Shown piece after piece: positions 1-64,000 of a DNA stretch of 64,000 nucleotides. Within the stretch, counting starts at the first letter, position 1. The number at the start of each line of letters is the position of its first letter. Origin of the DNA: Cyclobacteriaceae bacterium (GTDB taxonomy: Bacteria > Bacteroidota > Bacteroidia > Cytophagales > Cyclobacteriaceae); contig JAGQYI010000047.1 in the NCBI GenBank assembly GCA_020436165.1, positions 1 through 64,000 of the forward strand. The letters run 5' to 3'. A program made the position numbers and the translations under genes. The notes beneath the pieces were generated by a model. The model was not told where the DNA came from. It made no database searches and was given only the letters and a program-made list of their open reading frames with translations.

Positions 1-59
1 AGTGAGAAGGAATAGTTTTCTATCGACAGCAAGTGTTTGATATATTCTTTAGCTCTCAC
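1..59 (-). CDS. N-terminal fragment of a possible AbiEi-like protein (partial)
   Basis: The first 59 bases read on the minus strand as an open frame from a GTG at 59, running off the left edge. The residues are MRAKEYIKHLLSIENYSFSL. An in-frame stop lies six codons upstream of the GTG, so this is the only plausible start. The pattern KEYI-x-x-LLSI-x-x-YSF resembles the N-terminal winged-helix start of Bacteroidota AbiEi-type antitoxin or transcriptional regulator proteins, recalled from family knowledge and not verified. If correct, an AbiEii toxin gene might lie to the left. Only 20 residues are visible, so the call is tentative. Confidence 0.4.
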   Translation of the reverse strand, partial: MRAKEYIKHLLSIENYSFS

Positions 60-155
60 TTTAGTAAAATTTATCTAAAATTAGCAAAAAAAACTAATTA
101 TCGTAAATTATTACTAAAAGTATTGATACTTAATAAACCAGAATACATTAAAAGT

Positions 156-195
156 GTCATTACGAGTTCACCTTAGGCGGGCTCGCAATGGCGAC
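156..195. repeat. REP-like palindromic element, degenerate copy 1
   Basis: The segment opens with GTCATTACGAG and closes with CTCGCAATGGCGAC, with a GGCGGG core just before the closing arm. It is a shorter, degenerate relative of the palindrome at 924-996, sharing the outer GTCATTACGAG and GGCGGGCTCGCAATG blocks. It lies just downstream of the hypothetical gene at 232-897, which is therefore bracketed by two copies. Confidence 0.6.
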
Positions 196-231
196 ATGTG
201 TGGTCTGTGGGACACAGACCTAGAAAGTGTG

Positions 232-897
232 TTAATGATTATTACTTTCTTTCAAGCTTCTTTTGAAAAACTTAATTAGCTCTGTTGCTTGCCTCAATTC
301 GTCCACATTGTCGTAGACCTCATACCAAGCGTCAGGCGAATGATACGTAAATACTCTAATGACGTTTCCAATTTTAATTTTAAACGTATAATTAGCTCCG
401 TCAGTAATCATTGCCCTTTTCTCAACAACTTTCCCATCAGACCGAGTTACATATTTTTTCATTTTTGGTCGAATTGTTGCCATAGTTGGGAAAGAATAAA
501 AGTTCATAATTTGCAATGAGTCAAAGAAAATATCCCAAGATTTTGGTTTTAGCTCTATAGTCTCAGTTTTATTTATCCTTCGTTTATCATACTCGTTCTT
601 AGCCGAAAACCAATAGTTGATTTTCCTGGCTATCATTTTATCTCTTGAACAATTTATTATTGTTACATGCCCACCGTTGACTAAACTAGGTTCAAAATAA
701 TACCTTATTTCAAATTCAGATTCTGAGTCTTTGATGCGACCTATTTTTTTATTCCTGTCAATAAAGGAGCTTTCAAGTAAAACACTATCAGCAGTTATAA
801 TAATAGTCTCTGTTACTTCCGAACAATTGAAATTTTCAGTTTGTCCATATATGAGAATGGCATTAAATAAAAATAATATGGTAGTCAGTAACTTCAT
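232..897 (-). CDS. hypothetical secreted protein
   Basis: This is a 221-residue protein when started at the ATG at 897. That start gives a clean signal peptide (MKLLTTILFLFNAILIYGQ); the longer frame from 930 adds eleven residues overlapping the REP-like element. The mature part is charged, contains three Cys or fewer, and shows no domain that I recognise. It is more AT-rich than the genes to its right and sits between two REP-like palindromes, with no operon partner. Codon use (many AAA, ATT, TTT) and position suggest an accessory gene. Function unknown. Confidence 0.7.
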   Translation of the reverse strand: MKLLTTILFLFNAILIYGQTENFNCSEVTETIIITADSVLLESSFIDRNKKIGRIKDSESEFEIRYYFEPSLVNGGHVTIINCSRDKMIARKINYWFSAKNEYDKRRINKTETIELKPKSWDIFFDSLQIMNFYSFPTMATIRPKMKKYVTRSDGKVVEKRAMITDGANYTFKIKIGNVIRVFTYHSPDAWYEVYDNVDELRQATELIKFFKRSLKESNNH

Positions 898-923
898 TTT
901 GGTAGTACGAATTAAAAATAAAT

Positions 924-996
924 GCGTCATTACGAGCGAAGCGAAGTAATCTGCTAGGAGATTGCTTCGTCCGCCAAAGGCGGGCTCGCAATGACG
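924..996. repeat. REP-like palindromic element, full copy 2
   Basis: A long imperfect inverted repeat: the left arm contains GCGTCATTACGAGCGAAGCG and the right arm returns through GATTGCTTCG and GGGCTCGCAATGACGC. It would fold into one extended hairpin of about 73 nt. The arms resemble the CGTCATTGCGAG..CTCGCAATGACG palindromes scattered in intergenic spaces of many Bacteroidota genomes (from memory). It separates the orphan gene on its left from the 1099-residue gene on its right. Confidence 0.75.
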
Positions 997-1004
997 CTAT
1001 CTAA

Positions 1005-4000
1005 TTACAAATCACCCAGCTCTGGCAATGTTCCAGGCGTATATGGTGCACCTGCTTTAACCAGCTCAGTGTTCAATGATTGCATTTCATTCAATATAGT
1101 CCTCACTTGATCCAACACAGGGGTAAATTCTTCCAGTGCTATGTTGTAGCTATCCACATGCGTTTGCGTTGGGCCCGAGGTTGAGTTGATCGATTCATAA
1201 AGTACGGAGCCTAACCTGTTTCGGATAGAAGGTGGCGTATCAATATCCAATCGGCCGGCAACTCTGTCACCATTCAGTTTAAGCTCAACCTCCTGAATTT
1301 GCTTTTCGATCTTATCAATGTCGTTGGCCAGTTTTTGCTTATTGCTCAAATCGGCAATGGCCACTTTAATGTACTTCAACTGGCTTTTTACTTCACCAAT
1401 GGCATCGGCTGTTCCTTCCACTACACCACTCAGCTTTTGTGCCTTGCTTTGGAAAGCGGCAAGCTCCTGCAAATCCTTGGCCGGAAGCACCTTGTTGTTC
1501 AAAGGAATAACTTTAAACGACTGGGTGTCCAGAAGCGTTCTGTTGCCATCTTGTACCTTGTACATTTTTACCACATAGGTGCCTTGCGGAACTTTGGCTC
1601 CGGCTGCACCACCACCAAATGGATTGTAGAAAGGTGGTTTGCTAAACGAAACAGGGTCTTTCGCGGGATAGCGCAAATCCCAGTTAATGCGTTGCACTCC
1701 CTGCGACCAGTCTTTATCCAACCGCCTTACAAGTGCTCCCTGCTCGGTTTCAATTTCAAACTCAAGTCGTGGTGCCTCTTCGTCTTGCTCTGCTTTTAAC
1801 TGGTCGTATGTTGGGTATTTGGAGTTTGCTCCACTTTTACGTTGCTTCTTCTCCAGGTCTTTTCGCTTGTCTTTTGCCGATTCGTATTTGTCTTTTACAT
1901 AATACGTGAAGATGGCCTCAGGCCCAAGGTTTTCGCCCAGGTAGTAATCATCGCCCTGGAACGACTGCTTGGGCAAGCCCAAAGGATAACTATACTCAAA
2001 TTGCAGCGCATTGCGCACACTAAATAGTTTGGCTTCTTTTCCCAGATCGTTGTTGCTAAGGCTTCTTAATGAAGAGTAATCATCCAGCACAAAGAAACCA
2101 CGACCAAAGGAAGCCAGAACAAGGTCAGTTTCGCGCTTCTGAATGGCAATGTCTCTGATAGCAACTGCCGAAGGCAATCCTGCTTTCATCTGGTTCCACG
2201 ACTGACCACCGTTATTGGAGAAGAACATGCCAAATTCTGTTCCCACAAAAAGCAGGTTGGAGTCCACAAAATCTTCCGCCAAAGCGAATGAGCTACCTCT
2301 GTCAGGCAAATTAGCCGTAATAGACTTCCACGTGTTGCCTTTATCGGTGCTTTTGTACACGTAAGGTTTAAAGTTGCCTCGCTTGTGGTCGTTAAAACAT
2401 GCATAGATCGTGTTAATGTTATACTGCGAAGGCACCACCATATTTACATAGGTGTTGGCAGGAACGCCAGGGAAGTTGCTCACCTTCCTCCAGGTCTTAC
2501 CACCGTCTTCTGTGATCTGAATGAGGCCATCATCGGTGCCCACTACAATAAAGTTCTCATCAATGGGCGATTCATCCATAGCCACGATCGTTCCGTAAGG
2601 GGAGGTGGACTCATTTTTAGCTACCGCATCCATTTCCCAAACACGTCCCATTACAGGCAATGTATTACGGTCAATCTGGGCCGTTAGGTCATCGCTAATC
2701 ACCTGCCAGCTATGACCGTAATCATCGGTTTTGAATACTTTGTTGGCCGCGAAATAAAGCCTTCCGGGCTTGTGTTTGCTTACCACCAGCGGAGCATCCC
2801 AGTTCCATCTGTAGTCGTTTTCACCTTTGCGGGCTTTAGGCTGAATGCCTAGTATTTCACCACTCAATTTATCGTAACGCACCAAACCACCGTATTGCGA
2901 CTGCGCAAATACAATGTTAGGATTGTTGGGGTCAACCTGCGATTCAAAGCCATCACCGCCATTGGTAATGAACCACTCGCTATTGGCAATTCCGTTACCA
3001 CTTACCGTTCTGGATGGGCCTCCCAGGCTAAAATTATCCTGCGTACCACCATAGATGTAGTAAAATGGTTCTGCGTTGTCAACTGCTACTTTGTAGAATT
3101 GGGTAACAGGAAGATTGGCCATAAAATCCCAATGTTTGCCGCCATCCCAGGTTACGGATACGCCACCATCGTTTCCGTTTAGGATATGGTCGGTATCATT
3201 CGGGTCAATCCACATTGCATGGTTGTCAATGTGCTTAAAATCTTCACCCACAAAATCGAAGGTTTTACCACCATCGCGCGTAACGCGCATCCAGTTGTTC
3301 ATGGCGTAGACCTTATTTGGATCTTTAGGATCTGCAAAAAGTTCCTGGTAGTAGTTGCCACTGGTTGAGAAGTCGTTTTGTTTTTGCCAGGAGGCTCCCC
3401 CATTGGTGGTCATATAAAAACCGCCTTTGCCTTCGGCAGCTTCTACGATGGCATATATTTTATCGGGATCGGCAGGCGAGATAGTCATACCTATTCTACC
3501 CAAATCCACCTTAGGTAAGCCTTTGGTTATTTTATTCCAGGTGGCGCCAGCATCGGTACTTTTGTAAATGGCTGAGCCCGGCCCTCCACTAATGTAGGTA
3601 AATACATGTCTTCTGCGCTGGTGTGTAGTTGCATATAGAATATCCGGGTTGCGAGGGTCCAGATAGACTTCGTTGGCGCCTGTGTTTTCATCTACCGTAA
3701 GAATTGCTTTCCATGTGTTGCCTCCATCTTCCGATTTGTAAATGCCCCGGTCGCCACCTCCGCTCCAAAGCGGGCCAACAGCAGCTACATAAATCACATC
3801 TGAGTTACGTGGGTCGATGGCAATCATGCCAATGTGCTCAGAGTTTTTCAAGCCCATGTTTTTCCACGAATTACCTCCGTCAATGGATTTGTAGATTCCG
3901 TCTCCAAAATCAACACTGCGTTGGTTGTTGTTTTCTCCTGTGCCTACCCAAACCACGTTGGAGTTGCTAGGGTCAAGGGTTACGCAACCAATGGAGAAGC

Positions 4001-4304
4001 TTCCTTCACCATCAAAAACGGGAGTGAAGGTATTGCCCGCGTTGATGGTTTTCCAAACTCCACCGGCAGCACTTGCTACATAGAACTCTTTTGTGTTGTT
4101 GGGGTTAACGGCAAAATCAGCAATACGGCCACTGGTTACGGCAGGGCCAATGCTTCTGAATTTTAAGCCGGATAGTGAGGTGCTGTCCAATAGGGAACCG
4201 GTGCTTACCGGTGTGGCGGACTTTCGTTTTTTCTGTGCTTCTGATGAAATTGAAAAAATGAGGGTCAGAAGTAAAAAGAAGGTTATTCGGTAAAAATTTT
4301 TCAT
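1005..4304 (-). CDS. Asp-box (BNR)/sortilin-like beta-propeller protein, paralogue A
   Basis: A 1099-residue exported protein. The signal peptide is followed by SSEAQKKRK and a GLKFRSIGPAVTSGR start motif shared with the neighbour at 4425-7544. At least eight Asp-box turns (S/T-x-D-x-G-x-T/S-W) are visible, including SIDGGNSW, SEDGGNTW, STDAGATW, TEDGGKTW and SNNGGQSW, spread over residues 120-720. This fits two stacked beta-propellers of the VPS10/sortilin N-terminal type. The last 300 residues are helical and charged, with no T9SS sorting tail. Such proteins are often labelled glycosyl hydrolase, but no catalytic residues can be assigned here. It lies 120 bp downstream of its paralogue, behind a terminator-like hairpin. 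Confidence 0.9.
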   Translation of the reverse strand: MKNFYRITFFLLLTLIFSISSEAQKKRKSATPVSTGSLLDSTSLSGLKFRSIGPAVTSGRIADFAVNPNNTKEFYVASAAGGVWKTINAGNTFTPVFDGEGSFSIGCVTLDPSNSNVVWVGTGENNNQRSVDFGDGIYKSIDGGNSWKNMGLKNSEHIGMIAIDPRNSDVIYVAAVGPLWSGGGDRGIYKSEDGGNTWKAILTVDENTGANEVYLDPRNPDILYATTHQRRRHVFTYISGGPGSAIYKSTDAGATWNKITKGLPKVDLGRIGMTISPADPDKIYAIVEAAEGKGGFYMTTNGGASWQKQNDFSTSGNYYQELFADPKDPNKVYAMNNWMRVTRDGGKTFDFVGEDFKHIDNHAMWIDPNDTDHILNGNDGGVSVTWDGGKHWDFMANLPVTQFYKVAVDNAEPFYYIYGGTQDNFSLGGPSRTVSGNGIANSEWFITNGGDGFESQVDPNNPNIVFAQSQYGGLVRYDKLSGEILGIQPKARKGENDYRWNWDAPLVVSKHKPGRLYFAANKVFKTDDYGHSWQVISDDLTAQIDRNTLPVMGRVWEMDAVAKNESTSPYGTIVAMDESPIDENFIVVGTDDGLIQITEDGGKTWRKVSNFPGVPANTYVNMVVPSQYNINTIYACFNDHKRGNFKPYVYKSTDKGNTWKSITANLPDRGSSFALAEDFVDSNLLFVGTEFGMFFSNNGGQSWNQMKAGLPSAVAIRDIAIQKRETDLVLASFGRGFFVLDDYSSLRSLSNNDLGKEAKLFSVRNALQFEYSYPLGLPKQSFQGDDYYLGENLGPEAIFTYYVKDKYESAKDKRKDLEKKQRKSGANSKYPTYDQLKAEQDEEAPRLEFEIETEQGALVRRLDKDWSQGVQRINWDLRYPAKDPVSFSKPPFYNPFGGGAAGAKVPQGTYVVKMYKVQDGNRTLLDTQSFKVIPLNNKVLPAKDLQELAAFQSKAQKLSGVVEGTADAIGEVKSQLKYIKVAIADLSNKQKLANDIDKIEKQIQEVELKLNGDRVAGRLDIDTPPSIRNRLGSVLYESINSTSGPTQTHVDSYNIALEEFTPVLDQVRTILNEMQSLNTELVKAGAPYTPGTLPELGDL

Positions 4305-4377
4305 TAGCTCGGAAAATTTGTTTGAGCTATGAAATTACAATTTACAGGGATAATAAACTAAAGTTACGATAGGATTT

Positions 4378-4405
4378 AAAGCGCCATTTCCAAGAATGGC
4401 GCTTT
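4378..4405 (-). terminator. hairpin terminator after the 4425-7544 gene
   Basis: AAAGCGCCATT and AATGGCGCTTT form a perfect 11-bp stem around a 6-nt loop, 20 nt beyond the stop codon of the paralogue B gene. The T-run is short (three Ts in the stem, then TTT-AAA), so termination may be partial and allow read-through into the 1005-4304 gene. Confidence 0.65.
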
Positions 4406-4424
4406 AACTTTAGGAATGGTCACC

Positions 4425-7400
4425 TTATTTTATACGTATAGCTCCAACTCCGGCCTCCCATAGTTTTTTATTAAACTCAGGAATACTTTCGGTGAGCCAT
4501 TTAGTGGCTTTGCTTTGCAGGGCTTCCCACTGAGCATCCAGTTCTTTCTTGCGATCCAGAGACGATTGGTTTACTCGCGGAATACTACTTTCTGTCTGGT
4601 TAATCAGGTACAAATACTCCGCAGTGAATTTATTGGGAAAGTTCTCCACATCATCATAGGCCTTCGACATTCGTTGCGCCATATCTTTATCCCAGCTATC
4701 CAAAGCATCAACCAATGAATCTGCCGAAGACTTCAATGCTTTATCTTGTAACTCTTTTGAAAGGGCCCTTAGCTGCTGCTGCACGTCATAGAGGGTATTC
4801 ACGGTGTTGTGCATTTCAGTGAGGTTTGCCTCCATTATCATCATCAAAGAATCATAGGTTTTGTATTGACCCGGTTTGGTTTCATACAATGGGTTCTTGG
4901 TAATGGATGCGCTGGATGCCAATTCGTTTGCACCCCATTTAAGTTTAAGGTTGTATTTTCCCGGAGAGGCCGTATGACCATCGTAGCTGGCTTCAATGTA
5001 TACATTGGGTATGCCGGGCATGATTGGGTGTTGCAGGTCCCAAACAAAACGATTGAGCCCTTCTTTTTTGGAAAGGGTAGGAGCCGATGGTGGTCCACCT
5101 GCATACCTTTTGTAGTTTTTGTCAGCTTCTGAGCTGAAAGACCGAATCAATTTCCCATCTTCATTCCATATTTCCAGGGTTAGTTGGGTAGAATCTGCCA
5201 GCTTGGGCAGTTCGTAATAGATTACCATACCAAAGGCCGGGTTTACGCCCGAGCTTTCGGAACCTCCTGTGAATGATTCTGAATCCCCGCTCAACGGGCT
5301 TGCCCAATAACCGTATAAGGCATCATTCGGTTGGTAGAGTTTGGCCTTTTTATCAGCCTTGTACTTATCAAGTACCGTCAGGTCATCCAGTATCCAAAAT
5401 CCTCTTCCGGAGGTAGAAACAATTAAATTACCCTGATGCACTTTCAGGTCGGTTATCGGAGCTATGGGCAAATTCAATTGAAAAGGCTCCCAATTGGTTC
5501 CACCATTCCATGAAATGTAGATTCCTTTTTCGGTTCCGGCATAAAGCAAGTCTTCACGTTTGGCATCTTCCCGAACCACCCGGGTAAAAGAACCATAGGG
5601 AATACCCGTACTTATGTTTTGCCATGTTTTGCCATAGTTGGTGGTTTTGTAGATGGCAGGAGTATAATCGTTAAACTTATAACGTGTAGTTGCTATATAC
5701 GCTGTTGCCGGATCGTTCGGAGACACCTCAATGGCATTGATCAGGCATTCCTGCAAACCTTTTGGTGTTACGTTTTGCCAGCTTCCGCCTCCATTTTTGG
5801 TGATGTACACGTATCCATCGTCACTCCCGGTATAGAAAACGCCTTTCTCTAAAGGTGATTCAATCATATAGCTGATGGTTCCATAGTTTTCGGCACCAAC
5901 GGCTTCGTTGGTGTAGGGGCCACCACCATTGCCTTGTTTGCTGTCAATATTACGGGTGAGGTCTGGGGATATTTCCTTCCAGGTTACTCCATTGTCTTGC
6001 GTTCTAAGCACTACTTGTGCACAATGGTAAAACGTATTGGGTGCCGACCAGATAATAGGAGCGTTCCAGTTGTATAAGTACTTCATGTCACGTGCTGCGC
6101 GCCCCAGGTACTGAATGGGGGCAGCCATCACATTGGTGCTGGCCCTCGATTTCATGTCCATTAATTCGATCGTGCCCAGGTAGCTTCCTCCCATTACATA
6201 TCGGGGATTATCGGGGTCAAAAGCTAAAAATGCACTTTCACCACCTGCTGAAGAAGTCCAATGGTGCTCGTTTATATCCCAGGAGCCCAATGCAAGGCTC
6301 GGTATTTTTAGCGAGGTGTTGTCCTGCTGGCCACCGTAGATATTGTACGGGAATAAATTATCAGTAGAAATGCGATAGATCTGTGCAGTAGGAAAGGTTT
6401 CGCTTGTCCACGAAGCCCCATTATCAAAGGAAACAGCGGCTCCGCCATCATTGGCAATCACCATGTTTTTGGAATTGTCAGGGTTGATCCACAGGTCGTG
6501 GAAGTCGCCATGCGTACCCGAAAGGCGCTCCCAGGTTTTGCCATCGTCAATAGAACGTAGGGCAGGGGCGCTCATTACATACACCGTATGTTCGTCATTG
6601 GGGTCTGGAAAAACCTCGATGTAATACCAGGCTCTTTGGGTAAGGCGGTTATCATCACTGGTCCGGCTCCAGCTTTTGCCGCCATTTTCTGAGACAAACA
6701 ACCCACCCAAATCTTTTTTACTATCACTTTCAATAAGCGCATAGACTTTGTTTGAGTTAGCTCTGCTAACAGCAATGGCCATTTTACCTTTTTCTTTGGG
6801 AAGGCCTTCTTCGATTTTGAACCATGTTTCGCCACCATCGGTGCTTTTGTATAAACCACTCCCTTCTCCGCCACTTATCACTTCCCATGGCTTACGCTGA
6901 TGCTGCCACATGGCCGCATAAAGTATGTCGGGGAAATTAAAATCTATTGAAAGTTCGCTGCAGCCTGTTGATTCGTTCACAAAAAGCACCTGCTTCCAGG
7001 TCTTTCCACCATCGGTTGATTTGTAAATACCTCGCTCTTTGTTGGGAGCATACAATGCTCCCTGAGCAGCTACATAAACAATGTCAGGATTCTTAGGATT
7101 TATAACAATACGAGCAATATGCTGCGTGGCTTCCAAACCAAGTTTTGTCCAGGTTGCACCAGCATCTATCGATTTGTAGACGCCATCACCGTAAGAGGTC
7201 ATAACACCACGGGGTGCATGTTCTCCCATACCACAATACACCACATTTGGGCTTGACTCCGAAACAGCCACGGCTCCGACTGAACCTGTTCCAAAATAGC
7301 CATCGGAAATATTGGTCCAGTGCTGGCCACCGTCAATGGTTTTCCAAAGCCCACCACCTGTAGTGCCCATGTAATAGGTAAGTGGGTCGCCTTTAACCCC

Positions 7401-7544
7401 TGAAGCAGTTACCGAGCGGCCACCTCTAAACGGGCCGATGCTCCTGTACTTGAGCGGTTTAAAATACGTTTCAGCAGTGGGAGTTTGTGAATGAACAGCG
7501 TAGCTGGCCAAAAGCGCCAAAAAAATCAGGGATAGTTTTTTCAT
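4425..7544 (-). CDS. Asp-box (BNR)/sortilin-like beta-propeller protein, paralogue B
   Basis: A 1039-residue protein with a signal peptide ([20 protein letters not shown]) and the start motif [14 protein letters not shown]. It carries at least ten Asp-box turns ([72 protein letters not shown] and others) between residues about 60 and 720. The remaining 300 residues resemble the C-terminal helical part of paralogue A. The two are clearly homologous throughout but strongly diverged, so the duplication is old. No T9SS tail and no lipobox, so a periplasmic location is likely. The substrate is unknown; protein-protein or peptide binding is as likely as glycan hydrolysis. Confidence 0.9.
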
Positions 7545-7607
7545 TTGTATTTCAAGCTTAACCGCTAAAAATACACATTTTGGAAGAAGAATAATTGTTA
7601 AAGAAAA

Positions 7608-8162
7608 CTATTGAACAATTATGAAGTCAACTTTTAAATCTTTGATATCAGGAGCGCTCGATTCTGCACTCTCATTGCTGGAACCATCTGGCGTTACGTA
7701 ATGAGGGATAAAAACAAAAGCAAACTGATTAACCTCATCATAGGTTTCTTGCCAGTCATTTAGTTCGTTATAATGCAATGCGCTTTTTGTATATGCTTTA
7801 AGCAATGAGGTTGCTTCGGAGCCAGGCCCGATTCCTTTTTCAGTTTTGGCTTTGTCGCTCAAAACAATAATGGTGTGAACCCGATCAGTTTCATTAAAAG
7901 GAATTAGTGCCACCAGAGGTTTGTTTTTATACGAATAGAGCAAAGCGCTACCTCCGCCATCAAAACCAAAACTAAATGCATCTATTTCTTCAACCTCAAG
8001 CCCGGAAAGCAGATCGGAGGCTTCCTTCATTGACATGCCAATGGTAATTGGGCCAACCTTACCTTTTTCAATAGTGATATGCGTAAAAGCTGATTCGTTT
8101 TTTGGGCAAGAGGTTAGTGTTAGAAGTAAGCCAATCAGTAGAGGTGTGTTTTTTACTTTCAT
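7608..8162 (-). CDS. hypothetical lipoprotein
   Basis: A 184-residue protein with a lipoprotein signal ending in the lipobox L-T-S-C at residue 19. The mature part contains an IGPITIGMS-type segment (GKVGPITIGMSMKEAS), common in small periplasmic proteins that predict a conserved strand-helix unit, and a Ser/Asp-rich stretch near the C-terminus. It is the last gene of the tight fmt-folA-SDR run, 5 nt after the small membrane protein. Function unknown. Confidence 0.75.
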   Translation of the reverse strand: MKVKNTPLLIGLLLTLTSCPKNESAFTHITIEKGKVGPITIGMSMKEASDLLSGLEVEEIDAFSFGFDGGGSALLYSYKNKPLVALIPFNETDRVHTIIVLSDKAKTEKGIGPGSEATSLLKAYTKSALHYNELNDWQETYDEVNQFAFVFIPHYVTPDGSSNESAESSAPDIKDLKVDFIIVQ

Positions 8163-8167
8163 TCTGG

Positions 8168-8365
8168 CTAATTGTTTTCTTCTTTTTGGCTTCTCCTGTA
8201 GTTGTATAGGTTGTATGCGAATAAAATCACTGTAATGCCGCTAATGGCCAGCAGATTGTTGGAAAAAGGGATTGACTTGTCGAACCATTCAATTATTGTG
8301 TAGGGCACAACAATAAGCATTAGAATAGTTGACACTATAAGAGCGATGAGTTGTAGCTTTTTCAT
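8168..8365 (-). CDS. small two-helix membrane protein
   Basis: A 65-residue protein with two hydrophobic segments (about residues 5-26 and 36-54) separated by a short charged loop, and a basic-then-acidic C-terminal tail (YRRSQKEENN). It is 10 nt from the SDR gene and 5 nt from the lipoprotein gene, both in the same direction, which supports it as real and co-transcribed. No family recognised. Confidence 0.7.
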   Translation of the reverse strand: MKKLQLIALIVSTILMLIVVPYTIIEWFDKSIPFSNNLLAISGITVILFAYNLYNYRRSQKEENN

Positions 8366-8375
8366 AGATAACTTA

Positions 8376-9170
8376 TTATCGAACGTTCATTTTACGGATC
8401 ATTTTAGAGAATACACCGGGCAGGAATCGCTTGACCAAAATACCCATGGTTTCTTTGCCTCCAATACGCACTTCTTCTTTTTCTTTTATAATAGCACGAA
8501 CAATTTGTCGTCCGCATTCTTCAGCACTCATCCCGTTTTCCTGACCCTGATCCATGGAGTTAAGCTTTTCACCATGTTCTGTTAATGCATTAACGGATAC
8601 ATTGGTTTTTATAAAACCGGGTGTGGCAATAGTTACCTTAATACCTTGTTTCCAGGTTTCTGCACGGAGCGAATCGTAATAGCCATGCAAGGCATGTTTG
8701 GATGCTGAGTAGCCGGAACGGTAAGGGCTGCCAAACTTGCCCACCAGACTGCTAATGGCCACAATATGGCCAAAGCCATTTTGGATCATGGAAGGAAGCA
8801 GCGCCTTGGTTAGAATAATGGTGCTGAAATAGTTAACTTCCATGAGTCTTCTGTGCACCTCAATATCTGTTTCCAAAGCAAACGAACGCTGGCTTATGCC
8901 TCCTGAGTGAATAACCACATCGACTCTGCCAAAAAAAGCCAGGGCTTCTTTGGCTTTGGTTTCAAGGGTGTCGGGCTGTGCTAAATCTAGCGTTAGTATT
9001 CGCACATCGTCTTGATTGGGACACGCAGCTTTCACTTCTTCCAACGCTTCGGCCCTTCTTGACGACAAAATCAGCTTCACATTTTGCGCAGCAAGATTTT
9101 TCACAATGCCTTCTCCAATACCGGATGAGGCTCCGGTGATCCATACAACTTTGTTTTCCAGTGAAGCCAT
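8376..9170 (-). CDS. SDR-family short-chain dehydrogenase/reductase
   Basis: A 264-residue NAD(P)-dependent oxidoreductase of the classical SDR fold. The nucleotide-binding motif TGASSGIG is at residues 12-19. The catalytic set is Ser141, Tyr154 and Lys158 (Y-SAS-K). The usual NNAG is HSGG at 88-91. The C-terminus is basic, ending RFLPGVFSKMIRKMNVR, reminiscent of membrane-associated DHRS7-like SDRs. It sits 2 nt from folA in the fmt operon. The substrate cannot be deduced. Confidence 0.9.
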   Translation of the reverse strand: MASLENKVVWITGASSGIGEGIVKNLAAQNVKLILSSRRAEALEEVKAACPNQDDVRILTLDLAQPDTLETKAKEALAFFGRVDVVIHSGGISQRSFALETDIEVHRRLMEVNYFSTIILTKALLPSMIQNGFGHIVAISSLVGKFGSPYRSGYSASKHALHGYYDSLRAETWKQGIKVTIATPGFIKTNVSVNALTEHGEKLNSMDQGQENGMSAEECGRQIVRAIIKEKEEVRIGGKETMGILVKRFLPGVFSKMIRKMNVR

Positions 9171-9172
9171 GT

Positions 9173-9673
9173 TTATTTTCGTTTATATACCACAAAATCA
9201 AACGGATAGAGGTGGCGTTCGTCCGTGCCATGCTGTTCACGAGAGACCTCCTGCCACTCATTTTTATCAAATTCAGGGAAAAAGGTATCTCCATCGAATG
9301 ATTGATGGATTTCGGTTATATAGAGTGTATCTGCAAAAGGCATTGAATGTTTGTAAATTTGGCCTCCGCCAATTACAAATACTTTGCCCTGATCACTATT
9401 ACGGCAAAATTCAAACGCTTCTTCCAGTGTATTCACCATATGTGCACCCTCCAATTGCAAATTCTTCTGATGGGTTACCACCACGTTGGTTCGATTGGGC
9501 AGGGGTCTGTACTTGGGAGGCAATGATTCAAAATTCTTTCTTCCGAGAATGATGTAATGTCCTTTGGTAGTATTCATAAAATACTTCATGTCATCGGGCA
9601 GACTCCAAACCAGGTCGTTGTCTTTTCCTATTACTCCGTTTTCGGCCACAGCCGCTATCATTGCTATTTCCAT
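9173..9673 (-). CDS. folA: dihydrofolate reductase
   Basis: A 166-residue DHFR, normal length. It shows IAAVAENGVIGKDNDLVW at residues 6-23, followed by the active-site region SLPDDMKYF with the proton-donating acidic residue at Asp28, the cofactor-binding ILGRKNFESLP, and a late GGGQIY motif. It reduces dihydrofolate to tetrahydrofolate with NADPH. It is placed 5 nt after fmt, which uses 10-formyl-tetrahydrofolate, so the pair couples folate recycling to initiator tRNA formylation. Confidence 0.97.
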   Translation of the reverse strand: MEIAMIAAVAENGVIGKDNDLVWSLPDDMKYFMNTTKGHYIILGRKNFESLPPKYRPLPNRTNVVVTHQKNLQLEGAHMVNTLEEAFEFCRNSDQGKVFVIGGGQIYKHSMPFADTLYITEIHQSFDGDTFFPEFDKNEWQEVSREQHGTDERHLYPFDFVVYKRK

Positions 9674-9678
9674 GCAGT

Positions 9679-10608
9679 TTAGTTGATCAATTTATTGCCT
9701 TTCAAAAACTCTTCTGTTTTCATTCGCTTTTTGCCTTGCATCTGCAATTCTTTAATTAGTACAGCCCCATTTCCACAACCAATGCGAATAAATGTTTTAT
9801 TATCAGATTGCAATTGGCCCGGCTTCATTTTCTTGTCAGGCTCCGATTCGGTTTCAAATACTTTAAACTGGTTATCGCCAAATACAGACCACGCAGCAGG
9901 ATAAGGACTTAGCCCACGTACAAAATTATGCACCGTAGCAGCGGACCACTCCCAGTTGATCTCACAGGTTTCTTTATACAGTTTTGGTGCAAACTTCATA
10001 TTCTCAACTTGTAGTTGAGGCTGAGGTACAACTTTTTCAGACTGAATAAGTTTCACAGTTTTTACTACCAGTCCGGCTCCTTTTGCCATAAGGCGTTCGT
10101 ACAATGAACCGACATTGTCGTTGGGATGTATTGGCTCTTTTTCCTGCAACAGGATATTGCCCGTGTCGATCTCGTGCTGAAGAAAGAAAGTAGTGACGCC
10201 TGTTTCAGTTTCTCCATTAATTATGGCCCAGTTGATGGGAGCCGCTCCGCGGTACTGAGGCAATAAGGAAGCGTGCAAATTAAATGTGCCAATGGGGGGC
10301 ATGTTCCAGACTGCTTCGGGCAGCATTCGAAATGCAACTACAATTTGCAAATCAGCCTTTAGGCTTTCAAGTTCTTTCAGAAACTCATCAGATTTAAGAT
10401 TGGTGGGCTGCAAAACATGCAAACCATGAGCAACGGCAAATTCCTTTACAGGAGAGACTGCAAGTTGTCTTCCCCGGCCCTGCGGCTTGTCTGGCGCAGT
10501 AATAACTCCAACAATGTTCAGTCCTTCGTTTACCAGCGCTTCCAAAGAGGCAACCGCAAATTCGGGTGTACCCATAAATACGATCCGCAAATCCTTTAAC
10601 TCCTTCAT
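9679..10608 (-). CDS. fmt: methionyl-tRNA formyltransferase
   Basis: A 309-residue protein from the ATG at 10608. The frame can be extended to 10683, but the extra 25 residues precede the conserved start (LRIVFMGTPEFAV) and overlap a promoter motif. The catalytic formyl-transfer motif NLHASLLPQYRGAAPINWAI is present, followed by a C-terminal tRNA-binding OB-like domain. It formylates Met-tRNAfMet in the cytoplasm. First gene of the minus-strand run with folA; divergent from the FtsX-like gene. Confidence 0.96.
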   Translation of the reverse strand: MKELKDLRIVFMGTPEFAVASLEALVNEGLNIVGVITAPDKPQGRGRQLAVSPVKEFAVAHGLHVLQPTNLKSDEFLKELESLKADLQIVVAFRMLPEAVWNMPPIGTFNLHASLLPQYRGAAPINWAIINGETETGVTTFFLQHEIDTGNILLQEKEPIHPNDNVGSLYERLMAKGAGLVVKTVKLIQSEKVVPQPQLQVENMKFAPKLYKETCEINWEWSAATVHNFVRGLSPYPAAWSVFGDNQFKVFETESEPDKKMKPGQLQSDNKTFIRIGCGNGAVLIKELQMQGKKRMKTEEFLKGNKLIN

Positions 10609-10614
10609 TGGCTG

Positions 10615-10622
10615 CAAAGCTA
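10615..10622 (-). promoter_or_regulatory. candidate -7 element for fmt
   Basis: TAGCTTTG fits the Bacteroidota -7 consensus TAnnTTTG and is followed by CAGCC. It lies 6 nt before the ATG at 10608, so a transcript would be nearly leaderless. No good TTTG is seen 19-21 nt upstream, so this is supported by one box only. Confidence 0.4.
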
Positions 10623-10716
10623 ATTTATAATTGGTTGCCACGAAGGGTTGCAGTATAAATTCACAGGTACTTGCCTGAGCCATGTGTATTCCCTACTTTG
10701 GTATGCAACAAATCAA

Positions 10717-11919
10717 ATGAACTTACCTTATTTCATATCCAATCGAATAAGCACGCCCAAAGCCGGTACTTTTTCATCCACCATTCATAAGGTGGCTATT
10801 TTTAGTATTGGCATTGGTTTAACCGTAATGATATTGGCTTTTGCCATTATGCAAGGCTTTAAAAATACAATCAAAAACAAGATATATGATTTCAGCGGGC
10901 ATATTCAGATTACCAAATATGTTAGTGCCAATGCCTACAATGAGAACCCATTAAAACTGCCCGACACCCTGCATTTGGATGGCATAAAGAACATAGTTCC
11001 GTTTGCGTTCAAAGCGGGATTGCTGCAAACAAATGAAGAGGTGGAAGGAGTTGTTTTTAAGGGAGTAGGAAGATCGTTCGATTCAACTGAATTTAAACAA
11101 TATTTAAAGGCAGGCAGATTTATACACTTTAAGGATAGCAGTTATTCAACGGAAGTTATTATCAGCAGGCATTTGGCCAATCGGCTGAAACTGAAAGTAG
11201 GAGGTTCTTTGATCATGCATTTTTTTCAGGATCCGCCACGAGCGCGTAAGCTAACTATTGTTGGAATTTACGAAACCGGCATGGAGGATTTTGATAACAA
11301 AATTATGGTGGGTGACATTGGCCTGGCTCAAAGATTGAATGATTGGGCCGATGGCTATGCCGGTGGATTTGAAGTATATGTAAACAATGTTGATCAAATA
11401 GATGCAGTACAACAGCGGTTGTACGATACCTATGGATATGATTATTATGTGCAGAAGACTAGCCACAAGTTCTTGCAGGTGTTTGAGTGGTTATCGCTTA
11501 TTGATAATAATGTGAATATTTTGTTGTTTATGGTACTCTTTGTGGCCTCCTTCAATATGATATCCATTATTCTTATCCTGATCCTTGAGCGAACACCTAT
11601 GATTGGTACATTAAAAGCCCTGGGTGCTCAAAATGGCCTAATCCGCAAAATTTTTGTGTATAACGGAATGCAGCTTATTGTTAAAGGTTTAATTGTTGGC
11701 AATGTATTGGGTTTGGGCTTGGCGCTTCTGCAGTGGAAGTTTAAGTTCATTACTCTTGATCCTTCTAATTATTACATGGATTATGTGCCCATCGAATTTA
11801 ATTTCTGGATTTTGATTTTGTTGAATCTCCTGGTGATGGGGCTTGTGTCAGCTATTCTTATCTTGCCCACACTTTTTGTTTCAAGAGTTGAGCCCATTAA
11901 GGCAATAAAGTTCGATTAG
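10717..11919 (+). CDS. FtsX-like ABC transporter permease (LolC/LolE type)
   Basis: A 400-residue membrane protein from the ATG at 10717; the upstream frame adds 23 residues with no membrane logic. One transmembrane helix lies near the N-terminus (VAIFSIGIGLTVMILAFAIMQGF). A periplasmic MacB-like domain of about 200 residues follows, then three helices at the C-terminus with the FtsX-domain pattern ERTPMIGTLKALGA between helices 2 and 3. This is the topology of lipoprotein-releasing permeases (LolC/E). The ATPase partner is not adjacent. Convergent with the mannosyltransferase gene, overlapping by 4 nt. Confidence 0.9.
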   Translation: MNLPYFISNRISTPKAGTFSSTIHKVAIFSIGIGLTVMILAFAIMQGFKNTIKNKIYDFSGHIQITKYVSANAYNENPLKLPDTLHLDGIKNIVPFAFKAGLLQTNEEVEGVVFKGVGRSFDSTEFKQYLKAGRFIHFKDSSYSTEVIISRHLANRLKLKVGGSLIMHFFQDPPRARKLTIVGIYETGMEDFDNKIMVGDIGLAQRLNDWADGYAGGFEVYVNNVDQIDAVQQRLYDTYGYDYYVQKTSHKFLQVFEWLSLIDNNVNILLFMVLFVASFNMISIILILILERTPMIGTLKALGAQNGLIRKIFVYNGMQLIVKGLIVGNVLGLGLALLQWKFKFITLDPSNYYMDYVPIEFNFWILILLNLLVMGLVSAILILPTLFVSRVEPIKAIKFD

Positions 11920-12710
11920 GCAACCTGCTGTTCAACTTCAGCTATTTCCGAAGTTTTTTTTTGAGGATATTTCTTGAACCAGCTGCGGATCTTTAATTTC
12001 ATCACTCCGAATACGGCCTCTTTAAAAATGCCTTTTGACATTTTAGATTGTCCTTTGGTACGATCGGTAAATATTATAGGTACTTCTTTTATCTTAAAAC
12101 CGTATTTCCAGGTTTTGAATTTCATTTCTATCTGGAAGGCATACCCAATAAAACGTATATGGTGGAGGTTAATGGTTTCAAGAACTTCACGCTTAAAACA
12201 TTTAAATCCTGCTGTTGTATCCCGTATTGGCATCCGTGTAATAATGCGCACATACATGCTGGCAAAATACGACATCAGCACCCTTGACATTGGCCAGTTA
12301 ACCACATTTACTCCGGTAACATAGCGAGAACCAATTGCGAGGTCGTAGCCTTCGTGTGCGCAAGCATGGTAAAGATTGATCAGATCTTCCGGATTGTGTG
12401 AGAAGTCGGCATCCATTTCAAACAGGTACTCATAGCCTTTGTCAATACCCCATTTAAACCCGGATATGTAGGCGGTGCCGAGCCCTAACTTGCCATTGCG
12501 TTGCAAAATAAAAATCCGCTCCGGCTTTTCCTTCATTTTTGATTTTACAATATCAGCGGTACCATCAGGAGAATTATCGTCAACTACCAAAATATCGAAA
12601 GCATGACGTAACGATAGCACCACATCAATAATGTCGGCTATGTTTTCCTTCTCGTTAAAGGTTGGTATTATAACAAGTGAGTTGTTCAAATGAAGTTGTT
12701 TAAGCTTCAA
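11916..12710 (-). CDS. polyprenol-phosphate mannosyltransferase-like GT2 enzyme
   Basis: A 264-residue family 2 glycosyltransferase. VIIPTFNEKENI opens the GT-A fold, with VVDDNSPDGT and the metal-binding EMDADFSH (DAD) following; later come GSRYV and the DTTAGFKCF segment typical of the DPM1/polyprenol monophosphomannose synthase group. There are no C-terminal transmembrane helices, as in DPM1-only forms, but a basic tail is present. It would transfer mannose or a related sugar from a nucleotide sugar to a polyprenyl phosphate at the inner membrane. Confidence 0.92.
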   Translation of the reverse strand: MKLKQLHLNNSLVIIPTFNEKENIADIIDVVLSLRHAFDILVVDDNSPDGTADIVKSKMKEKPERIFILQRNGKLGLGTAYISGFKWGIDKGYEYLFEMDADFSHNPEDLINLYHACAHEGYDLAIGSRYVTGVNVVNWPMSRVLMSYFASMYVRIITRMPIRDTTAGFKCFKREVLETINLHHIRFIGYAFQIEMKFKTWKYGFKIKEVPIIFTDRTKGQSKMSKGIFKEAVFGVMKLKIRSWFKKYPQKKTSEIAEVEQQVA

Positions 12711-12818
12711 AAATAAATGTATCTGATTATCTTTTAGTTAATTTAACAATTTTTATCACCATGTTAAATTAGCATTAATTTCAATTTAAAATTGTCTAGT
12801 AATTTTACCTAAGAAGGT

Positions 12819-12826
12819 TAGATTTG
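12819..12826 (+). promoter_or_regulatory. candidate -7 element for the guanidine-hydrolase pair
   Basis: TAGATTTG followed by CAGCCC matches TAnnTTTG and shares the extended TTAnnTTTGCAG pattern with the elements before fmt and the 20493 peptidase gene. It lies 20 nt before the GTG start at 12847. The nearest upstream TTG is 24 nt away, longer than the usual spacing. Confidence 0.45.
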
Positions 12827-12846
12827 CAGCCCAAACTAACCGAGTA

Positions 12847-13761
12847 GTGATTCAACCAAGTATTAAAAATGAGACCGCCCGTTTGCGTAAGGTTGTGCTG
12901 GGGCTGGCAGATGATTTTGGAGGGGAACCGGCACTTGACGAAGCCTACGACCCTAAATCGAAAGAACATATTAAGAAGGGTACATTCCCAACGCAGGAAG
13001 ACGTTAGTCGTCAGGTAAATACCCTGGAAAACGCACTTCGCAAATACAACGTGGAAATTTACAGGCCAAACGATGTTAAAGGGGTTAATCAGATATTTGC
13101 CCGTGACATTGGTCTGGTAATAGACAACAAGTTTATTGTTCCTAATATTATTGAGGAGAGGCAGCAGGAAGTAGATGCCCTTGAAAATATTATTAGAGAA
13201 ATTCCTGAAGAAAATCTGTTAAGATCACCGGAAAGTGTTCGAATGGAAGGTGGAGATGTGATGCCCTGGAACTATGTAATTTTTGTGGGGTATTCCAAAG
13301 ACGATGATTTCTATACCTACAAAGTAAGCCGCACAAATGAGGAAGGAGTGGAGTTTCTTAGGGAGAACTTTCCTAACCGTAAAGTAATTGCTCTTGAGCT
13401 AACCAAATCGGATGAAGATCCGCGTAAAAATGCGCTGCATTTAGATTGCATTTTTCAGCCTATCGGTACCGATAAAGCAATTGTTTTTAAAGATGGGTTT
13501 AAATACGAGGCGGATTACCTCAAGATTGTGGATTACTTTGGAGAGCAAAATCTTATTCATATCACCAGGGAAGAAATGTATCGAATGAACTCTAACATTT
13601 TTTCGATAAGCCCGGAAGTTATAATCTCTGGAGCTTCGTTTACTCGATTGAACGGTATATTAAGAGAAATGGGCTTTGTGATTGAAGAAGTTGATTATGA
13701 TGAAGTAGCTAAAATGGAAGGGCTTTTCCGTTGTTCCACACTTCCACTTGTAAGAGATTAA
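12847..13761 (+). CDS. amidinotransferase/DDAH-family guanidine hydrolase
   Basis: A 304-residue protein of the pentein fold starting at a GTG; no ATG fits and the gene begins right after the promoter-like region. Family landmarks are ARD at 85-87, EGGD at 134-137 (active-site acid), His198 in the ALHLDC segment and Cys296 in FRCST, the nucleophile that attacks the guanidinium carbon. This set is complete. It likely hydrolyses arginine, methylarginine or a related substrate to citrulline or ornithine. It lies 3 nt before ctlX, which has a separate pentein active site, so the two act in one pathway by inference. Confidence 0.88.
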   Translation: MIQPSIKNETARLRKVVLGLADDFGGEPALDEAYDPKSKEHIKKGTFPTQEDVSRQVNTLENALRKYNVEIYRPNDVKGVNQIFARDIGLVIDNKFIVPNIIEERQQEVDALENIIREIPEENLLRSPESVRMEGGDVMPWNYVIFVGYSKDDDFYTYKVSRTNEEGVEFLRENFPNRKVIALELTKSDEDPRKNALHLDCIFQPIGTDKAIVFKDGFKYEADYLKIVDYFGEQNLIHITREEMYRMNSNIFSISPEVIISGASFTRLNGILREMGFVIEEVDYDEVAKMEGLFRCSTLPLVRD

Positions 13762-13764
13762 GCA

Positions 13765-14712
13765 ATGACAAAGACAGCCCAGGTAACCTCAACAATTCTT
13801 ATGATAAGGCCGGTGGCCTTTCGGATGAATGAGCAAACAGCGGTAAATAATTATTATCAACACAAAATCACGGATCTTACTGCGGACGAAAAACAGGAAA
13901 AAGCACTTCAGGAATTTGATGAGTTCGTAAATAAGCTTCGGAATGTTGGTGTAGAGGTAATTGTGGCAAATGATACGCTTCAGCCTTCAAGTCCTGATTC
14001 AATATTTCCCAATAACTGGGTATCCTTTCACGATGACAGCAGAGTGGTGCTGTATCCCATGTTTGCTGTAAACAGGCGGTACGAAAGGCGCATGGACATT
14101 ATTGAGATGCTGTCTGAGCGTGGTTTTGAAATCAACAATATTGTTGATTTAACCCAAATGGAGCAAATGGGTGTGTTTTTGGAAGGAACAGGAAGCCTGA
14201 TTTTGGACAGGCAGCATAAGATAACGTACGCAGCAATTTCGGACAGAACGCATGAGCAGGCAGTTGCTGACTTTAGCTCAAGATTTGACTACACTCCTGT
14301 TGTGTTTCATGCAAATCAAACGGTTGATGGCAAACGCTTGCCTATTTACCATACCAATGTAATGATGTCGATAGCTGAGGATTTTGCCATTATTTGCGCA
14401 GACAGCATTGATGACCCGCAAGAGCGTGAAAAAACACTTAATGCTATAAAGGATAGTGGGAAAGAGGTAATTGAGATATCGGAAGAGCAGGTGACCAATT
14501 TTGCAGGCAACATGCTACAGGTTCAAAATGCAAGCAATGAAGATTATCTTGTCATGTCCACCTCAGCTTATAATTGTCTTACAAAACAGCAAATTGAGCG
14601 TATTGAGAAATATTGCAAAATTTTGCACAGCGATATTGATACCATTGAAACATTGGGGGGAGGTAGCGCCCGCTGCATGATGGCTGAAGTTTTTCTGCCT
14701 AAAAAAGGCTAA
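13765..14712 (+). CDS. ctlX: citrulline utilization hydrolase CtlX-type protein
   Basis: A 315-residue pentein-fold hydrolase. IRPVAFRMNEQTAVNNYYQ near the N-terminus, PDSIFPNNWVSFHDD at about 77-91, LEGTGSL around Glu140, IYHTNVMM with His196, and GGGSARCMM with the probable nucleophile Cys304 match the CtlX group. This enzyme class is linked to arginine/citrulline breakdown. It forms a two-gene unit with the preceding guanidine hydrolase. Convergent with the DnaJ/TPR gene, 2 nt apart, with no clear terminator between them. Confidence 0.88.
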   Translation: MTKTAQVTSTILMIRPVAFRMNEQTAVNNYYQHKITDLTADEKQEKALQEFDEFVNKLRNVGVEVIVANDTLQPSSPDSIFPNNWVSFHDDSRVVLYPMFAVNRRYERRMDIIEMLSERGFEINNIVDLTQMEQMGVFLEGTGSLILDRQHKITYAAISDRTHEQAVADFSSRFDYTPVVFHANQTVDGKRLPIYHTNVMMSIAEDFAIICADSIDDPQEREKTLNAIKDSGKEVIEISEEQVTNFAGNMLQVQNASNEDYLVMSTSAYNCLTKQQIERIEKYCKILHSDIDTIETLGGGSARCMMAEVFLPKKG

Positions 14713-14714
14713 CA

Positions 14715-15767
14715 TCATTCACAAACGGATGCAAGCTCATCCGGATCGATAAGAACTCCCTGCCGTTCTGAAAAACGAAGGTATTCGCAGGCTAATTGTT
14801 TTTGCCCAAGGGCTAAATATGCTTTTCCTAATTGGAAAAGTGTTTTCCCATGAAAGGGATTTTCTTGCAGAACCCTTTTAAAGTCTTCAACCGCTTGTTG
14901 ATACCTACCAAGATTCTGATAACACAACCCCCTGTTGTAATAATTGGCCAGGTTTACGGAATTGCCGGAAAGCAGGTAGGTGTATAGTTCTTCTGCCTCA
15001 TTAAACTTGCCCATGTTATTTACATAAATCGAAGCCAAAATCTCGTAAACCGTATCTTTATTATAGTTATAAGCCAGGCTGTTATTAAAAGCTAATTCTG
15101 CTTTTTCAAATCGTTCGGAATGCATGTAGGCGGTTCCTTCTAAATAAAAGAGGAGAGCGGTTTGCAGGCTATCAGGGCTATGAGACAGCCCTTTTCTGCA
15201 ATATTCAGCCATGTAAAAATAGGCTCCCAACCGTTGACTTAGTTCAGCGCTTTTTATGGATGCATCAACACTTCTTGCCCCCCAATCGCGAATAGCCAAT
15301 TGGTACAAGCTTATTGCTTTTTCCAACTCATTGTTTTGTTCGGCCATAATGGCTTCATCAAAGTAATATTCCGAAACATAATATTGCATGGCGTAGACAC
15401 CAACTACCACAAACAGGATAATAATAAAAGTGGCTCCCCAGGCTAAAACTTGTGTTTTAGTTGAATACGTTTGTTTTTCCTCGTGTGCCTTTCTGTAATA
15501 ATAGGGAGGAGGTCTCCTTGGCGGAGGTGGTGGGGTAGAGGTAGTACCTGAAACAGAAGTATCGAAAATTCCTAAGTCGTAGCGCGAGCGTTTAATCGGG
15601 TCAGAAAGTGTTTCATATGCCAGGTTGATCAGTTTAATGTATTCTTCACTTCCGGCATCGGTATTTATATCGGGGTGGTGGGTCTGTACAAGCTTACGGT
15701 AAGCTACCTTAATATCCCTTTGGGTGGCACTTGCAGGTACCTGAAGAACTTTGTAGAAGTTTTCCAC
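14715..15767 (-). CDS. membrane DnaJ-domain protein with TPR repeats
   Basis: A 350-residue protein in three parts. A J-domain covers residues 3-65 with the HPD motif at 31-33. A Pro-rich linker leads to one transmembrane helix at about 107-128. A C-terminal region of about five TPR repeats carries patterns such as YNRGLCYQNLGRYQQAVEDF and LFQLGKAYLALGQ. The J-domain should stimulate DnaK ATPase in the cytoplasm, while the TPRs lie on the other side of the membrane. It overlaps dprA by 1 nt and ends the capA-merR-dprA run. Confidence 0.9.
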   Translation of the reverse strand: MENFYKVLQVPASATQRDIKVAYRKLVQTHHPDINTDAGSEEYIKLINLAYETLSDPIKRSRYDLGIFDTSVSGTTSTPPPPPRRPPPYYYRKAHEEKQTYSTKTQVLAWGATFIIILFVVVGVYAMQYYVSEYYFDEAIMAEQNNELEKAISLYQLAIRDWGARSVDASIKSAELSQRLGAYFYMAEYCRKGLSHSPDSLQTALLFYLEGTAYMHSERFEKAELAFNNSLAYNYNKDTVYEILASIYVNNMGKFNEAEELYTYLLSGNSVNLANYYNRGLCYQNLGRYQQAVEDFKRVLQENPFHGKTLFQLGKAYLALGQKQLACEYLRFSERQGVLIDPDELASVCE

Positions 15768-16876
15768 TAGCGTAACTTAAACTTTTTACCAGGTAAAGAA
15801 ACAACGATGTTTTCAAACTCAAGGTTTAAAAGCAGAGTGGCAAGTTTACTTACCTGAATTTGTGATTTCCAACTCAACTCATCTATATGCAATTCTTTGT
15901 CTTTGAGAAGTTGAATAATGCTCCACTCATCATCACTTACGTCTTCCTTTTTCAGGGTTAGCTTAGAAGGTTTCTGGTTCTCTTCTTCTTTAGCTTCCCA
16001 ACCCATAAAATAGGCAATATCATTGGCTGAAGTAACTAATTGAGCAACGTTGTTTCTTATCAGGTAATTGCAACCTTCAGAAAATTTATTTGTCAAATTG
16101 CCAGGAATGGCAAATACTTCTCTGTCATAGTCCTGGGCCAGACGAGCAGTAATTAGTGCACCACCTTTAGCACCCGCTTCTACTACCAACGTAGCATCTG
16201 ACAAACCAGCTATAATTCGATTCCGGGCTGGGAACCTGGCAGGATCAGCTTTTGTGTCCAGCGGATACTCGGTAAGCAGGCCACCAGTTTCCTGCATTTC
16301 AGTTGCAATTTTTTTGTGCAGCGATGGATAAATAATATCCATTCCTGTAGCCATAACAGCGTAGGTGGGCAGCCCGTATTTTAAAGCAGCTTTATGCGCT
16401 TCAATATCTATTCCGTAGGCTAGTCCTGAAATAATTACAGGTTTATAAGGAGCCAGCTCCTGCACAAATGTTTCAACGTTTTGCTTGCCTTCTTTTGTGG
16501 CCTGACGCGTACCTACAATCGCAATATGCTTCTTGTTATTATCTGGTAGTTTTCCTTTTACATATAATATGGCCGGGGCATCAAATACTTGTTTAAGCCG
16601 GGTAGGATATTCCTTATCGGTGTAAAAAAGAAGTTGAATATTTTCTTTTTCTGACCTTTTTAAGATCACTTCAGCTTTTTCAAGTGCTTCTTTGCCGTGC
16701 TTAAGTATGCTTTCAGAAATAAGTTTTCCTACACCGGGTATTTTTTCGAGCTTCCCTTTAGGGGTAGTAAAAACTGCCTCGGCAGAACCACTATAACTTA
16801 CAAGGGATTTGATAAGCGCGTTGCCAATGCCGGGAATTTGCGTAAGTGCAAGCTGGTGAAGCCTGGAGGGGTTCAT
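15767..16876 (-). CDS. dprA: DNA-processing protein DprA
   Basis: A 369-residue protein of typical length. An N-terminal helix-hairpin-helix region (IPGIGNALIKSLV, IPGVGKLISESI) is followed by the DprA Rossmann core with IVGTRQATKEG, SGLAYGIDIEAH, FPARNRIIAGLS and GGALITARLAQD. A C-terminal winged-helix domain ends KKFKLR. DprA loads RecA on incoming single-stranded DNA in natural transformation. It starts 1 nt after merR and overlaps the DnaJ gene by 1 nt, so the genes are translationally linked. Confidence 0.96.
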   Translation of the reverse strand: MNPSRLHQLALTQIPGIGNALIKSLVSYSGSAEAVFTTPKGKLEKIPGVGKLISESILKHGKEALEKAEVILKRSEKENIQLLFYTDKEYPTRLKQVFDAPAILYVKGKLPDNNKKHIAIVGTRQATKEGKQNVETFVQELAPYKPVIISGLAYGIDIEAHKAALKYGLPTYAVMATGMDIIYPSLHKKIATEMQETGGLLTEYPLDTKADPARFPARNRIIAGLSDATLVVEAGAKGGALITARLAQDYDREVFAIPGNLTNKFSEGCNYLIRNNVAQLVTSANDIAYFMGWEAKEEENQKPSKLTLKKEDVSDDEWSIIQLLKDKELHIDELSWKSQIQVSKLATLLLNLEFENIVVSLPGKKFKLR

Positions 16877-16877
16877 T

Positions 16878-17213
16878 TTACAATTGCTCCTTCAGATTGA
16901 GCAGAAACTGGCGAACATTTCGTAATGACTCAATGGCATCCATTTTGTTTTGAAGCTCTTCGGGATTTTTCTTAAGCATTTCCTTGGCTCCGGACAGGGT
17001 AAAACCACGTTCTTTAACCAGATGGTAGATCAGCTTTAATTTTTCAATATCAGCTTTTGTATATTGTCTGTTGCCCTTTTTGTTTTTCTTAGGGTGAAGA
17101 ATAGAAAATTCACTTTCCCAAAATCTGATTAACGATGTGGCTACTCCAAATTTGTCAGCAACTTCGCCAATGGTAAAATAAATTTTCTCTATTTCTTTCT
17201 CTATGTAGGGCAT
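16878..17213 (-). CDS. MerR-family transcriptional regulator (short)
   Basis: A 111-residue protein: the MerR winged-helix domain (residues 10-80, FTIGEVADKFGVATSLIRFWESEF, GNRQYTKADIEKLKLI) and a short coiled-coil dimerisation helix, with no effector-binding domain. This compact form is common in Bacteroidota next to M23 peptidase and dprA genes. It lies 9 nt after capA. The target promoter is unknown. Confidence 0.92.
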   Translation of the reverse strand: MPYIEKEIEKIYFTIGEVADKFGVATSLIRFWESEFSILHPKKNKKGNRQYTKADIEKLKLIYHLVKERGFTLSGAKEMLKKNPEELQNKMDAIESLRNVRQFLLNLKEQL

Positions 17214-17222
17214 GTTAATGAA

Positions 17223-18398
17223 TTAATCGTGAAGATAAAAAATATTCCCTGATTCGTCAACAGATACTTGACTTTCAGGGAAATCTTCTTCACTTAATTT
17301 TTTAATAAGCTGTATTACTTTGCCACTTGGATCGGGAACAGGCGTTCCGGCTCCTTTTTGAATAGCCGGTTCAATTTTACCATTTAAAAACTCTCCTTTA
17401 TTATTTATTTTAATTATAACGATCGGTGCTAAACCATTATCGCCACGCAAATTAAAACGTCCATACGTACAGAAATTACCCAGGCTATAAACAATAAATC
17501 TGTTTTTATACACTTCAATGGCCCTGGGCACATGGGGGCCGTGACCAATTAACACATCTGCTCCGGCATCTATCATGGTGTGAGCAAATTTGTATACATT
17601 GCCTCGGTTCTCTCCATAGAAATACTCATTCTTCCTGGGTACGTGGGTGTACTTTGCTCCTTCGGCACCCCCATGAAACGAAACAATAACGATATCGACC
17701 AATGAATCCAGATGCTGCACTACTTTTCTGGCAGAATCAAGGTTATTAATACTTGGGGTGCCCACATTGGGAGCAAAGGCAGCAAAGCCATATTTCATAC
17801 CATCTACTTTAAAAATAGTAAATGGTTTTATGCTATTGCCCGCAAAATTTATTTGAAGGCTATCGAGCACTCTAGAGGTATTTTTTCTTCCTGTCAGGCC
17901 AAAGTCGCCTGCATGATTATTAGCAACACTTACCAAGTTGAATCCCGCTTCTTTAACCCTTGCAGCCATGTATTCAGGGCTTCGGAAAATGTAACATGCT
18001 TTTGGGTTTTTGCAGGTTTTGTGTTCACCCCCTTCATTCAAAATAGTTCCTTCAAGATTTCCAAAAAGGATGTCCCCTCCCCTAAGTAGGCTATCCACCT
18101 CACGCAATTGATATTTACCCTCGTTAGGCGGTAAATAGCTTTCTTCCGGGTAGTTGGTTCCAAGCATCATGTCACCTACCGCAGTAATAAGAATGGTGTC
18201 TTTTAAAACTCTGTGAGCAACTATTTCTACTGAATCCTGTGGCGTTTCGGTTTCAACAATAAGTGTGTCATTAGGTAGTACAATAGCAGGAATGGTGTCT
18301 GCTTTTATTTTGCTGGTTGTGGTTGTGGCCAGCTTTTGGGTCTTGCAGGAAAAAGTAAGAACAACTACTGCTAAGAGTAGGATGGAAAACTGGCGCAT
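17223..18398 (-). CDS. CapA-family (PgsA-like) metallophosphoesterase-fold protein
   Basis: A 391-residue exported protein. The signal peptide ends V-L-T-F-S-C, a non-canonical lipobox that may still make it a lipoprotein. The CapA domain spans residues 70-330, with AVGDMMLG, LFGNLEGTI, ANNHAGDFG, VSFHGGAEG and GADVLIGHGPH marking the metal-binding loops of this calcineurin-like fold. The family is named for poly-gamma-glutamate capsule synthesis, but no capsule genes are nearby, so the real role may be envelope-related. First gene of the capA-merR-dprA-dnaJ run; its leader is an 18-bp palindrome. Confidence 0.9.
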   Translation of the reverse strand: MRQFSILLLAVVVLTFSCKTQKLATTTTSKIKADTIPAIVLPNDTLIVETETPQDSVEIVAHRVLKDTILITAVGDMMLGTNYPEESYLPPNEGKYQLREVDSLLRGGDILFGNLEGTILNEGGEHKTCKNPKACYIFRSPEYMAARVKEAGFNLVSVANNHAGDFGLTGRKNTSRVLDSLQINFAGNSIKPFTIFKVDGMKYGFAAFAPNVGTPSINNLDSARKVVQHLDSLVDIVIVSFHGGAEGAKYTHVPRKNEYFYGENRGNVYKFAHTMIDAGADVLIGHGPHVPRAIEVYKNRFIVYSLGNFCTYGRFNLRGDNGLAPIVIIKINNKGEFLNGKIEPAIQKGAGTPVPDPSGKVIQLIKKLSEEDFPESQVSVDESGNIFYLHD

Positions 18399-18416
18399 GC
18401 AAAAATTAATTTTTGC
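18399..18416. promoter_or_regulatory. perfect 18-bp palindrome over the capA leader
   Basis: GCAAAAATTAATTTTTGC reads identically on both strands. It fills the space between the candidate -7 element (18418-18425) and the capA start codon at 18398. A dimeric repressor site over the transcription start is the simplest reading; a short 5' hairpin in the mRNA is the alternative. Confidence 0.5.
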
Positions 18417-18417
18417 G

Positions 18418-18425
18418 CAAAGCTA
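18418..18425 (-). promoter_or_regulatory. candidate -7 element for capA
   Basis: TAGCTTTG matches TAnnTTTG 19 nt upstream of the capA ATG. A clear TTTG box at the right spacing is not seen. Confidence 0.4.
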
Positions 18426-18471
18426 AACTATTAACCGAAATGATTAAAACTAAGTTATCAGCTTAGGAAGA

Positions 18472-19455
18472 TTAATCCATTGGGGATACATTCTTCTTGG
18501 CAAGCTCAAGCATTTTATCGTAGGCTTCCGGATTAAGTTCCATTTGGAAATAACCAATAGGATTTACCTGCTTACCATTTTTGAGTACCTCATAATGCAA
18601 GTGCGTTCCTGCCGAGCGTCCTGTGCTTCCCATATAACCAATCAGCTGACCACGCTTAACAACATCACCTTCTTTTACCGCAAAAGGATTTGCTCTTTGC
18701 AGGTGGGCATATCTGGTTTCGTAGCCATTGCCATGGTCAATAAGAATTTGATTGCCAAATCCGCCAAATGTCATTCTGGCCAATATCACCTTACCATCCG
18801 CAGTGGCATATATTGGAGTTCCTTTATCGGCCATAAAATCAAACCCTTTGTGAGGCATCATTCTATGCAATACCGGGTTCATTCGCATGCCGTAAACAGT
18901 TGATAAGTGGTCAAGATCTTTATGCGAAACAGGCTGAATAGCTGGGATGTGCGACCATGTCCAGTCACGCGCTTCTGCATATTTAGAAAGTGTATCAAAA
19001 GAAAGATTTTGAACCGATAGCTGAGCTTTAAGTTTAGCTATCTTCTTATATTGATCAACCACCTGATCCCTGAAAATAAGATTTTCACTGGATTCATCGT
19101 CAATTATTTCGCTACCTCCTATACCCGCTTCGCGAACATCGTTTGAAAGGGAGTCCAATTCGAGAATTTCTCTCAGATCTTCATCATCTACCTGCATGGC
19201 GCTAAGCGCATTTTTGATATTTTTTTCCTGTATATCAAGGTAAGCCCATTTTTGATCGAGCAAATGACGTTCAGCGTCTAAGGATATTTCCTTGGGCGTA
19301 GGGTAATAATTAAAAACAGCCAACAGTGAGGCAGACGCAACAACCGAAGCTCCGATCAAATAAAAAAAGGCACGAAAAAACCTCTTCCTCTTTGAGGGAA
19401 CAACTACTTCATATCTGCACGTATCCTCGTTGTAGTAATATTTGGTTTGGTTCAT
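18472..19455 (-). CDS. M23-family peptidase with N-terminal membrane anchor, paralogue 1
   Basis: A 327-residue protein. A basic cytosolic tail contains KYYYNEDTCRYEVV at residues 5-18, followed by one transmembrane helix (about 26-47) and a helical, coiled-coil-like region. The LytM/M23 domain occupies the last 130 residues with zinc-ligand motifs HKGFD and HLHYE. It is expected to cleave peptidoglycan cross-links, or to regulate such cleavage, in the periplasm. It is a tandem paralogue of the next gene, 54 nt apart, sharing length and layout. Confidence 0.93.
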   Translation of the reverse strand: MNQTKYYYNEDTCRYEVVVPSKRKRFFRAFFYLIGASVVASASLLAVFNYYPTPKEISLDAERHLLDQKWAYLDIQEKNIKNALSAMQVDDEDLREILELDSLSNDVREAGIGGSEIIDDESSENLIFRDQVVDQYKKIAKLKAQLSVQNLSFDTLSKYAEARDWTWSHIPAIQPVSHKDLDHLSTVYGMRMNPVLHRMMPHKGFDFMADKGTPIYATADGKVILARMTFGGFGNQILIDHGNGYETRYAHLQRANPFAVKEGDVVKRGQLIGYMGSTGRSAGTHLHYEVLKNGKQVNPIGYFQMELNPEAYDKMLELAKKNVSPMD

Positions 19456-19483
19456 AAAAGCAGTCCAGGTCTAACGAACAGCG

Positions 19484-19496
19484 CCCTAATATAGGG
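19484..19496. promoter_or_regulatory. 13-bp palindrome between the two M23 genes
   Basis: CCCTA-ATA-TAGGG is a perfect short inverted repeat in the 54-nt gap between the tandem M23 genes, 28 nt upstream of the downstream gene. It is GC-flanked in an AT-rich gap and may be a protein-binding site. Too short to act as a terminator. Confidence 0.3.
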
Positions 19497-19509
19497 TAAA
19501 ATATTGAAA

Positions 19510-20493
19510 TTATCCAAGAGATTGGTTTTCTCTGGCTGCTAATTCAAGCAATTTCTGGTACTCTTCGTCTGTTACGTCCTGAATTATATATTGTATTGGA
19601 TCAATTTTTTTACCGTCTTTAATAATCTCGTAGTGACAGTGTGGAGCTGTAGAACCACCTGTACTACCCACATAACCGATCAGATCGCCACGCTTTACTT
19701 TTTGGCCTTTTTTAACGGCCAGCATTTGCATGTGCGCATACTTGGTTACATACCCAAAACCATGGTCAATTTCAACCTGGTTTCCATATCCTGTTTTTCT
19801 ATAACTGATTTCAGCAAGCTTAACCGTTCCAGCTCCTGTAGCATAAATGGGCGTTCCCCTGGGAGCCGAAAAATCCAGCCCGGTATGCATTTTCTTGATT
19901 TTGTAAATGGGGTGAATGCGCATTCCAAAACCAGAAGCCAATCGGGTTAATTCTTTATTTTGAATGGGTTGAATGGCCGGAATGGAAGCCAACATCTCTT
20001 CCTTGTGCAAAGCCAGATTTATAAGCTCATCGTACGATTTGGTCTGAACGTACATTTGTCGTTTCAACCTGTCCATACGCTTAAAGTCATCCACAATAAG
20101 GTCTTCCTGAATAAGGTCTTTGTCAAGCAGATCTTTGTATTTGTTGCTTCCTCCTGTTCCGGCAGTTCTCACACTTGCGGGAATTGGATCTGCTTCAAAG
20201 ATCATCCTGTACACATTGTCGTCTCTGTCTCTAAGATTTTGAAGCATTTTCTCCACATCTGCCATTTCATTGTCTAAAATGTCGTAATGCAGTTTTAACT
20301 CTTCATTCTCTTTCCGTAGCATTAATTCTTTAGGAGACTCAAAATACCTATTAAATACGAGCAGAATACCTATTGCAATTATCAACGAAACCGTAAGGAA
20401 TCCAAGGAGGTTAAGCGCTACGTCCCAGGCGCTTATAGACACCCGTTCGTATTGGCATGTTTCTGTATTGTATATGTATTTTATTCTTGCCAT
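19510..20493 (-). CDS. M23-family peptidase with N-terminal membrane anchor, paralogue 2
   Basis: A 327-residue protein of the same plan as its neighbour: cytosolic tail with KYIYNTETCQYERV at residues 5-18, transmembrane helix at about 28-48, a coiled-coil region, then an M23 domain with the metal motifs HTGLD and HCHYE. The catalytic set is complete, so it is probably an active peptidoglycan endopeptidase. It has its own strong promoter and is transcribed divergently from alaS. Confidence 0.93.
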   Translation of the reverse strand: MARIKYIYNTETCQYERVSISAWDVALNLLGFLTVSLIIAIGILLVFNRYFESPKELMLRKENEELKLHYDILDNEMADVEKMLQNLRDRDDNVYRMIFEADPIPASVRTAGTGGSNKYKDLLDKDLIQEDLIVDDFKRMDRLKRQMYVQTKSYDELINLALHKEEMLASIPAIQPIQNKELTRLASGFGMRIHPIYKIKKMHTGLDFSAPRGTPIYATGAGTVKLAEISYRKTGYGNQVEIDHGFGYVTKYAHMQMLAVKKGQKVKRGDLIGYVGSTGGSTAPHCHYEIIKDGKKIDPIQYIIQDVTDEEYQKLLELAARENQSLG

Positions 20494-20544
20494 TAAATTA
20501 GGCTTACGATATTTGTTCTAATATTTTTGCCTCCTAATAGCCTG

Positions 20545-20578
20545 CAAAGGTAACACAATTGAAAATTAAACTACAAAA
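20545..20578 (-). promoter_or_regulatory. Bacteroidota-type promoter for the M23 tandem
   Basis: On the minus strand TTTTG (20574-20578), a 21-nt spacer, then TACCTTTG (20545-20552) followed by CAGGC. Both boxes and the spacing fit the -33/-7 consensus TTTG / TAnnTTTG of the primary Bacteroidota sigma factor. The predicted leader is about 45 nt before the ATG at 20493. Confidence 0.65.
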
Positions 20579-20621
20579 TTGTTGAAACATAGCGTTTTAG
20601 CTAAAAATTGAGTGTAAGTCA

Positions 20622-23243
20622 ATGAATGCTACAGAGATACGACAGAAGTTTTTAGATTTTTTTGAAGGGAAAGGACATAAAATAGTACCATCCGCTCCAT
20701 TAGTTGTTAAAAATGACCCTACATTGATGTTTACCAATGCAGGGATGAACCAGTTCAAAGACTATTTTTTGGGCAACAAACAAGCGGAAAATAAACGTAT
20801 AGCCGATACGCAAAAATGCCTTCGTGTTTCAGGAAAACACAACGATTTGGAAGAAGTAGGTATTGACACCTACCACCACACCATGTTCGAGATGTTGGGT
20901 AACTGGTCCTTTGGCGATTATTTTAAAAAAGAAGCTGTTGAGTATGCCTGGGAGCTTTTAACAGAGGTTTATAAGTTGCCTAAGGAACGATTGTATGCCT
21001 CCTATTTTGGAGGAGACGAGGAGGAAGGCCTGGCTGCAGACAGTGAAGCCAAAGAGTTGTGGGCACAGTACCTTCCAGAGGATCGTATTTTGAGTGGGTC
21101 TAAAAAAGACAATTTCTGGGAAATGGGCGATACGGGCCCGTGTGGCCCCTGCTCAGAGCTGCATATTGATTTAAGGCCCCAGTCAGAAGTAGATAAAATG
21201 CCTGGCAGGGAATTGGTGAATAACGACCACCCGCAGGTTATAGAGATATGGAACCTTGTGTTTATCCAGTTCAATCGTTTGGCGAATGGCAGTTTGCAGG
21301 AATTACCCGACAAGCATGTGGACACAGGTATGGGCTTCGAGCGATTGACCATGGCCATCCAGGGCAAGCAATCCAATTACGATACGGATGTATTCCAACC
21401 GATGATCCAGTATCTGGCTAAAAAGGCCGGGGTTACTTACGGTAAGGCTGAAACTACCGACATTGCGCTTCGGGTAATTGTGGACCACATTCGTGCCATT
21501 GCATTTGCCATTGCCGATGGGCAATTGCCGTCAAATAACGGAGCAGGCTATGTTATCCGCAGGATCTTGAGGAGGGCAGTGCGTTATGGATTCCAGTTTC
21601 TAAACTTCAACGAACCCTTTTTAGCCGAGTTGCTGCCGTTTATGAAAGAGCAGTTTGGTAAGGTCTTCCCTGAGATAGTTGCCCAGGAAGAGTTTATTGG
21701 TAAAGTAATTACGGAAGAAGAATCAGGATTTCTACGAACACTTGAACTTGGCCTTAAAAAACTGAACTCGATCAAAGAAGAAATGGTCAAGTCGGGCTCA
21801 AAGGTAATTGAAGGGAAAATTGCTTTTGAATTATATGATACGTTTGGTTTTCCACTAGACCTTACCTCCCTGATTGCCCGCGAGAACGGACTAAGTGTGG
21901 ACGAAAAAGGATTTGCAGAAGAAATGAAGGCCCAGAAGGAGCGCTCCAAAGCAGATGCTGTCAAGGAAACAGGCGATTGGCATATAGTCAAAGATTCTGA
22001 CAAGGTTGAGTTTGTGGGATATGAACACTTAACTTCTACTTCACATATTTTGCGCTATCGTATCATTAAGCAGAAAGGAAAAGAGAATATCCAGATAGTG
22101 CTGGATAAAACGCCTTTTTATGCTGAAAGTGGTGGACAGGTAGGAGATACGGGTGTTTTGGTCTCAGCGAATGAGCGCATTAAAGTACTAGACACGCAAA
22201 AGGAAAATGACCTCATTGTTCACTTTATAGATAAATTACCTGAAAATATTTCTGCAGAATTTGAGGCACAAGTGGATGAACACCAACGCATCATGACCAT
22301 GAATAACCACTCAGCCACCCACTTAATGCATGCTGCATTAAGAAAAGTGCTCGGCACCCATGTGGAGCAACGTGGTTCTTTGGTTAATAGCAAACAATTG
22401 CGTTTCGACTTCTCTCACTTTGCAAAAATGACTGAGGAGGAAATTACAGAAGTAGAGCGTCTGGTGAATGAACATATTCGAATGAATATTCCTATAGATG
22501 AGAAACGCGATGTGCCTATTGAAGAAGCAAAAGCCATGGGTGCCATGGCCTTGTTTGGTGAAAAATATGGTGAATATGTGCGTATGATTATCTACGATAA
22601 AAACTATTCTGTGGAATTGTGTGGGGGTACCCACGTGCCGGCCACCGGTCAAATTGGGTTGTTCAAGATCGTGTCGGAGTCATCCATAGCTGCTGGTGTG
22701 CGCAGGGTAGAGGCCATTACAGCTGAAGAAGCAGAACACTATGTGGCAGAGCAGGATAAGCTGCTGCATCAGGTTCGTGAGCTTTTAAAGAACCCGAAAG
22801 ATGTGGTTTCTGCGGTTAATTCCCTGGTTGAAGAAAAATCTAAATTGGGTAAAGAACTGGAGGCTTTGCAACATGAAAAGGCTCAATCGGTTAAAGCCGA
22901 TCTAAAGGCAAAAGCCGAAAGAGGCGATGGCATGTGTAAGATCATAGCCAAAGTTTCATTGCCGGATGCCAATTCGTTGAAAAATCTTGCCCATGAGTTG
23001 AAGAGGGAGGAGAAAGGTCTCTTTCTTGTTTTAGCAGCTGAAATAGCCGGTAAGCCTCAAATTGCTGTAGCAATTGATGATGCGTTGGTCAACGAAAAAT
23101 CGTTGCATGCAGGCAACATGGTACGCGATCTGGCTAAAAACATAAATGGTGGTGGCGGTGGACAGCCTTTCTTTGCCACAGCGGGTGGAAGCAAGCTGGA
23201 GGGGTTGGATGACGTGGTAAACGAGGCGGAAAAACTGGTGTAG
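20622..23243 (+). CDS. alaS: alanyl-tRNA synthetase
   Basis: An 873-residue full-length AlaRS. The class II aminoacylation domain (residues 1-460) includes MFTNAGMNQFKDYFLG and GDTGPCGPCSELH. The editing domain carries HSATH and the zinc-binding CGGTH (ELCGGTHVPATG), followed by the C-Ala coiled-coil and a DHHA1-type domain ending in NGGGGGQP. It charges tRNA-Ala and clears Ser or Gly mischarges. It is followed after 1 nt by gatB, so the two translation genes are co-transcribed. Confidence 0.98.
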   Translation: MNATEIRQKFLDFFEGKGHKIVPSAPLVVKNDPTLMFTNAGMNQFKDYFLGNKQAENKRIADTQKCLRVSGKHNDLEEVGIDTYHHTMFEMLGNWSFGDYFKKEAVEYAWELLTEVYKLPKERLYASYFGGDEEEGLAADSEAKELWAQYLPEDRILSGSKKDNFWEMGDTGPCGPCSELHIDLRPQSEVDKMPGRELVNNDHPQVIEIWNLVFIQFNRLANGSLQELPDKHVDTGMGFERLTMAIQGKQSNYDTDVFQPMIQYLAKKAGVTYGKAETTDIALRVIVDHIRAIAFAIADGQLPSNNGAGYVIRRILRRAVRYGFQFLNFNEPFLAELLPFMKEQFGKVFPEIVAQEEFIGKVITEEESGFLRTLELGLKKLNSIKEEMVKSGSKVIEGKIAFELYDTFGFPLDLTSLIARENGLSVDEKGFAEEMKAQKERSKADAVKETGDWHIVKDSDKVEFVGYEHLTSTSHILRYRIIKQKGKENIQIVLDKTPFYAESGGQVGDTGVLVSANERIKVLDTQKENDLIVHFIDKLPENISAEFEAQVDEHQRIMTMNNHSATHLMHAALRKVLGTHVEQRGSLVNSKQLRFDFSHFAKMTEEEITEVERLVNEHIRMNIPIDEKRDVPIEEAKAMGAMALFGEKYGEYVRMIIYDKNYSVELCGGTHVPATGQIGLFKIVSESSIAAGVRRVEAITAEEAEHYVAEQDKLLHQVRELLKNPKDVVSAVNSLVEEKSKLGKELEALQHEKAQSVKADLKAKAERGDGMCKIIAKVSLPDANSLKNLAHELKREEKGLFLVLAAEIAGKPQIAVAIDDALVNEKSLHAGNMVRDLAKNINGGGGGQPFFATAGGSKLEGLDDVVNEAEKLV

Positions 23244-23244
23244 T

Positions 23245-24687
23245 TTGAAACAGCAGCAATATATTCCTACCATTGGTCTTGAGATTCATGTGCAACTGGC
23301 CACAAAAAGTAAGATCTTTTGTGGCGATGCTACTGAATTTGAAGCAAACCCTAATACCCAAACGAGTGCAATAAGTTTGGCGCATCCTGGTACGCTTCCA
23401 AAATTAAATAAAGAAGCAGTTGAAATGGCTGTGAAAATGGGGCTGGCCATCAATAGCCAAATTGCACCTCAGGTTGTCTTTGACCGAAAACATTATTTCT
23501 ACCCCGATTCACCTAAAGGCTACCAAATAACCCAGCATACTTTGCCCATTTGTAAAGGAGGAGATCTTGAGCTTGAACTTGCTGATGGAACCAAAAAGGT
23601 TATTCGCTTTCATCAAATCCATTTGGAAGACGATGCGGGTAAATCCACTCATGAACCGGATAGTGATAAAACCCTGGTTGACCTGAACAGGGCGGGAATG
23701 CCATTAATTGAAATGGTTACAGAACCGGACTTGTCATCGGCTGAAGAGGTTGGAGTTCTTTTGGAAGAGGTTCGGAAGATGGTTCGCTTTTTAGGTATCA
23801 GTGATGGGAATATGGAGCAAGGCTCCTTACGCTGTGATGCCAATATTTCCATTCGGCCTGCCCATACGGAAGAGCTTGGCAAAAAGGTGGAGATCAAAAA
23901 TATGAATTCCATTCGGTTTGTAAAAAAGGCGGTCAATTATGAAATAGAGCGCCAAACCAACTTGTTGGAAAATGGCAAACCGGTAGAGCAGGAAAGCAGG
24001 CTTTTCGATACCGATAAAGGCATAACACAAGGCATGCGCGAAAAGGAAGATGCCAACGACTACCGCTATTATCCAGAGCCCGACCTCGTGCCTTACAGAA
24101 TAACTCAAGAGTGGCTTTCAAAAATCAAATCCCAACTTCCCAAATTGCCTAAACAGCTTAAGTATGAGTTTATAGAAACGTATGGACTGCCGGAATACGA
24201 TGCAGGCGTACTTTCGGATTCTATGTTTTTATCAAGGCAGTTTGAGCTTCTGATGGATGAGAACGCTGATCCTAAAAGAGCTGCCAATTGGCTAATGGGT
24301 CCCATTCAAAGTTGGTTCAAGGAACAGAAAGAAGATACGCTGGAGCTGCCTGTTCATTCAATAGCTAAGGCAATAAATTGGGTAGAAGAAGGGAAAATGA
24401 GCGGCACCCAGGGAACTCAAAAGCTATTACCCGCGTTGCTTAGTAATTATCAGTTGGATTTAGAACAGTTTGCAAATGCAAACCACCTATTTTTGTCCAC
24501 CGATTCCAGCATGTTGGATGAAGCCATTGAATCAGTACTTAAAAGTCACCCGGAGGATGTTTTGAGATACAAGAAAGGTAAAAAGGGCTTGATTCAGTTA
24601 TTTGTCGGGAAGGTAATGGCAGCAACCAAGGGTAAAGCCGACCCTAAACAGGTGGTTGGCAAACTTCAGGAAGAATTAAATAAATAG
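23245..24687 (+). CDS. gatB: aspartyl/glutamyl-tRNA amidotransferase subunit B
   Basis: A 480-residue GatB starting at a TTG at 23245, one base after the alaS stop. The protein begins with the conserved TIGLEIHVQLATKSKIFC, so the start is well placed despite the rare codon. The family core DDAGKSTHE, LVDLNRAGMPLIEMVTEPD and RCDANISIR is intact, and the C-terminal YqeY-like tail domain is present. It acts with GatA and GatC to convert Glu-tRNA(Gln) or Asp-tRNA(Asn); those partners are not in this window. Translational coupling to alaS may compensate for the weak start. Confidence 0.97.
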   Translation: MKQQQYIPTIGLEIHVQLATKSKIFCGDATEFEANPNTQTSAISLAHPGTLPKLNKEAVEMAVKMGLAINSQIAPQVVFDRKHYFYPDSPKGYQITQHTLPICKGGDLELELADGTKKVIRFHQIHLEDDAGKSTHEPDSDKTLVDLNRAGMPLIEMVTEPDLSSAEEVGVLLEEVRKMVRFLGISDGNMEQGSLRCDANISIRPAHTEELGKKVEIKNMNSIRFVKKAVNYEIERQTNLLENGKPVEQESRLFDTDKGITQGMREKEDANDYRYYPEPDLVPYRITQEWLSKIKSQLPKLPKQLKYEFIETYGLPEYDAGVLSDSMFLSRQFELLMDENADPKRAANWLMGPIQSWFKEQKEDTLELPVHSIAKAINWVEEGKMSGTQGTQKLLPALLSNYQLDLEQFANANHLFLSTDSSMLDEAIESVLKSHPEDVLRYKKGKKGLIQLFVGKVMAATKGKADPKQVVGKLQEELNK

Positions 24688-24710
24688 AAGAACATATTAA
24701 AAACGTAATC

Positions 24711-25838
24711 ATGAAATACACATCCATTTTTTTTGTTGGCCTATTGGTTATTCTGGGATGTTCAAATGCTCAAACGAGTGATAAAGAACCAAGATTGACT
24801 ATTTCGGGAAAAGTAGAAAACCCACAACAGCAGGGAGTAATAACACTTAATGAAATTCAAAGATCGAGCGTTGTTCCTGTCGACACCATTGAATTGAACA
24901 GTGATAACACGTATTCATTTAAGTTTTACGGAGAGCCTGGGTTTTACCAGCTAAATTTTTATGGCATACAGGCTGTAACCGTAATTTTAGAGAACTCTAA
25001 CCTTACAGTAAATGTAGATGGTTCCGATCCTCGCGGATTCTATGAGGTGAGTGGTTCTATGGAAATAGACCAGATTAAAAAGTACAATGCCGATCAGGCA
25101 GCCGAATTTGGGGCTAAGGAGCAGGAGCTAAACGATAAGTATGTAGCTGCCAAGCAAGCAGGAGATGAGGCCTCTGCCTCAGCGGTTCAGCAGGAGTACA
25201 TGGACCTTTTGAAAGATAAGGAAAAACTCACCATTGCTACTATTAAAGAAGTTGGACCTAATCTCGTTTCTTTCCAATTGCTTAGTGGTCTTGATAAAGA
25301 TCGTAATGTGGATTTTATCGATAGTATGGCGCAAATACTGAACAAGAAATACCCTGATAAGTTTTTTATCCAGGATTTGGTTGACCAAATGCAGATTGCC
25401 AAAAAAACAGCAGTTGGTAAAGTAGCACCAGAAATAGCGCTGCCTACTCCTGAAGGCAATATTCTTAAACTTTCTTCTCTAAGAGGCCAGGTGGTTTTGG
25501 TGGATTTTTGGGCGCAATGGTGCAAGCCTTGTAGAATGGAGAATCCTAATGTAGTGGCAGCGTACAAAAAATACCATGATAAGGGTTTTACTGTTTATGG
25601 AGTTTCATTGGATAGAACCAAAGAGAAATGGGTGCAGGCTATTGAAGAAGATGGGCTTACATGGAACCAGGTCTCTGATTTGAAATACTTTAATTCAGAA
25701 GCTGCTCGTGAGTATGGGGTGGATGCAATTCCTTTTTCTATTTTGCTGGACCGAAACGGAGTTGTAGTTGCCAAGAACTTGCGTGGAGCTGCTTTGGACA
25801 AAGAGCTGGATAAGCTTTTTGCAGCGGAGGGTAAATAA
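24711..25838 (+). CDS. TlpA-like thiol:disulfide oxidoreductase with N-terminal DUF4369-like domain
   Basis: A 375-residue lipoprotein (lipobox I-L-G-C). The N-terminal part (about 25-130) resembles the DUF4369 beta domain common in Bacteroidota. A helical linker follows, then a thioredoxin fold with the active site WCKPC, Cys271 and Cys274. AIPFSILLDRNG provides the cis-Pro loop. It likely acts in the periplasm as a reductant or disulfide handler. It lies 23 nt after gatB and ends at a strong terminator. Confidence 0.92.
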   Translation: MKYTSIFFVGLLVILGCSNAQTSDKEPRLTISGKVENPQQQGVITLNEIQRSSVVPVDTIELNSDNTYSFKFYGEPGFYQLNFYGIQAVTVILENSNLTVNVDGSDPRGFYEVSGSMEIDQIKKYNADQAAEFGAKEQELNDKYVAAKQAGDEASASAVQQEYMDLLKDKEKLTIATIKEVGPNLVSFQLLSGLDKDRNVDFIDSMAQILNKKYPDKFFIQDLVDQMQIAKKTAVGKVAPEIALPTPEGNILKLSSLRGQVVLVDFWAQWCKPCRMENPNVVAAYKKYHDKGFTVYGVSLDRTKEKWVQAIEEDGLTWNQVSDLKYFNSEAAREYGVDAIPFSILLDRNGVVVAKNLRGAALDKELDKLFAAEGK

Positions 25839-25865
25839 AACTCAAACCCAATTCCAAAAGTAATT

Positions 25866-25888
25866 GCCCGGATAATCCGGGCTTTTTT
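25866..25888 (+). terminator. intrinsic terminator after the TlpA-like gene
   Basis: GCCCGGA and TCCGGGC form a 7-bp GC-rich stem with a TAA loop, followed by TTTTTT. It closes the alaS-gatB-tlpA transcription unit and reaches into the 3' end of the convergent gene that stops at 25887. Confidence 0.9.
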
Positions 25889-26393
25889 ATTTGTCAGGAA
25901 ACAACTCCTGTAGTTTTCCCCAAAGCTTAGCCTTTAGAGGCTTTTCATCAGCTAATTGAGCCAATGAATGTGAAAATAACCATTGAGCATTGCTATGATT
26001 GATGATTGTGTACTCATTGCATGATAAGTTGTAACTGGCAGGCGCTATGCCAAAAGCAATAACCTTCGAAGCAGTAATATTATCCTGCCATTTCTGCTTT
26101 GCAGTATGGTGATTAATAATGGCCACATCTTCAAGGGACAATCCAACTGCTTTTAAAATATTCAGAAGCAACGTTTCTTCAGAAGCATCAAGCGATTCCT
26201 CAGAAGTGTTTTCGTATAGAACCACCACTCCTTTTCTATTGGAACCTTTGAAAGCTATTGAATATGGTTCCGCTTCAGGTTCAGCGACTACAGGCGGCTG
26301 ACTTTCGCTGGGTAGGTTCATCGCTTTTTCCTTGAGGATGAAAAGCTCCTCATCAAAAAATAATCGTATCCCGGTTTCGTTGAGTGAATCCAT
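25887..26393 (-). CDS. conserved hypothetical protein, possible HolD (DNA polymerase III psi)-like
   Basis: A 168-residue soluble protein with no signal peptide. It has a short N-terminal helical segment (LNETGIRLFF), a Pro/Glu-rich linker, then an alternating beta/alpha domain: GVVVLYEN, a long helix (ETLLLNILKAVGLSLEDVAIIN), SKVIAFGIAP, and a last helix LKAKLWGKLQELF. The order of elements and several spacings (LGI near the start, LxALxxSxxxV, LWxxI near the end) resemble E. coli HolD. That is my reading by eye, not a demonstrated homology. It overlaps the thioesterase gene by 1 nt. Confidence 0.75.
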   Translation of the reverse strand: MDSLNETGIRLFFDEELFILKEKAMNLPSESQPPVVAEPEAEPYSIAFKGSNRKGVVVLYENTSEESLDASEETLLLNILKAVGLSLEDVAIINHHTAKQKWQDNITASKVIAFGIAPASYNLSCNEYTIINHSNAQWLFSHSLAQLADEKPLKAKLWGKLQELFPDK

Positions 26394-26911
26394 TACTGAA
26401 CATCCAGAAAAGTCCGCAATTCTTTGGCATCTTCAGGTTTCATACGCTTGGCAAGCACCAGGCGTAACTGCCTCCTACGTAAAGCACCGGCATACAATTC
26501 TTTTTCTTCTTCTGATTCGGGGATAACCTCGGGCACATCAATTGGTCGGCCCGATTGATCCACCGCTACAAATGTGAAAAAAGCCCGGTTGGTAATCTCT
26601 GATTTACCCCCCGGTATATTCTCCGATTTGGCACTTATATACACTTCCATCGAAGAGTTGAACGATCGGGTAACCTTGGCTTCCAGTGTCACCACATCGC
26701 CCAGGCTAATCGGCTTACCAAACGAAATATTGTCAACCGAAGCAGTAACCACAATGCGATTAGAATGCTTTTGCGCAGCAATGGCAGCACAAATATCCAT
26801 CCAGTGCATAAGTCGGCCTCCCATTAGGTTGTCAAGCGTATTGGTGTCGTTGGGTAGCACCAGCTCGGTCATGGTTACTTTCGATGAATTTGCCGTTTTC
26901 TTTTTTGCCAT
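26393..26911 (-). CDS. acyl-CoA thioesterase, hotdog fold (YciA/BACH type)
   Basis: A 172-residue single hotdog-domain thioesterase. The N-terminus MTELVLPNDTNTLDNLMGGRLMHWMDICAAIAAQKHS carries the family helix and the catalytic-region Asp. It is followed by VTASVDNISFGKPI, LGDVVTLEAKV and a Lys/Arg-rich C-terminal tail. It hydrolyses acyl-CoA in the cytoplasm. The gene overlaps the next gene by 1 nt and faces the TetR gene across a 168-nt divergent region. Confidence 0.93.
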   Translation of the reverse strand: MAKKKTANSSKVTMTELVLPNDTNTLDNLMGGRLMHWMDICAAIAAQKHSNRIVVTASVDNISFGKPISLGDVVTLEAKVTRSFNSSMEVYISAKSENIPGGKSEITNRAFFTFVAVDQSGRPIDVPEVIPESEEEKELYAGALRRRQLRLVLAKRMKPEDAKELRTFLDVQ

Positions 26912-27049
26912 AGATGCAGGTCAGTATTTTGAAGTGCCAAAGTTACAAACCAAAAAATTATCAATTTCTTCTCTCCCATATCTTTTTACCTATATAAAAC
27001 TGGATAAATAATTTTTGAAGAAAAATGAACACTAAGGATGTTGACTCTT

Positions 27050-27057
27050 TATATTTG
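27050..27057 (+). promoter_or_regulatory. candidate -7 element of the efflux operon
   Basis: TATATTTG matches TAnnTTTG, 22 nt before the ATG of the TetR gene. Its last bases overlap the left arm of the palindrome at 27054-27080, so a protein bound there would block transcription. No -33 box is evident. Confidence 0.5.
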
Positions 27058-27080
27058 ACTTTTCTAACAAAAAAGTCAAA
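27054..27080. promoter_or_regulatory. TetR operator candidate, perfect inverted repeat
   Basis: TTTGACTTTT and AAAAGTCAAA are perfect 10-bp inverted arms around the 7-nt centre CTAACAA. The site overlaps the -7 element and ends on the first base of the ATG at 27080. An extra TTGACT half-site is present at 27041-27046. The size, symmetry and position are those of an autoregulatory TetR-family operator. The binding protein is inferred to be the TetR encoded immediately downstream. Confidence 0.7.
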
Positions 27081-27694
27081 TGGTTAGTGCAGTTAAGTCT
27101 GACAACATTCCTTTAATTCTGGAAGCCGCTCAAAAGCAATTCGCGCGCTATGGTTTCAAGAAGACAACAATGAATGATATTGCTGATGAAATTGGAATGT
27201 CGAAGGCTTCACTTTATTACTACTTTCCCAACAAAGAGGAATTGTTCAAAGAGGTAATAAAGGAAGAACTGGCTGAATTTATCGATAAGATCAATACGAT
27301 CATTTCAACCGGCAAATCTTATATTGATTTGTTGGTTTCGTATGCCGAAATGCGCCACGTGTATTTCCAGAATTTCATAAACCTTGGAAAGCTGAGTTCT
27401 GAAGCATTAAAGAATGTGAAGCCCTTATACACCGAACTTTTCAAGGATTTTAAGAAAGAGGAGGCATTGCTTGCAGAAAGAATGCTTCAGAAAGGGGTGG
27501 ACAATGGAGAACTTGAAGGTTTGGATATCCCTCGCTATGCTGAACTGTATGTCAATATAATTCAAGGCCTTAGAAAAAATGTATTTATGAGTAAAGACCT
27601 GGCCGACTTTACAGATGATGATTATGAAGCTCTGAAAAAGCAATCTATACTAACCGCGAAAATTTTTGGAATTGGTATTAAAACTAAACTATGA
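27080..27694 (+). CDS. TetR-family transcriptional repressor of the efflux operon
   Basis: A 204-residue regulator with an N-terminal helix-turn-helix (residues 14-60: TMNDIADEIGMSKASLYYYFPNKEELF) and an all-helical ligand-binding and dimerisation domain. It overlaps the HlyD gene by 4 nt, so it is the first gene of the tetR-hlyD-emrB-tolC unit. It probably represses the whole operon through the palindrome at 27054-27080 and releases on binding the exported compound. Confidence 0.95.
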   Translation: MVSAVKSDNIPLILEAAQKQFARYGFKKTTMNDIADEIGMSKASLYYYFPNKEELFKEVIKEELAEFIDKINTIISTGKSYIDLLVSYAEMRHVYFQNFINLGKLSSEALKNVKPLYTELFKDFKKEEALLAERMLQKGVDNGELEGLDIPRYAELYVNIIQGLRKNVFMSKDLADFTDDDYEALKKQSILTAKIFGIGIKTKL

Positions 27695-28716
27695 AAATTA
27701 AGGCAAAAAAAATCATGGTACCTGTTCTTGTAATTGTTCTCCTACTAGGAGGCTATAAGGGCATTTCGCTATTTAGGCATTATAATAACTATGAACTAAC
27801 AGATGATGCCCAAATTGATGGAAACATTGTGCCCGTGGTTGCACGGGTAGGTGGTTACATTCACAAGCTTCGGGTAACCGAAAATCAAATGGTCAAGGCT
27901 GGAGATTTGTTGATAGATATAGATAGCGTTGAACTGTATGCAAATTATAAACAAGCTTTGGCCGCTTTGGAAAGTGCTAAAGCCAATTTAGCCGTAGCTC
28001 AGGCTAATGCCACATCAGCTTTGCAGGCTAAAAAAGTGGCAGAAGCCTCGCTTAGCATTCCCAAGACCAATTTGTGGAAGGCAAAAAGCGACTACGACAG
28101 GTACAACGAGTTGTATGAACAAAAACTGGCAACACCTCAGCAAATTGATAATTTTAAGGCAGCCTATGAAACTGCCCAATCGCAATACAATGTTGCCAGG
28201 CAAAAAACGGAATCAGTCAAGCTCCAGTATCAAACAGCGCTTTCGCAGGTAAAAGTTGCTGAAAGCAACGTTTTTCAGGGGCAAACCAATCTGGAGCATG
28301 CAGAGCTGGAGCTTTCGTACGCCAAAGTAACGGCACCCGTAACGGGTACTGTTTCTAAAAACACCTTGCAACCCGGCCAGCTTATTCAGCCTGGCCAGCC
28401 TCTAATGTCGGTGGTGCAGGACCAGAATGTTTGGGTAACTGCTAATTTTAAGGAAACCCAAATGATAGGGATAAAGGAAGGCAACGAGGTGATCATCCAG
28501 GTGGATGCTTATCCCGATCTGAAAGTTACAGGAACAGTACAATCTACCAGTGGGGCCACCGGAGCAAAGTTTTCGCTCATTCCGCCTGATAATGCTTCCG
28601 GAAACTACGTTAAAGTGGTGCAACGCATTCCGGTTCGGATAAAGATCAACCAAACAGATGAAACCCGGAAATTACTCAAGCCGGGCATGAGTGTGTACGT
28701 AGAGGTAAAGAAGTAA
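27691..28716 (+). CDS. HlyD/EmrA-family membrane fusion protein
   Basis: A 341-residue periplasmic adaptor. One N-terminal transmembrane helix (about 7-26) is followed by TDDAQIDGNIVPVVARVGGYIHKL of the lipoyl half-motif, a long coiled-coil hairpin (residues about 85-190), the second lipoyl half (VTAPVTGTVSKNTLQPGQLI) and a beta-barrel domain. It bridges the EmrB-type pump and the TolC-like channel encoded next. Overlaps tetR by 4 nt. Confidence 0.95.
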   Translation: MKIKAKKIMVPVLVIVLLLGGYKGISLFRHYNNYELTDDAQIDGNIVPVVARVGGYIHKLRVTENQMVKAGDLLIDIDSVELYANYKQALAALESAKANLAVAQANATSALQAKKVAEASLSIPKTNLWKAKSDYDRYNELYEQKLATPQQIDNFKAAYETAQSQYNVARQKTESVKLQYQTALSQVKVAESNVFQGQTNLEHAELELSYAKVTAPVTGTVSKNTLQPGQLIQPGQPLMSVVQDQNVWVTANFKETQMIGIKEGNEVIIQVDAYPDLKVTGTVQSTSGATGAKFSLIPPDNASGNYVKVVQRIPVRIKINQTDETRKLLKPGMSVYVEVKK

Positions 28717-28722
28717 TTTTTT

Positions 28723-30300
28723 ATGCCTAAATCCTCCGCACCAAACAAATGGATTGTGGTGGTAACAGTCATTATGGCTGCACTGCTTCAATTGATCGAC
28801 ACCTCCATCGTAAACGTTACGCTTCCGCAAATGATGGGTAACCTAGGCGCTAACCTGGGCGATATAAGCTGGGTGGTAACCGGTTATACCGGGGCAAACG
28901 TTATCATGATAACACTGTCTGGCTGGATGAGCTCCAAGCTTGGACGAAAGAATTACTTTACTGCTTCCATCATACTTTTCACCATTGCTTCTATCTTGTG
29001 CGGTAACTCCACTTCTGTAGGAGAGTTGGTGTTTTTCAGAGTTATTCAGGGAATTGGTGGAGGTGGCTTGCTCGCAACTGCACAGGCAATACTGGTAGAT
29101 ACTTTCCCCAAAGAAGAGCTTGGTAAAGCTAATGCCATTTTCGGTATGGGGGTAATTATTGGCCCCTCCGTTGGCCCAACATTAGGTGGCTACATCACCG
29201 ATAATTTGTCATGGAATTGGGTGTTTTATGTAAATGTACCTGTTGGAATTGCAGCTGCCATTCTTTCGTATCTATTTATTCAGGAATCGGTGCATCGGTT
29301 AAAAACAGGCCGGATGGACTGGCTGGCAATCGCTTTACTGGTAGTTACTATTGGCTCCTTACAGGTAGTTTTGGAAAAGGGTGAGTCCGAAGATTGGTTT
29401 GAAACCCGGTACATCACGTATTTAACTATTGCCTTTATAGTGGCAGGAATCATTTTTGTATGGCGGCAACTGAAAGTAAATGACCCGATACTAAACTTGC
29501 GGCTTCTCAAAAACCGGGAGTTTGCCGTAGGTAGCTTTTTCTCACTGGTACAAGGATTGGGATTATACGCCTCTGTTTTTGTGATACCGGTATTCCTGCA
29601 AAATATGTTGGGTTATACAGCCGAACAAACAGGATTGATTCTTTTACCGGGTAGCCTGGCAGCCGGAATAATGATGCCTATTGTGGCTACCATTATGAAA
29701 CGCACCCGGATTTCACCGGTCGTGCTGGCGGGTATTGGATTTAGCCTGTTTATTGTGTTTGTATGGCAGCTTTCAGGAGTAAACCTGAATACCAGTCCCG
29801 AAGATTTTTTCTGGCCGCTTATTTTGCGGGGAATTGGGCTTGGGTTGCTTTTTATACCGCTTTTAACCATAACAATATACCCGCTGCACCCCAAGGATGT
29901 TCCCCAGGGGACAGCTCTTATGACAACCCTGCGTCAACTGGGCGGGGCATTTGGCATAGCTGCAGCAACCACCTATTTGAGTTATAGAAGTGTTTTTCAT
30001 TACACACGTTTGAGCGAACATATCAATATCTATAACCCAATAGCTTACGATCGCATTAAGGCAGCTACCGGCCTTTTTATTTCCAAGGGAAGCGATATGC
30101 TGACAGCCCAGACACAAGCATTGGCAGCCATTAAAGGAGAAGTATATAAACAGGCGATGCTTTTAACCTTTAACGATGTGTTTTTGGTAGTGGGCGTCTT
30201 TTTTGCCCTTTGCATTCCCATGCTTTTATTATTTATAAAAAGAGAAAAACAACCATCGGCTAAGCAAGAAGAGCAGGCTCTTGAATTAGCAATGGAATAA
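28723..30300 (+). CDS. DHA2-family (EmrB/QacA) MFS efflux pump
   Basis: A 525-residue inner-membrane transporter with about 14 transmembrane helices. It shows the family motifs LIDTSIVNVTLPQMMGNL in helix 1, LGRKNYF after helix 2 and GPSVGPTLGGYITD in helix 5 (antiporter motif C type). It exports hydrophobic drugs or metabolites by proton antiport. It forms the inner-membrane part of a three-component pump with the flanking HlyD and TolC genes, 6 nt and 10 nt away. Confidence 0.96.
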   Translation: MPKSSAPNKWIVVVTVIMAALLQLIDTSIVNVTLPQMMGNLGANLGDISWVVTGYTGANVIMITLSGWMSSKLGRKNYFTASIILFTIASILCGNSTSVGELVFFRVIQGIGGGGLLATAQAILVDTFPKEELGKANAIFGMGVIIGPSVGPTLGGYITDNLSWNWVFYVNVPVGIAAAILSYLFIQESVHRLKTGRMDWLAIALLVVTIGSLQVVLEKGESEDWFETRYITYLTIAFIVAGIIFVWRQLKVNDPILNLRLLKNREFAVGSFFSLVQGLGLYASVFVIPVFLQNMLGYTAEQTGLILLPGSLAAGIMMPIVATIMKRTRISPVVLAGIGFSLFIVFVWQLSGVNLNTSPEDFFWPLILRGIGLGLLFIPLLTITIYPLHPKDVPQGTALMTTLRQLGGAFGIAAATTYLSYRSVFHYTRLSEHINIYNPIAYDRIKAATGLFISKGSDMLTAQTQALAAIKGEVYKQAMLLTFNDVFLVVGVFFALCIPMLLLFIKREKQPSAKQEEQALELAME

Positions 30301-30310
30301 AGAGTATACT

Positions 30311-31660
30311 ATGAAACGAACTATTGTCTTTCTGTTTATTTTGACCAGTCTGAGCGGATTGGCACAGGAAAAAGAGTACACACTTCAGCAGTGTATCGAT
30401 CAGGCGCTCGATACAAATGCAAAAGTTAAAAATGCGACCATCGATCTTGGCATTGTGGAGAACGATACCAAAGAGCTTAAGTCTAAGGTATTGCCGCATG
30501 TTGAAGCCGATGCCAACCTGATGCATAACTTTAACATTCAAAAAATTGTACTGGAAAACGGGGCTATTCCGGCATTTACAGACCCTACCATTCCTTCAGG
30601 AGAAGTAATTGCATTTCAGTTACAGTTGAAGAACTCACTTACGGCTTCACTGAACGCCTCTCAGGTGATATTCGATAAGTCCTTGTTTGAATCGTTTAAG
30701 GCAACCGATCTTAAAAAGGAGTTGGGTGACCAAAGCCTGGAAAAGGAAAAAATCGATGTGGTGGTTGGCGTAACCAAAGCCTACTACAGTGTTTTAATAA
30801 GCCAACAGCAGTTGGAGTTTTTGGAAAGCAATCTCGATCGGATTGAAACGGTTTATGCCGATGCCGAAGCCAAACTAAAAAGCGGGTTGGTGCGCCCCAT
30901 AGATGTAAATCGAATTGAGGTGGCTCTCAACAATATTAAAGACGAAGAGCAAACTGCGCAGCAAAATGTAGCTTTAAGCAAAGCAGCGCTTGGCTACCTC
31001 ATGCATAATAATGCCCCGGACAATATTCAATTATCCGGTACGCTGGATGAATCGGTTTTGTATGAGCAAGGGGGAGATGACAATGCGGTAAATTATTCGG
31101 ACCGGGTAGAATACAATATGCTTGAAACACAGCAGAAGCTCAATGAGCAAAGCCTTTTGATCCATAAGGGCATGTTCTATCCAAGATTATCGGCATTTGC
31201 CACAACGGGCGTGAACCCGGCTGCGACCAATCTTGGAGATATCTTTCAAAGCGACCGGTACTTCAACTATTCGTATGTTGGCTTACGCTTGCAAGTGCCC
31301 ATTTTCAATGGAATGGAAAAGACCTATCAGTCGGGCACGCTGAAACTTCAGAAAGAAAAGATCCAGAACAATTTGGACGAAGCGCAGCAGTTTATCGACA
31401 ACCAGGTAGAGCAGGCGGATATTCGGTTCAACAAAAGTTTGCAGTCGATAAAGTTACAGAAGCGAAATCTGGAGCTGGCAGAAGAAAATGTTAAAAGTAT
31501 CAAGTTTGAGAATGAGCATGGAGTTGCCAATACTATTGAGGTTGTAGATGCAGAAACGGACCTTCGGTTGGCTCAAAACAAATATTATAATGCGCTTTAT
31601 CAGGCGGTTACGGCTAAAATTGATTTGGAAAAGGCAAAAGGAGCTATCCGAAATTACTAG
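30311..31660 (+). CDS. TolC-family outer-membrane efflux protein
   Basis: A 449-residue outer-membrane factor with signal peptide (MKRTIVFLFILTSLSGLAQ). It carries two internal repeats of the OEP domain, starting YTLQQCIDQALDTNAKVKNA and again after about residue 270. The C-terminus ends in the helix NTIEVVDAETDLRLAQNKYY of the channel tunnel. It completes the efflux operon. Convergent with pcm, 1 nt apart, and no terminator is visible between them. Confidence 0.95.
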   Translation: MKRTIVFLFILTSLSGLAQEKEYTLQQCIDQALDTNAKVKNATIDLGIVENDTKELKSKVLPHVEADANLMHNFNIQKIVLENGAIPAFTDPTIPSGEVIAFQLQLKNSLTASLNASQVIFDKSLFESFKATDLKKELGDQSLEKEKIDVVVGVTKAYYSVLISQQQLEFLESNLDRIETVYADAEAKLKSGLVRPIDVNRIEVALNNIKDEEQTAQQNVALSKAALGYLMHNNAPDNIQLSGTLDESVLYEQGGDDNAVNYSDRVEYNMLETQQKLNEQSLLIHKGMFYPRLSAFATTGVNPAATNLGDIFQSDRYFNYSYVGLRLQVPIFNGMEKTYQSGTLKLQKEKIQNNLDEAQQFIDNQVEQADIRFNKSLQSIKLQKRNLELAEENVKSIKFENEHGVANTIEVVDAETDLRLAQNKYYNALYQAVTAKIDLEKAKGAIRNY

Positions 31661-31661
31661 G

Positions 31662-32312
31662 CTACTTATTCCAGCCTTGTTTGCCCAACAAAGGAACAAA
31701 GGCAAAATAATCAAACTCTTCAGTTTGGTATTCTTTATCGGAGATACGCGTAATGCGCAGCATTTTCTGCTTGGCCGTATCGCCCACAGGAATGATAAGT
31801 CTTCCGCCTATGGCAAGTTGCTCTTTAAGCGCATCCGGCACTACCGGAGCGCCAGCAGTAACCAAAATGCCGTTGAATGGAGCATGTAAGGGCCAGCCCA
31901 GCGATCCGTCTCCATGCTTCATTATGGGTCGGTAGCCCATTTCAGGCAGCTTCTTTTTGGTTCGATCGTACAGCACCTTATTATATTCCATACTAAAGAG
32001 CTTTACCCCCAACTCCAGTAGAATAATGGCCTGGTAGCCAGAACCCGTACCAATTTCCAGCACCTTATCTCCCGGTTTCGGGTCCAGTAGTTCAGTTTGA
32101 AAGGCAACGGTGTAAGGTTGTGAAATGGTCTGGCCTTCTCCAATCGGAAAGGCCTTATCCTGGTAGGCATGCTCAATAAACGCGTTGTCGAAGAAAAAAT
32201 GACGGGGTACTTTGCCAATGGCATCCAGCACTTTTTGATTTTTGATGCCTTTTTCGATAATAATTCTGACCAGTTTTTTACGTAGCCCCCGTGCTTTGTA
32301 GCTGTCCTCCAT
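31662..32312 (-). CDS. pcm: protein-L-isoaspartate O-methyltransferase
   Basis: A 216-residue PIMT from the ATG at 32312 (MEDSYKARGLRKKLV); the frame extends 9 residues further without conservation. It shows VPRHFFFDNAFIEHAYQDKAFPIGEGQTISQPYTVA, the hallmark substrate loop, and the SAM-binding motif LEIGTGSGYQAIIL. It methylates isoaspartyl residues in damaged proteins to allow their repair. Divergent from ribE. Confidence 0.95.
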   Translation of the reverse strand: MEDSYKARGLRKKLVRIIIEKGIKNQKVLDAIGKVPRHFFFDNAFIEHAYQDKAFPIGEGQTISQPYTVAFQTELLDPKPGDKVLEIGTGSGYQAIILLELGVKLFSMEYNKVLYDRTKKKLPEMGYRPIMKHGDGSLGWPLHAPFNGILVTAGAPVVPDALKEQLAIGGRLIIPVGDTAKQKMLRITRISDKEYQTEEFDYFAFVPLLGKQGWNK

Positions 32313-32362
32313 AAGTATGTGCGAAGATAAAACAACCACGCAAATCGTACCGATTTATGCAC

Positions 32363-32370
32363 TAACTTTG
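32363..32370 (+). promoter_or_regulatory. candidate -7 element for ribE
   Basis: TAACTTTG matches TAnnTTTG, 16 nt upstream of the ribE ATG. No TTTG lies at the standard spacing, so this rests on one box. No FMN-riboswitch-like structure fits in the short leader. Confidence 0.4.
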
Positions 32371-32386
32371 ACAAAAAAACAGGCAA

Positions 32387-32977
32387 ATGTTTACAGGTAT
32401 TATTGAATCCATGGGGACCGTTTCGACCATTGAAACAGATGGGGGCAACGTTCATTTTTACATTCGTTCCAAAATCACACCTGAATTAAAGGTGGACCAG
32501 AGTGTGGCGCACAACGGGGTTTGCCTTACCGTAGTGCGTATTGATAAAGATGTGTATAAGGTAACTGCCATTCAGGAAACATTGGATAAATCGAACCTTG
32601 GCAAGCTAAAGCCGGGGGATAAGGTAAACCTGGAGCGAAGCATGGCTTCGCACGGCCGTTTTGACGGCCACGTTGTGCAAGGGCATGTGGATAAGGTAGC
32701 TATTTGTCAGAATGTAAAAGAAGAAGATGGAAGCTATGTCTTTCGATTTGAGGTGCCGGGTGGTACCGATCTTATTGTGGAGAAGGGCTCTATCAGCATC
32801 AATGGCATTAGCCTTACCTGTTTCAATGTTACCGATTCCAGCTTTGAGGTAGCTATTATTCCGTTTACCTACGAACATACCAACATTTGCGATGTTAAAT
32901 CGGGTAGTACAGTTAACCTTGAGTTTGATATTTTGGGCAAGTACGTGCAAAAAATGATGGCTTCACGATTGGGGTAG
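32387..32977 (+). CDS. ribE: riboflavin synthase, alpha subunit
   Basis: A 196-residue protein made of two lumazine-binding repeats. It starts with the invariant MFTGIIESMGTV and has GRFDGHVVQGHVDKVA at the start of the second half, with CLTVV/SLTCFNV motifs in each repeat. It dismutates two lumazine molecules to riboflavin. It overlaps the convergent PAP2 gene by 15 nt. Confidence 0.97.
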   Translation: MFTGIIESMGTVSTIETDGGNVHFYIRSKITPELKVDQSVAHNGVCLTVVRIDKDVYKVTAIQETLDKSNLGKLKPGDKVNLERSMASHGRFDGHVVQGHVDKVAICQNVKEEDGSYVFRFEVPGGTDLIVEKGSISINGISLTCFNVTDSSFEVAIIPFTYEHTNICDVKSGSTVNLEFDILGKYVQKMMASRLG

Positions 32978-33535
32978 CCAATCAGGGCGTAGCTTTTTGG
33001 CCAGCCAATAAATAAAATGCGCAATTGCTGTTCCCAGAAGAGCTCCGCAAATTACGTCTCCCGGGTAATGCACTCCCAGGTAAATCCGTGTAAAACTAAA
33101 AATGGCTGCCCAGGCAAAGAAAATACTAATCCAGCCGAACTGCTTTCGCAGTGTGAGCCACAAAATGGTGGCCACGCCAAATGAATTGGTCGCATGCGAA
33201 GAAACAAAGCTATATAACCCGCCTTTATACTCATTTACAATATGGATGAGTCCTTCCAGGTGAGGTTCATGCGTTGGGCGTAAACGGCCCACCAACGGCT
33301 TTAACAGAGCAGAGGATAGCTGATCTCCCAAAGTGACAACCAAAGCCACGAGTAGCAAAACAAACGCTCCTTTCCACCGGAACTTGTAAATAATAAGCCC
33401 AATCACCACAAGGAAGAAAGGAACATATATTTTCCCATTGGTTAACGTAAACATCAATGCATCCAGCCAGGGCGTGTGCAGGCTGTTAAAGAATAACAGT
33501 AGATTTTCGTCCAGAGAGAGGAGTTGTTCAATCAT
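32963..33535 (-). CDS. PAP2-family membrane phosphatase
   Basis: A 190-residue integral membrane protein with about five transmembrane helices. The three-part acid phosphatase signature is visible: K-PLVGRL-RP, SSHATNSFG (usual PSGH replaced by SSHA), and RIYLGVHYPGD with catalytic His and Asp. It dephosphorylates lipid phosphates such as undecaprenyl pyrophosphate at the periplasmic face. The replacement in the second motif is common in Bacteroidota and does not imply inactivity. Confidence 0.92.
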   Translation of the reverse strand: MIEQLLSLDENLLLFFNSLHTPWLDALMFTLTNGKIYVPFFLVVIGLIIYKFRWKGAFVLLLVALVVTLGDQLSSALLKPLVGRLRPTHEPHLEGLIHIVNEYKGGLYSFVSSHATNSFGVATILWLTLRKQFGWISIFFAWAAIFSFTRIYLGVHYPGDVICGALLGTAIAHFIYWLAKKLRPDWLPQS

Positions 33536-33678
33536 GTGGTGTAAAAATATCTGAAGTTAGTATTCTCACCAATAGTATTTTGACATACATCGGTTTTTAT
33601 AAAATTATAATGACTCTTATCGCGAATGCTATTAGTATTATAAAATGTATATTTATCTTAAAATTTCATTAATTCAAA

Positions 33679-34101
33679 TTGAGCAGCAGACTATTATATT
33701 TTCTATATAAGTACATCTCCCTTGTTTTTATACTCGTTACTTTCGCAGGATTATTTTTTAAATTTCTGATATCTGGAATAGATATGGAACTACTTCCTGG
33801 AGCTGTCGCTCTATCAATTGCCTTACTCTCACATTTTATTTTTTCAAAAAACGTGATTCTAGTTATGGCAAGTGAGGAAGGATTGGCTTTTGGTGATGAA
33901 AATTTAATAAAGTGGGGAGAGCTGTCTAGAGTATTCTTTTGGCCATCTTTATTGATTTATATTGCTATAAAGCGAGATGGTTCTTTTTTCTTTTTTCCCA
34001 TTGAGTCGCCATTTAAAAAGGTAGGAGTTAATGAAAGTTTAAGTGAAAAAATTGCTAATTTCAAAATCAGGAAAAAACGCGGCATGTACAAGGACGCCTA
34101 A
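33679..34101 (+). CDS. hypothetical membrane protein
   Basis: A 140-residue protein starting at TTG (33679), with two transmembrane helices (about 12-32 and 40-62). They are followed by a small soluble beta-rich domain (VMASEEGLAFGDENLIKWGELSRVFFW) that looks like the membrane-adjacent PH-like units of small bacterial proteins. No ATG upstream of the first helix exists in frame. AT-rich, with a poorly conserved look. Function unknown. Confidence 0.6.
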   Translation: MSSRLLYFLYKYISLVFILVTFAGLFFKFLISGIDMELLPGAVALSIALLSHFIFSKNVILVMASEEGLAFGDENLIKWGELSRVFFWPSLLIYIAIKRDGSFFFFPIESPFKKVGVNESLSEKIANFKIRKKRGMYKDA

Positions 34102-34228
34102 ATCAAAACTTCTGGAGTCACCAAAATATATTCTAAATTTCGTTCCTTCTATTAATCCCCCTATCTTTAAGCGCTTGTTAGGTAAGCAATCATTCCTTCA
34201 ACCGGATGTAACCTAAAAAACGTTTTTA

Positions 34229-35314
34229 ATGCAAGCATTTTCCAATTTGTTTACTGCAAAGAGCGGCCTTCCGTACGAAGCTATAGGATACTATGTATTG
34301 GCAGTTCTAGCCGTGTTTTCCGTACTCTTTATTATTTACCTTATTGCCAAACGCATTTTGGTAAAGCTGGCTTCAAGACCTGGGAATGAGCTTTTTCAGC
34401 GGCTGATTGGAAATTTGCGTGTGCCTGTACTGTTGCTATTGGGTGTATTGGCCTTATGGCTCCCCTTATCGTTTACATCTGTTCCGGAAGTGGTTTCGCA
34501 CGTGGCAGGCAAAATACTTTCCATACTTTTTATTTCCGTTGTGGCGCTCATGGCAATCAGGGTGGTGCACCTCATTAAATACCTCGTTTTAAAGCGTTAC
34601 GACATTGACCAAAAAGATAACCTGAGAGCACGAAAAATTTACACGCAATTCAGAATACTGGAACGGGTAATGATCTTTATTATCATACTGGTGGGTATTT
34701 CATTGGCATTGATGACGTTTAGCGAGATTCGTAAGATAGGTGTAAGCATTATTGCCTCGGCCGGTGTTACGGGTATTATTGTTGGGCTGGCCGCTCAGAA
34801 AATTATAGGAGGAGTTCTGGCAGGTATTCAAATTGCCATAACCCAGCCCATTACCATTGATGATGTAGTGGTGGTTGAAAATGAATGGGGGAGAATAGAA
34901 GAAATTAATTTGACATACGTGGTAGTGAAGATATGGGACGAGCGCAGGCTGGTACTTCCTACTACCTATTTTATTGAAAAACCTTTTCAGAACTGGACGA
35001 AGAGCAGTTCTGAGATTCTGGGAACGGTGTTTATATATACCGATTATAAGGTGCCCATAGATTATTTACGTAAAGAATTGACACGCTTACTGGAGGGCTC
35101 TAAGCTTTGGGACAGAAAGGTAAATGTGCTACAGGTGACCAACGCCACCGAAAAAACTGTTGAAGTTCGCGCTCTTATGAGTGCGGTAGATTCAGGCACT
35201 GCCTGGGATTTACGTGTATATGTGCGAGAGCACCTAATTAAATTTTTGCAGGAGAATTATCCTGAAAGCCTGCCTCGTTCGCGGGTGGTGATAGAAGAAA
35301 TGGGAAAGAAATAG
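34229..35314 (+). CDS. mechanosensitive ion channel of the MscS family
   Basis: A 361-residue protein with about five transmembrane helices. The last forms the pore-lining TM3: SIIASAGVTGIIVGLAAQKIIGGVLAGIQIAITQPI is the MscS pore and hinge. A cytoplasmic beta domain (DDVVVVENEWGRIEEINLTYVVVKIWDERRLVLPTTYF) and an alpha/beta domain with a basic C-terminus follow. It relieves turgor during osmotic downshock. It appears monocistronic. Confidence 0.95.
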   Translation: MQAFSNLFTAKSGLPYEAIGYYVLAVLAVFSVLFIIYLIAKRILVKLASRPGNELFQRLIGNLRVPVLLLLGVLALWLPLSFTSVPEVVSHVAGKILSILFISVVALMAIRVVHLIKYLVLKRYDIDQKDNLRARKIYTQFRILERVMIFIIILVGISLALMTFSEIRKIGVSIIASAGVTGIIVGLAAQKIIGGVLAGIQIAITQPITIDDVVVVENEWGRIEEINLTYVVVKIWDERRLVLPTTYFIEKPFQNWTKSSSEILGTVFIYTDYKVPIDYLRKELTRLLEGSKLWDRKVNVLQVTNATEKTVEVRALMSAVDSGTAWDLRVYVREHLIKFLQENYPESLPRSRVVIEEMGKK

Positions 35315-35378
35315 CTTCAGGTTTACAATTATCTTATCAGAACCAGATAATCAAAAATATCTGCTTATAGACGAATAT

Positions 35379-36935
35379 TTAGTTTCCTTTTCGGGGATAG
35401 TCAAACTTAATTCTAACTCCCTTATCATTAAGCTCTTTTAAAGCCATCTTGAAACGTTCGTAGGGCAAACCGTACATTATTGTTTGGTTATGATCTAGAT
35501 AGATGAACTTCAAATTGGTAAGATTTCGTATTTCGTATGGAAACTCTGTTATTAAATTATCGGATAGATTGAGCTCTTTTAATTGCGTAAGTTTTGCAAC
35601 AGATTCCGGGAATTCTGTAATATGGTTATTGTACAGGTGCAGGTATTCCAGATTTTTTAACCGGGAAAGGTTAGGAACAGCACGTAACTGATTATGATGG
35701 GCATAGAGTTCTTTTAGTTGTAACATACTTCCGAGGGTATCCGGTAGTACCTTAAGTTTGTTGTATGACAGGAATAGAATCTCCAACTTACTTAGCTGCC
35801 CAATCTTATCGCTTATCTCCGTTATCTGATTATGGTAAATATCAAGCCACAACAAGTTTTTTAAACCATATATCTCATCTGGAACAGACGTCAACCTGTT
35901 TTTATAAACCATTAAGTTTTCAAGTTTGTGCAGATCACCAATTTCAGGAGGTATAGAAGTTAACCAGTTTTCCGGCAGAATTAGTTTTTTAAGGTTTTGC
36001 AGCTGGTCTATTTCAGGGGGGATATAAATAAGCCCACATTTGTGAAGCGTCAACTTTTCGAGGCTGTCTAGGCCTACCAAGTAGCGAGGATCAAGAAAGA
36101 CAGGGTTGCCACTTAACTCAAGCTCTTTCAGGTTATGAAGTTTCTCGAGACCTTTTAAAGAGGTTATTGAATTATTATTCAGGTAAAGTTCTGTCAGGTT
36201 TTTGAGCTTATACAGTTTTTTGGGTAGCTCAGTTAACTCGTTATTACTTAGATTTAGATACTCAATCTTTTTGAGCTTGTGTAGCTTTACTTTACATCCA
36301 TTAGCACCTAGTAGATTATCATTAAGTTTTAAAGCTTTAAGTTCTTTTAGGTTCTTTAGCTTTTTGGGAGTAGTAGTTAATTTATTGTTGCTTAGATCAA
36401 GAAAAGTGATGGTCTCGTTTTTGGGAATCGGGAGTTTTGAGTCAATGAGTTCATTTTGCGAGAGAACTAGTGTATCTAGTTTGGGTAACTCAAATATACC
36501 TTTGTCGATATAAGTTATTTCTGTTTTGGCATAAACGAGTTTTACAAGATTTTTGTATGCATAGACCTGTTCAGGAATTGACTTGCAAGGAACATCTCTG
36601 ATTATGAGCCGACTGCTATCCTTATAATTCACATGAGAGAGAAGAGAATCATATTTTATTAGGCTAAGCGAGTCATTTTTTGCTTGCTCCAACCTCATTT
36701 TCTTCATAAAGTCTTCATGCTGAGCCAACCATGCTTTGTTTGAATCTTTTTCTTTCGCATTAAACTGAGTTATTCGTTCTTCCCGTCTTCGTAGTGAGTC
36801 TTCCCACAGGTACCTCTGTTTGGCCGAAATGGAATCCAATTGATGCATTCGTTCTTTGTTTAGCTTAAGCTTCTGAGCAAATAATGATGTATTACAGAAA
36901 GCCAGACCGATGAAAAAGAATGGAAAATATCTCAT
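35379..36935 (-). CDS. secreted leucine-rich repeat protein
   Basis: A 518-residue protein with signal peptide (MRYFPFFFIGLAFCNTSLFA). A charged helical segment (residues 20-100) is followed by about 15 LRRs of 23 residues from residue 115 to 495, with repeats such as LTELPKKLYKLKNLTELYLNNNSI. There is no transmembrane segment after the signal and no T9SS tail or lipobox, so it is probably periplasmic. LRRs mediate protein contact; the partner is unknown. Divergent from the 310-residue gene. Confidence 0.9.
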   Translation of the reverse strand: MRYFPFFFIGLAFCNTSLFAQKLKLNKERMHQLDSISAKQRYLWEDSLRRREERITQFNAKEKDSNKAWLAQHEDFMKKMRLEQAKNDSLSLIKYDSLLSHVNYKDSSRLIIRDVPCKSIPEQVYAYKNLVKLVYAKTEITYIDKGIFELPKLDTLVLSQNELIDSKLPIPKNETITFLDLSNNKLTTTPKKLKNLKELKALKLNDNLLGANGCKVKLHKLKKIEYLNLSNNELTELPKKLYKLKNLTELYLNNNSITSLKGLEKLHNLKELELSGNPVFLDPRYLVGLDSLEKLTLHKCGLIYIPPEIDQLQNLKKLILPENWLTSIPPEIGDLHKLENLMVYKNRLTSVPDEIYGLKNLLWLDIYHNQITEISDKIGQLSKLEILFLSYNKLKVLPDTLGSMLQLKELYAHHNQLRAVPNLSRLKNLEYLHLYNNHITEFPESVAKLTQLKELNLSDNLITEFPYEIRNLTNLKFIYLDHNQTIMYGLPYERFKMALKELNDKGVRIKFDYPRKGN

Positions 36936-36972
36936 TTACATAAATATAAAGCAATATAACTAATTTTTTAGT

Positions 36973-36987
36973 TTACAATAGTTGTAA
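36973..36987. promoter_or_regulatory. 15-bp palindrome in the LRR/hypothetical divergent region
   Basis: TTACAA-TAG-TTGTAA is a perfect inverted repeat. It lies 7 nt from a second palindrome at 36995-37013, between two divergent genes (starts at 36935 and 37099). Operator-like in size. Confidence 0.35.
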
Positions 36988-36994
36988 GGACGTG

Positions 36995-37013
36995 ATTTGC
37001 ATTTTTTGCAAAT
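36995..37013. promoter_or_regulatory. 19-bp palindrome in the LRR/hypothetical divergent region
   Basis: ATTTGCA-TTTTT-TGCAAAT is a perfect inverted repeat with a T-rich centre. It is not placed to terminate either divergent gene, so a protein-binding site is more likely than a terminator. Confidence 0.35.
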
Positions 37014-37098
37014 AATTAAAAGTTGCTGTTGTAGAAATCATTAGGTAAATAGACTAGATTAGCTCTTGATTTACAGTGGATTAAAAATTTACTGTACT

Positions 37099-37998
37099 AT
37101 GAAAATCTCTTTAAAACTTATGATCGTGTTTCTGGTTATCGGGTTAGCCGGGAGCGCATATGCCCAAACTTCAGAAGAGCCTGTTACCATTGGCATTTTC
37201 AAACCTAAAAAGGGCAGACTCGAATACCGATTTAATAATACCGACCTGAGCAAGGTATTCATTAAAATGGTTGGTCCTCAGAAAAAAACCTATACCGGAG
37301 GTGAGATGGCACAGGATGTTATTAACGATGTACTTGTGCAGGCATTAGGTGGAATTTTAAGTTCCGGATCTTCCAGAGATATGGAATGGGAACTTAAAGG
37401 CAAACTTGTTTGCAACAACGAGGCAATGAACTGGGAAGTACTGCTTTTTTGCGAAGGAGAATTTGAAAAAGAAAAAGAACTTATAAAAAATGATGATGGC
37501 AGCACTTCCGTGCAAACTACCAAGAGGAAGTTCGTGCATTGGGACAAAGGGGCAACAGGTGTTATTCTCGAGAATGAGGTGCCCATTGGTGGTTTTGGCC
37601 TTTTTATGAATCCCAGAGCAGACTCGCTCATCTATACTACCTACAAAGAGGCTTTTATAGATCAGCCTGAGCAGATAAAAACCACTTCTAAAAACAACTA
37701 CTATATCGAATCAATTGATGAATACATTCCGGAATATGCAGTGTTGGGTAAATTTAGGGGTGAGCAGTTTACTTTAATTGCCAATGGCGATTCCAGGAGA
37801 ATGTGGTTTTATATAAACAACAAACTGCAATGGATTTTCAAAACAGATGTAGATAATTTATTGCCTATTCGAAAGAAAGACAGGTTTATGCCTTCATTAC
37901 AAATTCAGGATTCTTCGACAGATTTGTTACCAGATTGGTTTAGAATGGCGCTTGTTAGTAAATATCTAAGCTCAGCAATTTTACAGGACGAGTACTAA
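37099..37998 (+). CDS. hypothetical secreted protein
   Basis: A 299-residue protein when started at the ATG at 37099, which gives a good signal peptide (MKISLKLMIVFLVIGLAGSAYAQ); the longer frame from 37066 adds 11 unlikely residues. It contains a Gly-rich segment (GGILSSGSSRDMEWELKGKL) and many aromatic residues. No recognised domain. It is convergent with the 71-residue membrane protein, 3 nt apart, and has two palindromes in its upstream region. Confidence 0.75.
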   Translation: MKISLKLMIVFLVIGLAGSAYAQTSEEPVTIGIFKPKKGRLEYRFNNTDLSKVFIKMVGPQKKTYTGGEMAQDVINDVLVQALGGILSSGSSRDMEWELKGKLVCNNEAMNWEVLLFCEGEFEKEKELIKNDDGSTSVQTTKRKFVHWDKGATGVILENEVPIGGFGLFMNPRADSLIYTTYKEAFIDQPEQIKTTSKNNYYIESIDEYIPEYAVLGKFRGEQFTLIANGDSRRMWFYINNKLQWIFKTDVDNLLPIRKKDRFMPSLQIQDSSTDLLPDWFRMALVSKYLSSAILQDEY

Positions 37999-38001
37999 CA
38001 G

Positions 38002-38217
38002 CTATTCCGAATGTGCTTCCTTCCACATGTCTCGTTTGAGTTTGTGGTAGGCCATTCGGTCTTTAATGTAGATGGCGCCAACTATTGCGGCTAACCCGGC
38101 AACAGCATAAAGAGTAATTTCCAAAACAATTAAAAGATATGGAATTATACTGCTCCAGTAGTAGTAAAAAACAACAGCCATGATACTAATTAATACTATT
38201 CCTAATAACTTTTTCAT
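38002..38217 (-). CDS. small two-helix membrane protein
   Basis: A 71-residue protein with two hydrophobic segments (about 4-20 and 24-48) and a positively charged C-terminal tail ending in acidic residues. It lies 63 nt downstream of the 38281-39012 beta-barrel gene in the same direction, so it may belong to the sigma-factor block. A GTCTAA box 5 nt upstream of the ATG resembles the -10 of the block promoters but is too close to the start. No family recognised. Confidence 0.6.
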   Translation of the reverse strand: MKKLLGIVLISIMAVVFYYYWSSIIPYLLIVLEITLYAVAGLAAIVGAIYIKDRMAYHKLKRDMWKEAHSE

Positions 38218-38280
38218 ACCACTTAGACCAATAATTTGTTCGAAGGTTTAAAATTAGTTTATTTATATTTAATAATAGAA

Positions 38281-39012
38281 TCAGAATGTATAATTTGTTT
38301 TAAAAAGAATATTTTTCATTAATCGTTCTTCTTTTGTAGTACTATTAATAGTCCATCCCCATCCATTTTCTCTTGTTGTTATTACTTTTTGCAGTTGATA
38401 CCCTATCCCTACTGAAAAGTGACCGGCTTGGATTCCAATTGTGTTTCGTACAAACCAGCCACCTTCTGTACTTAGCGCCTCGTTACTTGCCGTTTGTTCA
38501 GCAAACGACCAGCCTGCATCGAGTGCGTAAAAGGGTGTTACACGTTTTTGCGACACCAATCCTTTGAAGCGCGCATAAACCGGAACGAATACTACATCAT
38601 TGTTAAAGAAAAAAAACATGGGCTCAACCCCAATACCAGTACTGATGTATGGATTAAACCTGTAGTTCAAAGAAGCTCCCAGCTCCATTCCGGCCCTTGG
38701 AGATCCTCCGTATTGCGAAGCCTGTCCGAATACAAAAGCAAAAGAACCATCCCAAAACAACCCATCATTTCTTTGGTATTTGCTCCTGTAACTAAAACCA
38801 TCCTGCTTAATGGATACTATTGCTGAGTATGCAATTGTAGCTTCCTGATTTCCAGGAAGCTCAACCTTGATGTAATCGCCAGGTATGTTCTCGATGATGA
38901 GCACATGCAGTTCAGAACCATCCTTGAGTTTCACCTTGCTCATGTTCTTTGTGTCTTGTGCCCAAACTGCTGCTGAGCAAAGAATAGCTATCAATAAACT
39001 TAAAACTCTCAT
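38281..39012 (-). CDS. outer-membrane beta-barrel-like protein
   Basis: A 243-residue protein with signal peptide (MRVLSLLIAILCSAAVWAQ). A short N-terminal beta domain (residues 22-80, VKLKDGSELHVLII) precedes alternating aromatic strands typical of a small eight-strand barrel (YRFNPYISTGIGVEPMFFF, FSVGIGYQLQKV). It ends in the aromatic FKTNYTF. It overlaps the lipoprotein gene by 4 nt, so it is translated from the same mRNA and belongs to the ECF block. Confidence 0.8.
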   Translation of the reverse strand: MRVLSLLIAILCSAAVWAQDTKNMSKVKLKDGSELHVLIIENIPGDYIKVELPGNQEATIAYSAIVSIKQDGFSYRSKYQRNDGLFWDGSFAFVFGQASQYGGSPRAGMELGASLNYRFNPYISTGIGVEPMFFFFNNDVVFVPVYARFKGLVSQKRVTPFYALDAGWSFAEQTASNEALSTEGGWFVRNTIGIQAGHFSVGIGYQLQKVITTRENGWGWTINSTTKEERLMKNILFKTNYTF

Positions 39013-40328
39013 TGGTTGCCGGAAGGTATTAAGCTCAATAATTTAATCTCATCCACATTGGTGTAATCAAACTGATAAAGCCCATCGTTTCCGGTCAGGA
39101 TTAACGTTCCTTTGTTAGGTATAACGTCATAGGCATTGAAACCGGTAAGGTGTTGTATCATGTTTTCGTCAATTTTTGACACGTCCGTGATATCAAAAAC
39201 CTTCAATCCATTGTCACCTTCGGTTACAAAAAGCGTGTTGCCATCCAACCCTAAACCATAAGGACTTGTCATATTAAACTCGTAAAGAAGTTTGGCATTG
39301 GTTACATCGGTAATATCTATTACATCCAGCTGGTTGGTAAAGGTGTTGCCGCACCAGTTGTTGTTATTGTCGGTAGATCGAAGGGTGACAAAAGCATAGG
39401 TGTCGTTAGCAACTACCGGGTCGCAGGTGGTAATATGGCTTACCGATGACATGTACTGAGGCTGGGCCGGGTTGTCTATGTTGTAAACAAACATACCCGA
39501 CTGAGAACCAATAAACAGATTGTTTTTGTAGGGGAAAATAGTTTCAATATTCCAGCCAAGGTCTATGGTTGATTCATCTACCGGGTTATCCCCTGAAGTA
39601 ACATTAAATACATGCATTTGATACATATCAACAGCGTATAGGTAAGAATCAACAATGGCAAAACGTGCCATGGAACCACCGGTACCAACAGTTGGGCCTC
39701 CCACGCTATTGATTTTGGCTGCATCAAAGGCTACCAGATCTTCAGCCATCCATAGTACTCCCGGGCTGTTATCAGCACAGTCTTGCGAAACTTCAACGGT
39801 TTCCTGTTCTTCCATATCAACAATTATTAGATTGTTGCTGGCGCTAAAACCAAACTGAGTGTTGTACGAAGGAAACACATCTTCCAATCTGTTTACAAGT
39901 GTAATGTTGGCTGGGTTTGTTATATCAAAAACCAACAGATCGATGTAGCTATCTGCATATAATTTACCATTTCGAACAGCCATATCATGGTTTCCGGGAA
40001 TATTTATAAAAGACAGATTAACGGGATTGGATTCATCTGAATTATCAAAAATATGAATCCCCTTATCCGGTTCTCCTAAAAAGAGGTAGTGCCCGTAAAT
40101 GTAAATTTTGCCTTGTTCTTCCCAGTTTTGGGCAGGGAGTATTTCTACTTCTGTCCTAAGGTCCGACATATTAGCATAAACAGGAGAGTAAGTTATGTAC
40201 GTTACCGTGGTTTTACAGGTATCTCCACAACCGGTTAACAACAGAAAAATAACAAGTGCTGCTACCAATACTCCTGTTGAAACAGAAAGAAACCTTAGTC
40301 TGGGGCTTGTTTTGGATAAATTATTCAT
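39009..40328 (-). CDS. LVIVD-repeat lipoprotein
   Basis: A 439-residue lipoprotein with lipobox L-T-G-C. It has repeated blades of the LVIVD/beta-propeller type, for example GIHIFDNSDESNPVNLSFINI, DLLVFDITNPANITLVNRL and VFDITDVSKIDENMI (about seven units). These propellers are normally protein-interaction surfaces at the outer membrane. It overlaps the next gene by 4 nt and is preceded by its own copy of the ECF-type promoter (40356-40386). Together with the beta-barrel gene it is the likely target of the sigma factor encoded upstream. Confidence 0.88.
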   Translation of the reverse strand: MNNLSKTSPRLRFLSVSTGVLVAALVIFLLLTGCGDTCKTTVTYITYSPVYANMSDLRTEVEILPAQNWEEQGKIYIYGHYLFLGEPDKGIHIFDNSDESNPVNLSFINIPGNHDMAVRNGKLYADSYIDLLVFDITNPANITLVNRLEDVFPSYNTQFGFSASNNLIIVDMEEQETVEVSQDCADNSPGVLWMAEDLVAFDAAKINSVGGPTVGTGGSMARFAIVDSYLYAVDMYQMHVFNVTSGDNPVDESTIDLGWNIETIFPYKNNLFIGSQSGMFVYNIDNPAQPQYMSSVSHITTCDPVVANDTYAFVTLRSTDNNNNWCGNTFTNQLDVIDITDVTNAKLLYEFNMTSPYGLGLDGNTLFVTEGDNGLKVFDITDVSKIDENMIQHLTGFNAYDVIPNKGTLILTGNDGLYQFDYTNVDEIKLLSLIPSGNQ

Positions 40329-40370
40329 GAGTAGTGTGTTTTCGATGTTTGTCAGTTAGACACACTACTC
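40329..40370. promoter_or_regulatory. 11-bp inverted repeat abutting the LVIVD start codon
   Basis: GAGTAGTGTGT (40329-40339) and ACACACTACTC (40360-40370) are perfect complements with a 20-nt loop. One arm ends at the base next to the ATG at 40328; the other overlaps the downstream part of the promoter at 40356-40386. In mRNA reading through from the upstream genes both arms are present. In transcripts from the local promoter only the arm next to the ATG remains. Confidence 0.5.
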
Positions 40371-40386
40371 AATTGATTGGTTGGAA
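40356..40386 (-). promoter_or_regulatory. ECF-type promoter, copy B
   Basis: On the minus strand TTCCAACCAAT, 11 nt, TGTGTCTAA. It is identical in both conserved blocks and in spacing to copy A at 42397-42427. CCAACC is 17 nt from GTCTAA, a usual -35/-10 distance for ECF sigma factors. It lies 27 nt upstream of the LVIVD gene ATG. Confidence 0.75.
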
Positions 40387-40392
40387 TGTAGA

Positions 40393-41820
40393 TTATTTTA
40401 TTTTGTAGAAAAGAATAATACCCACTGTAAAAGAGGATGGATAATACTCTTTGCTTTCGTCTATAGCGGTTAGACCTTTTCTGTATCCTGTTTCAAAAGC
40501 AATGGAGTATTGATTGTTCAAACTATAACTTAGGTCTATTGTAGCAACTCCACCCAATAGCAACCGTTGGTAGTTCTGCTCTTCAGGTGAGTAGGATGCA
40601 TTGCCATACGCTTCAGAGCTGATCTTATGCGAAAGCATGAAATCAGTTGAAACTCCAAGTCCGCCTCTAAGCATCACTCTTTTGTTTATGAAGGGGTACT
40701 TAAAGGCAACAGGAACGCTCAGGTAGCTATTGGTTACGCTGTATTCATAAGAGTTGCTTAAAAAGGAAGTTCCCGCAACAATAGGGGCATAGGCACCCAG
40801 CGGCTTTTCAACTCCTTCGCTTTCAAATATAAGATCGCTTGTACCCATAGCGTGCTGTGCCCGATAGCCCAAACCCGTAAGAAGCGACCATTTTTTGCCC
40901 AAAGGAAATTCAACACCAGCTCCAATGTAATAAGCTGTACCGGGGTTTTCAGAACGTTCTGTAGTGTTTTTGTTTACATCGTTTAAATTGGGAGTTTGGT
41001 CGTTGGCAAATAGAGCCTCCGCAAATGAACCACCCGGAGGATTGTTAGAAACACTACCGGTTCCCATGTTAAGCGAAGCCAACAGATTGGTTCCTTTAAA
41101 CTTGTCCTTTTCAATTGGCATAAAATAGGGAACAAAATAATAGCTCTCAATCTCAGAAAGGCGCGTAGTGCCAAGTCTGGAAAGCTCAATAGAACCATTT
41201 GCTTCGGTTTGTTTCAGGCTATTAGTTGCCAATATCTGGTTATTCGCTGTTGGGTTATCAGCAAATTGTGTCTTGGCGATTATTGTTTGAGCATTAACTG
41301 CGTTTTGATTTTTGTTAGCCGTTGATTCGTTTAATTGTTTATTGTTAGTTGCTAATTGCTCATTGGCTATTGGTGTTAGGGTGTTTTGGTTCGTGGGACT
41401 TTGGCTTGATGCGTTATTTGTGACTTGGTTTTTGTCCTTTGATAACTCCTTTAATTGTTTATTGCTAATTGCTAATTGCTCATTGGTTATTGGTGTTATG
41501 GTGTTTTGGTTCGTAGGACTTTGGCTTGATGCATTATTTGTGACTTGGTTTTTGTTATTTATGATTTGGTCAGTTGGTTCCGTTGCTTGCCCAATTTGAA
41601 TGTTATGATTTGGTTGTGCATTGTAATCTAATGTGCCCATGCTTAAGGGTATCGCAAAAGCAATAGAAATGGTGGCTGCAATTAAGAGCAGGGTTACCCA
41701 ATAATTGCGTCCTCGATCAGTATCCATACTGGAGGCAATGTTGTTCCAAAGTGCCTCTGAAGGCTCAATGGTGGCTCCTGCCATGGCTTCCTGCCAGCTA
41801 TGTTCGTATGTGCCGTTCAT
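40393..41820 (-). CDS. anti-sigma-like/transmembrane/beta-barrel fusion protein
   Basis: A 475-residue protein in four parts. Residues 1-38 are cytosolic with the Trp-containing pattern EPSEALWNNIASSMD seen at the start of Bacteroidota anti-sigma partners. Residues 39-63 are a transmembrane helix. Residues about 66-250 are Asn/Gln/Thr-rich and low-complexity, with two 40-residue tandem repeats. Residues about 290-475 look like a beta-barrel (GAGVEFPLGKKWSLLTGLGYR, VAFKYPFINKRVMLRGGLGV). It overlaps the sigma gene by 4 nt. There is no cleavable signal, so the N-terminus should stay in the cytoplasm. Confidence 0.85.
   Translation of the reverse strand: MNGTYEHSWQEAMAGATIEPSEALWNNIASSMDTDRGRNYWVTLLLIAATISIAFAIPLSMGTLDYNAQPNHNIQIGQATEPTDQIINNKNQVTNNASSQSPTNQNTITPITNEQLAISNKQLKELSKDKNQVTNNASSQSPTNQNTLTPIANEQLATNNKQLNESTANKNQNAVNAQTIIAKTQFADNPTANNQILATNSLKQTEANGSIELSRLGTTRLSEIESYYFVPYFMPIEKDKFKGTNLLASLNMGTGSVSNNPPGGSFAEALFANDQTPNLNDVNKNTTERSENPGTAYYIGAGVEFPLGKKWSLLTGLGYRAQHAMGTSDLIFESEGVEKPLGAYAPIVAGTSFLSNSYEYSVTNSYLSVPVAFKYPFINKRVMLRGGLGVSTDFMLSHKISSEAYGNASYSPEEQNYQRLLLGGVATIDLSYSLNNQYSIAFETGYRKGLTAIDESKEYYPSSFTVGIILFYKIK
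41331..41570. repeat. two 120-bp tandem repeats inside the fusion gene
   Basis: Two near-identical 120-bp units (41331-41450 and 41451-41570) differ at only a few bases and encode the repeat KNQVTNNASSQSPTNQNT plus an NEQLA-x-x-NKQL segment. The unit is a multiple of three, so changes in copy number keep the frame. A short degenerate echo (NQILATNSLKQ) lies on the C-terminal side. Confidence 0.85.
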
Positions 41821-42377
41821 ATTGCTTTCCTTTTTGTTTTGGCATCTTCCGATAAAATAATTTCCTGTAATAACTGCTTGGCCCTGAAGTACTGACTTTT
41901 CGAAGTTCCCATACTAATGTTAATCATATCAGCTATTTCCTTGTGCGAGTAACCTTCGAGTGCGTACAGGTTAAAAACCGTTCGGCACCCATCGGGCAAT
42001 TGTTGAATAAAGGCGATTAGCTCTGTATAATGAAAGCTTTCAAGAGGCAAACTGGTGGTATCGTGTACCTCTTCCGCCTCCATTATATTCCATTGGTACT
42101 TTTGATGCTCTTTGCGCAATGCATTTAATGCCGTGTTAATTACAATGCGTGTAAGCCAGGTTTTTAATGCCGATTGCTGGTTAAATGAAGCGAGGTTTTT
42201 GTATGCTTTAATAAAAGCATCCTGCAGAACATCTTCTGCTTCCTGCTTTGTTTTCATATAACGCATAGCCACAGCCATTAGCTCACCTGCAAATCGAGTA
42301 TAGAGCTCCCGATAGGCCGTACGATCTCCATCGTAGCACTTCTGAATTAAATCTTGCTCATAAGGGCTTATCGGCAT
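41817..42377 (-). CDS. ECF-type RNA polymerase sigma factor
   Basis: A 186-residue sigma-70 factor with region 2 (DRTAYRELYTRFAGELMAVAMRYMKTKQEAEDVLQDAFIKAY, with the DxLQD/F core) and region 4 (LPDGCRTVFNLYALEGYSHKEIADMINISMGTSKSQYFRAK), separated by the short linker typical of ECF factors. No region 1.1 or 3. It overlaps the anti-sigma-like fusion gene by 4 nt. A copy of the putative ECF promoter lies 19 nt before its ATG, so it likely activates itself. Confidence 0.95.
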   Translation of the reverse strand: MPISPYEQDLIQKCYDGDRTAYRELYTRFAGELMAVAMRYMKTKQEAEDVLQDAFIKAYKNLASFNQQSALKTWLTRIVINTALNALRKEHQKYQWNIMEAEEVHDTTSLPLESFHYTELIAFIQQLPDGCRTVFNLYALEGYSHKEIADMINISMGTSKSQYFRAKQLLQEIILSEDAKTKRKAI

Positions 42378-42396
42378 GCCTCTATTACTCGATTAC

Positions 42397-42427
42397 TTAG
42401 ACACAGGTTGCGGCCCATTGGTTGGAA
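42397..42427 (-). promoter_or_regulatory. ECF-type promoter, copy A
   Basis: On the minus strand TTCCAACCAAT, 11 nt of unrelated sequence, TGTGTCTAA. Both blocks and the 31-bp length match copy B exactly while the middle 11 nt differ. That pattern argues for selection on the two boxes and against duplication of the DNA. It is upstream of the sigma gene itself. Confidence 0.75.
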
Positions 42428-42531
42428 CTGCACAACAAATTTCTACAACTTACTTGAAATCAACGAGATATTTTTGATTAAGGTGTGGGCAGAACAGATT
42501 TTATTAAATGAGTTAGTCAAAAGGGGAAATA

Positions 42532-43218
42532 TTATCCAAGATTAAATTTTATTGGAACAATTGCATAAACTTTTATAGTACTACCATTTAATTTAAATGG
42601 TGACCAAGTTGGGAGTTCGTTTAACAATCGGTAAGCTTCAAGAGCTAAATATTTATGTTCGCTCTTGAGGATTGATAATACTTTCGTTTTTCCTTGTTCA
42701 TCAATTGATATTAAAACGACAACCAATCCTGTTATTTTCTTTTCAAAGGCTGGCCCGGGATATCTCATATTTTTGACCAAGTATGATGTAAAACCTTCAG
42801 GATATTCATTTAAAGAAGCAAATTCAAAATTTCCATCAATTTTTGATTTTACGCTTTTACTATATAGATCAACATAAGGAGCATCATTGGGTTGTTCCTC
42901 TGAATAATTTAAATTTTGGTCATAGTCAAGTCTAGACATTAGTTTTCCATTATCATAGTACTGAAACCAAACTCCAACCGGTTCATTATCTAAGTACGTT
43001 TTTGACCATATAACAAAGTTATCTTTAATTCTGGTTTGCTTTATTTCAATTCTACCATCCGGATATTTGGTTTTTGTTTGTTTAAACACAGCCTTCGTTT
43101 CAGAAACTTCTGTAGCACCTGTATACCACTTCTTGAAATATTTTGTTTCAATTATTTCCTGAGCTAGAGATGTTCCTACAAAGGCTACAGAAAATAAAAA
43201 GGTGATAAATTGTTTCAT
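42532..43218 (-). CDS. TonB C-terminal-domain protein
   Basis: A 228-residue protein with signal peptide (MKQFITFLFSVAFVGTSLAQ). It has a MORN-like strand pair (EPVGVWFQYYDNGKLMSRLDYD, residues about 80-101) and a TonB C-terminal-type domain in the last 80 residues (ITGLVVVLISIDEQGKTKVLSILKS). It lacks the N-terminal transmembrane helix and Pro-rich region of true TonB, so it is not an energy transducer. AT-rich relative to neighbours. Role unknown. Confidence 0.8.
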   Translation of the reverse strand: MKQFITFLFSVAFVGTSLAQEIIETKYFKKWYTGATEVSETKAVFKQTKTKYPDGRIEIKQTRIKDNFVIWSKTYLDNEPVGVWFQYYDNGKLMSRLDYDQNLNYSEEQPNDAPYVDLYSKSVKSKIDGNFEFASLNEYPEGFTSYLVKNMRYPGPAFEKKITGLVVVLISIDEQGKTKVLSILKSEHKYLALEAYRLLNELPTWSPFKLNGSTIKVYAIVPIKFNLG

Positions 43219-43517
43219 GTGAAATTTAAATTATAAAAATAAGTATAATAAAAGATTGAATAAGTTTATTTTATATTAAGAATACAATAATAGCAACATA
43301 TATATTATTAAAAAAAGTGTATTAGTAATTAGCGCTAAGCAATATTTTAAACTTAATTTTTTACAATTAGAATTCGTCTGTTCTAAGGGATGTCTTAGTT
43401 AAGTTAATGTACTCCAATCAGGATATAACTTATTTTTGTTTCGATTTATAGCCCAATTTGTAAGTTCTATGAATTGGCTAAATTTTTAATCTTCCAAAAG
43501 TTGCCTTATTTAGTGCT
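43219..43517. other. 299-nt gap without a gene
   Basis: Very AT-rich DNA between the divergent TonB-domain gene and the histidine kinase gene. I see no open frame with coding character, no RNA gene and no terminator. A TATTTTTG box at 43431-43438 fits TAnnTTTG on the plus strand about 80 nt before the kinase start, without a -33 partner, and TTAGCGCTAA (43329-43338) is a perfect 10-bp palindrome. Confidence 0.6.
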
Positions 43518-45422
43518 GTGAGACATGTAAGGTTTTCGATTCTTTTTGCACTGCTTTATGTAATAAGCTTCATGCTTTTTGGGCAACCTGTTGATTCCAC
43601 AAGGAATGAAAGCCCTGAGAAATCAGCTTATGAATTGGTGCTTTCCTTTCAACAGCTGAGCCCGCAAGCAAGTATTGCTAAAACAGATTCTGTTTTAGCC
43701 CATGCGGTTTTTACCAAAAACTCAATTTGGGGGCAGAAGAGTCTCGCCTTGCGACTGTCTTATTTAAGAAGAGGGGGAGCCTATGAAGAAGTGATAAAGG
43801 AAGGCAATCAATTGTTTCCAAGCCTAACAGATGAAGAAGCAAAGTTTACTGCAGCTCGGGCCATAAGCATAAGCTATCGAAAAATAGATCAATACGAATC
43901 GGCTATGAGTTGGGCGGTAAAACTTGAAAAGCTGGCCGAAGCTGAAAACAACCTGGTGCACCTGCACAGGGCATTGCAAAACATGGCCAACCTGCATTCC
44001 GTGCTTGGTGAGTACACCTCTTCTATCAAGCTCGAGCGTAAATTGTTGGGCATTGCCGATAGCCTAAAAAATGGAGAGTTGCAGGTGCTGGATCGGTGTA
44101 ATTTGGCTTCGTCCTACATCGATCTACGGCAATACGATTCGGCTCACTATTACTTTAATGAGGCACTGGGCCAATCAGAGCAATTGCAAAGCGAAAAATA
44201 CCTGGCTCTTATCCATTACAATATGGGAAGCCTCTACCGCAGACAGGAAGAATACCCAAAGGCAATTGCCTCATTAACCAAATGTATTGAGGAAGCCAGC
44301 AACCCCTTACAGCCCGATATACTCTCGCGTGCATATTACCTTATGGCTGATTGCCAAAATTTAGTAGGCTCGTACAGCAAAGCGATGTTGTTCTTACAAA
44401 AAGGCTACGAGTTTGCTAACGAGTACCATCTTCTACAAGACAATATCTACCTTATGGAACTGGACTACCAGATGAAACAACAGAAAGGTGACTATAACGA
44501 AGCAATAGCAATTTTGGAAAAATTGCGTGTGCTTGAAGACAGCCTGCTCAACACCGAGCGCATACGATCCATTAAGGAGATGGAAGCAAAGTACGAGAAC
44601 GAGAAAAAGGAGCGAGAAATAGATCGATTAACAAGTACTTCAGAAATTCAGCTCCTTACCATCAAGCAACAGCGTATTCTTATTGTTTCTGTAACAGCCA
44701 TTTTTATTCTGGCTTTTGTACTGGTGTACTTATTTATCAGGCAGCGAAGCCTCAAAAAGGATATGCAGTTGGTAAACACCGAGAATCAGTTGCTTAGGTC
44801 GCAAATGAATCCTCATTTCATTTTTAATGCGTTAAGTGCAATTCAACGCTTTATTTATCAGCAAAAAGACCCGGTTGAGATAGCTGATTATCTGGGGCAG
44901 TTTTCGCGCCTTACTCGAATGATCCTCGAAAACTCAAGCGAAGAGCTTATTCGTTTGGATGAGGAGGTGGAGTTTATCCACCATTACCTGCAACTGCAAC
45001 AATTGAGGTTTGATGAGCCCTTTGCCTACAAAGTGGAGCAGGAGGATGATTCATTTAATGATCAAACATTTTTGTTGCCTCCCATGATTGTACAACCGTT
45101 TATTGAAAATGCAATTGAGCATGGGTTATTGAAAAAATCGGAAGGTAATGGAGAGCTTTTGGTGCGTTTTTCTTTAATCGATGCGAAACAATTGAAAATT
45201 GAGGTACAGGATAATGGAGTTGGCAAAAGCAAGTCTGACTTTGATAAGAAGAATAGCAAGCATCGTTCTATGGCCATTAAAATAACGCAGGAGCGGCTGG
45301 GCATAGTAGAAAAAAGATACAAAGGAAGCGCCAAACTGAGTGTAGCCGATCGTGAAGAAAACGGTGAAGTTAAAGGAACTTTAGTTACCATTGTACTACC
45401 GGCTATAACCCAGAGCATATGA
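43518..45422 (+). CDS. TPR-containing sensor histidine kinase (LytS/HPK7-8 class)
   Basis: A 634-residue kinase starting at GTG 43518. A signal or N-terminal anchor (FSILFALLYVISFMLFG) is followed by about 7 periplasmic TPR units (residues 50-360), a transmembrane helix at about 390-412, and a cytoplasmic His_kinase domain with MNPHFIFNAL (phospho-acceptor His433). An HATPase domain follows (PFIENAIEHGLL, VQDNGVGKS). It overlaps the response regulator gene by 4 nt. The TPR sensor part suggests a protein or peptide signal in the periplasm. Confidence 0.94.
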   Translation: MRHVRFSILFALLYVISFMLFGQPVDSTRNESPEKSAYELVLSFQQLSPQASIAKTDSVLAHAVFTKNSIWGQKSLALRLSYLRRGGAYEEVIKEGNQLFPSLTDEEAKFTAARAISISYRKIDQYESAMSWAVKLEKLAEAENNLVHLHRALQNMANLHSVLGEYTSSIKLERKLLGIADSLKNGELQVLDRCNLASSYIDLRQYDSAHYYFNEALGQSEQLQSEKYLALIHYNMGSLYRRQEEYPKAIASLTKCIEEASNPLQPDILSRAYYLMADCQNLVGSYSKAMLFLQKGYEFANEYHLLQDNIYLMELDYQMKQQKGDYNEAIAILEKLRVLEDSLLNTERIRSIKEMEAKYENEKKEREIDRLTSTSEIQLLTIKQQRILIVSVTAIFILAFVLVYLFIRQRSLKKDMQLVNTENQLLRSQMNPHFIFNALSAIQRFIYQQKDPVEIADYLGQFSRLTRMILENSSEELIRLDEEVEFIHHYLQLQQLRFDEPFAYKVEQEDDSFNDQTFLLPPMIVQPFIENAIEHGLLKKSEGNGELLVRFSLIDAKQLKIEVQDNGVGKSKSDFDKKNSKHRSMAIKITQERLGIVEKRYKGSAKLSVADREENGEVKGTLVTIVLPAITQSI

Positions 45423-46168
45423 TAAGCGCTTTACTCGTTGACGATGAAATCCATTTCATAGAAACCCTGAAAGCCATATGCAGCAAAATCGAAGATATTA
45501 AAGTGGTGGGTGAAGCCAGAAGCGTTAAATCGGGCATTGCTGCTATAAAGCAACACAAACCCGATGTGGTTTTTCTTGATGTAGAAATGGATGACGGCAC
45601 CGGTTTTGACTTGCTGCGTAGTATAGAACAGATTGACTTTCATGTGGTTTTTGTTACCGCCCACGATAAATATGCCATTGAAGCATTTCGTTTTAGTGCA
45701 CTCGATTATTTATTAAAACCAATTATTTCTTCTGAGTTGTTTAGCACCATTGCTAAGCTTAGGGATAAACTCAACAAAGAAAAATTATCGGAACAGGTAA
45801 GTGTTTTTTTGCAAAACATGGCCACACCCAAACAACCGAATAAGATTGTACTCAAAGAATCTGATGCCATTCATGTAGTGAATGTGGAAGAAATTTTGTA
45901 CTGCGAGGCAGGCGGTAGTTACACTACCTTTTTGTTATCGGATGGCAGAAAAATAACCGTATCTCAAAATTTAAAGGAATACGAAGACCTTCTTGGCTCT
46001 ACGGGATTTTTACGGGTGCATCGTGCCTACCTGGTTAACCTTTCCAAGATCAAAAAACTCGATAAATCTGACGGTGGAATTTTGATACTTACCGGTGATG
46101 TTTCCCTGCCTGTTTCCGTTCGAAAGAGAGATGCACTCATTCAGGCTATTTCTAATTTAAACGCTTAA
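45419..46168 (+). CDS. LytTR-family response regulator
   Basis: A 249-residue regulator with receiver domain (VDDE at 7-10, phosphorylation site Asp54 in VVFLDVEM, Lys108 region LKPIIS). A LytTR DNA-binding domain covers the last 100 residues (YCEAGGSYTTFLLSDGRKITVSQNLKEYEDLL, FLRVHRAYLVNL). It is paired with the preceding kinase. The downstream lipoprotein and adhesin genes in the same direction are the nearest candidate targets. Confidence 0.95.
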   Translation: MISALLVDDEIHFIETLKAICSKIEDIKVVGEARSVKSGIAAIKQHKPDVVFLDVEMDDGTGFDLLRSIEQIDFHVVFVTAHDKYAIEAFRFSALDYLLKPIISSELFSTIAKLRDKLNKEKLSEQVSVFLQNMATPKQPNKIVLKESDAIHVVNVEEILYCEAGGSYTTFLLSDGRKITVSQNLKEYEDLLGSTGFLRVHRAYLVNLSKIKKLDKSDGGILILTGDVSLPVSVRKRDALIQAISNLNA

Positions 46169-46279
46169 GAATATTTTTTATACGCTTGTGTATTGATGAG
46201 CTACGCTCATCCATTTCTGAGTTTTCTGTCTTTCTATAAATCTATTTTCGTTGAAACAACTTTAAAAAAAACGAAAAAG

Positions 46280-46708
46280 ATGATTGGAAAAAGAAAGGCC
46301 TTTTGGGTGTTTTTGGCTTTAGTGGCTTTTGGCGTTGGTTCATGCAAAAAGAAAACCGTGGTAAATCTTGCCGATCAACGGAAAAAAGAACTGGTAGCTG
46401 TTTGGGGCTTGGCTAGTGTGAAAAATGACAATGTGGATGTTACCTGGCAGTTTACAGACTTTGAGCTTATGCTAAATGCCGATTTGACCTTTATTACGGT
46501 TAGTGGCGGTAATGCATGGCCGGTAACGGGCACCTTCATTCTCAATGAAAAAGACATTAATTTACTTACCCGCAGCGATGGTGTAGAAGTAAATATTGAT
46601 GATATCTCCTCATCAGATCTCAAACTTTCCTTTCAGGTAAACAACATTAATGGAGGGCGCACCGAAGGCATTACCGGAAATTTCACTTTTTCACTTCTAA
46701 AGCAATAA
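46280..46708 (+). CDS. lipocalin-like hypothetical lipoprotein
   Basis: A 142-residue protein from the ATG at 46280, chosen because it gives a lipoprotein signal (VAFGVGSC); the longer frame from 46193 adds 29 residues with no function. The mature part has the small beta-barrel pattern of lipocalin-like domains in Bacteroidota (KKELVAVWGLASVK, NADLTFITV, GTFILNEKDINL). It ends 3 nt before the adhesin gene, so both are likely co-transcribed. Confidence 0.8.
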   Translation: MIGKRKAFWVFLALVAFGVGSCKKKTVVNLADQRKKELVAVWGLASVKNDNVDVTWQFTDFELMLNADLTFITVSGGNAWPVTGTFILNEKDINLLTRSDGVEVNIDDISSSDLKLSFQVNNINGGRTEGITGNFTFSLLKQ

Positions 46709-46711
46709 CTC

Positions 46712-49414
46712 ATGAAAGAGATATATGTATTGTTCTTCCTAAGCCTGGTAAGCATAAGTTTACTACAGGCTCAGGTGGTTTTAGTGGCAGCTGATGCTAC
46801 AGGTAACAATGATGGAACCAGTTGGGCAGACGCCTACACCGATTTACAGGATGCAATAGCTTTTGTAAATGGTACGAGTGGTAGTTATCAGATTTGGGTT
46901 AAAGCAGGTACTTATTACCCAACCACTACTACAGATAGAAGTATTCGTTTTGAGCTTACTGCACCTTCAACCAAGTTGTATGGAGGGTTTAACGGCACCG
47001 AATCACTGTTAGCTGATAGAGATCCTAAAGCCAATGTCACCATTCTTTCTGGAAATATTGGCGATCCTGGCTTGGCCACAGACAACAGCTATTCACTCAT
47101 AAATTTTGCCAGTGTAACTCAGGTAATCGATGGATTTACAATTCAGGATATCTATGGCGGTACCAGTTATCCGGATACTTATGGTGCAGTTTATCAGAAT
47201 CCTGGGTTGTTTGGTCATATAGTGTCCAATTGTATTTTTAAGAACAATTATGGGCCAATAAATGCCAGTACAGTATATATGAATTCAAATCTTTCTGAGT
47301 TATCAAACTGCATTTTCATGAACAATGATGGCCCAGCCGTAGTGGCTGTTTATTCGGGCACTAGTAAAATAGAAAGTAATTTATTTATCAACAATCCTAA
47401 TTCAGTAGCTATTGATGTTAGCATTTTCTCCAGCGGGTATGATATTGTAAACAACACATTTTATAACAATTTGACAGGTACAACAATTGCTGGTAATAAT
47501 CATGAGGTTTATAATAATATTTACTGGGGTAATGGAACCGAAATTTCTCCTGGAAGTGCAATATTAACCCACAATATTATTGAAGGTACGACTGACCCCA
47601 ACAATTATGATTTTGATCCCGGTTTTAAAGATGCAATGAATGAGGACTTTAGTCTTTCTGTTTGCTCAGCAGCTCGTAATTTGGGTATAAACACTAAGGT
47701 TACGTTATCCGAAGATATTGCCGGCAACACACGTATTTTCGATACCACAGTCGATCTAGGAGCATACGAGGTGCAGGGTTTTGATATTCAAATTAATGCG
47801 ATAGAAACACTGGGTGTAGCTTGCTTTGGCGAATCTACCGGACAAGCAGGGGTAGGGGCGACCGGTGGCGTTGGCGACTTGGAATATAGTTTAGATGGTA
47901 CTAACTATCAATCTAATGCTGTGTTTTCTGATTTGCCTTCAGGTAGTTATTCTTTGTATGTGCGCGATGCAGATGGCTGTATGGATACGGATAATTTTAC
48001 GATCAATGAGCTATCCGCCTCAGTATTGACAGCTTCAATCACAGTTACGAATGTTGCTTGCCATGGAGATGCAACAGGCGAAATTTCGGTTGCTGCCAGT
48101 GGAGGAACGGCTCCTTATGAGTATTCATTGGATGGAACAACGTATCAATCTTCCACTACATTTGCTTCCTTAGGTGCTGGCAGTTTTAATGTGTATGTGA
48201 GAGATATAGTAGGATGTGTAAAAACATATAGTACTACCGTAAATGAGCCAACTGAGATCACATTAACCACATTTGTTATACATGATGTAAGTTGCAACGG
48301 AGCCTCAGATGGAAGTATTGATGTGGAAGCAACCGGAGGAAATGGAGGTGCTTTTACCTATTCAATTGCGGCAAATTCATCTTCCAGAGTGAGCTATACT
48401 TCTCTGATTAATTTGGCAGCGGGTGACTATGAAATAACTGTAGCCGATGGTTTAGGATGCGAAGCAGTTTTTCCTGCTACTGTAACTGAGCCGGATGCTC
48501 TTGATGCTACACTTGCTATAACTGATTTGCCTTGTAAAGGAACAGGTACAGGAAGTATTGATGCACTTGCTACCGGAGGTACTGCTCCGTATGAGTACAG
48601 CATAGATGGTGGTTCCAATTACCAGTCAACAGAAATATTTTCAGGGTTAACATTGGGTGCTTATACGCTAATTGTGAAGGATGCCAATAATTGTACAATA
48701 ACAGCTATGGGTATTATTAGTGAGCCAGACGCGTTAACGATGACTCTTTCAGGAACCGATTTGCAATGTAATAATGATAGTTCAGGTGATATAACTGCTA
48801 GTGTTAGCGGAGGAACAGCTCCCTACGAATACAGTCTGGATGGTGTAAATTTTCAATCAAGCAATGAATTTACCTCATTAGCTGCCGGAAGTAATCAGGT
48901 AACAGTTAAAGATGCTAATGGTTGTGAAACCGACCAAAGCATAACTTTATTGGAGCCAAATAAGCTTACAATTACAGCTACTTTTGATGGAAGTCAGGTG
49001 ATTGTATCAGGAGCAGGTGGTACACTGCCATACCTTTATGCGGTGGGTAATGAGACTCCGCAAGCATCGGATAGCTTTGTTTTAGGCAACGGGCAATACA
49101 CGTTTTTAGTAATTGACGATAATGGTTGCGAAGCCACCACTGACCAGCAGATACTGGTTACAGGCGTAGACCCAACCAGCTTGGTTAATGTTAAAATATT
49201 CCCAAATCCTGTTCAGGACAAGCTTTATCTTTCTTCGAAAGAAAAAATTAGAGAAGTGAGTTTTGTAGGAATGGATGGACGTATTGAGCTATTGAAAAAC
49301 AGCGATACTCACAACCGAACCATTGATGTTAGTGGATTAAAAAAGGGGTATTATGTTATTCGAATAGAGTTTGAAAGAGGTGAGACCATTTATCAAAAGT
49401 TGATTAAGGAGTAG
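46712..49414 (+). CDS. T9SS-exported SprB-repeat adhesin with beta-helix domain
   Basis: A 900-residue cell-surface protein. Signal peptide (1-20); a right-handed beta-helix region with NDGTSWADAYTDLQDAI at about 30-350; then five SprB repeats of about 78 residues from residue 360, each with a Cys near the start (VACFGES, VACHGDA, VSCNGAS, LPCKGTG, LQCNNDS) and a second in DGC/NNC, plus a degenerate sixth. A T9SS type A sorting domain (FPNPVQDKLYL, ending YYVIRIEFERGETIYQKLIKE) closes it. SprB repeats occur in gliding-motility adhesins. Ends at a strong terminator. Confidence 0.93.
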   Translation: MKEIYVLFFLSLVSISLLQAQVVLVAADATGNNDGTSWADAYTDLQDAIAFVNGTSGSYQIWVKAGTYYPTTTTDRSIRFELTAPSTKLYGGFNGTESLLADRDPKANVTILSGNIGDPGLATDNSYSLINFASVTQVIDGFTIQDIYGGTSYPDTYGAVYQNPGLFGHIVSNCIFKNNYGPINASTVYMNSNLSELSNCIFMNNDGPAVVAVYSGTSKIESNLFINNPNSVAIDVSIFSSGYDIVNNTFYNNLTGTTIAGNNHEVYNNIYWGNGTEISPGSAILTHNIIEGTTDPNNYDFDPGFKDAMNEDFSLSVCSAARNLGINTKVTLSEDIAGNTRIFDTTVDLGAYEVQGFDIQINAIETLGVACFGESTGQAGVGATGGVGDLEYSLDGTNYQSNAVFSDLPSGSYSLYVRDADGCMDTDNFTINELSASVLTASITVTNVACHGDATGEISVAASGGTAPYEYSLDGTTYQSSTTFASLGAGSFNVYVRDIVGCVKTYSTTVNEPTEITLTTFVIHDVSCNGASDGSIDVEATGGNGGAFTYSIAANSSSRVSYTSLINLAAGDYEITVADGLGCEAVFPATVTEPDALDATLAITDLPCKGTGTGSIDALATGGTAPYEYSIDGGSNYQSTEIFSGLTLGAYTLIVKDANNCTITAMGIISEPDALTMTLSGTDLQCNNDSSGDITASVSGGTAPYEYSLDGVNFQSSNEFTSLAAGSNQVTVKDANGCETDQSITLLEPNKLTITATFDGSQVIVSGAGGTLPYLYAVGNETPQASDSFVLGNGQYTFLVIDDNGCEATTDQQILVTGVDPTSLVNVKIFPNPVQDKLYLSSKEKIREVSFVGMDGRIELLKNSDTHNRTIDVSGLKKGYYVIRIEFERGETIYQKLIKE

Positions 49415-49440
49415 AATACGCACTTTCTCTCGATGAAAGT

Positions 49441-49470
49441 AAAAAAGGAACCTAATTGGTTCCTTTTTTT
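49441..49470 (+). terminator. intrinsic terminator after the adhesin gene
   Basis: AAAAAAGGAACC and GGTTCCTTTTTTT form a 12-bp stem with a TAATT loop, 27 nt after the stop. With A and T runs on both sides it can act in both directions, serving also as the end of the transaldolase gene transcript. Confidence 0.85.
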
Positions 49471-49519
49471 ACTTAACAATATAATGCTCCAGTCTTTATT
49501 ATACCCTCTAAGTTTTGAC

Positions 49520-50473
49520 TCAGTTATGCAACGCCAGCATTCTTTCTTCAATCAATTTTTCAAGCTTACGAATGTCCTGGGCAAACACCCTAATTCCTTC
49601 AGCGGTTTTCTCTGTTGCCATAGCGTTTTCATTGTACTCCCAACGGAAATTTTCTTCGGTTAGGTCGAATCGTTCAATTTCCATTTCAGAAGCTTTTTGT
49701 TCGAAAAGTTTTTGTTCAATAGGCGTATTACTTGCAGCAAGTTCGCTTAAAAGAGCCGGACTGATGGTAAGTAAGTCACAACCGGCAAGTTCAAGAATTT
49801 CTCCCTTGTTTCGGAAACTGGCACCCATCACTTCAGTAGTATATCCAAATTTCTTATAGTAATTGTAAATCTGTTTTACTGAAAGTACTCCAGGGTCTTC
49901 GGCAGAACTAAAATCTCTTCCTTCTGCTTTTTTGTACCAGTCAAGAATTCTTCCTACAAAAGGGGAGATAAGCGTGGTATTGGCTTCTGCACATGCTACA
50001 GCTTGTGCCAAAGAAAAAAGTAATGTCATGTTACAATGGATTCCCTCTTTTTCCAATTCCTTTGATGCCTGAATACCTTCCCAGGTGGAAGCTATTTTAA
50101 TTAATACTCTTTCCTTATCAATACCCAATTTGGTATACAAGTCAATAATTGTTTTTGCTTTCTCAATTGTCGCCTTTGTATCGAAAGACAAGCGGGCATC
50201 TACCTCGGTTGATACTCTTCCAGGTACTATTTCCAGTATCTTTTGCCCAAATAAAACCAGAACGTAATCCATAATTCCATCAACATCTTTTGAAGAATTC
50301 TCTCTTATTGCTTTATCAAGAATTTCTTCGTATTGAGGCATTTCAATAGCTTTCAATATAAGGGATGGATTTGTGGTAGCGTCTTGAGGCCTAAACTGAG
50401 CTAGCTGTTTAAAGTCACCTGTATCAGCAACTACTGTAGTTAATTCTTTCAGTTGGTCTAGTTGAGATTGCAT
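49520..50473 (-). CDS. tal: transaldolase
   Basis: A 317-residue class I aldolase-fold transaldolase of the TalB subgroup. It begins [19 protein letters not shown], has [10 protein letters not shown], and [22 protein letters not shown] with the Schiff-base Lys at about residue 131. [21 protein letters not shown] and [14 protein letters not shown] follow. It moves a dihydroxyacetone unit in the non-oxidative pentose phosphate pathway. Monocistronic. Confidence 0.96.
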
Positions 50474-50605
50474 TTTTTGCTTAGAGTAAGTTGATATTAT
50501 TTGTCTTTTCTTTTAAAGAATAGAAATTCACATCTTAGCAACAATTTTAAAAAAATAAACTGGTTAATGACCACGCAAGGCTAAATTTAATAGATTTTTA
50601 TACGA

Positions 50606-51268
50606 ATGAAAGGAATAATTTTTGACCAGGATGGAACTATGATTGATAATATGATGGTGCATCATAGGGCATGGCAAAGGATATTGAAAGAACTTGGACT
50701 GGATATGCTGATTGAAGAGGTAATGGAAAAAGTGCATGGCATTAATGAGGAAATATTGCAAAGATTGTTTGGAGATAAATACACTTTGGAGGAGCGACAA
50801 CGGATTTCACGTGAAAAAGAAGCTGAATACAGAGAAATTTACAGGCCTCAACTGAAATTGGTTGATGGCTTGGATATTTTTCTTAAAGAAGCAAAAGCCA
50901 ATGGTATTTTAATGGGCGTGGCAACGGCTGCACCGCCTGAAAATATGGATTTTGTATTGGATGGGTTAAATATTAGGGATTTGTTTAAGACGACTTTGAA
51001 CGCTCATGATGTAAAAAGGGGAAAGCCTGATCCTGAGGTTTATTTAAAAGCAGCAAGAGCATTAGACCTGGAGCCAACAGAATGTATTGTATTTGAAGAT
51101 AGCCCTACAGGTGCCCGTTCTGCATTTAATGCCGGCATACCAGTAATTGTTGTTAAAACAACCCACAAAGAAAAAGATTTTGAGGGCATACCTGTCCTCC
51201 GATTTATTAATGATTTTACCGAAATATCTTTTGAACGAACAAAAAGTGAAACTGTATTCCTGAATTGA
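50606..51268 (+). CDS. HAD-superfamily hydrolase, beta-phosphoglucomutase-like
   Basis: A 220-residue HAD subfamily IA protein: motif I DQDGTMIDN at residues 7-15 with both catalytic Asp residues, a four-helix cap, motif II VATAA, motif III KRGKPDPE, motif IV VFEDSPTGARSAFNAG. It dephosphorylates or isomerises a small phospho-metabolite in the cytoplasm; the cap resembles beta-phosphoglucomutase and sugar phosphatases. Convergent with a degenerate GIY-YIG gene, 2 nt apart. Confidence 0.92.
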   Translation: MKGIIFDQDGTMIDNMMVHHRAWQRILKELGLDMLIEEVMEKVHGINEEILQRLFGDKYTLEERQRISREKEAEYREIYRPQLKLVDGLDIFLKEAKANGILMGVATAAPPENMDFVLDGLNIRDLFKTTLNAHDVKRGKPDPEVYLKAARALDLEPTECIVFEDSPTGARSAFNAGIPVIVVKTTHKEKDFEGIPVLRFINDFTEISFERTKSETVFLN

Positions 51269-51270
51269 AA

Positions 51271-51480
51271 TCATAAAGGATCAAACAATTTACTACATAT
51301 AATATTCATGCAGAGGCACTTGAAAAATGTAAGTTCCCAATCACCGACCTTTGCAGTATATTTTTTATTACCGTAATGCCGAGCAAGATGAAGTTCTAAA
51401 CGTTGATCTGTTTCTAATTCGGTGGAGCCGGTATAGAATCTATCGTGTGATGGACTATATAGAATATAACAGTATGCCAT
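51271..51480 (-). pseudogene. truncated GIY-YIG endonuclease-family gene
   Basis: The 69 residues begin MAYCYILYSPSHDRFYTGSTELETDQRLELH and continue HYGNKKYTAKVGDWELTFF, the N-terminal half of a small GIY-YIG protein (CYILYS replaces GIYYIG). Intact members continue for another 25-40 residues with a helix that carries the conserved Glu. Here the frame shifts into CLCMNIICSKLFDPL and stops against the HAD gene. This is a decayed copy beside a tRNA gene. Confidence 0.7.
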
Positions 51481-51483
51481 AAT

Positions 51484-51513
51484 AAAAAAGCCTCAACATA
51501 TTGCTGAGGCTTT
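51484..51513 (-). terminator. intrinsic terminator of the tRNA gene
   Basis: On the minus strand AAAGCCTCA and TGAGGCTTT form a 9-bp stem with a 9-nt loop followed by TTT-ATT. It starts 7 nt beyond the 3' end of the tRNA and closes its transcript. Confidence 0.85.
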
Positions 51514-51519
51514 AAAAAG

Positions 51520-51593
51520 TGGGCCCACCTGGGCTCGAACCAGGGACCCCTTGATTATGAGTCAAGTGCTCTAACCAGCTGAGCTATAGGCCC
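51520..51593 (-). tRNA. tRNA with CAU anticodon, probably tRNA-Ile2 (lysidine type)
   Basis: A 74-nt cloverleaf: acceptor GGGCCTA/TGGGCCC, D arm GCTC-AGCTGGTTA-GAGC, anticodon stem CTTGA/TCAAG with loop CTCATAA, T arm CCTGG-TTCGAGC-CCAGG, discriminator A. CCA is not encoded. The anticodon is CAU. The acceptor pairs C4-G69 and C5-G68 are the bases known in E. coli tRNA-Ile2 to be read by TilS, and the flanking GACTCATAATC also matches that tRNA. This favours tRNA-Ile(CAU) over elongator Met. It does not start with the initiator C1-A72 mismatch. Confidence 0.93.
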
Positions 51594-51674
51594 TTCAAAA
51601 ACATCCTTTTCGATGCCTTGAATTTGGGAGTGCAATGTTACATATTTGCCTCCTATTCACAAAGAAAGCGAGTG

Positions 51675-52304
51675 GTGAAATTACTACCAAAAAACCTTGA
51701 AGCAATCATTTTTGATTTGGGTGGTGTTGTTCTCAACCTAGATCCCCAACGAACGATTCAAGCTTTTGCACAGTCAACAGGTTTACCGGAACAAAAGCTG
51801 GTTGAAGTGAGTAAGTATGATCTGTTTAAGCAATTTGAAAAAGGGTTGATAACTGCCCCTGCTTTCAGGAGTGGGTTGAATGAATTATTTAGAGCTAACT
51901 ACCCGGACAAAACGATAGACGATGCATGGAATGCCATGTTGCTTGATCTTCCTTTGGATCGACTTCAACTGTTGGAAAGCCTAAGGGCGCGGTATAAGAC
52001 ATTTGTTCTAAGTAATACGAATGATATACACATTGCGGCTTTTGATGAAATTGTCAGCGCTGCAACAGGTGGCCAGCCAATTCAAAATTATTTTGACGAG
52101 GTGTATTATTCACATAAGGTAGGCATGCGTAAGCCTGATGCTGAGATTTTCGAAATGGTGCTCAAAAAGAATTCCCTCCATCCATCAAAAACTTTGTTTA
52201 TAGATGACACTTTAGAACACATAGAATCTGCAAACCGATTAGGTTTGCACACCTGGCATTTAACTGATCAGGACGAACTTTTCGCTGTTTTTAAAAATGA
52301 GTAA
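51675..52304 (+). CDS. HAD-superfamily phosphatase, YihX-like
   Basis: A 209-residue protein from the GTG at 51675, with AAAGAAAG as a possible ribosome site 7 nt upstream; an open frame runs back to a TTG at 51618. Motif I is FDLGGVVLNLD, with Gly in place of the second Asp as in YihX-type phosphatases. Then come VLSNTNDIH, a KPDAEIFE motif and FIDDTLEHIESA. It dephosphorylates sugar phosphates or similar. Its end overlaps the M50 gene by 8 nt. Confidence 0.88.
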   Translation: MKLLPKNLEAIIFDLGGVVLNLDPQRTIQAFAQSTGLPEQKLVEVSKYDLFKQFEKGLITAPAFRSGLNELFRANYPDKTIDDAWNAMLLDLPLDRLQLLESLRARYKTFVLSNTNDIHIAAFDEIVSAATGGQPIQNYFDEVYYSHKVGMRKPDAEIFEMVLKKNSLHPSKTLFIDDTLEHIESANRLGLHTWHLTDQDELFAVFKNE

Positions 52305-53544
52305 AGAAACCAAGCGTATCATACTTCAAGTGGGACTTTTTGTGCTCACATTCATAACCACCACTCTTGCAGGAGCCGAATGGATGCATAACTGGCTTTT
52401 TCTCTACGTGCCCGACCCACTTGGTTGGAGTGCTTTTGTAGATGGTATGCAGTATTCCATTCCATTTTTGCTGATTTTAACAGCCCACGAGTTCGGACAC
52501 TATTTTACGGCACGGTATCATAAGGTAAGGGTCTCTTTGCCTTACTATTTTCCATTCTGGCTCGGGTTTATCGGTTCTATGTCTATTGGCACCTTTGGCG
52601 CTTTTATTCGGATCCGTGAGCGATTACGATCAGTTTCAGAAACGTTCGATATTGGTGTAGCCGGTCCACTTGCCGGATTTGTAGTTGCGTTGGGAGTACT
52701 TTACTATGGTTTTACTCATTTGCCTCCCAAGGAACATATTTTTAATATTCACCCTGAATACCAATTGTTTGGGAAGGATTATGAAAATATTGTTTATTCA
52801 AAAGATACCTTCTACTTAAAAAGTGATTTGGCTAAAATAGCTCCGAAAGTAGCCGCTCGATACGATAAGGATACCATTTATATTAACCAGGAAGGTGATC
52901 TGAATATTGAATTGGGAACTACCCTGTTGTACGATTACATGAAAAGGCATTGGGTGCCTGAGAAGGAGAAGGATCGATTACCCAATGACCATGAGATCAT
53001 GCATTATCCTATTTTATTGGCTGGGTTCTTTGCGCTTATGTTTACCGCGCTTAATCTGCTTCCTATTGGTCAGCTCGATGGTGGGCATGTTGTTTTTGGC
53101 TTGTTTGGCCAAAAAAACCATTCCTATATTTCTAAAGGATTTTATTTAATTGCTATTCTGTATTCAGGGTTGGGTGTGGGTTTTCTGGGGCTTGTAAACC
53201 CGTTTATAATGAACCGTCCATTAAGCGATCTGTTTTTAGATGTGGTATTATATATTGGTATTATTTATTTCCTTTTGCAGAGGGTATTTATGCTGCCTGT
53301 TACACGCATAATGTTTGCCTTGGGAATTTTAGTGCTTCAATATGGAATCATTTACCTGTTTCCGGGAACGGAAGGGTATAATGGCTGGTTCTTATTTATT
53401 CTGCTTTTAGGAAGATACCTCAGAGTGCAACACCCTCCAGCCTTAATCCGTGAGCCTTTAACACCCACACGTCAAATCCTGGGCTGGTTAGCACTTATTA
53501 TTTTTATTGTTTCTTTCAGTCTTAAACCGCTAATTATCAGTTAG
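52297..53544 (+). CDS. M50-family site-2 protease-like metalloprotease
   Basis: A 415-residue polytopic membrane protease. Zinc motif HEFGH at residues 64-68 and the third-ligand motif QLDGGHVVFG near residue 259 are both present. GPLAGFVVALGVL lies between them. About eight transmembrane helices and no PDZ insertion in the usual place, as in the chloroplast EGY/cyanobacterial S2P group. It could cleave membrane-spanning regulators; an anti-sigma protein is encoded 10 kb away, but any link is speculation. Confidence 0.92.
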   Translation: MSKETKRIILQVGLFVLTFITTTLAGAEWMHNWLFLYVPDPLGWSAFVDGMQYSIPFLLILTAHEFGHYFTARYHKVRVSLPYYFPFWLGFIGSMSIGTFGAFIRIRERLRSVSETFDIGVAGPLAGFVVALGVLYYGFTHLPPKEHIFNIHPEYQLFGKDYENIVYSKDTFYLKSDLAKIAPKVAARYDKDTIYINQEGDLNIELGTTLLYDYMKRHWVPEKEKDRLPNDHEIMHYPILLAGFFALMFTALNLLPIGQLDGGHVVFGLFGQKNHSYISKGFYLIAILYSGLGVGFLGLVNPFIMNRPLSDLFLDVVLYIGIIYFLLQRVFMLPVTRIMFALGILVLQYGIIYLFPGTEGYNGWFLFILLLGRYLRVQHPPALIREPLTPTRQILGWLALIIFIVSFSLKPLIIS

Positions 53545-55423
53545 CAGGATTTGCCATTATTCTATACACGGCTTTCCCTTCTTTTGTTTCCAAAACAAGA
53601 AGCAAAAGTTGAGGCGAATGTATTTGATAGGTGATTTCGTTAGATACTGAATTGGAATCTGGAATTTCTCTGCCCGCCAGATCGATCAACTGGTACGATT
53701 GGTAATCTCCATGAATTTTAATACTGCCAAACGATGGATTCGGATAGACCTGAACAAACTCTTTTTGACTGTTGTCAATACCTGTTACAGGAGGCTCATT
53801 CGTAAAATGTGGTCGCATCATTAAACTTCCATGAATATCTGTGTTAGGAAGCCAGCTACCATCCAGGTTGACAAAGATCTTATCATACGAATCGGTGTTT
53901 TTATCCAAACCAACAACAATCCAGTTGTCTGAAGATGAAAGGTTGGTAAAACCGATGTAAAAGGTATCGGTAACATAAATTGCAGGAGAGATATTGTACG
54001 AAACAAACTGATTTATACCCGTATGATTGATTGCAATGTTTGATCGAGTACGAAGAGAGTTTTCGTTACCCTCAAAATCGTTTAGAACAAATAGCTCCAA
54101 AGGAGAACCGGCCTGGTTTCCATCCACATTGGGGAAATATACATCTATTCTATCCAGGTACTTACCTACCAGCACGTTGTATTGATATGCGATTTTTCCT
54201 TGTGGCTGGTTTATGCCCGCACCAAACTCTGCTGTGCCGTCATCATAAGCATAGTAGTCGTGCAGATTGAAGTAGGCGCTGGTTTTGTCATTTTTGAAGC
54301 TTAAATAAACTGTATCTTTTGGATCTCCAGAATCCTCATCATATACAATGGAATCAATCAAAAACATATCTCCCGATTTAACTGTATATTCTAGCTTCAG
54401 AAAAAGAGAATCAGAAGAAATATCAAGAAGTGATGGATTCAAAGGTGGGTCGGATAATTCCACTAAAAACTTATCAAATGGAAGTACTCCAAAAACTATG
54501 GATGAATCCGAAGTTATTTTTTCAATGAGAATATTGTTTAAAGTATCGTATAAGTTTACGCTATACTCAACCGGAGCTATATCGTTTTCTAGATTCCTTA
54601 ATTTTGTTTTAGTGGATGTAAAGAGTTTATTTTTGTCAACGGCATTTAAGAAATCGTCAAAAGGAATAGCAGTGTAAATGTCAAAAATTGAAGAGGGTGG
54701 TTGTGTGAAAGCTCTGTCAAGATAGGAGTTATCTGAAGATGATCTTTCCTGATTCATGTACACATAGTCCAACAGCCAGTTATCAAACCACCCGTTTTGG
54801 CGACCCGTTGCTTTAAATTTAAACTGAAAATTATCATGATAATACTTTGGGTCGCTAACCTGGATAAACCTTTCAGTAAATGTTTGTGGGTCAGTATTGT
54901 AGGTATCGTTTGAATTGGCAGGCCACACTTTATTCCATTTTCCATCCACATCTTTCAAGTAAAGAATAAGCGAGTCTTGCTTCTCCGGAGCTTCTCCCAA
55001 ACCTTTTGTCTCGTAAAAAAAACTCAGGTATACTGTATTTCGAAGGTTGGAAGGCACCTGTGTTAAATCAATCGGTTGTGAGACAAGACTGTCAACATCT
55101 CCGTCCGTTGGTGTATTAAGATAGGGTATTCCTTGCGCATCAACACCATCAAATGTCGCCACATTTAAGGTAGGAGGATCGATGCCTATTCCTGTTTTTG
55201 TTATCACCTGCACTTGACTTCCCGGCAACCATAAAGCAGTATCTACTTTGCCAGTACTCCAGGAAAAATCGTCCCAAAAGGGTAAAGTTATGGTTGTTTC
55301 TTTAAGTCTGGCGGAGCTTTTGGTTTGCGTTTTTTCGTTTTTTTGGGGTAATGAAATTACTTTCAGTTGTCCATACACTACTGAATTTATAAGTAAAAAG
55401 AGCAAAATATTTATATACCTCAT
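53537..55423 (-). CDS. T9SS-sorted secreted protein of unknown function
   Basis: A 628-residue protein with signal peptide (INILLFLLINSVVYGQ). A large beta-rich middle with FWDDFSWSTGKVD, GIPYLNTPTDGDVDSLVSQPIDL and many Asp/Ser/Tyr residues is followed by a C-terminal T9SS sorting domain (VYPNPSFGSIKIHGDYQSYQLIDLAGR). It is cell-surface or secreted. It sits after the PASTA gene, 2 nt apart, in the ddl-PASTA run. Overlaps the convergent M50 gene by 8 nt. Confidence 0.88.
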   Translation of the reverse strand: MRYINILLFLLINSVVYGQLKVISLPQKNEKTQTKSSARLKETTITLPFWDDFSWSTGKVDTALWLPGSQVQVITKTGIGIDPPTLNVATFDGVDAQGIPYLNTPTDGDVDSLVSQPIDLTQVPSNLRNTVYLSFFYETKGLGEAPEKQDSLILYLKDVDGKWNKVWPANSNDTYNTDPQTFTERFIQVSDPKYYHDNFQFKFKATGRQNGWFDNWLLDYVYMNQERSSSDNSYLDRAFTQPPSSIFDIYTAIPFDDFLNAVDKNKLFTSTKTKLRNLENDIAPVEYSVNLYDTLNNILIEKITSDSSIVFGVLPFDKFLVELSDPPLNPSLLDISSDSLFLKLEYTVKSGDMFLIDSIVYDEDSGDPKDTVYLSFKNDKTSAYFNLHDYYAYDDGTAEFGAGINQPQGKIAYQYNVLVGKYLDRIDVYFPNVDGNQAGSPLELFVLNDFEGNENSLRTRSNIAINHTGINQFVSYNISPAIYVTDTFYIGFTNLSSSDNWIVVGLDKNTDSYDKIFVNLDGSWLPNTDIHGSLMMRPHFTNEPPVTGIDNSQKEFVQVYPNPSFGSIKIHGDYQSYQLIDLAGREIPDSNSVSNEITYQIHSPQLLLLVLETKEGKAVYRIMANPAN

Positions 55424-55425
55424 AC

Positions 55426-56208
55426 TTAATTAACTGAAGTAGTATCTGGTAGTTCAACCGGGTCGCCCAACCAAAGATCCACTTCGCTATCTACTCTAAC
55501 AAGATTGCCTGCGGCAGGTGATTGTTTTATAATCACATATCCTTCAGGCGTATTTTCATCCTGATTAAAAACGATACCAACGTTAAGACTATTGCCCTTA
55601 ATAATTACCTCAGCTTCTTCGAGAGGCAAACCAAGTAAAGAAGGCATTTCGAACTGGCTGATTCCATGCCCATCGCCAATTACGAGTTCTACAACAGAAC
55701 CTTTCGGTATTCTTGTTCCCGGTTCAACCGGTTCTCCGTTGTAGTGTTGCTCCAGCACATTTCTAAACTCGTCAGGTTGGGTTGTAATTCTACCTCGTTT
55801 AAGCTCATGGCTTTTGAGGATCAACTCCGCATTTTGAACCGTTTTGTCAATAAGATTAGGCATTACGGTAGAAGGCGGAGTTTTGCTATTGAGTGAAATA
55901 AAAATTTTTCGATTTTCCTTAACTTCAGACCCTGCCTTTGGAAACTGATGCAATACTGTAAGTGGAGGATATTCTGAGGAATAGGATGAATCAGAAACTT
56001 CAAAACGCAGATCCCGCTGAACCACAAATTCATCCAGTTCACTTAGCGGCATACCTACCAGATCTGGTACTGTTACGGACTCACCATGATTTGTTGTGGT
56101 TGGGAGGTAAATGTAAAAGAAGAATAATGTAATTATGAGACCAAGGCCAAGCACAATTCCCACATGCTTAAGTACATCCAACCAGGATTCTATTTTAAAA
56201 AAACGCAT
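55426..56208 (-). CDS. stand-alone triple-PASTA-domain membrane protein
   Basis: A 260-residue protein: a short cytosolic tail, one transmembrane helix (about 15-35), then three PASTA domains at about 44-108, 114-182 and 186-252, each starting VPDLVGM-, MPNLIDK- or MPSLLGL-type. There is no kinase or penicillin-binding domain in the protein. PASTA domains bind muropeptides or lipid II, so this may be a sensor or scaffold of wall synthesis. Its promoter lies in the end of ddl. Confidence 0.92.
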   Translation of the reverse strand: MRFFKIESWLDVLKHVGIVLGLGLIITLFFFYIYLPTTTNHGESVTVPDLVGMPLSELDEFVVQRDLRFEVSDSSYSSEYPPLTVLHQFPKAGSEVKENRKIFISLNSKTPPSTVMPNLIDKTVQNAELILKSHELKRGRITTQPDEFRNVLEQHYNGEPVEPGTRIPKGSVVELVIGDGHGISQFEMPSLLGLPLEEAEVIIKGNSLNVGIVFNQDENTPEGYVIIKQSPAAGNLVRVDSEVDLWLGDPVELPDTTSVN

Positions 56209-56238
56209 TTAGGTCTATCTTAATTTGTTTATAACGCT

Positions 56239-56271
56239 CAAAAGTAGACTTGTAAGATAAATGTTTACAAA
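56239..56271 (-). promoter_or_regulatory. Bacteroidota-type promoter for the PASTA gene
   Basis: On the minus strand TTTG (56268-56271), 21-nt spacer, TACTTTTG (56239-56246). Both boxes and the spacing fit. The -33 box overlaps the last codons of ddl. The core CTACTTTTGAGC is identical in the ddl promoter. Confidence 0.65.
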
Positions 56272-57335
56272 CTGCTTTCAAAATTAGTAGATATGCTTTG
56301 GTCTTCTTTATAACGTTCCAATGCTAATTGTATCAGTTTTGATATCAGGTCTGCATAGCCAATACCTAACTCACCAATTAGTTTCGGATACATGCTGATA
56401 TTAGTAAACCCCGGTATTGTATTAATTTCATTAACCACAAGGTCACCAGTTGGTTTCAAAAATAGATCTATACGCGCCAGGTCTTTGCAAGAAGCTGTCT
56501 GAAATGATTTGATGGATAGCTGCTTTACCTGCTCTTCAATTTCAGGAGCTAGTTTTGTGGGTATAATTAAATCCACGGCATTACCATCTACATATTTTGC
56601 TTTAAAAGAATAAAACTCATAATCTCCTTTCAGCACAATTTCACCTGCAGGCGAGGCAACTGGTTGTTCATTACCCAGCACAGCACATTCTAATTCCCTG
56701 CCTTCAATAAACTCTTCAACTAATGCTACTTTGTCAAATTCAAAGAGGGTATTTATTTTTTCATCAAAACCTTCCTTTTCAGAAACTTTGAAAACGCCAA
56801 CAGATGACCCCAGATTAGCAGGTTTAATGATGAAGGGTAGGCCTAGTTTGGCTACAATTTCGTCAAAACTAATTTTGCCTTTCTCCGCTCTGGTATAAGA
56901 TAAAAATCTTGCTACGGGCACACCTGCATTCTGCAACACTCTTTTGGAAGTAAGTTTGTCCATCGATACGGAAGAGCCCAGGGCTTCAGAGCCAACAAAA
57001 GGAATGTCAACAGCCTTAAGCATTCCTTGTATGTTGCCATCTTCACCATCTGTTCCATGAAGTACAGGAAAAATAACATCGACATCAAAGGTTTGATCAT
57101 TTGCAATAAATGAAGGTTTGCTAGCTTTAAGGGTTAGCAGAAGCGGTATTCCGCTTGATATGTCTTTAGACACCTCATTGCATAAAAACCAATCTCCTTT
57201 TTTGCTAATACCTATAAGAGTAAGATCGTAAACATCTTTATTAATATACTTAGCTATATTTTGAGCTGAAATTATTGAAACGTCATGTTCAACAGATTTG
57301 CCACCAAACAGAATTCCAACCTTAGTTTTATTCAT
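56265..57335 (-). CDS. ddl: D-alanine--D-alanine ligase
   Basis: A 356-residue Ddl from the ATG at 57335; a TTG 18 nt upstream is also in frame but lies inside the promoter region. It shows GILFGGKSVEHDVSI, PVLHGTDGEDGNIQG, LPFIIKPANLGSSVGV and the ATP-grasp C-terminal VNEINTIPGFTNISMYPKL. It makes D-Ala-D-Ala for peptidoglycan. Transcribed with or just before the PASTA gene. Confidence 0.96.
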   Translation of the reverse strand: MNKTKVGILFGGKSVEHDVSIISAQNIAKYINKDVYDLTLIGISKKGDWFLCNEVSKDISSGIPLLLTLKASKPSFIANDQTFDVDVIFPVLHGTDGEDGNIQGMLKAVDIPFVGSEALGSSVSMDKLTSKRVLQNAGVPVARFLSYTRAEKGKISFDEIVAKLGLPFIIKPANLGSSVGVFKVSEKEGFDEKINTLFEFDKVALVEEFIEGRELECAVLGNEQPVASPAGEIVLKGDYEFYSFKAKYVDGNAVDLIIPTKLAPEIEEQVKQLSIKSFQTASCKDLARIDLFLKPTGDLVVNEINTIPGFTNISMYPKLIGELGIGYADLISKLIQLALERYKEDQSISTNFESSL

Positions 57336-57350
57336 TTGTTTTTGTTTGCT

Positions 57351-57381
57351 CAAAAGTAGGCAGGTTGGTGGGTTATACCAA
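57351..57381 (-). promoter_or_regulatory. Bacteroidota-type promoter for ddl
   Basis: On the minus strand TTG (57379-57381), 20-nt spacer, TACTTTTG (57351-57358). It lies 15 nt before the ddl ATG at 57335. Confidence 0.6.
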
Positions 57382-57404
57382 TATTTTTATATACAGACCC
57401 AAGC

Positions 57405-60356
57405 TTAATTATTAATTACGAACCTCTGGATTAATGATTGATCCCTACTTATAAACTTAACAAAATATATACCGCTTTGCATATTGTAAGCCGGAATGTC
57501 TAAGGTTTGATTGAGGGCTTTGGGAATATCATAGGAAAGTACGGTTGCACCTTGCGAGTTTAGCACAGTAAGCTGTGCTGCTTGTGCCTCCGAAAGATTT
57601 ATCGTCAGGTGAACCGTTCCATTTGAAACGGGGTTTGGATATACGGTTAACATATTTTCTTTAAGTGGGAGGGGTTCTTCAACATTAGATGCATAAAACT
57701 CAACATTGTCTACAAACATATTTCCTCCTTGTGCACTTGTTAGCTCTAATGCCACCATTACATTTTCATAACCTGCATAGCTAGAAAGATTTATATAAGT
57801 ATCTGACCAATCTGCCTCGCCAGAAGGAGCCCAGGAAGAAGAAGTTGACAAAGAGGTTGCAAGCGATTCACCTCCTTCTTCATAAACTGTTTCAAAGGTT
57901 TGTCCACAATTAACAGAGACCTTTGCCCTAAGCAATTCTTCATCCGAACCATTGTATGCGTAGGCACGACTAAAATGTAGAGAAGAGAATAAGCTGTTTT
58001 CTAAATTCAGTGGAGGCAGAACAATTGTTTCCTTTAATCCTTTGGCAGAACTGGTATGAGCTTGCCATTCCAGGTAGTTGTTATTGAGTTTCCACCCTGA
58101 ATCAGAATCAGTATCCGCGCCTGTCAGAACCCAGCTTTCAGGAAGTGAGGAGCCTGTAAACTGTTCTCTCAAAGGAATATCAATTTGCTCACCTGCATTA
58201 ATTAAGGTTTGTCGTAAAGTGTCATTCGAAGAGTCGGAATCTATGTCTTCAATGAATACGGTAGCTTCGGCTGTTCCAGTAAAATTATCAACAGGTAACA
58301 CTATTTCTTTTCTAAAACCAGGCTGTAATGAAAGTTGTGTATAGCTGACCGAAATGGTTGTGAAACCTTGTAGTATCTTGAGATTTAAATTAGATTTTGG
58401 CTCTAAACCTTTGTTTTCGATCGTAATATAGGTTTGATCATCATCACAAACCAAAGCCGGATGCGGTAGCCCAACAAGGGCAATGTCCGAATAACTTCCA
58501 TCAACCACCCTAATGTTATCAAGATAAATGTTGTTACCACCATCGGATACTCCTTTAAAGGCAAAAACAACATCTTGATTTGAATATTTTGATAAGCTTA
58601 ATTGATGATGTGCCCATTCTGAAGCACCCGAAGGATAAAAGGATACAGGTGTAGTTGCAGTAGAAAGTTCATGTCCTTTCGCAATAAATAACGTATCCGG
58701 AAATGTTGCTCCGCAATCCGTAGATACTTGCACAAGAAATGTGTCATCAAATCCTTCGCGATAACCATAAGCAATATCAAAAAGTAAGGTCTTGTCATTA
58801 CCCTCAACAAATAGCTTGGGTGAAATGTAAGAATCTAACCCTGAGGTAGCCTTATAGTAATTAAATACACCAGAAGTATTATTGATACTATAAAAAACCG
58901 CCTGATTGGTGTCCCAATTACTTACTTGCTGGTCTGTTCTAAGAGACCAGGAGGGGTTTGTTGTTGAAAAATCCTCACTTAGACTTTGTACAAGCTCTGG
59001 CCTAATACTTATTTTGTTAATACTATTATCATCAGCGTAGTCGTCTGTATCTCCATTCACTGTCACTACTTCAGCCACAAATTGAATGGTTCCAAAAGTG
59101 CTTAATTCAATTTCATCGAAATACACTTCCTGAGTTTGGTTTACATCTAATTTCAGATCAAACAGTTTGGAAGCTATTTCCTCGCCATTAACTTTTAAAG
59201 AGATTTTTGCTGAATCGATAAACTTTGTTCCTACATTTTTTATCTCCAGGGATGGATAAACTGTAGATGAGCACAAACCGTCTTCTGGAGATGTAAAAGA
59301 GAGTAAAGCTAAATCACTTGTCTCGGGTGGCAGCAAAGCTGAAGACGTTGTTAAGCTTAATCTCCTCGGGCTGTTTTGGATCACTATTACCATGCGCTCC
59401 TTCTGACCAAGTGTAAAAAGATTCATGCAGTCGTCATATACATAATCCATATAATTCATAAACATATCCTGAGAGCCACAAGTGGTGGTTGAAGCACCAA
59501 GATTTGGACAACCTGAGTAATTGTCTTCGGCAAGCGGTGTGTCATTTACATAGTCATCAAAACCACAACCTCCATCTCCCCAGATATGTCTCAACCCAAA
59601 AAAATGACCAATTTCGTGGGTGGCAGTTCTGCCTAAATCAAAATGGTTTTGCAAGTTCGCGCTGGGGTCAATGTCTTTCGAACCAAAGGCATCATAGGCA
59701 ATTACCACTCCATCGGTTGCTGCATCATAGGGGGGCACCATTCCGGGTAAAGAACTTTGGGGGTAATGTGCCCATCCAAGCTGCGGATTTACTAGTGGAG
59801 CAACCCATATGTTTAAGTAGTCTTCAGATGGCCAGTAATCGAAAGATTTTAAAACTGCATCGTCAACACCTTCTGAATAAGCTGTTTTGCTACCTTGAAT
59901 ACGTGTAATACCATTAGTTGCTTTACCGTCTGGATCTCTTTTTGCAAGTATGAATTCAAAGCCAATATTGGCATATAGCGATTTAAACTCTTCAGGAATA
60001 TTTACACTGTCTGCATTAAGTTTTGCATAGTCTTTATTTAAAGCCTCTATCTGAGAGAGTATTTGAGACTCACTTATATTTGATCCTACTCCCAAGGACT
60101 CCCCGTTGTGAACTATGTGTACAACAATAGGAATTTGATATACAGTGACCTCTTTTTCATCTTCTAAAGATTTTAAGCCACTGCCCGGTAACAAAGATTT
60201 TTTCTGCTGTATCCATTGCTCAAACGATTCCTTTGTTTTTGAGTCCTCGAATTTGCTCATATACTCTACAGTAGTGCAGCCTCGCTGGGCATAAATAGGT
60301 GAACTCATTAAAAATGAGAAAAAAAGTAGAATAAGGTTGAGCCCTTTTGATCGCAT
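57405..60356 (-). CDS. T9SS-secreted M43-family (pappalysin-like) metalloprotease
   Basis: A 983-residue protein with signal peptide (NLILLFFSFLMSSPIYAQ). The catalytic domain spans about 75-330, with the zinc motif HEIGHFFGLRH at 247-257 and the Met-turn segment MNYMDYVYDDCMNLF. Cys residues around it fit the M43 fold. Two adhesive beta-sandwich-like units in the middle (residues 470-620 and 740-890) repeat ITVSTDCGATF/KVSVNCGQTF patterns. A T9SS sorting domain ends the protein (VYPNPVSNGTVHLTI). It would be a secreted or surface endopeptidase. Confidence 0.94.
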   Translation of the reverse strand: MRSKGLNLILLFFSFLMSSPIYAQRGCTTVEYMSKFEDSKTKESFEQWIQQKKSLLPGSGLKSLEDEKEVTVYQIPIVVHIVHNGESLGVGSNISESQILSQIEALNKDYAKLNADSVNIPEEFKSLYANIGFEFILAKRDPDGKATNGITRIQGSKTAYSEGVDDAVLKSFDYWPSEDYLNIWVAPLVNPQLGWAHYPQSSLPGMVPPYDAATDGVVIAYDAFGSKDIDPSANLQNHFDLGRTATHEIGHFFGLRHIWGDGGCGFDDYVNDTPLAEDNYSGCPNLGASTTTCGSQDMFMNYMDYVYDDCMNLFTLGQKERMVIVIQNSPRRLSLTTSSALLPPETSDLALLSFTSPEDGLCSSTVYPSLEIKNVGTKFIDSAKISLKVNGEEIASKLFDLKLDVNQTQEVYFDEIELSTFGTIQFVAEVVTVNGDTDDYADDNSINKISIRPELVQSLSEDFSTTNPSWSLRTDQQVSNWDTNQAVFYSINNTSGVFNYYKATSGLDSYISPKLFVEGNDKTLLFDIAYGYREGFDDTFLVQVSTDCGATFPDTLFIAKGHELSTATTPVSFYPSGASEWAHHQLSLSKYSNQDVVFAFKGVSDGGNNIYLDNIRVVDGSYSDIALVGLPHPALVCDDDQTYITIENKGLEPKSNLNLKILQGFTTISVSYTQLSLQPGFRKEIVLPVDNFTGTAEATVFIEDIDSDSSNDTLRQTLINAGEQIDIPLREQFTGSSLPESWVLTGADTDSDSGWKLNNNYLEWQAHTSSAKGLKETIVLPPLNLENSLFSSLHFSRAYAYNGSDEELLRAKVSVNCGQTFETVYEEGGESLATSLSTSSSWAPSGEADWSDTYINLSSYAGYENVMVALELTSAQGGNMFVDNVEFYASNVEEPLPLKENMLTVYPNPVSNGTVHLTINLSEAQAAQLTVLNSQGATVLSYDIPKALNQTLDIPAYNMQSGIYFVKFISRDQSLIQRFVINN

Positions 60357-60363
60357 ATATTCA

Positions 60364-60371
60364 CAAACCTA
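60364..60371 (-). promoter_or_regulatory. candidate -7 element for the M43 gene
   Basis: TAGGTTTG matches TAnnTTTG, 7 nt before the ATG at 60356, so a near-leaderless transcript would result. No TTTG box 19-21 nt upstream. Confidence 0.3.
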
Positions 60372-60494
60372 ACTGGTAAACAGGTGAATTATTGTAATTG
60401 GTTAACAATTTAACAGATATCCAATTATCAGATAGAATACCCTGTCTAAAGTTTAATTTGAATACGGTAAAAATTACAAATGTAACTTGTAATT

Positions 60495-60764
60495 CTATTC
60501 ACCTTGCAGATGATTAATTGCCTCTACAGATTTAATTTCTGGCACAGCCTTTAGAATGGCTTGTTCCACACCGGCTTTCAGCGTCATAGTCGACATTTTG
60601 CATGAGCTACACGCACCAAGCAGTTCAATACGGAGAGTCATTTCATCTGTAAGTTCGATAATTTTCATGTCGCCCCCGTCTGCTTCCAGATAGGGGCGTA
60701 TGGTATCGAGTGCATTTGTTATTCGATCATTTAATGAAGGCGATATATCTATCGTACCTGACAT
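60495..60764 (-). CDS. NifU C-terminal-domain iron-sulfur scaffold protein
   Basis: An 89-residue NifU-like domain with the conserved motif GACSSCKMSTMTLKAGVEQAI, whose CxxC binds a transient Fe-S cluster. An acidic N-terminus (LDTIRPYLEADGGDMKIIEL) is the family signature. It overlaps mrp by 16 nt, linking two Fe-S cluster carriers in one unit. Confidence 0.94.
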   Translation of the reverse strand: MSGTIDISPSLNDRITNALDTIRPYLEADGGDMKIIELTDEMTLRIELLGACSSCKMSTMTLKAGVEQAILKAVPEIKSVEAINHLQGE

Positions 60765-61867
60765 GCTGCTTCATTCGAAACTTCAACAATTTTGGTAGTA
60801 GGTTTGGACGCGTTTCTTTTAGCAACTTCCTGCGCCATAGACTCAGCCAGCGACTTAAATGCTACAGCAGTTGGGCCGTCTTTTAATGCAGATGGATATC
60901 CGCTGTCTCCACTTTCTCGTATTCCTTGAACCAAAGGAATTTCACCCAGAAATTCTGTTTCAAACTGTTTGGCAAGATCTTTTCCTCCGCCAGTGCCAAA
61001 AATATAGTACTTATTATCAGGAAGTTCGGAAGGCGTAAAGTAGGCCATGTTTTCGACTACACCTAAAATGGGCACATCAATATTTGTTTGTTTGAACATG
61101 CCAATTCCCCTTACTGCATCGGCCACGGCTACTTTTTGAGGTGTGGTTACGATGATAGCTCCAGTTACAGGTAGCGTTTGCACCAAGGTAAGATGAATGT
61201 CACTTGTACCGGGAGGTAAGTCGATAAGCATGTAATCCAAATCTCCCCAGTCTGCATCTGAAATAAATTGCTTAAGAGCGGAGCTTGCCATTGGGCCACG
61301 CCAGATCATTGAATCAGTGGCACTTGTTAAAAACCCAATCGAAATAAGTTTTACTCCATAGTTCTCAATGGGTTGAATGTAATTTTTACCATCTCTGGGA
61401 GATACACCAGGACGTTCACTTTCACATCCAAACATTGTTGGGATAGAAGGTCCAAAAATATCAGCATCGATGATGCCAACCTTGGCTCCCGTTTTGGCCA
61501 GAGCTACTGCTAAGTTTGAGGTAACGGTAGATTTACCAACCCCTCCTTTGCCAGAAGCAACTGCAATTATGTTTTTTACTCCAGGTAATAAATTGGTTCC
61601 TTTTAGTCTTGAAGTAGTTACTGCTGAATCAAATTCAATGTGTACTTCCAGGCCACTCCCGAATTTTGTCTCCAAAGCTTTCTTGCAATCATTGCGCATA
61701 ACTTCCTTAAGCGGACAAGCCGGAGTGGTTAAAACGACTGTAAAACTTATTTTTTTGCCATCTACTTTAACATCCTCAATCATATTCAACGATACCAGAT
61801 CCTTGTGAAGGTCAGGGTCGTTTACAGTTGATAACGCCTCTAATACTAACTCCTTTGTAATTTCCAT
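60749..61867 (-). CDS. mrp: Mrp/NBP35-family Fe-S carrier ATPase
   Basis: A 372-residue protein from the ATG at 61867. An N-terminal DUF59/FSCA domain (VLEALSTVNDPDLHKDLVSLNMI, with TTPACPLKE) is fused to a P-loop ATPase with GKGGVGKSTVTSNLAVALA, DADIFGPSIP and DLPPGTSDIHLTL. It delivers iron-sulfur clusters to client proteins. The frame extends 13 residues upstream without conservation. Divergent from dnaG. Confidence 0.95.
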   Translation of the reverse strand: MEITKELVLEALSTVNDPDLHKDLVSLNMIEDVKVDGKKISFTVVLTTPACPLKEVMRNDCKKALETKFGSGLEVHIEFDSAVTTSRLKGTNLLPGVKNIIAVASGKGGVGKSTVTSNLAVALAKTGAKVGIIDADIFGPSIPTMFGCESERPGVSPRDGKNYIQPIENYGVKLISIGFLTSATDSMIWRGPMASSALKQFISDADWGDLDYMLIDLPPGTSDIHLTLVQTLPVTGAIIVTTPQKVAVADAVRGIGMFKQTNIDVPILGVVENMAYFTPSELPDNKYYIFGTGGGKDLAKQFETEFLGEIPLVQGIRESGDSGYPSALKDGPTAVAFKSLAESMAQEVAKRNASKPTTKIVEVSNEAACQVR

Positions 61868-61959
61868 GCTATTAAAAAATCTAATGAGGTTATTTTTATG
61901 ATGCAAAATAAGTTGTTTTGTTCGAATTTTGATTTAATTACACCAAAAATTGCCGCGCA

Positions 61960-63870
61960 TTGATACCCCAGCAGACCATAGATGAAATAAAGAATAGAAT
62001 TGATATTGTGGAGGTAGTTGGTGATTTTGTCAGCCTTAAGCGTAAAGGCCAAAATATGTGGGCCTGTTGTCCATTCCACAACGAAAAAACTCCCTCTTTT
62101 TCAGTTTCTCCTGCTAAAGGATTTTACAAATGTTTTGGCTGTGGCAAAGCTGGAGATGCCATTGATTTTGTAATGGAAGTTGAAAAACTCAATTATGCAG
62201 AAAGCTTAAAGTACCTGGCCAAAAAGTATGGGATCGAAGTAAAGGAAGAGGAGCTAACGGATGATGAAGCACAGCAGCAAAGTGAGCGAGAGAGTCTTTA
62301 TATACTGCTTGGTGCTGCCAAGGAATATTATGAGAATCAGCTTTGGGAAACCAATGAAGGAAGATCGATAGGGCTTGGATATTTCAAGGAAAGGAAAATG
62401 TCTGATGCCATTCTTAAAAAGTTTGAATTGGGTTATAGTCAGGACGTATGGGATGGGTTTATGCAGCATGCATTGAAGAACGGTCATACGGAGGAAATGC
62501 TTGAAAAGGCAGGTTTGATTATTGTTAAAGCAGAAAAGAAATACGATCGCTTTAGAGGCCGAGTAATTTTCCCCATTCTCAACGTGTCGGGCAGGGTGGT
62601 TGGTTTTGGTGCCCGGGCACTGAAAAAGGACGATAAACCCAAGTATATTAACTCGCCCGAAACCGTTGTTTACGTTAAAAACCAGATTTTATATGGACTT
62701 TACCAGGCCAAGCAAGCCATTCGAACGGCAGAAAATTGTTACCTGGTAGAAGGCTACACAGATGTAACTTCTCTGCATGAAGCTGGCATCGAAAATGTAG
62801 TTGCTTCTTCCGGAACTTCATTAACTGAAGGGCAGATCAAGCTTATACAGCGCTTTAGCCCAACCGTTACAGTTCTTTACGATGGTGATATGGCAGGTAT
62901 CAAAGCCTCTCTAAGAGGAATTGATATGATCTTGGAACAAGGACTCAATGTACGGATAGTTTTATTGCCGGAAGGGGAAGATCCTGATAGCTATTCGAAG
63001 AAACTTGGCAGTGAAAGCTTCAAGACCTTTTTGAATGAAAACTCGCAGGATTTCATTCATTTTAAAACAGGTTTGCTTGCTCGTGAAGCTAGCAATGACC
63101 CTATCAAAAAGGCAGATTCAATAAAAGAAATAGTGGCCTCCATTGGAGTAATACCTGATTCTATTAAGCGTTCAGTTTACTTGAAAGAAGCAAGTGGGTT
63201 GCTTGAAATAGAGGAGCAAGTACTCGTTGGTGAGTTAAATAAAATCATTCGCAATAAGGCAAAAAAGACAAAATTTCAGGAAGATACCCACGAGGAAGCT
63301 ACTCAACTACAATCTTTGGAACAGGAAGTTAGTTGGGATCCAAAAGAGATAATAAAATACCAGGAACAGGAAAGTATTCGACTTTTACTGGAATACGCTC
63401 ATGTAGAACTTGATCAGGAAACATCGCTTCAAACATATTTGTTGAATGAATTGGAAGATGTAACCTTCTTTTCAGATATTCATACCGAAATATTAAACAA
63501 ATTCAGAGAGGAGCTTGCCGAGGGTAGAACAGCTACCGTTGATTATTTTGTTAAATTCGGTCGGCCTGAAGTGCGCAAAGCAGTTATTGATATTATCAGT
63601 CAGAAACATGAGGTAAGCCCTAAGTGGGGGAATAAATACAAAATATTTATTCCAAGTGAAAAGGATAAACTTCATTTGGAACATTCTGCACTTACCAATG
63701 TACTACGCCTAAAACAACGGGTTGTTAGAAAGCTGCTGGAAGACAATATTGAACGATTAAAAAGTGCCACTTCCGAAGAAGAGCAAACAGAAATACAAAG
63801 AATTCATGCAGAGCTGAAACGAACGGAAGCTGAGATTGCTTCTCAGCTTGGAAATGTTATTCTTAAGTAA
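61960..63870 (+). CDS. dnaG: DNA primase
   Basis: A 636-residue DnaG starting at TTG 61960, giving the typical MIPQQTIDEIKNRIDIVEVV. The CHC2 zinc finger has CCPFHNEKTPSFSVSPAKGFYKCFGCGKAGD. The Toprim core shows VEGYTDVTSLHEAGIENVVASSGTSLTEGQ and LYDGDMAGIKAS. The helical helicase-binding region is at the end (last 200 residues). It makes RNA primers on the lagging strand. No ATG fits upstream of the conserved N-terminus. Confidence 0.96.
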   Translation: MIPQQTIDEIKNRIDIVEVVGDFVSLKRKGQNMWACCPFHNEKTPSFSVSPAKGFYKCFGCGKAGDAIDFVMEVEKLNYAESLKYLAKKYGIEVKEEELTDDEAQQQSERESLYILLGAAKEYYENQLWETNEGRSIGLGYFKERKMSDAILKKFELGYSQDVWDGFMQHALKNGHTEEMLEKAGLIIVKAEKKYDRFRGRVIFPILNVSGRVVGFGARALKKDDKPKYINSPETVVYVKNQILYGLYQAKQAIRTAENCYLVEGYTDVTSLHEAGIENVVASSGTSLTEGQIKLIQRFSPTVTVLYDGDMAGIKASLRGIDMILEQGLNVRIVLLPEGEDPDSYSKKLGSESFKTFLNENSQDFIHFKTGLLAREASNDPIKKADSIKEIVASIGVIPDSIKRSVYLKEASGLLEIEEQVLVGELNKIIRNKAKKTKFQEDTHEEATQLQSLEQEVSWDPKEIIKYQEQESIRLLLEYAHVELDQETSLQTYLLNELEDVTFFSDIHTEILNKFREELAEGRTATVDYFVKFGRPEVRKAVIDIISQKHEVSPKWGNKYKIFIPSEKDKLHLEHSALTNVLRLKQRVVRKLLEDNIERLKSATSEEEQTEIQRIHAELKRTEAEIASQLGNVILK

Positions 63871-63914
63871 AAATGCCCAATTAACTAGGGTAAGGTAAAA
63901 CCGCAAGAACTGAT

Positions 63915-63922
63915 TAGTTTTG
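63915..63922 (+). promoter_or_regulatory. candidate -7 element for the ribB-type gene
   Basis: TAGTTTTG matches TAnnTTTG, 24 nt before the ATG at 63947. A -33 partner is not visible and no FMN riboswitch conserved core is seen in the 76-nt space. Confidence 0.3.
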
Positions 63923-63946
63923 TATCTGTAATTAAATCAAGCAGCC

Positions 63947-64000
63947 ATGAGCAAATTAAACACCATAGAAGAAGGAATTGAAGCGATAAAAAAGGGAGAG
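63947..64000 (+). CDS. ribB: 3,4-dihydroxy-2-butanone-4-phosphate synthase or bifunctional RibBA, N-terminus only
   Basis: The last 18 codons read MSKLNTIEEGIEAIKKGE. This is the typical start of RibB and of bifunctional RibBA proteins, which continue with VIIVVDDEDRENEGD beyond the window edge. It makes the four-carbon precursor of riboflavin. Whether a GTP cyclohydrolase II domain follows cannot be seen. ribE lies elsewhere in the window (32387), so the riboflavin genes are dispersed. Confidence 0.75.
   Translation, partial: MSKLNTIEEGIEAIKKGE

Follow-up and report, generated by a model that had tools for sequence, protein, structure and literature searches.

In RpoE/RseA, an ECF sigma factor is paired with an anti-sigma factor that crosses the inner membrane once, and the sigma factor activates its own expression. 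FecI and FecR are a sigma factor and an anti-sigma factor under outer-membrane control. The closest described systems are Das/Dma, in which an ECF21 sigma factor is paired with a dual membrane-spanning anti-sigma factor (PMC13088901); they have only recently been described, in gut Bacteroides, and few of their direct targets are known. In Bacteroides thetaiotaomicron, members of the Dma family have an N-terminal sigma-binding domain, one transmembrane helix, a disordered variable tether, and a C-terminal barrel (PMC13088901). Deletion of dma2 in this species strongly raised the expression of das2 and neighboring genes (PMC13088901), the response that an autoregulated unit should give.

We used sequence analysis and comparison among related genomes to evaluate a four-gene locus in a 64,000-nucleotide stretch of a Cyclobacteriaceae genome (hereafter, the window). 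The locus is very probably a Das/Dma-type regulatory operon of the cell envelope that activates itself. Its genes are as follows:

41817..42377, minus strand: ECF sigma factor, 186 aa, with Sigma70_r2 and r4_2 and without r3 (PF04542, 1.2e-18; PF08281, 2.8e-14)
40393..41820, minus strand: Dma-type anti-sigma factor, 475 aa, assigned by domain and sequence-layout analysis
39009..40328, minus strand: LVIVD-repeat lipoprotein, 439 aa (PF08309, 7.2e-8; lipobox LLTGC; N-terminus MNNLSKTSPRLRFLSVSTGVLVAALVIFLLLTGCGD)
38281..39012, minus strand: small signal-peptide protein (brl2), 243 aa, a probable outer-membrane barrel judging from its sequence

The initial annotation had all four genes joined by 4-nt overlaps. 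This is correct for the sigma/anti-sigma junction (41817-41820) and the lipoprotein/small-barrel junction (39009-39012) but not for the anti-sigma and lipoprotein genes, which are separated by a 64-nt gap housing the second of two promoter sites, P2. The sigma factor has the organization of an ECF protein, with region 2 at residues 25-90, region 4 at residues 119-170, and no region 3 within its 186 residues, and it scored 95.5 bits against TIGR02937 (sigma70-ECF; cut-off 42.9). A relative with 85% identity is found in Cyclobacteriaceae bacterium HKST-UBA62. The Bacteroidota context and Dma neighbor of the sigma factor agree with a possible placement in the ECF21 subgroup. Pfam searches matched no family to the small barrel protein, and a PDB sequence search with the LVIVD lipoprotein returned no useful match.

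The anti-sigma factor can be divided into an N-terminal domain (residues 1-41), a transmembrane helix (~42-60), an N/Q/T-rich tether (~69-228), and a barrel (283-453) that matches PF13568 (OMP_b-brl_2, 6.2e-13). The N-terminus is conserved, with W25 invariant among 16 members, and matched no Pfam anti-sigma model. The only hydropathy peak above 1.6 comes from 19-residue windows starting at residues 39-46. The tether, about 160 residues rich in N, T, and Q, is hypervariable with large gaps among relatives, and its composition suggests that it is disordered. A 120-bp (40-aa) tandem unit within the tether (41330-41555; 1.9 copies, 94% match) is absent in the nearest relative, and tether length thus appears to vary through duplication. 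AlphaFold models of the small barrel and the anti-sigma factor built from two-sequence alignments were unusable (mean pLDDT 26.5 and 34.1), so the fold assignments for both proteins rest on sequence profiles and layout; a profile of the anti-sigma factor had 0 matches in the PDB sequence search. The layout matches that of the published Dma family, in keeping with the trans-envelope reading of the initial annotation, and the protein is predicted to span both membranes as a sensor of known kind.

Three more sigma/anti-sigma pairs are encoded in this genome, on contigs C45, C84, and C70 (L217-L219), and their anti-sigma factors are short (183-233 aa) and without a barrel. These pairs, together with the unusable model, would be compatible with an ordinary inner-membrane anti-sigma factor whose C-terminal barrel-like part stops short of the outer membrane. 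We consider this unlikely given the PF13568 match, a hypervariable tether flanked by two conserved ends, and the same layout in the published family.

The locus shares with RpoE/RseA an ECF sigma factor, a one-pass inner-membrane anti-sigma factor, and autoactivation (the latter two predicted here). RseA, however, has no barrel and is released by DegS/RseP proteolysis, whereas the present gene set includes no protease gene. The resemblance to FecI/FecR-type cell-surface signaling (PMC9249621) lies in the control of a sigma factor and its anti-sigma factor from the outer membrane; there, a separate TonB-dependent receptor signals to the anti-sigma factor, while here the barrel is fused to it. 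The likeness is closest for Das/Dma (PMC13088901), with adjacent sigma and anti-sigma genes and a matching predicted anti-sigma layout, although the rise of the operon and its neighbors upon anti-sigma deletion is an experimental result in B. thetaiotaomicron and the behavior of the present operon is read from its sequence. The downstream genes also differ, being BT_1555-1557 in B. thetaiotaomicron (an enzyme-like protein and DUF4858/DUF4943 proteins) and the LVIVD lipoprotein and small barrel here. Furthermore, the published text never uses the word "motif" and uses "promoter" once (PMC13088901), whereas a promoter signature can be described for the present locus from the following two sites:

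42397..42427, minus strand: P1, predicted ECF promoter TTCCAACC-N17-GTCTAA, an exact genome-wide match with site equivalents in relatives
40356..40386, minus strand: P2, predicted ECF promoter TTCCAACC-N17-GTCTAA, in the 64-nt gap preceding the lipoprotein gene

Both 31-bp sites are exact matches with 17-nt spacing at the positions first proposed for them; they are identical at TTCCAACCAAT and TGTGTCTAA and unlike in between. As also proposed, one precedes the sigma gene and the other the lipoprotein gene, with P1 ending 19 nt and P2 27 nt ahead of the respective ATG. The concern that the motif might be equally frequent elsewhere was not borne out by our scan of the 3.8-Mb genome, where P1 and P2 were the two exact matches to TCCAACC-N17-GTCTAA and the reversed control had none. 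Allowing up to one mismatch gave three matches, and the degenerate pattern TTNCAACYN17GTCWAA likewise gave three, versus one in the control. Matches at three mismatches within the window were at chance level (10 found versus a mean of 6.3 expected), so the weight falls on the two perfect sites.

The third near-match, TTACAACC-N17-GTCTAA (G000:C10:66688-66718, L003), lies on another contig, 28 nt ahead of a gene for a 158-aa lipoprotein. An equivalent site is absent at the sole homologue of this gene in the genus, and we treat the near-match as only a lead to a possible third regulon member. One relative (G193) has 13 exact TCCAACC-N17-GTCTAA sites, with 0 in the control, and is predicted to have a much larger regulon.

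We then evaluated the conservation of the sites in related loci, most of which were gathered by similarity to the anti-sigma factor (family level) or the LVIVD lipoprotein (class level). This selection was blind to the motif except for L122-L124, which were added from a motif scan and did not affect the result. Of 71 related sigma genes, 63 were preceded by the search core, CAAC-N19-TC, which is equivalent to exactly 17 nt separating the two hexamers. Where sigma, Dma, and LVIVD genes occur together (33 loci), the core preceded 29 of the sigma genes and 26 of the LVIVD genes, compared with 0-6 of 33 at control spacings of 12-16 and 18-22 (average ~2/33, or ~5% of regions). The corresponding binomial values (< 1e-25) were computed with related loci as independent, and shared descent inflates the counts. 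Of 30 LVIVD genes located away from any Dma, 9 had a site at the 17-nt spacing, versus ~1.6 at other spacings. The recurrence of paired sites at a fixed 17-nt spacing in many genera supports the earlier proposal of an autoregulated ECF unit.

Two transcription units sharing a 31-bp upstream site would present the same picture whatever factor bound there, and the genome encodes about 20 sigma proteins bearing region 4. The two sites could thus be operators of a separate DNA-binding regulator, with the sigma factor acting elsewhere. We regard this as very improbable, since the half-sites, the invariant 17-nt spacing, and the AAC upstream and GTC downstream have the shape of an ECF promoter, and since both sites vary together, in step with the family of the sigma factor. 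In the 22 loci with both sites, the promoter letters outside the core agreed 171 times within loci versus 143.6 when re-paired (sd 5.6; 0 of 20000 shuffles). Agreement within loci was also found for the family of the window alone (p=0.017), where co-variation was weaker than between families. For example, ATGCAACC...GCATCT is found at both sites in one family (f25; L176, L178, L180) and GCAACG or GCAACC...TTGTCA at both sites in another (f37; L184, L194). The other sigma/anti-sigma pairs of this genome (L217-L219) bear related but different upstream variants, such as ATGCAACC...TATCTA or sites with an apparent 16-nt spacing.

Coordinated change of P1 and P2 across families is expected if one sigma factor reads both. 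The simplest reading is therefore that a single sigma factor recognizes both promoters and would drag both along while evolving. When sigma residues were ranked by how well they track the promoter letters, positions such as N85, R88, S155, and G157, which lie within or close to regions 2.4 and 4.2, came out high; with few independent events, this is suggestive only. It could instead be that P2 is read by another ECF sigma factor of the genome and that the LVIVD-barrel pair is a neighbor and not a target; related sigma factors of this genome use similar sites, and crosstalk among Dma systems has been proposed in B. thetaiotaomicron (PMC13088901). We find this improbable as well, because all constrained letters are the same in P2 as in P1, the remaining pairs show GCAACC or an apparent 16-nt spacing, and P1 and P2 co-vary across families.

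The genes themselves are also linked. Sigma and Dma genes are paired in nearly all related loci, LVIVD lies downstream of Dma in a large share of them, and sigma, Dma, LVIVD, and brl2 are clustered in other families too, even when rearranged. LVIVD and the small barrel adjoin in many families, either in tandem or head to head; two loci (L208, L212) have the small barrel at the front of a barrel-sigma-Dma operon, with LVIVD divergent. Given the sites at fixed 17-nt spacing, their co-variation, the gene linkage, and the Dma layout, the reading of the set as one regulated unit is well supported. The initial annotation had proposed, as an inference, that the set forms one sensing unit; the single regulated unit holds up, and the sensing of a signal is inferred.

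We propose that the anti-sigma factor would hold the ECF sigma factor through its cytoplasmic N-terminal domain, while the remainder would pass the inner membrane once, cross the periplasm as a disordered tether, and end as a barrel in the outer membrane. Some change at the outer membrane would free the sigma factor. Transcription from P1 would then yield both sigma and anti-sigma, giving autoactivation plus renewed restraint, and transcription from P2 would yield the LVIVD lipoprotein and small barrel as the local output. The sensor type is already known, whereas the promoter code and the lasting LVIVD/small-barrel linkage seem new; none of the open-licence papers searched yielded the promoter signature, the second internal promoter, or the LVIVD/small-barrel output. 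With a sequence-readable promoter signature that shifts by family with its sigma factor, direct targets of Dma systems would be predictable across Bacteroidota without experiments, and the recurrent LVIVD-lipoprotein/small-barrel pair offers specific candidates for the outputs or partners of a sensor spanning both membranes.

P2 additionally overlaps a potential RNA hairpin at the start of the lipoprotein gene:

40329..40370, minus strand: 11-bp perfect inverted repeat (arms 40360-40370 and 40329-40339), linking the P2 spacer/-10 with the sequence immediately upstream of the lipoprotein ATG; lineage-specific

One arm, GAGTAGTGTGT, lies in the P2 spacer/-10 and its exact complement, ACACACTACTC, directly before the ATG. 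In read-through RNA, the predicted fold pairs the lipoprotein start codon (-17.6 kcal/mol, z -4.9), while RNA starting at P2 would be without the left arm. Of the 23 loci evaluated (mean z -0.36), the window and the locus of its nearest relative were the only two to score, and the hairpin was rejected as a general control at P2. The nearest relative retains 7 bp with one compensating change (p=0.003 in a two-arm test), although by whole-fold energy it is no better than shuffles (z -1.1). From these two genomes, the hairpin could confine lipoprotein synthesis to times of sigma activation. A more speculative and rather unlikely extension is that the Dma barrel itself has the LVIVD lipoprotein and small barrel as partners, which would rise from P2, bind at the outer membrane, and reset or tune the sensor as feedback via the envelope, with the hairpin in this genus also confining lipoprotein translation to P2-born mRNA.

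Of 68 Dma loci, 35 are without LVIVD. This distribution forces at least 8 changes on the sigma tree, and such scattered linkage suggests that LVIVD is a recurrent, losable, and replaceable output. Several LVIVD-less loci still have P2 directly downstream of dma, ahead of a short or unrelated lipoprotein gene. In three of these (L105, L109, L085), the next gene encodes a lipoprotein of only 66-86 aa; it looks as though these loci had dropped the LVIVD part but kept the promoter and signal peptide. In about 20 genomes (L155-L174, class-level LVIVD homologues), two adjacent genes take the place of the single LVIVD lipoprotein gene. A start, a signal sequence, and a lipobox cysteine of its own are present in each half, which makes them two lipoproteins and excludes a programmed frameshift; the arrangement is either gene fission or an ancestral pair.
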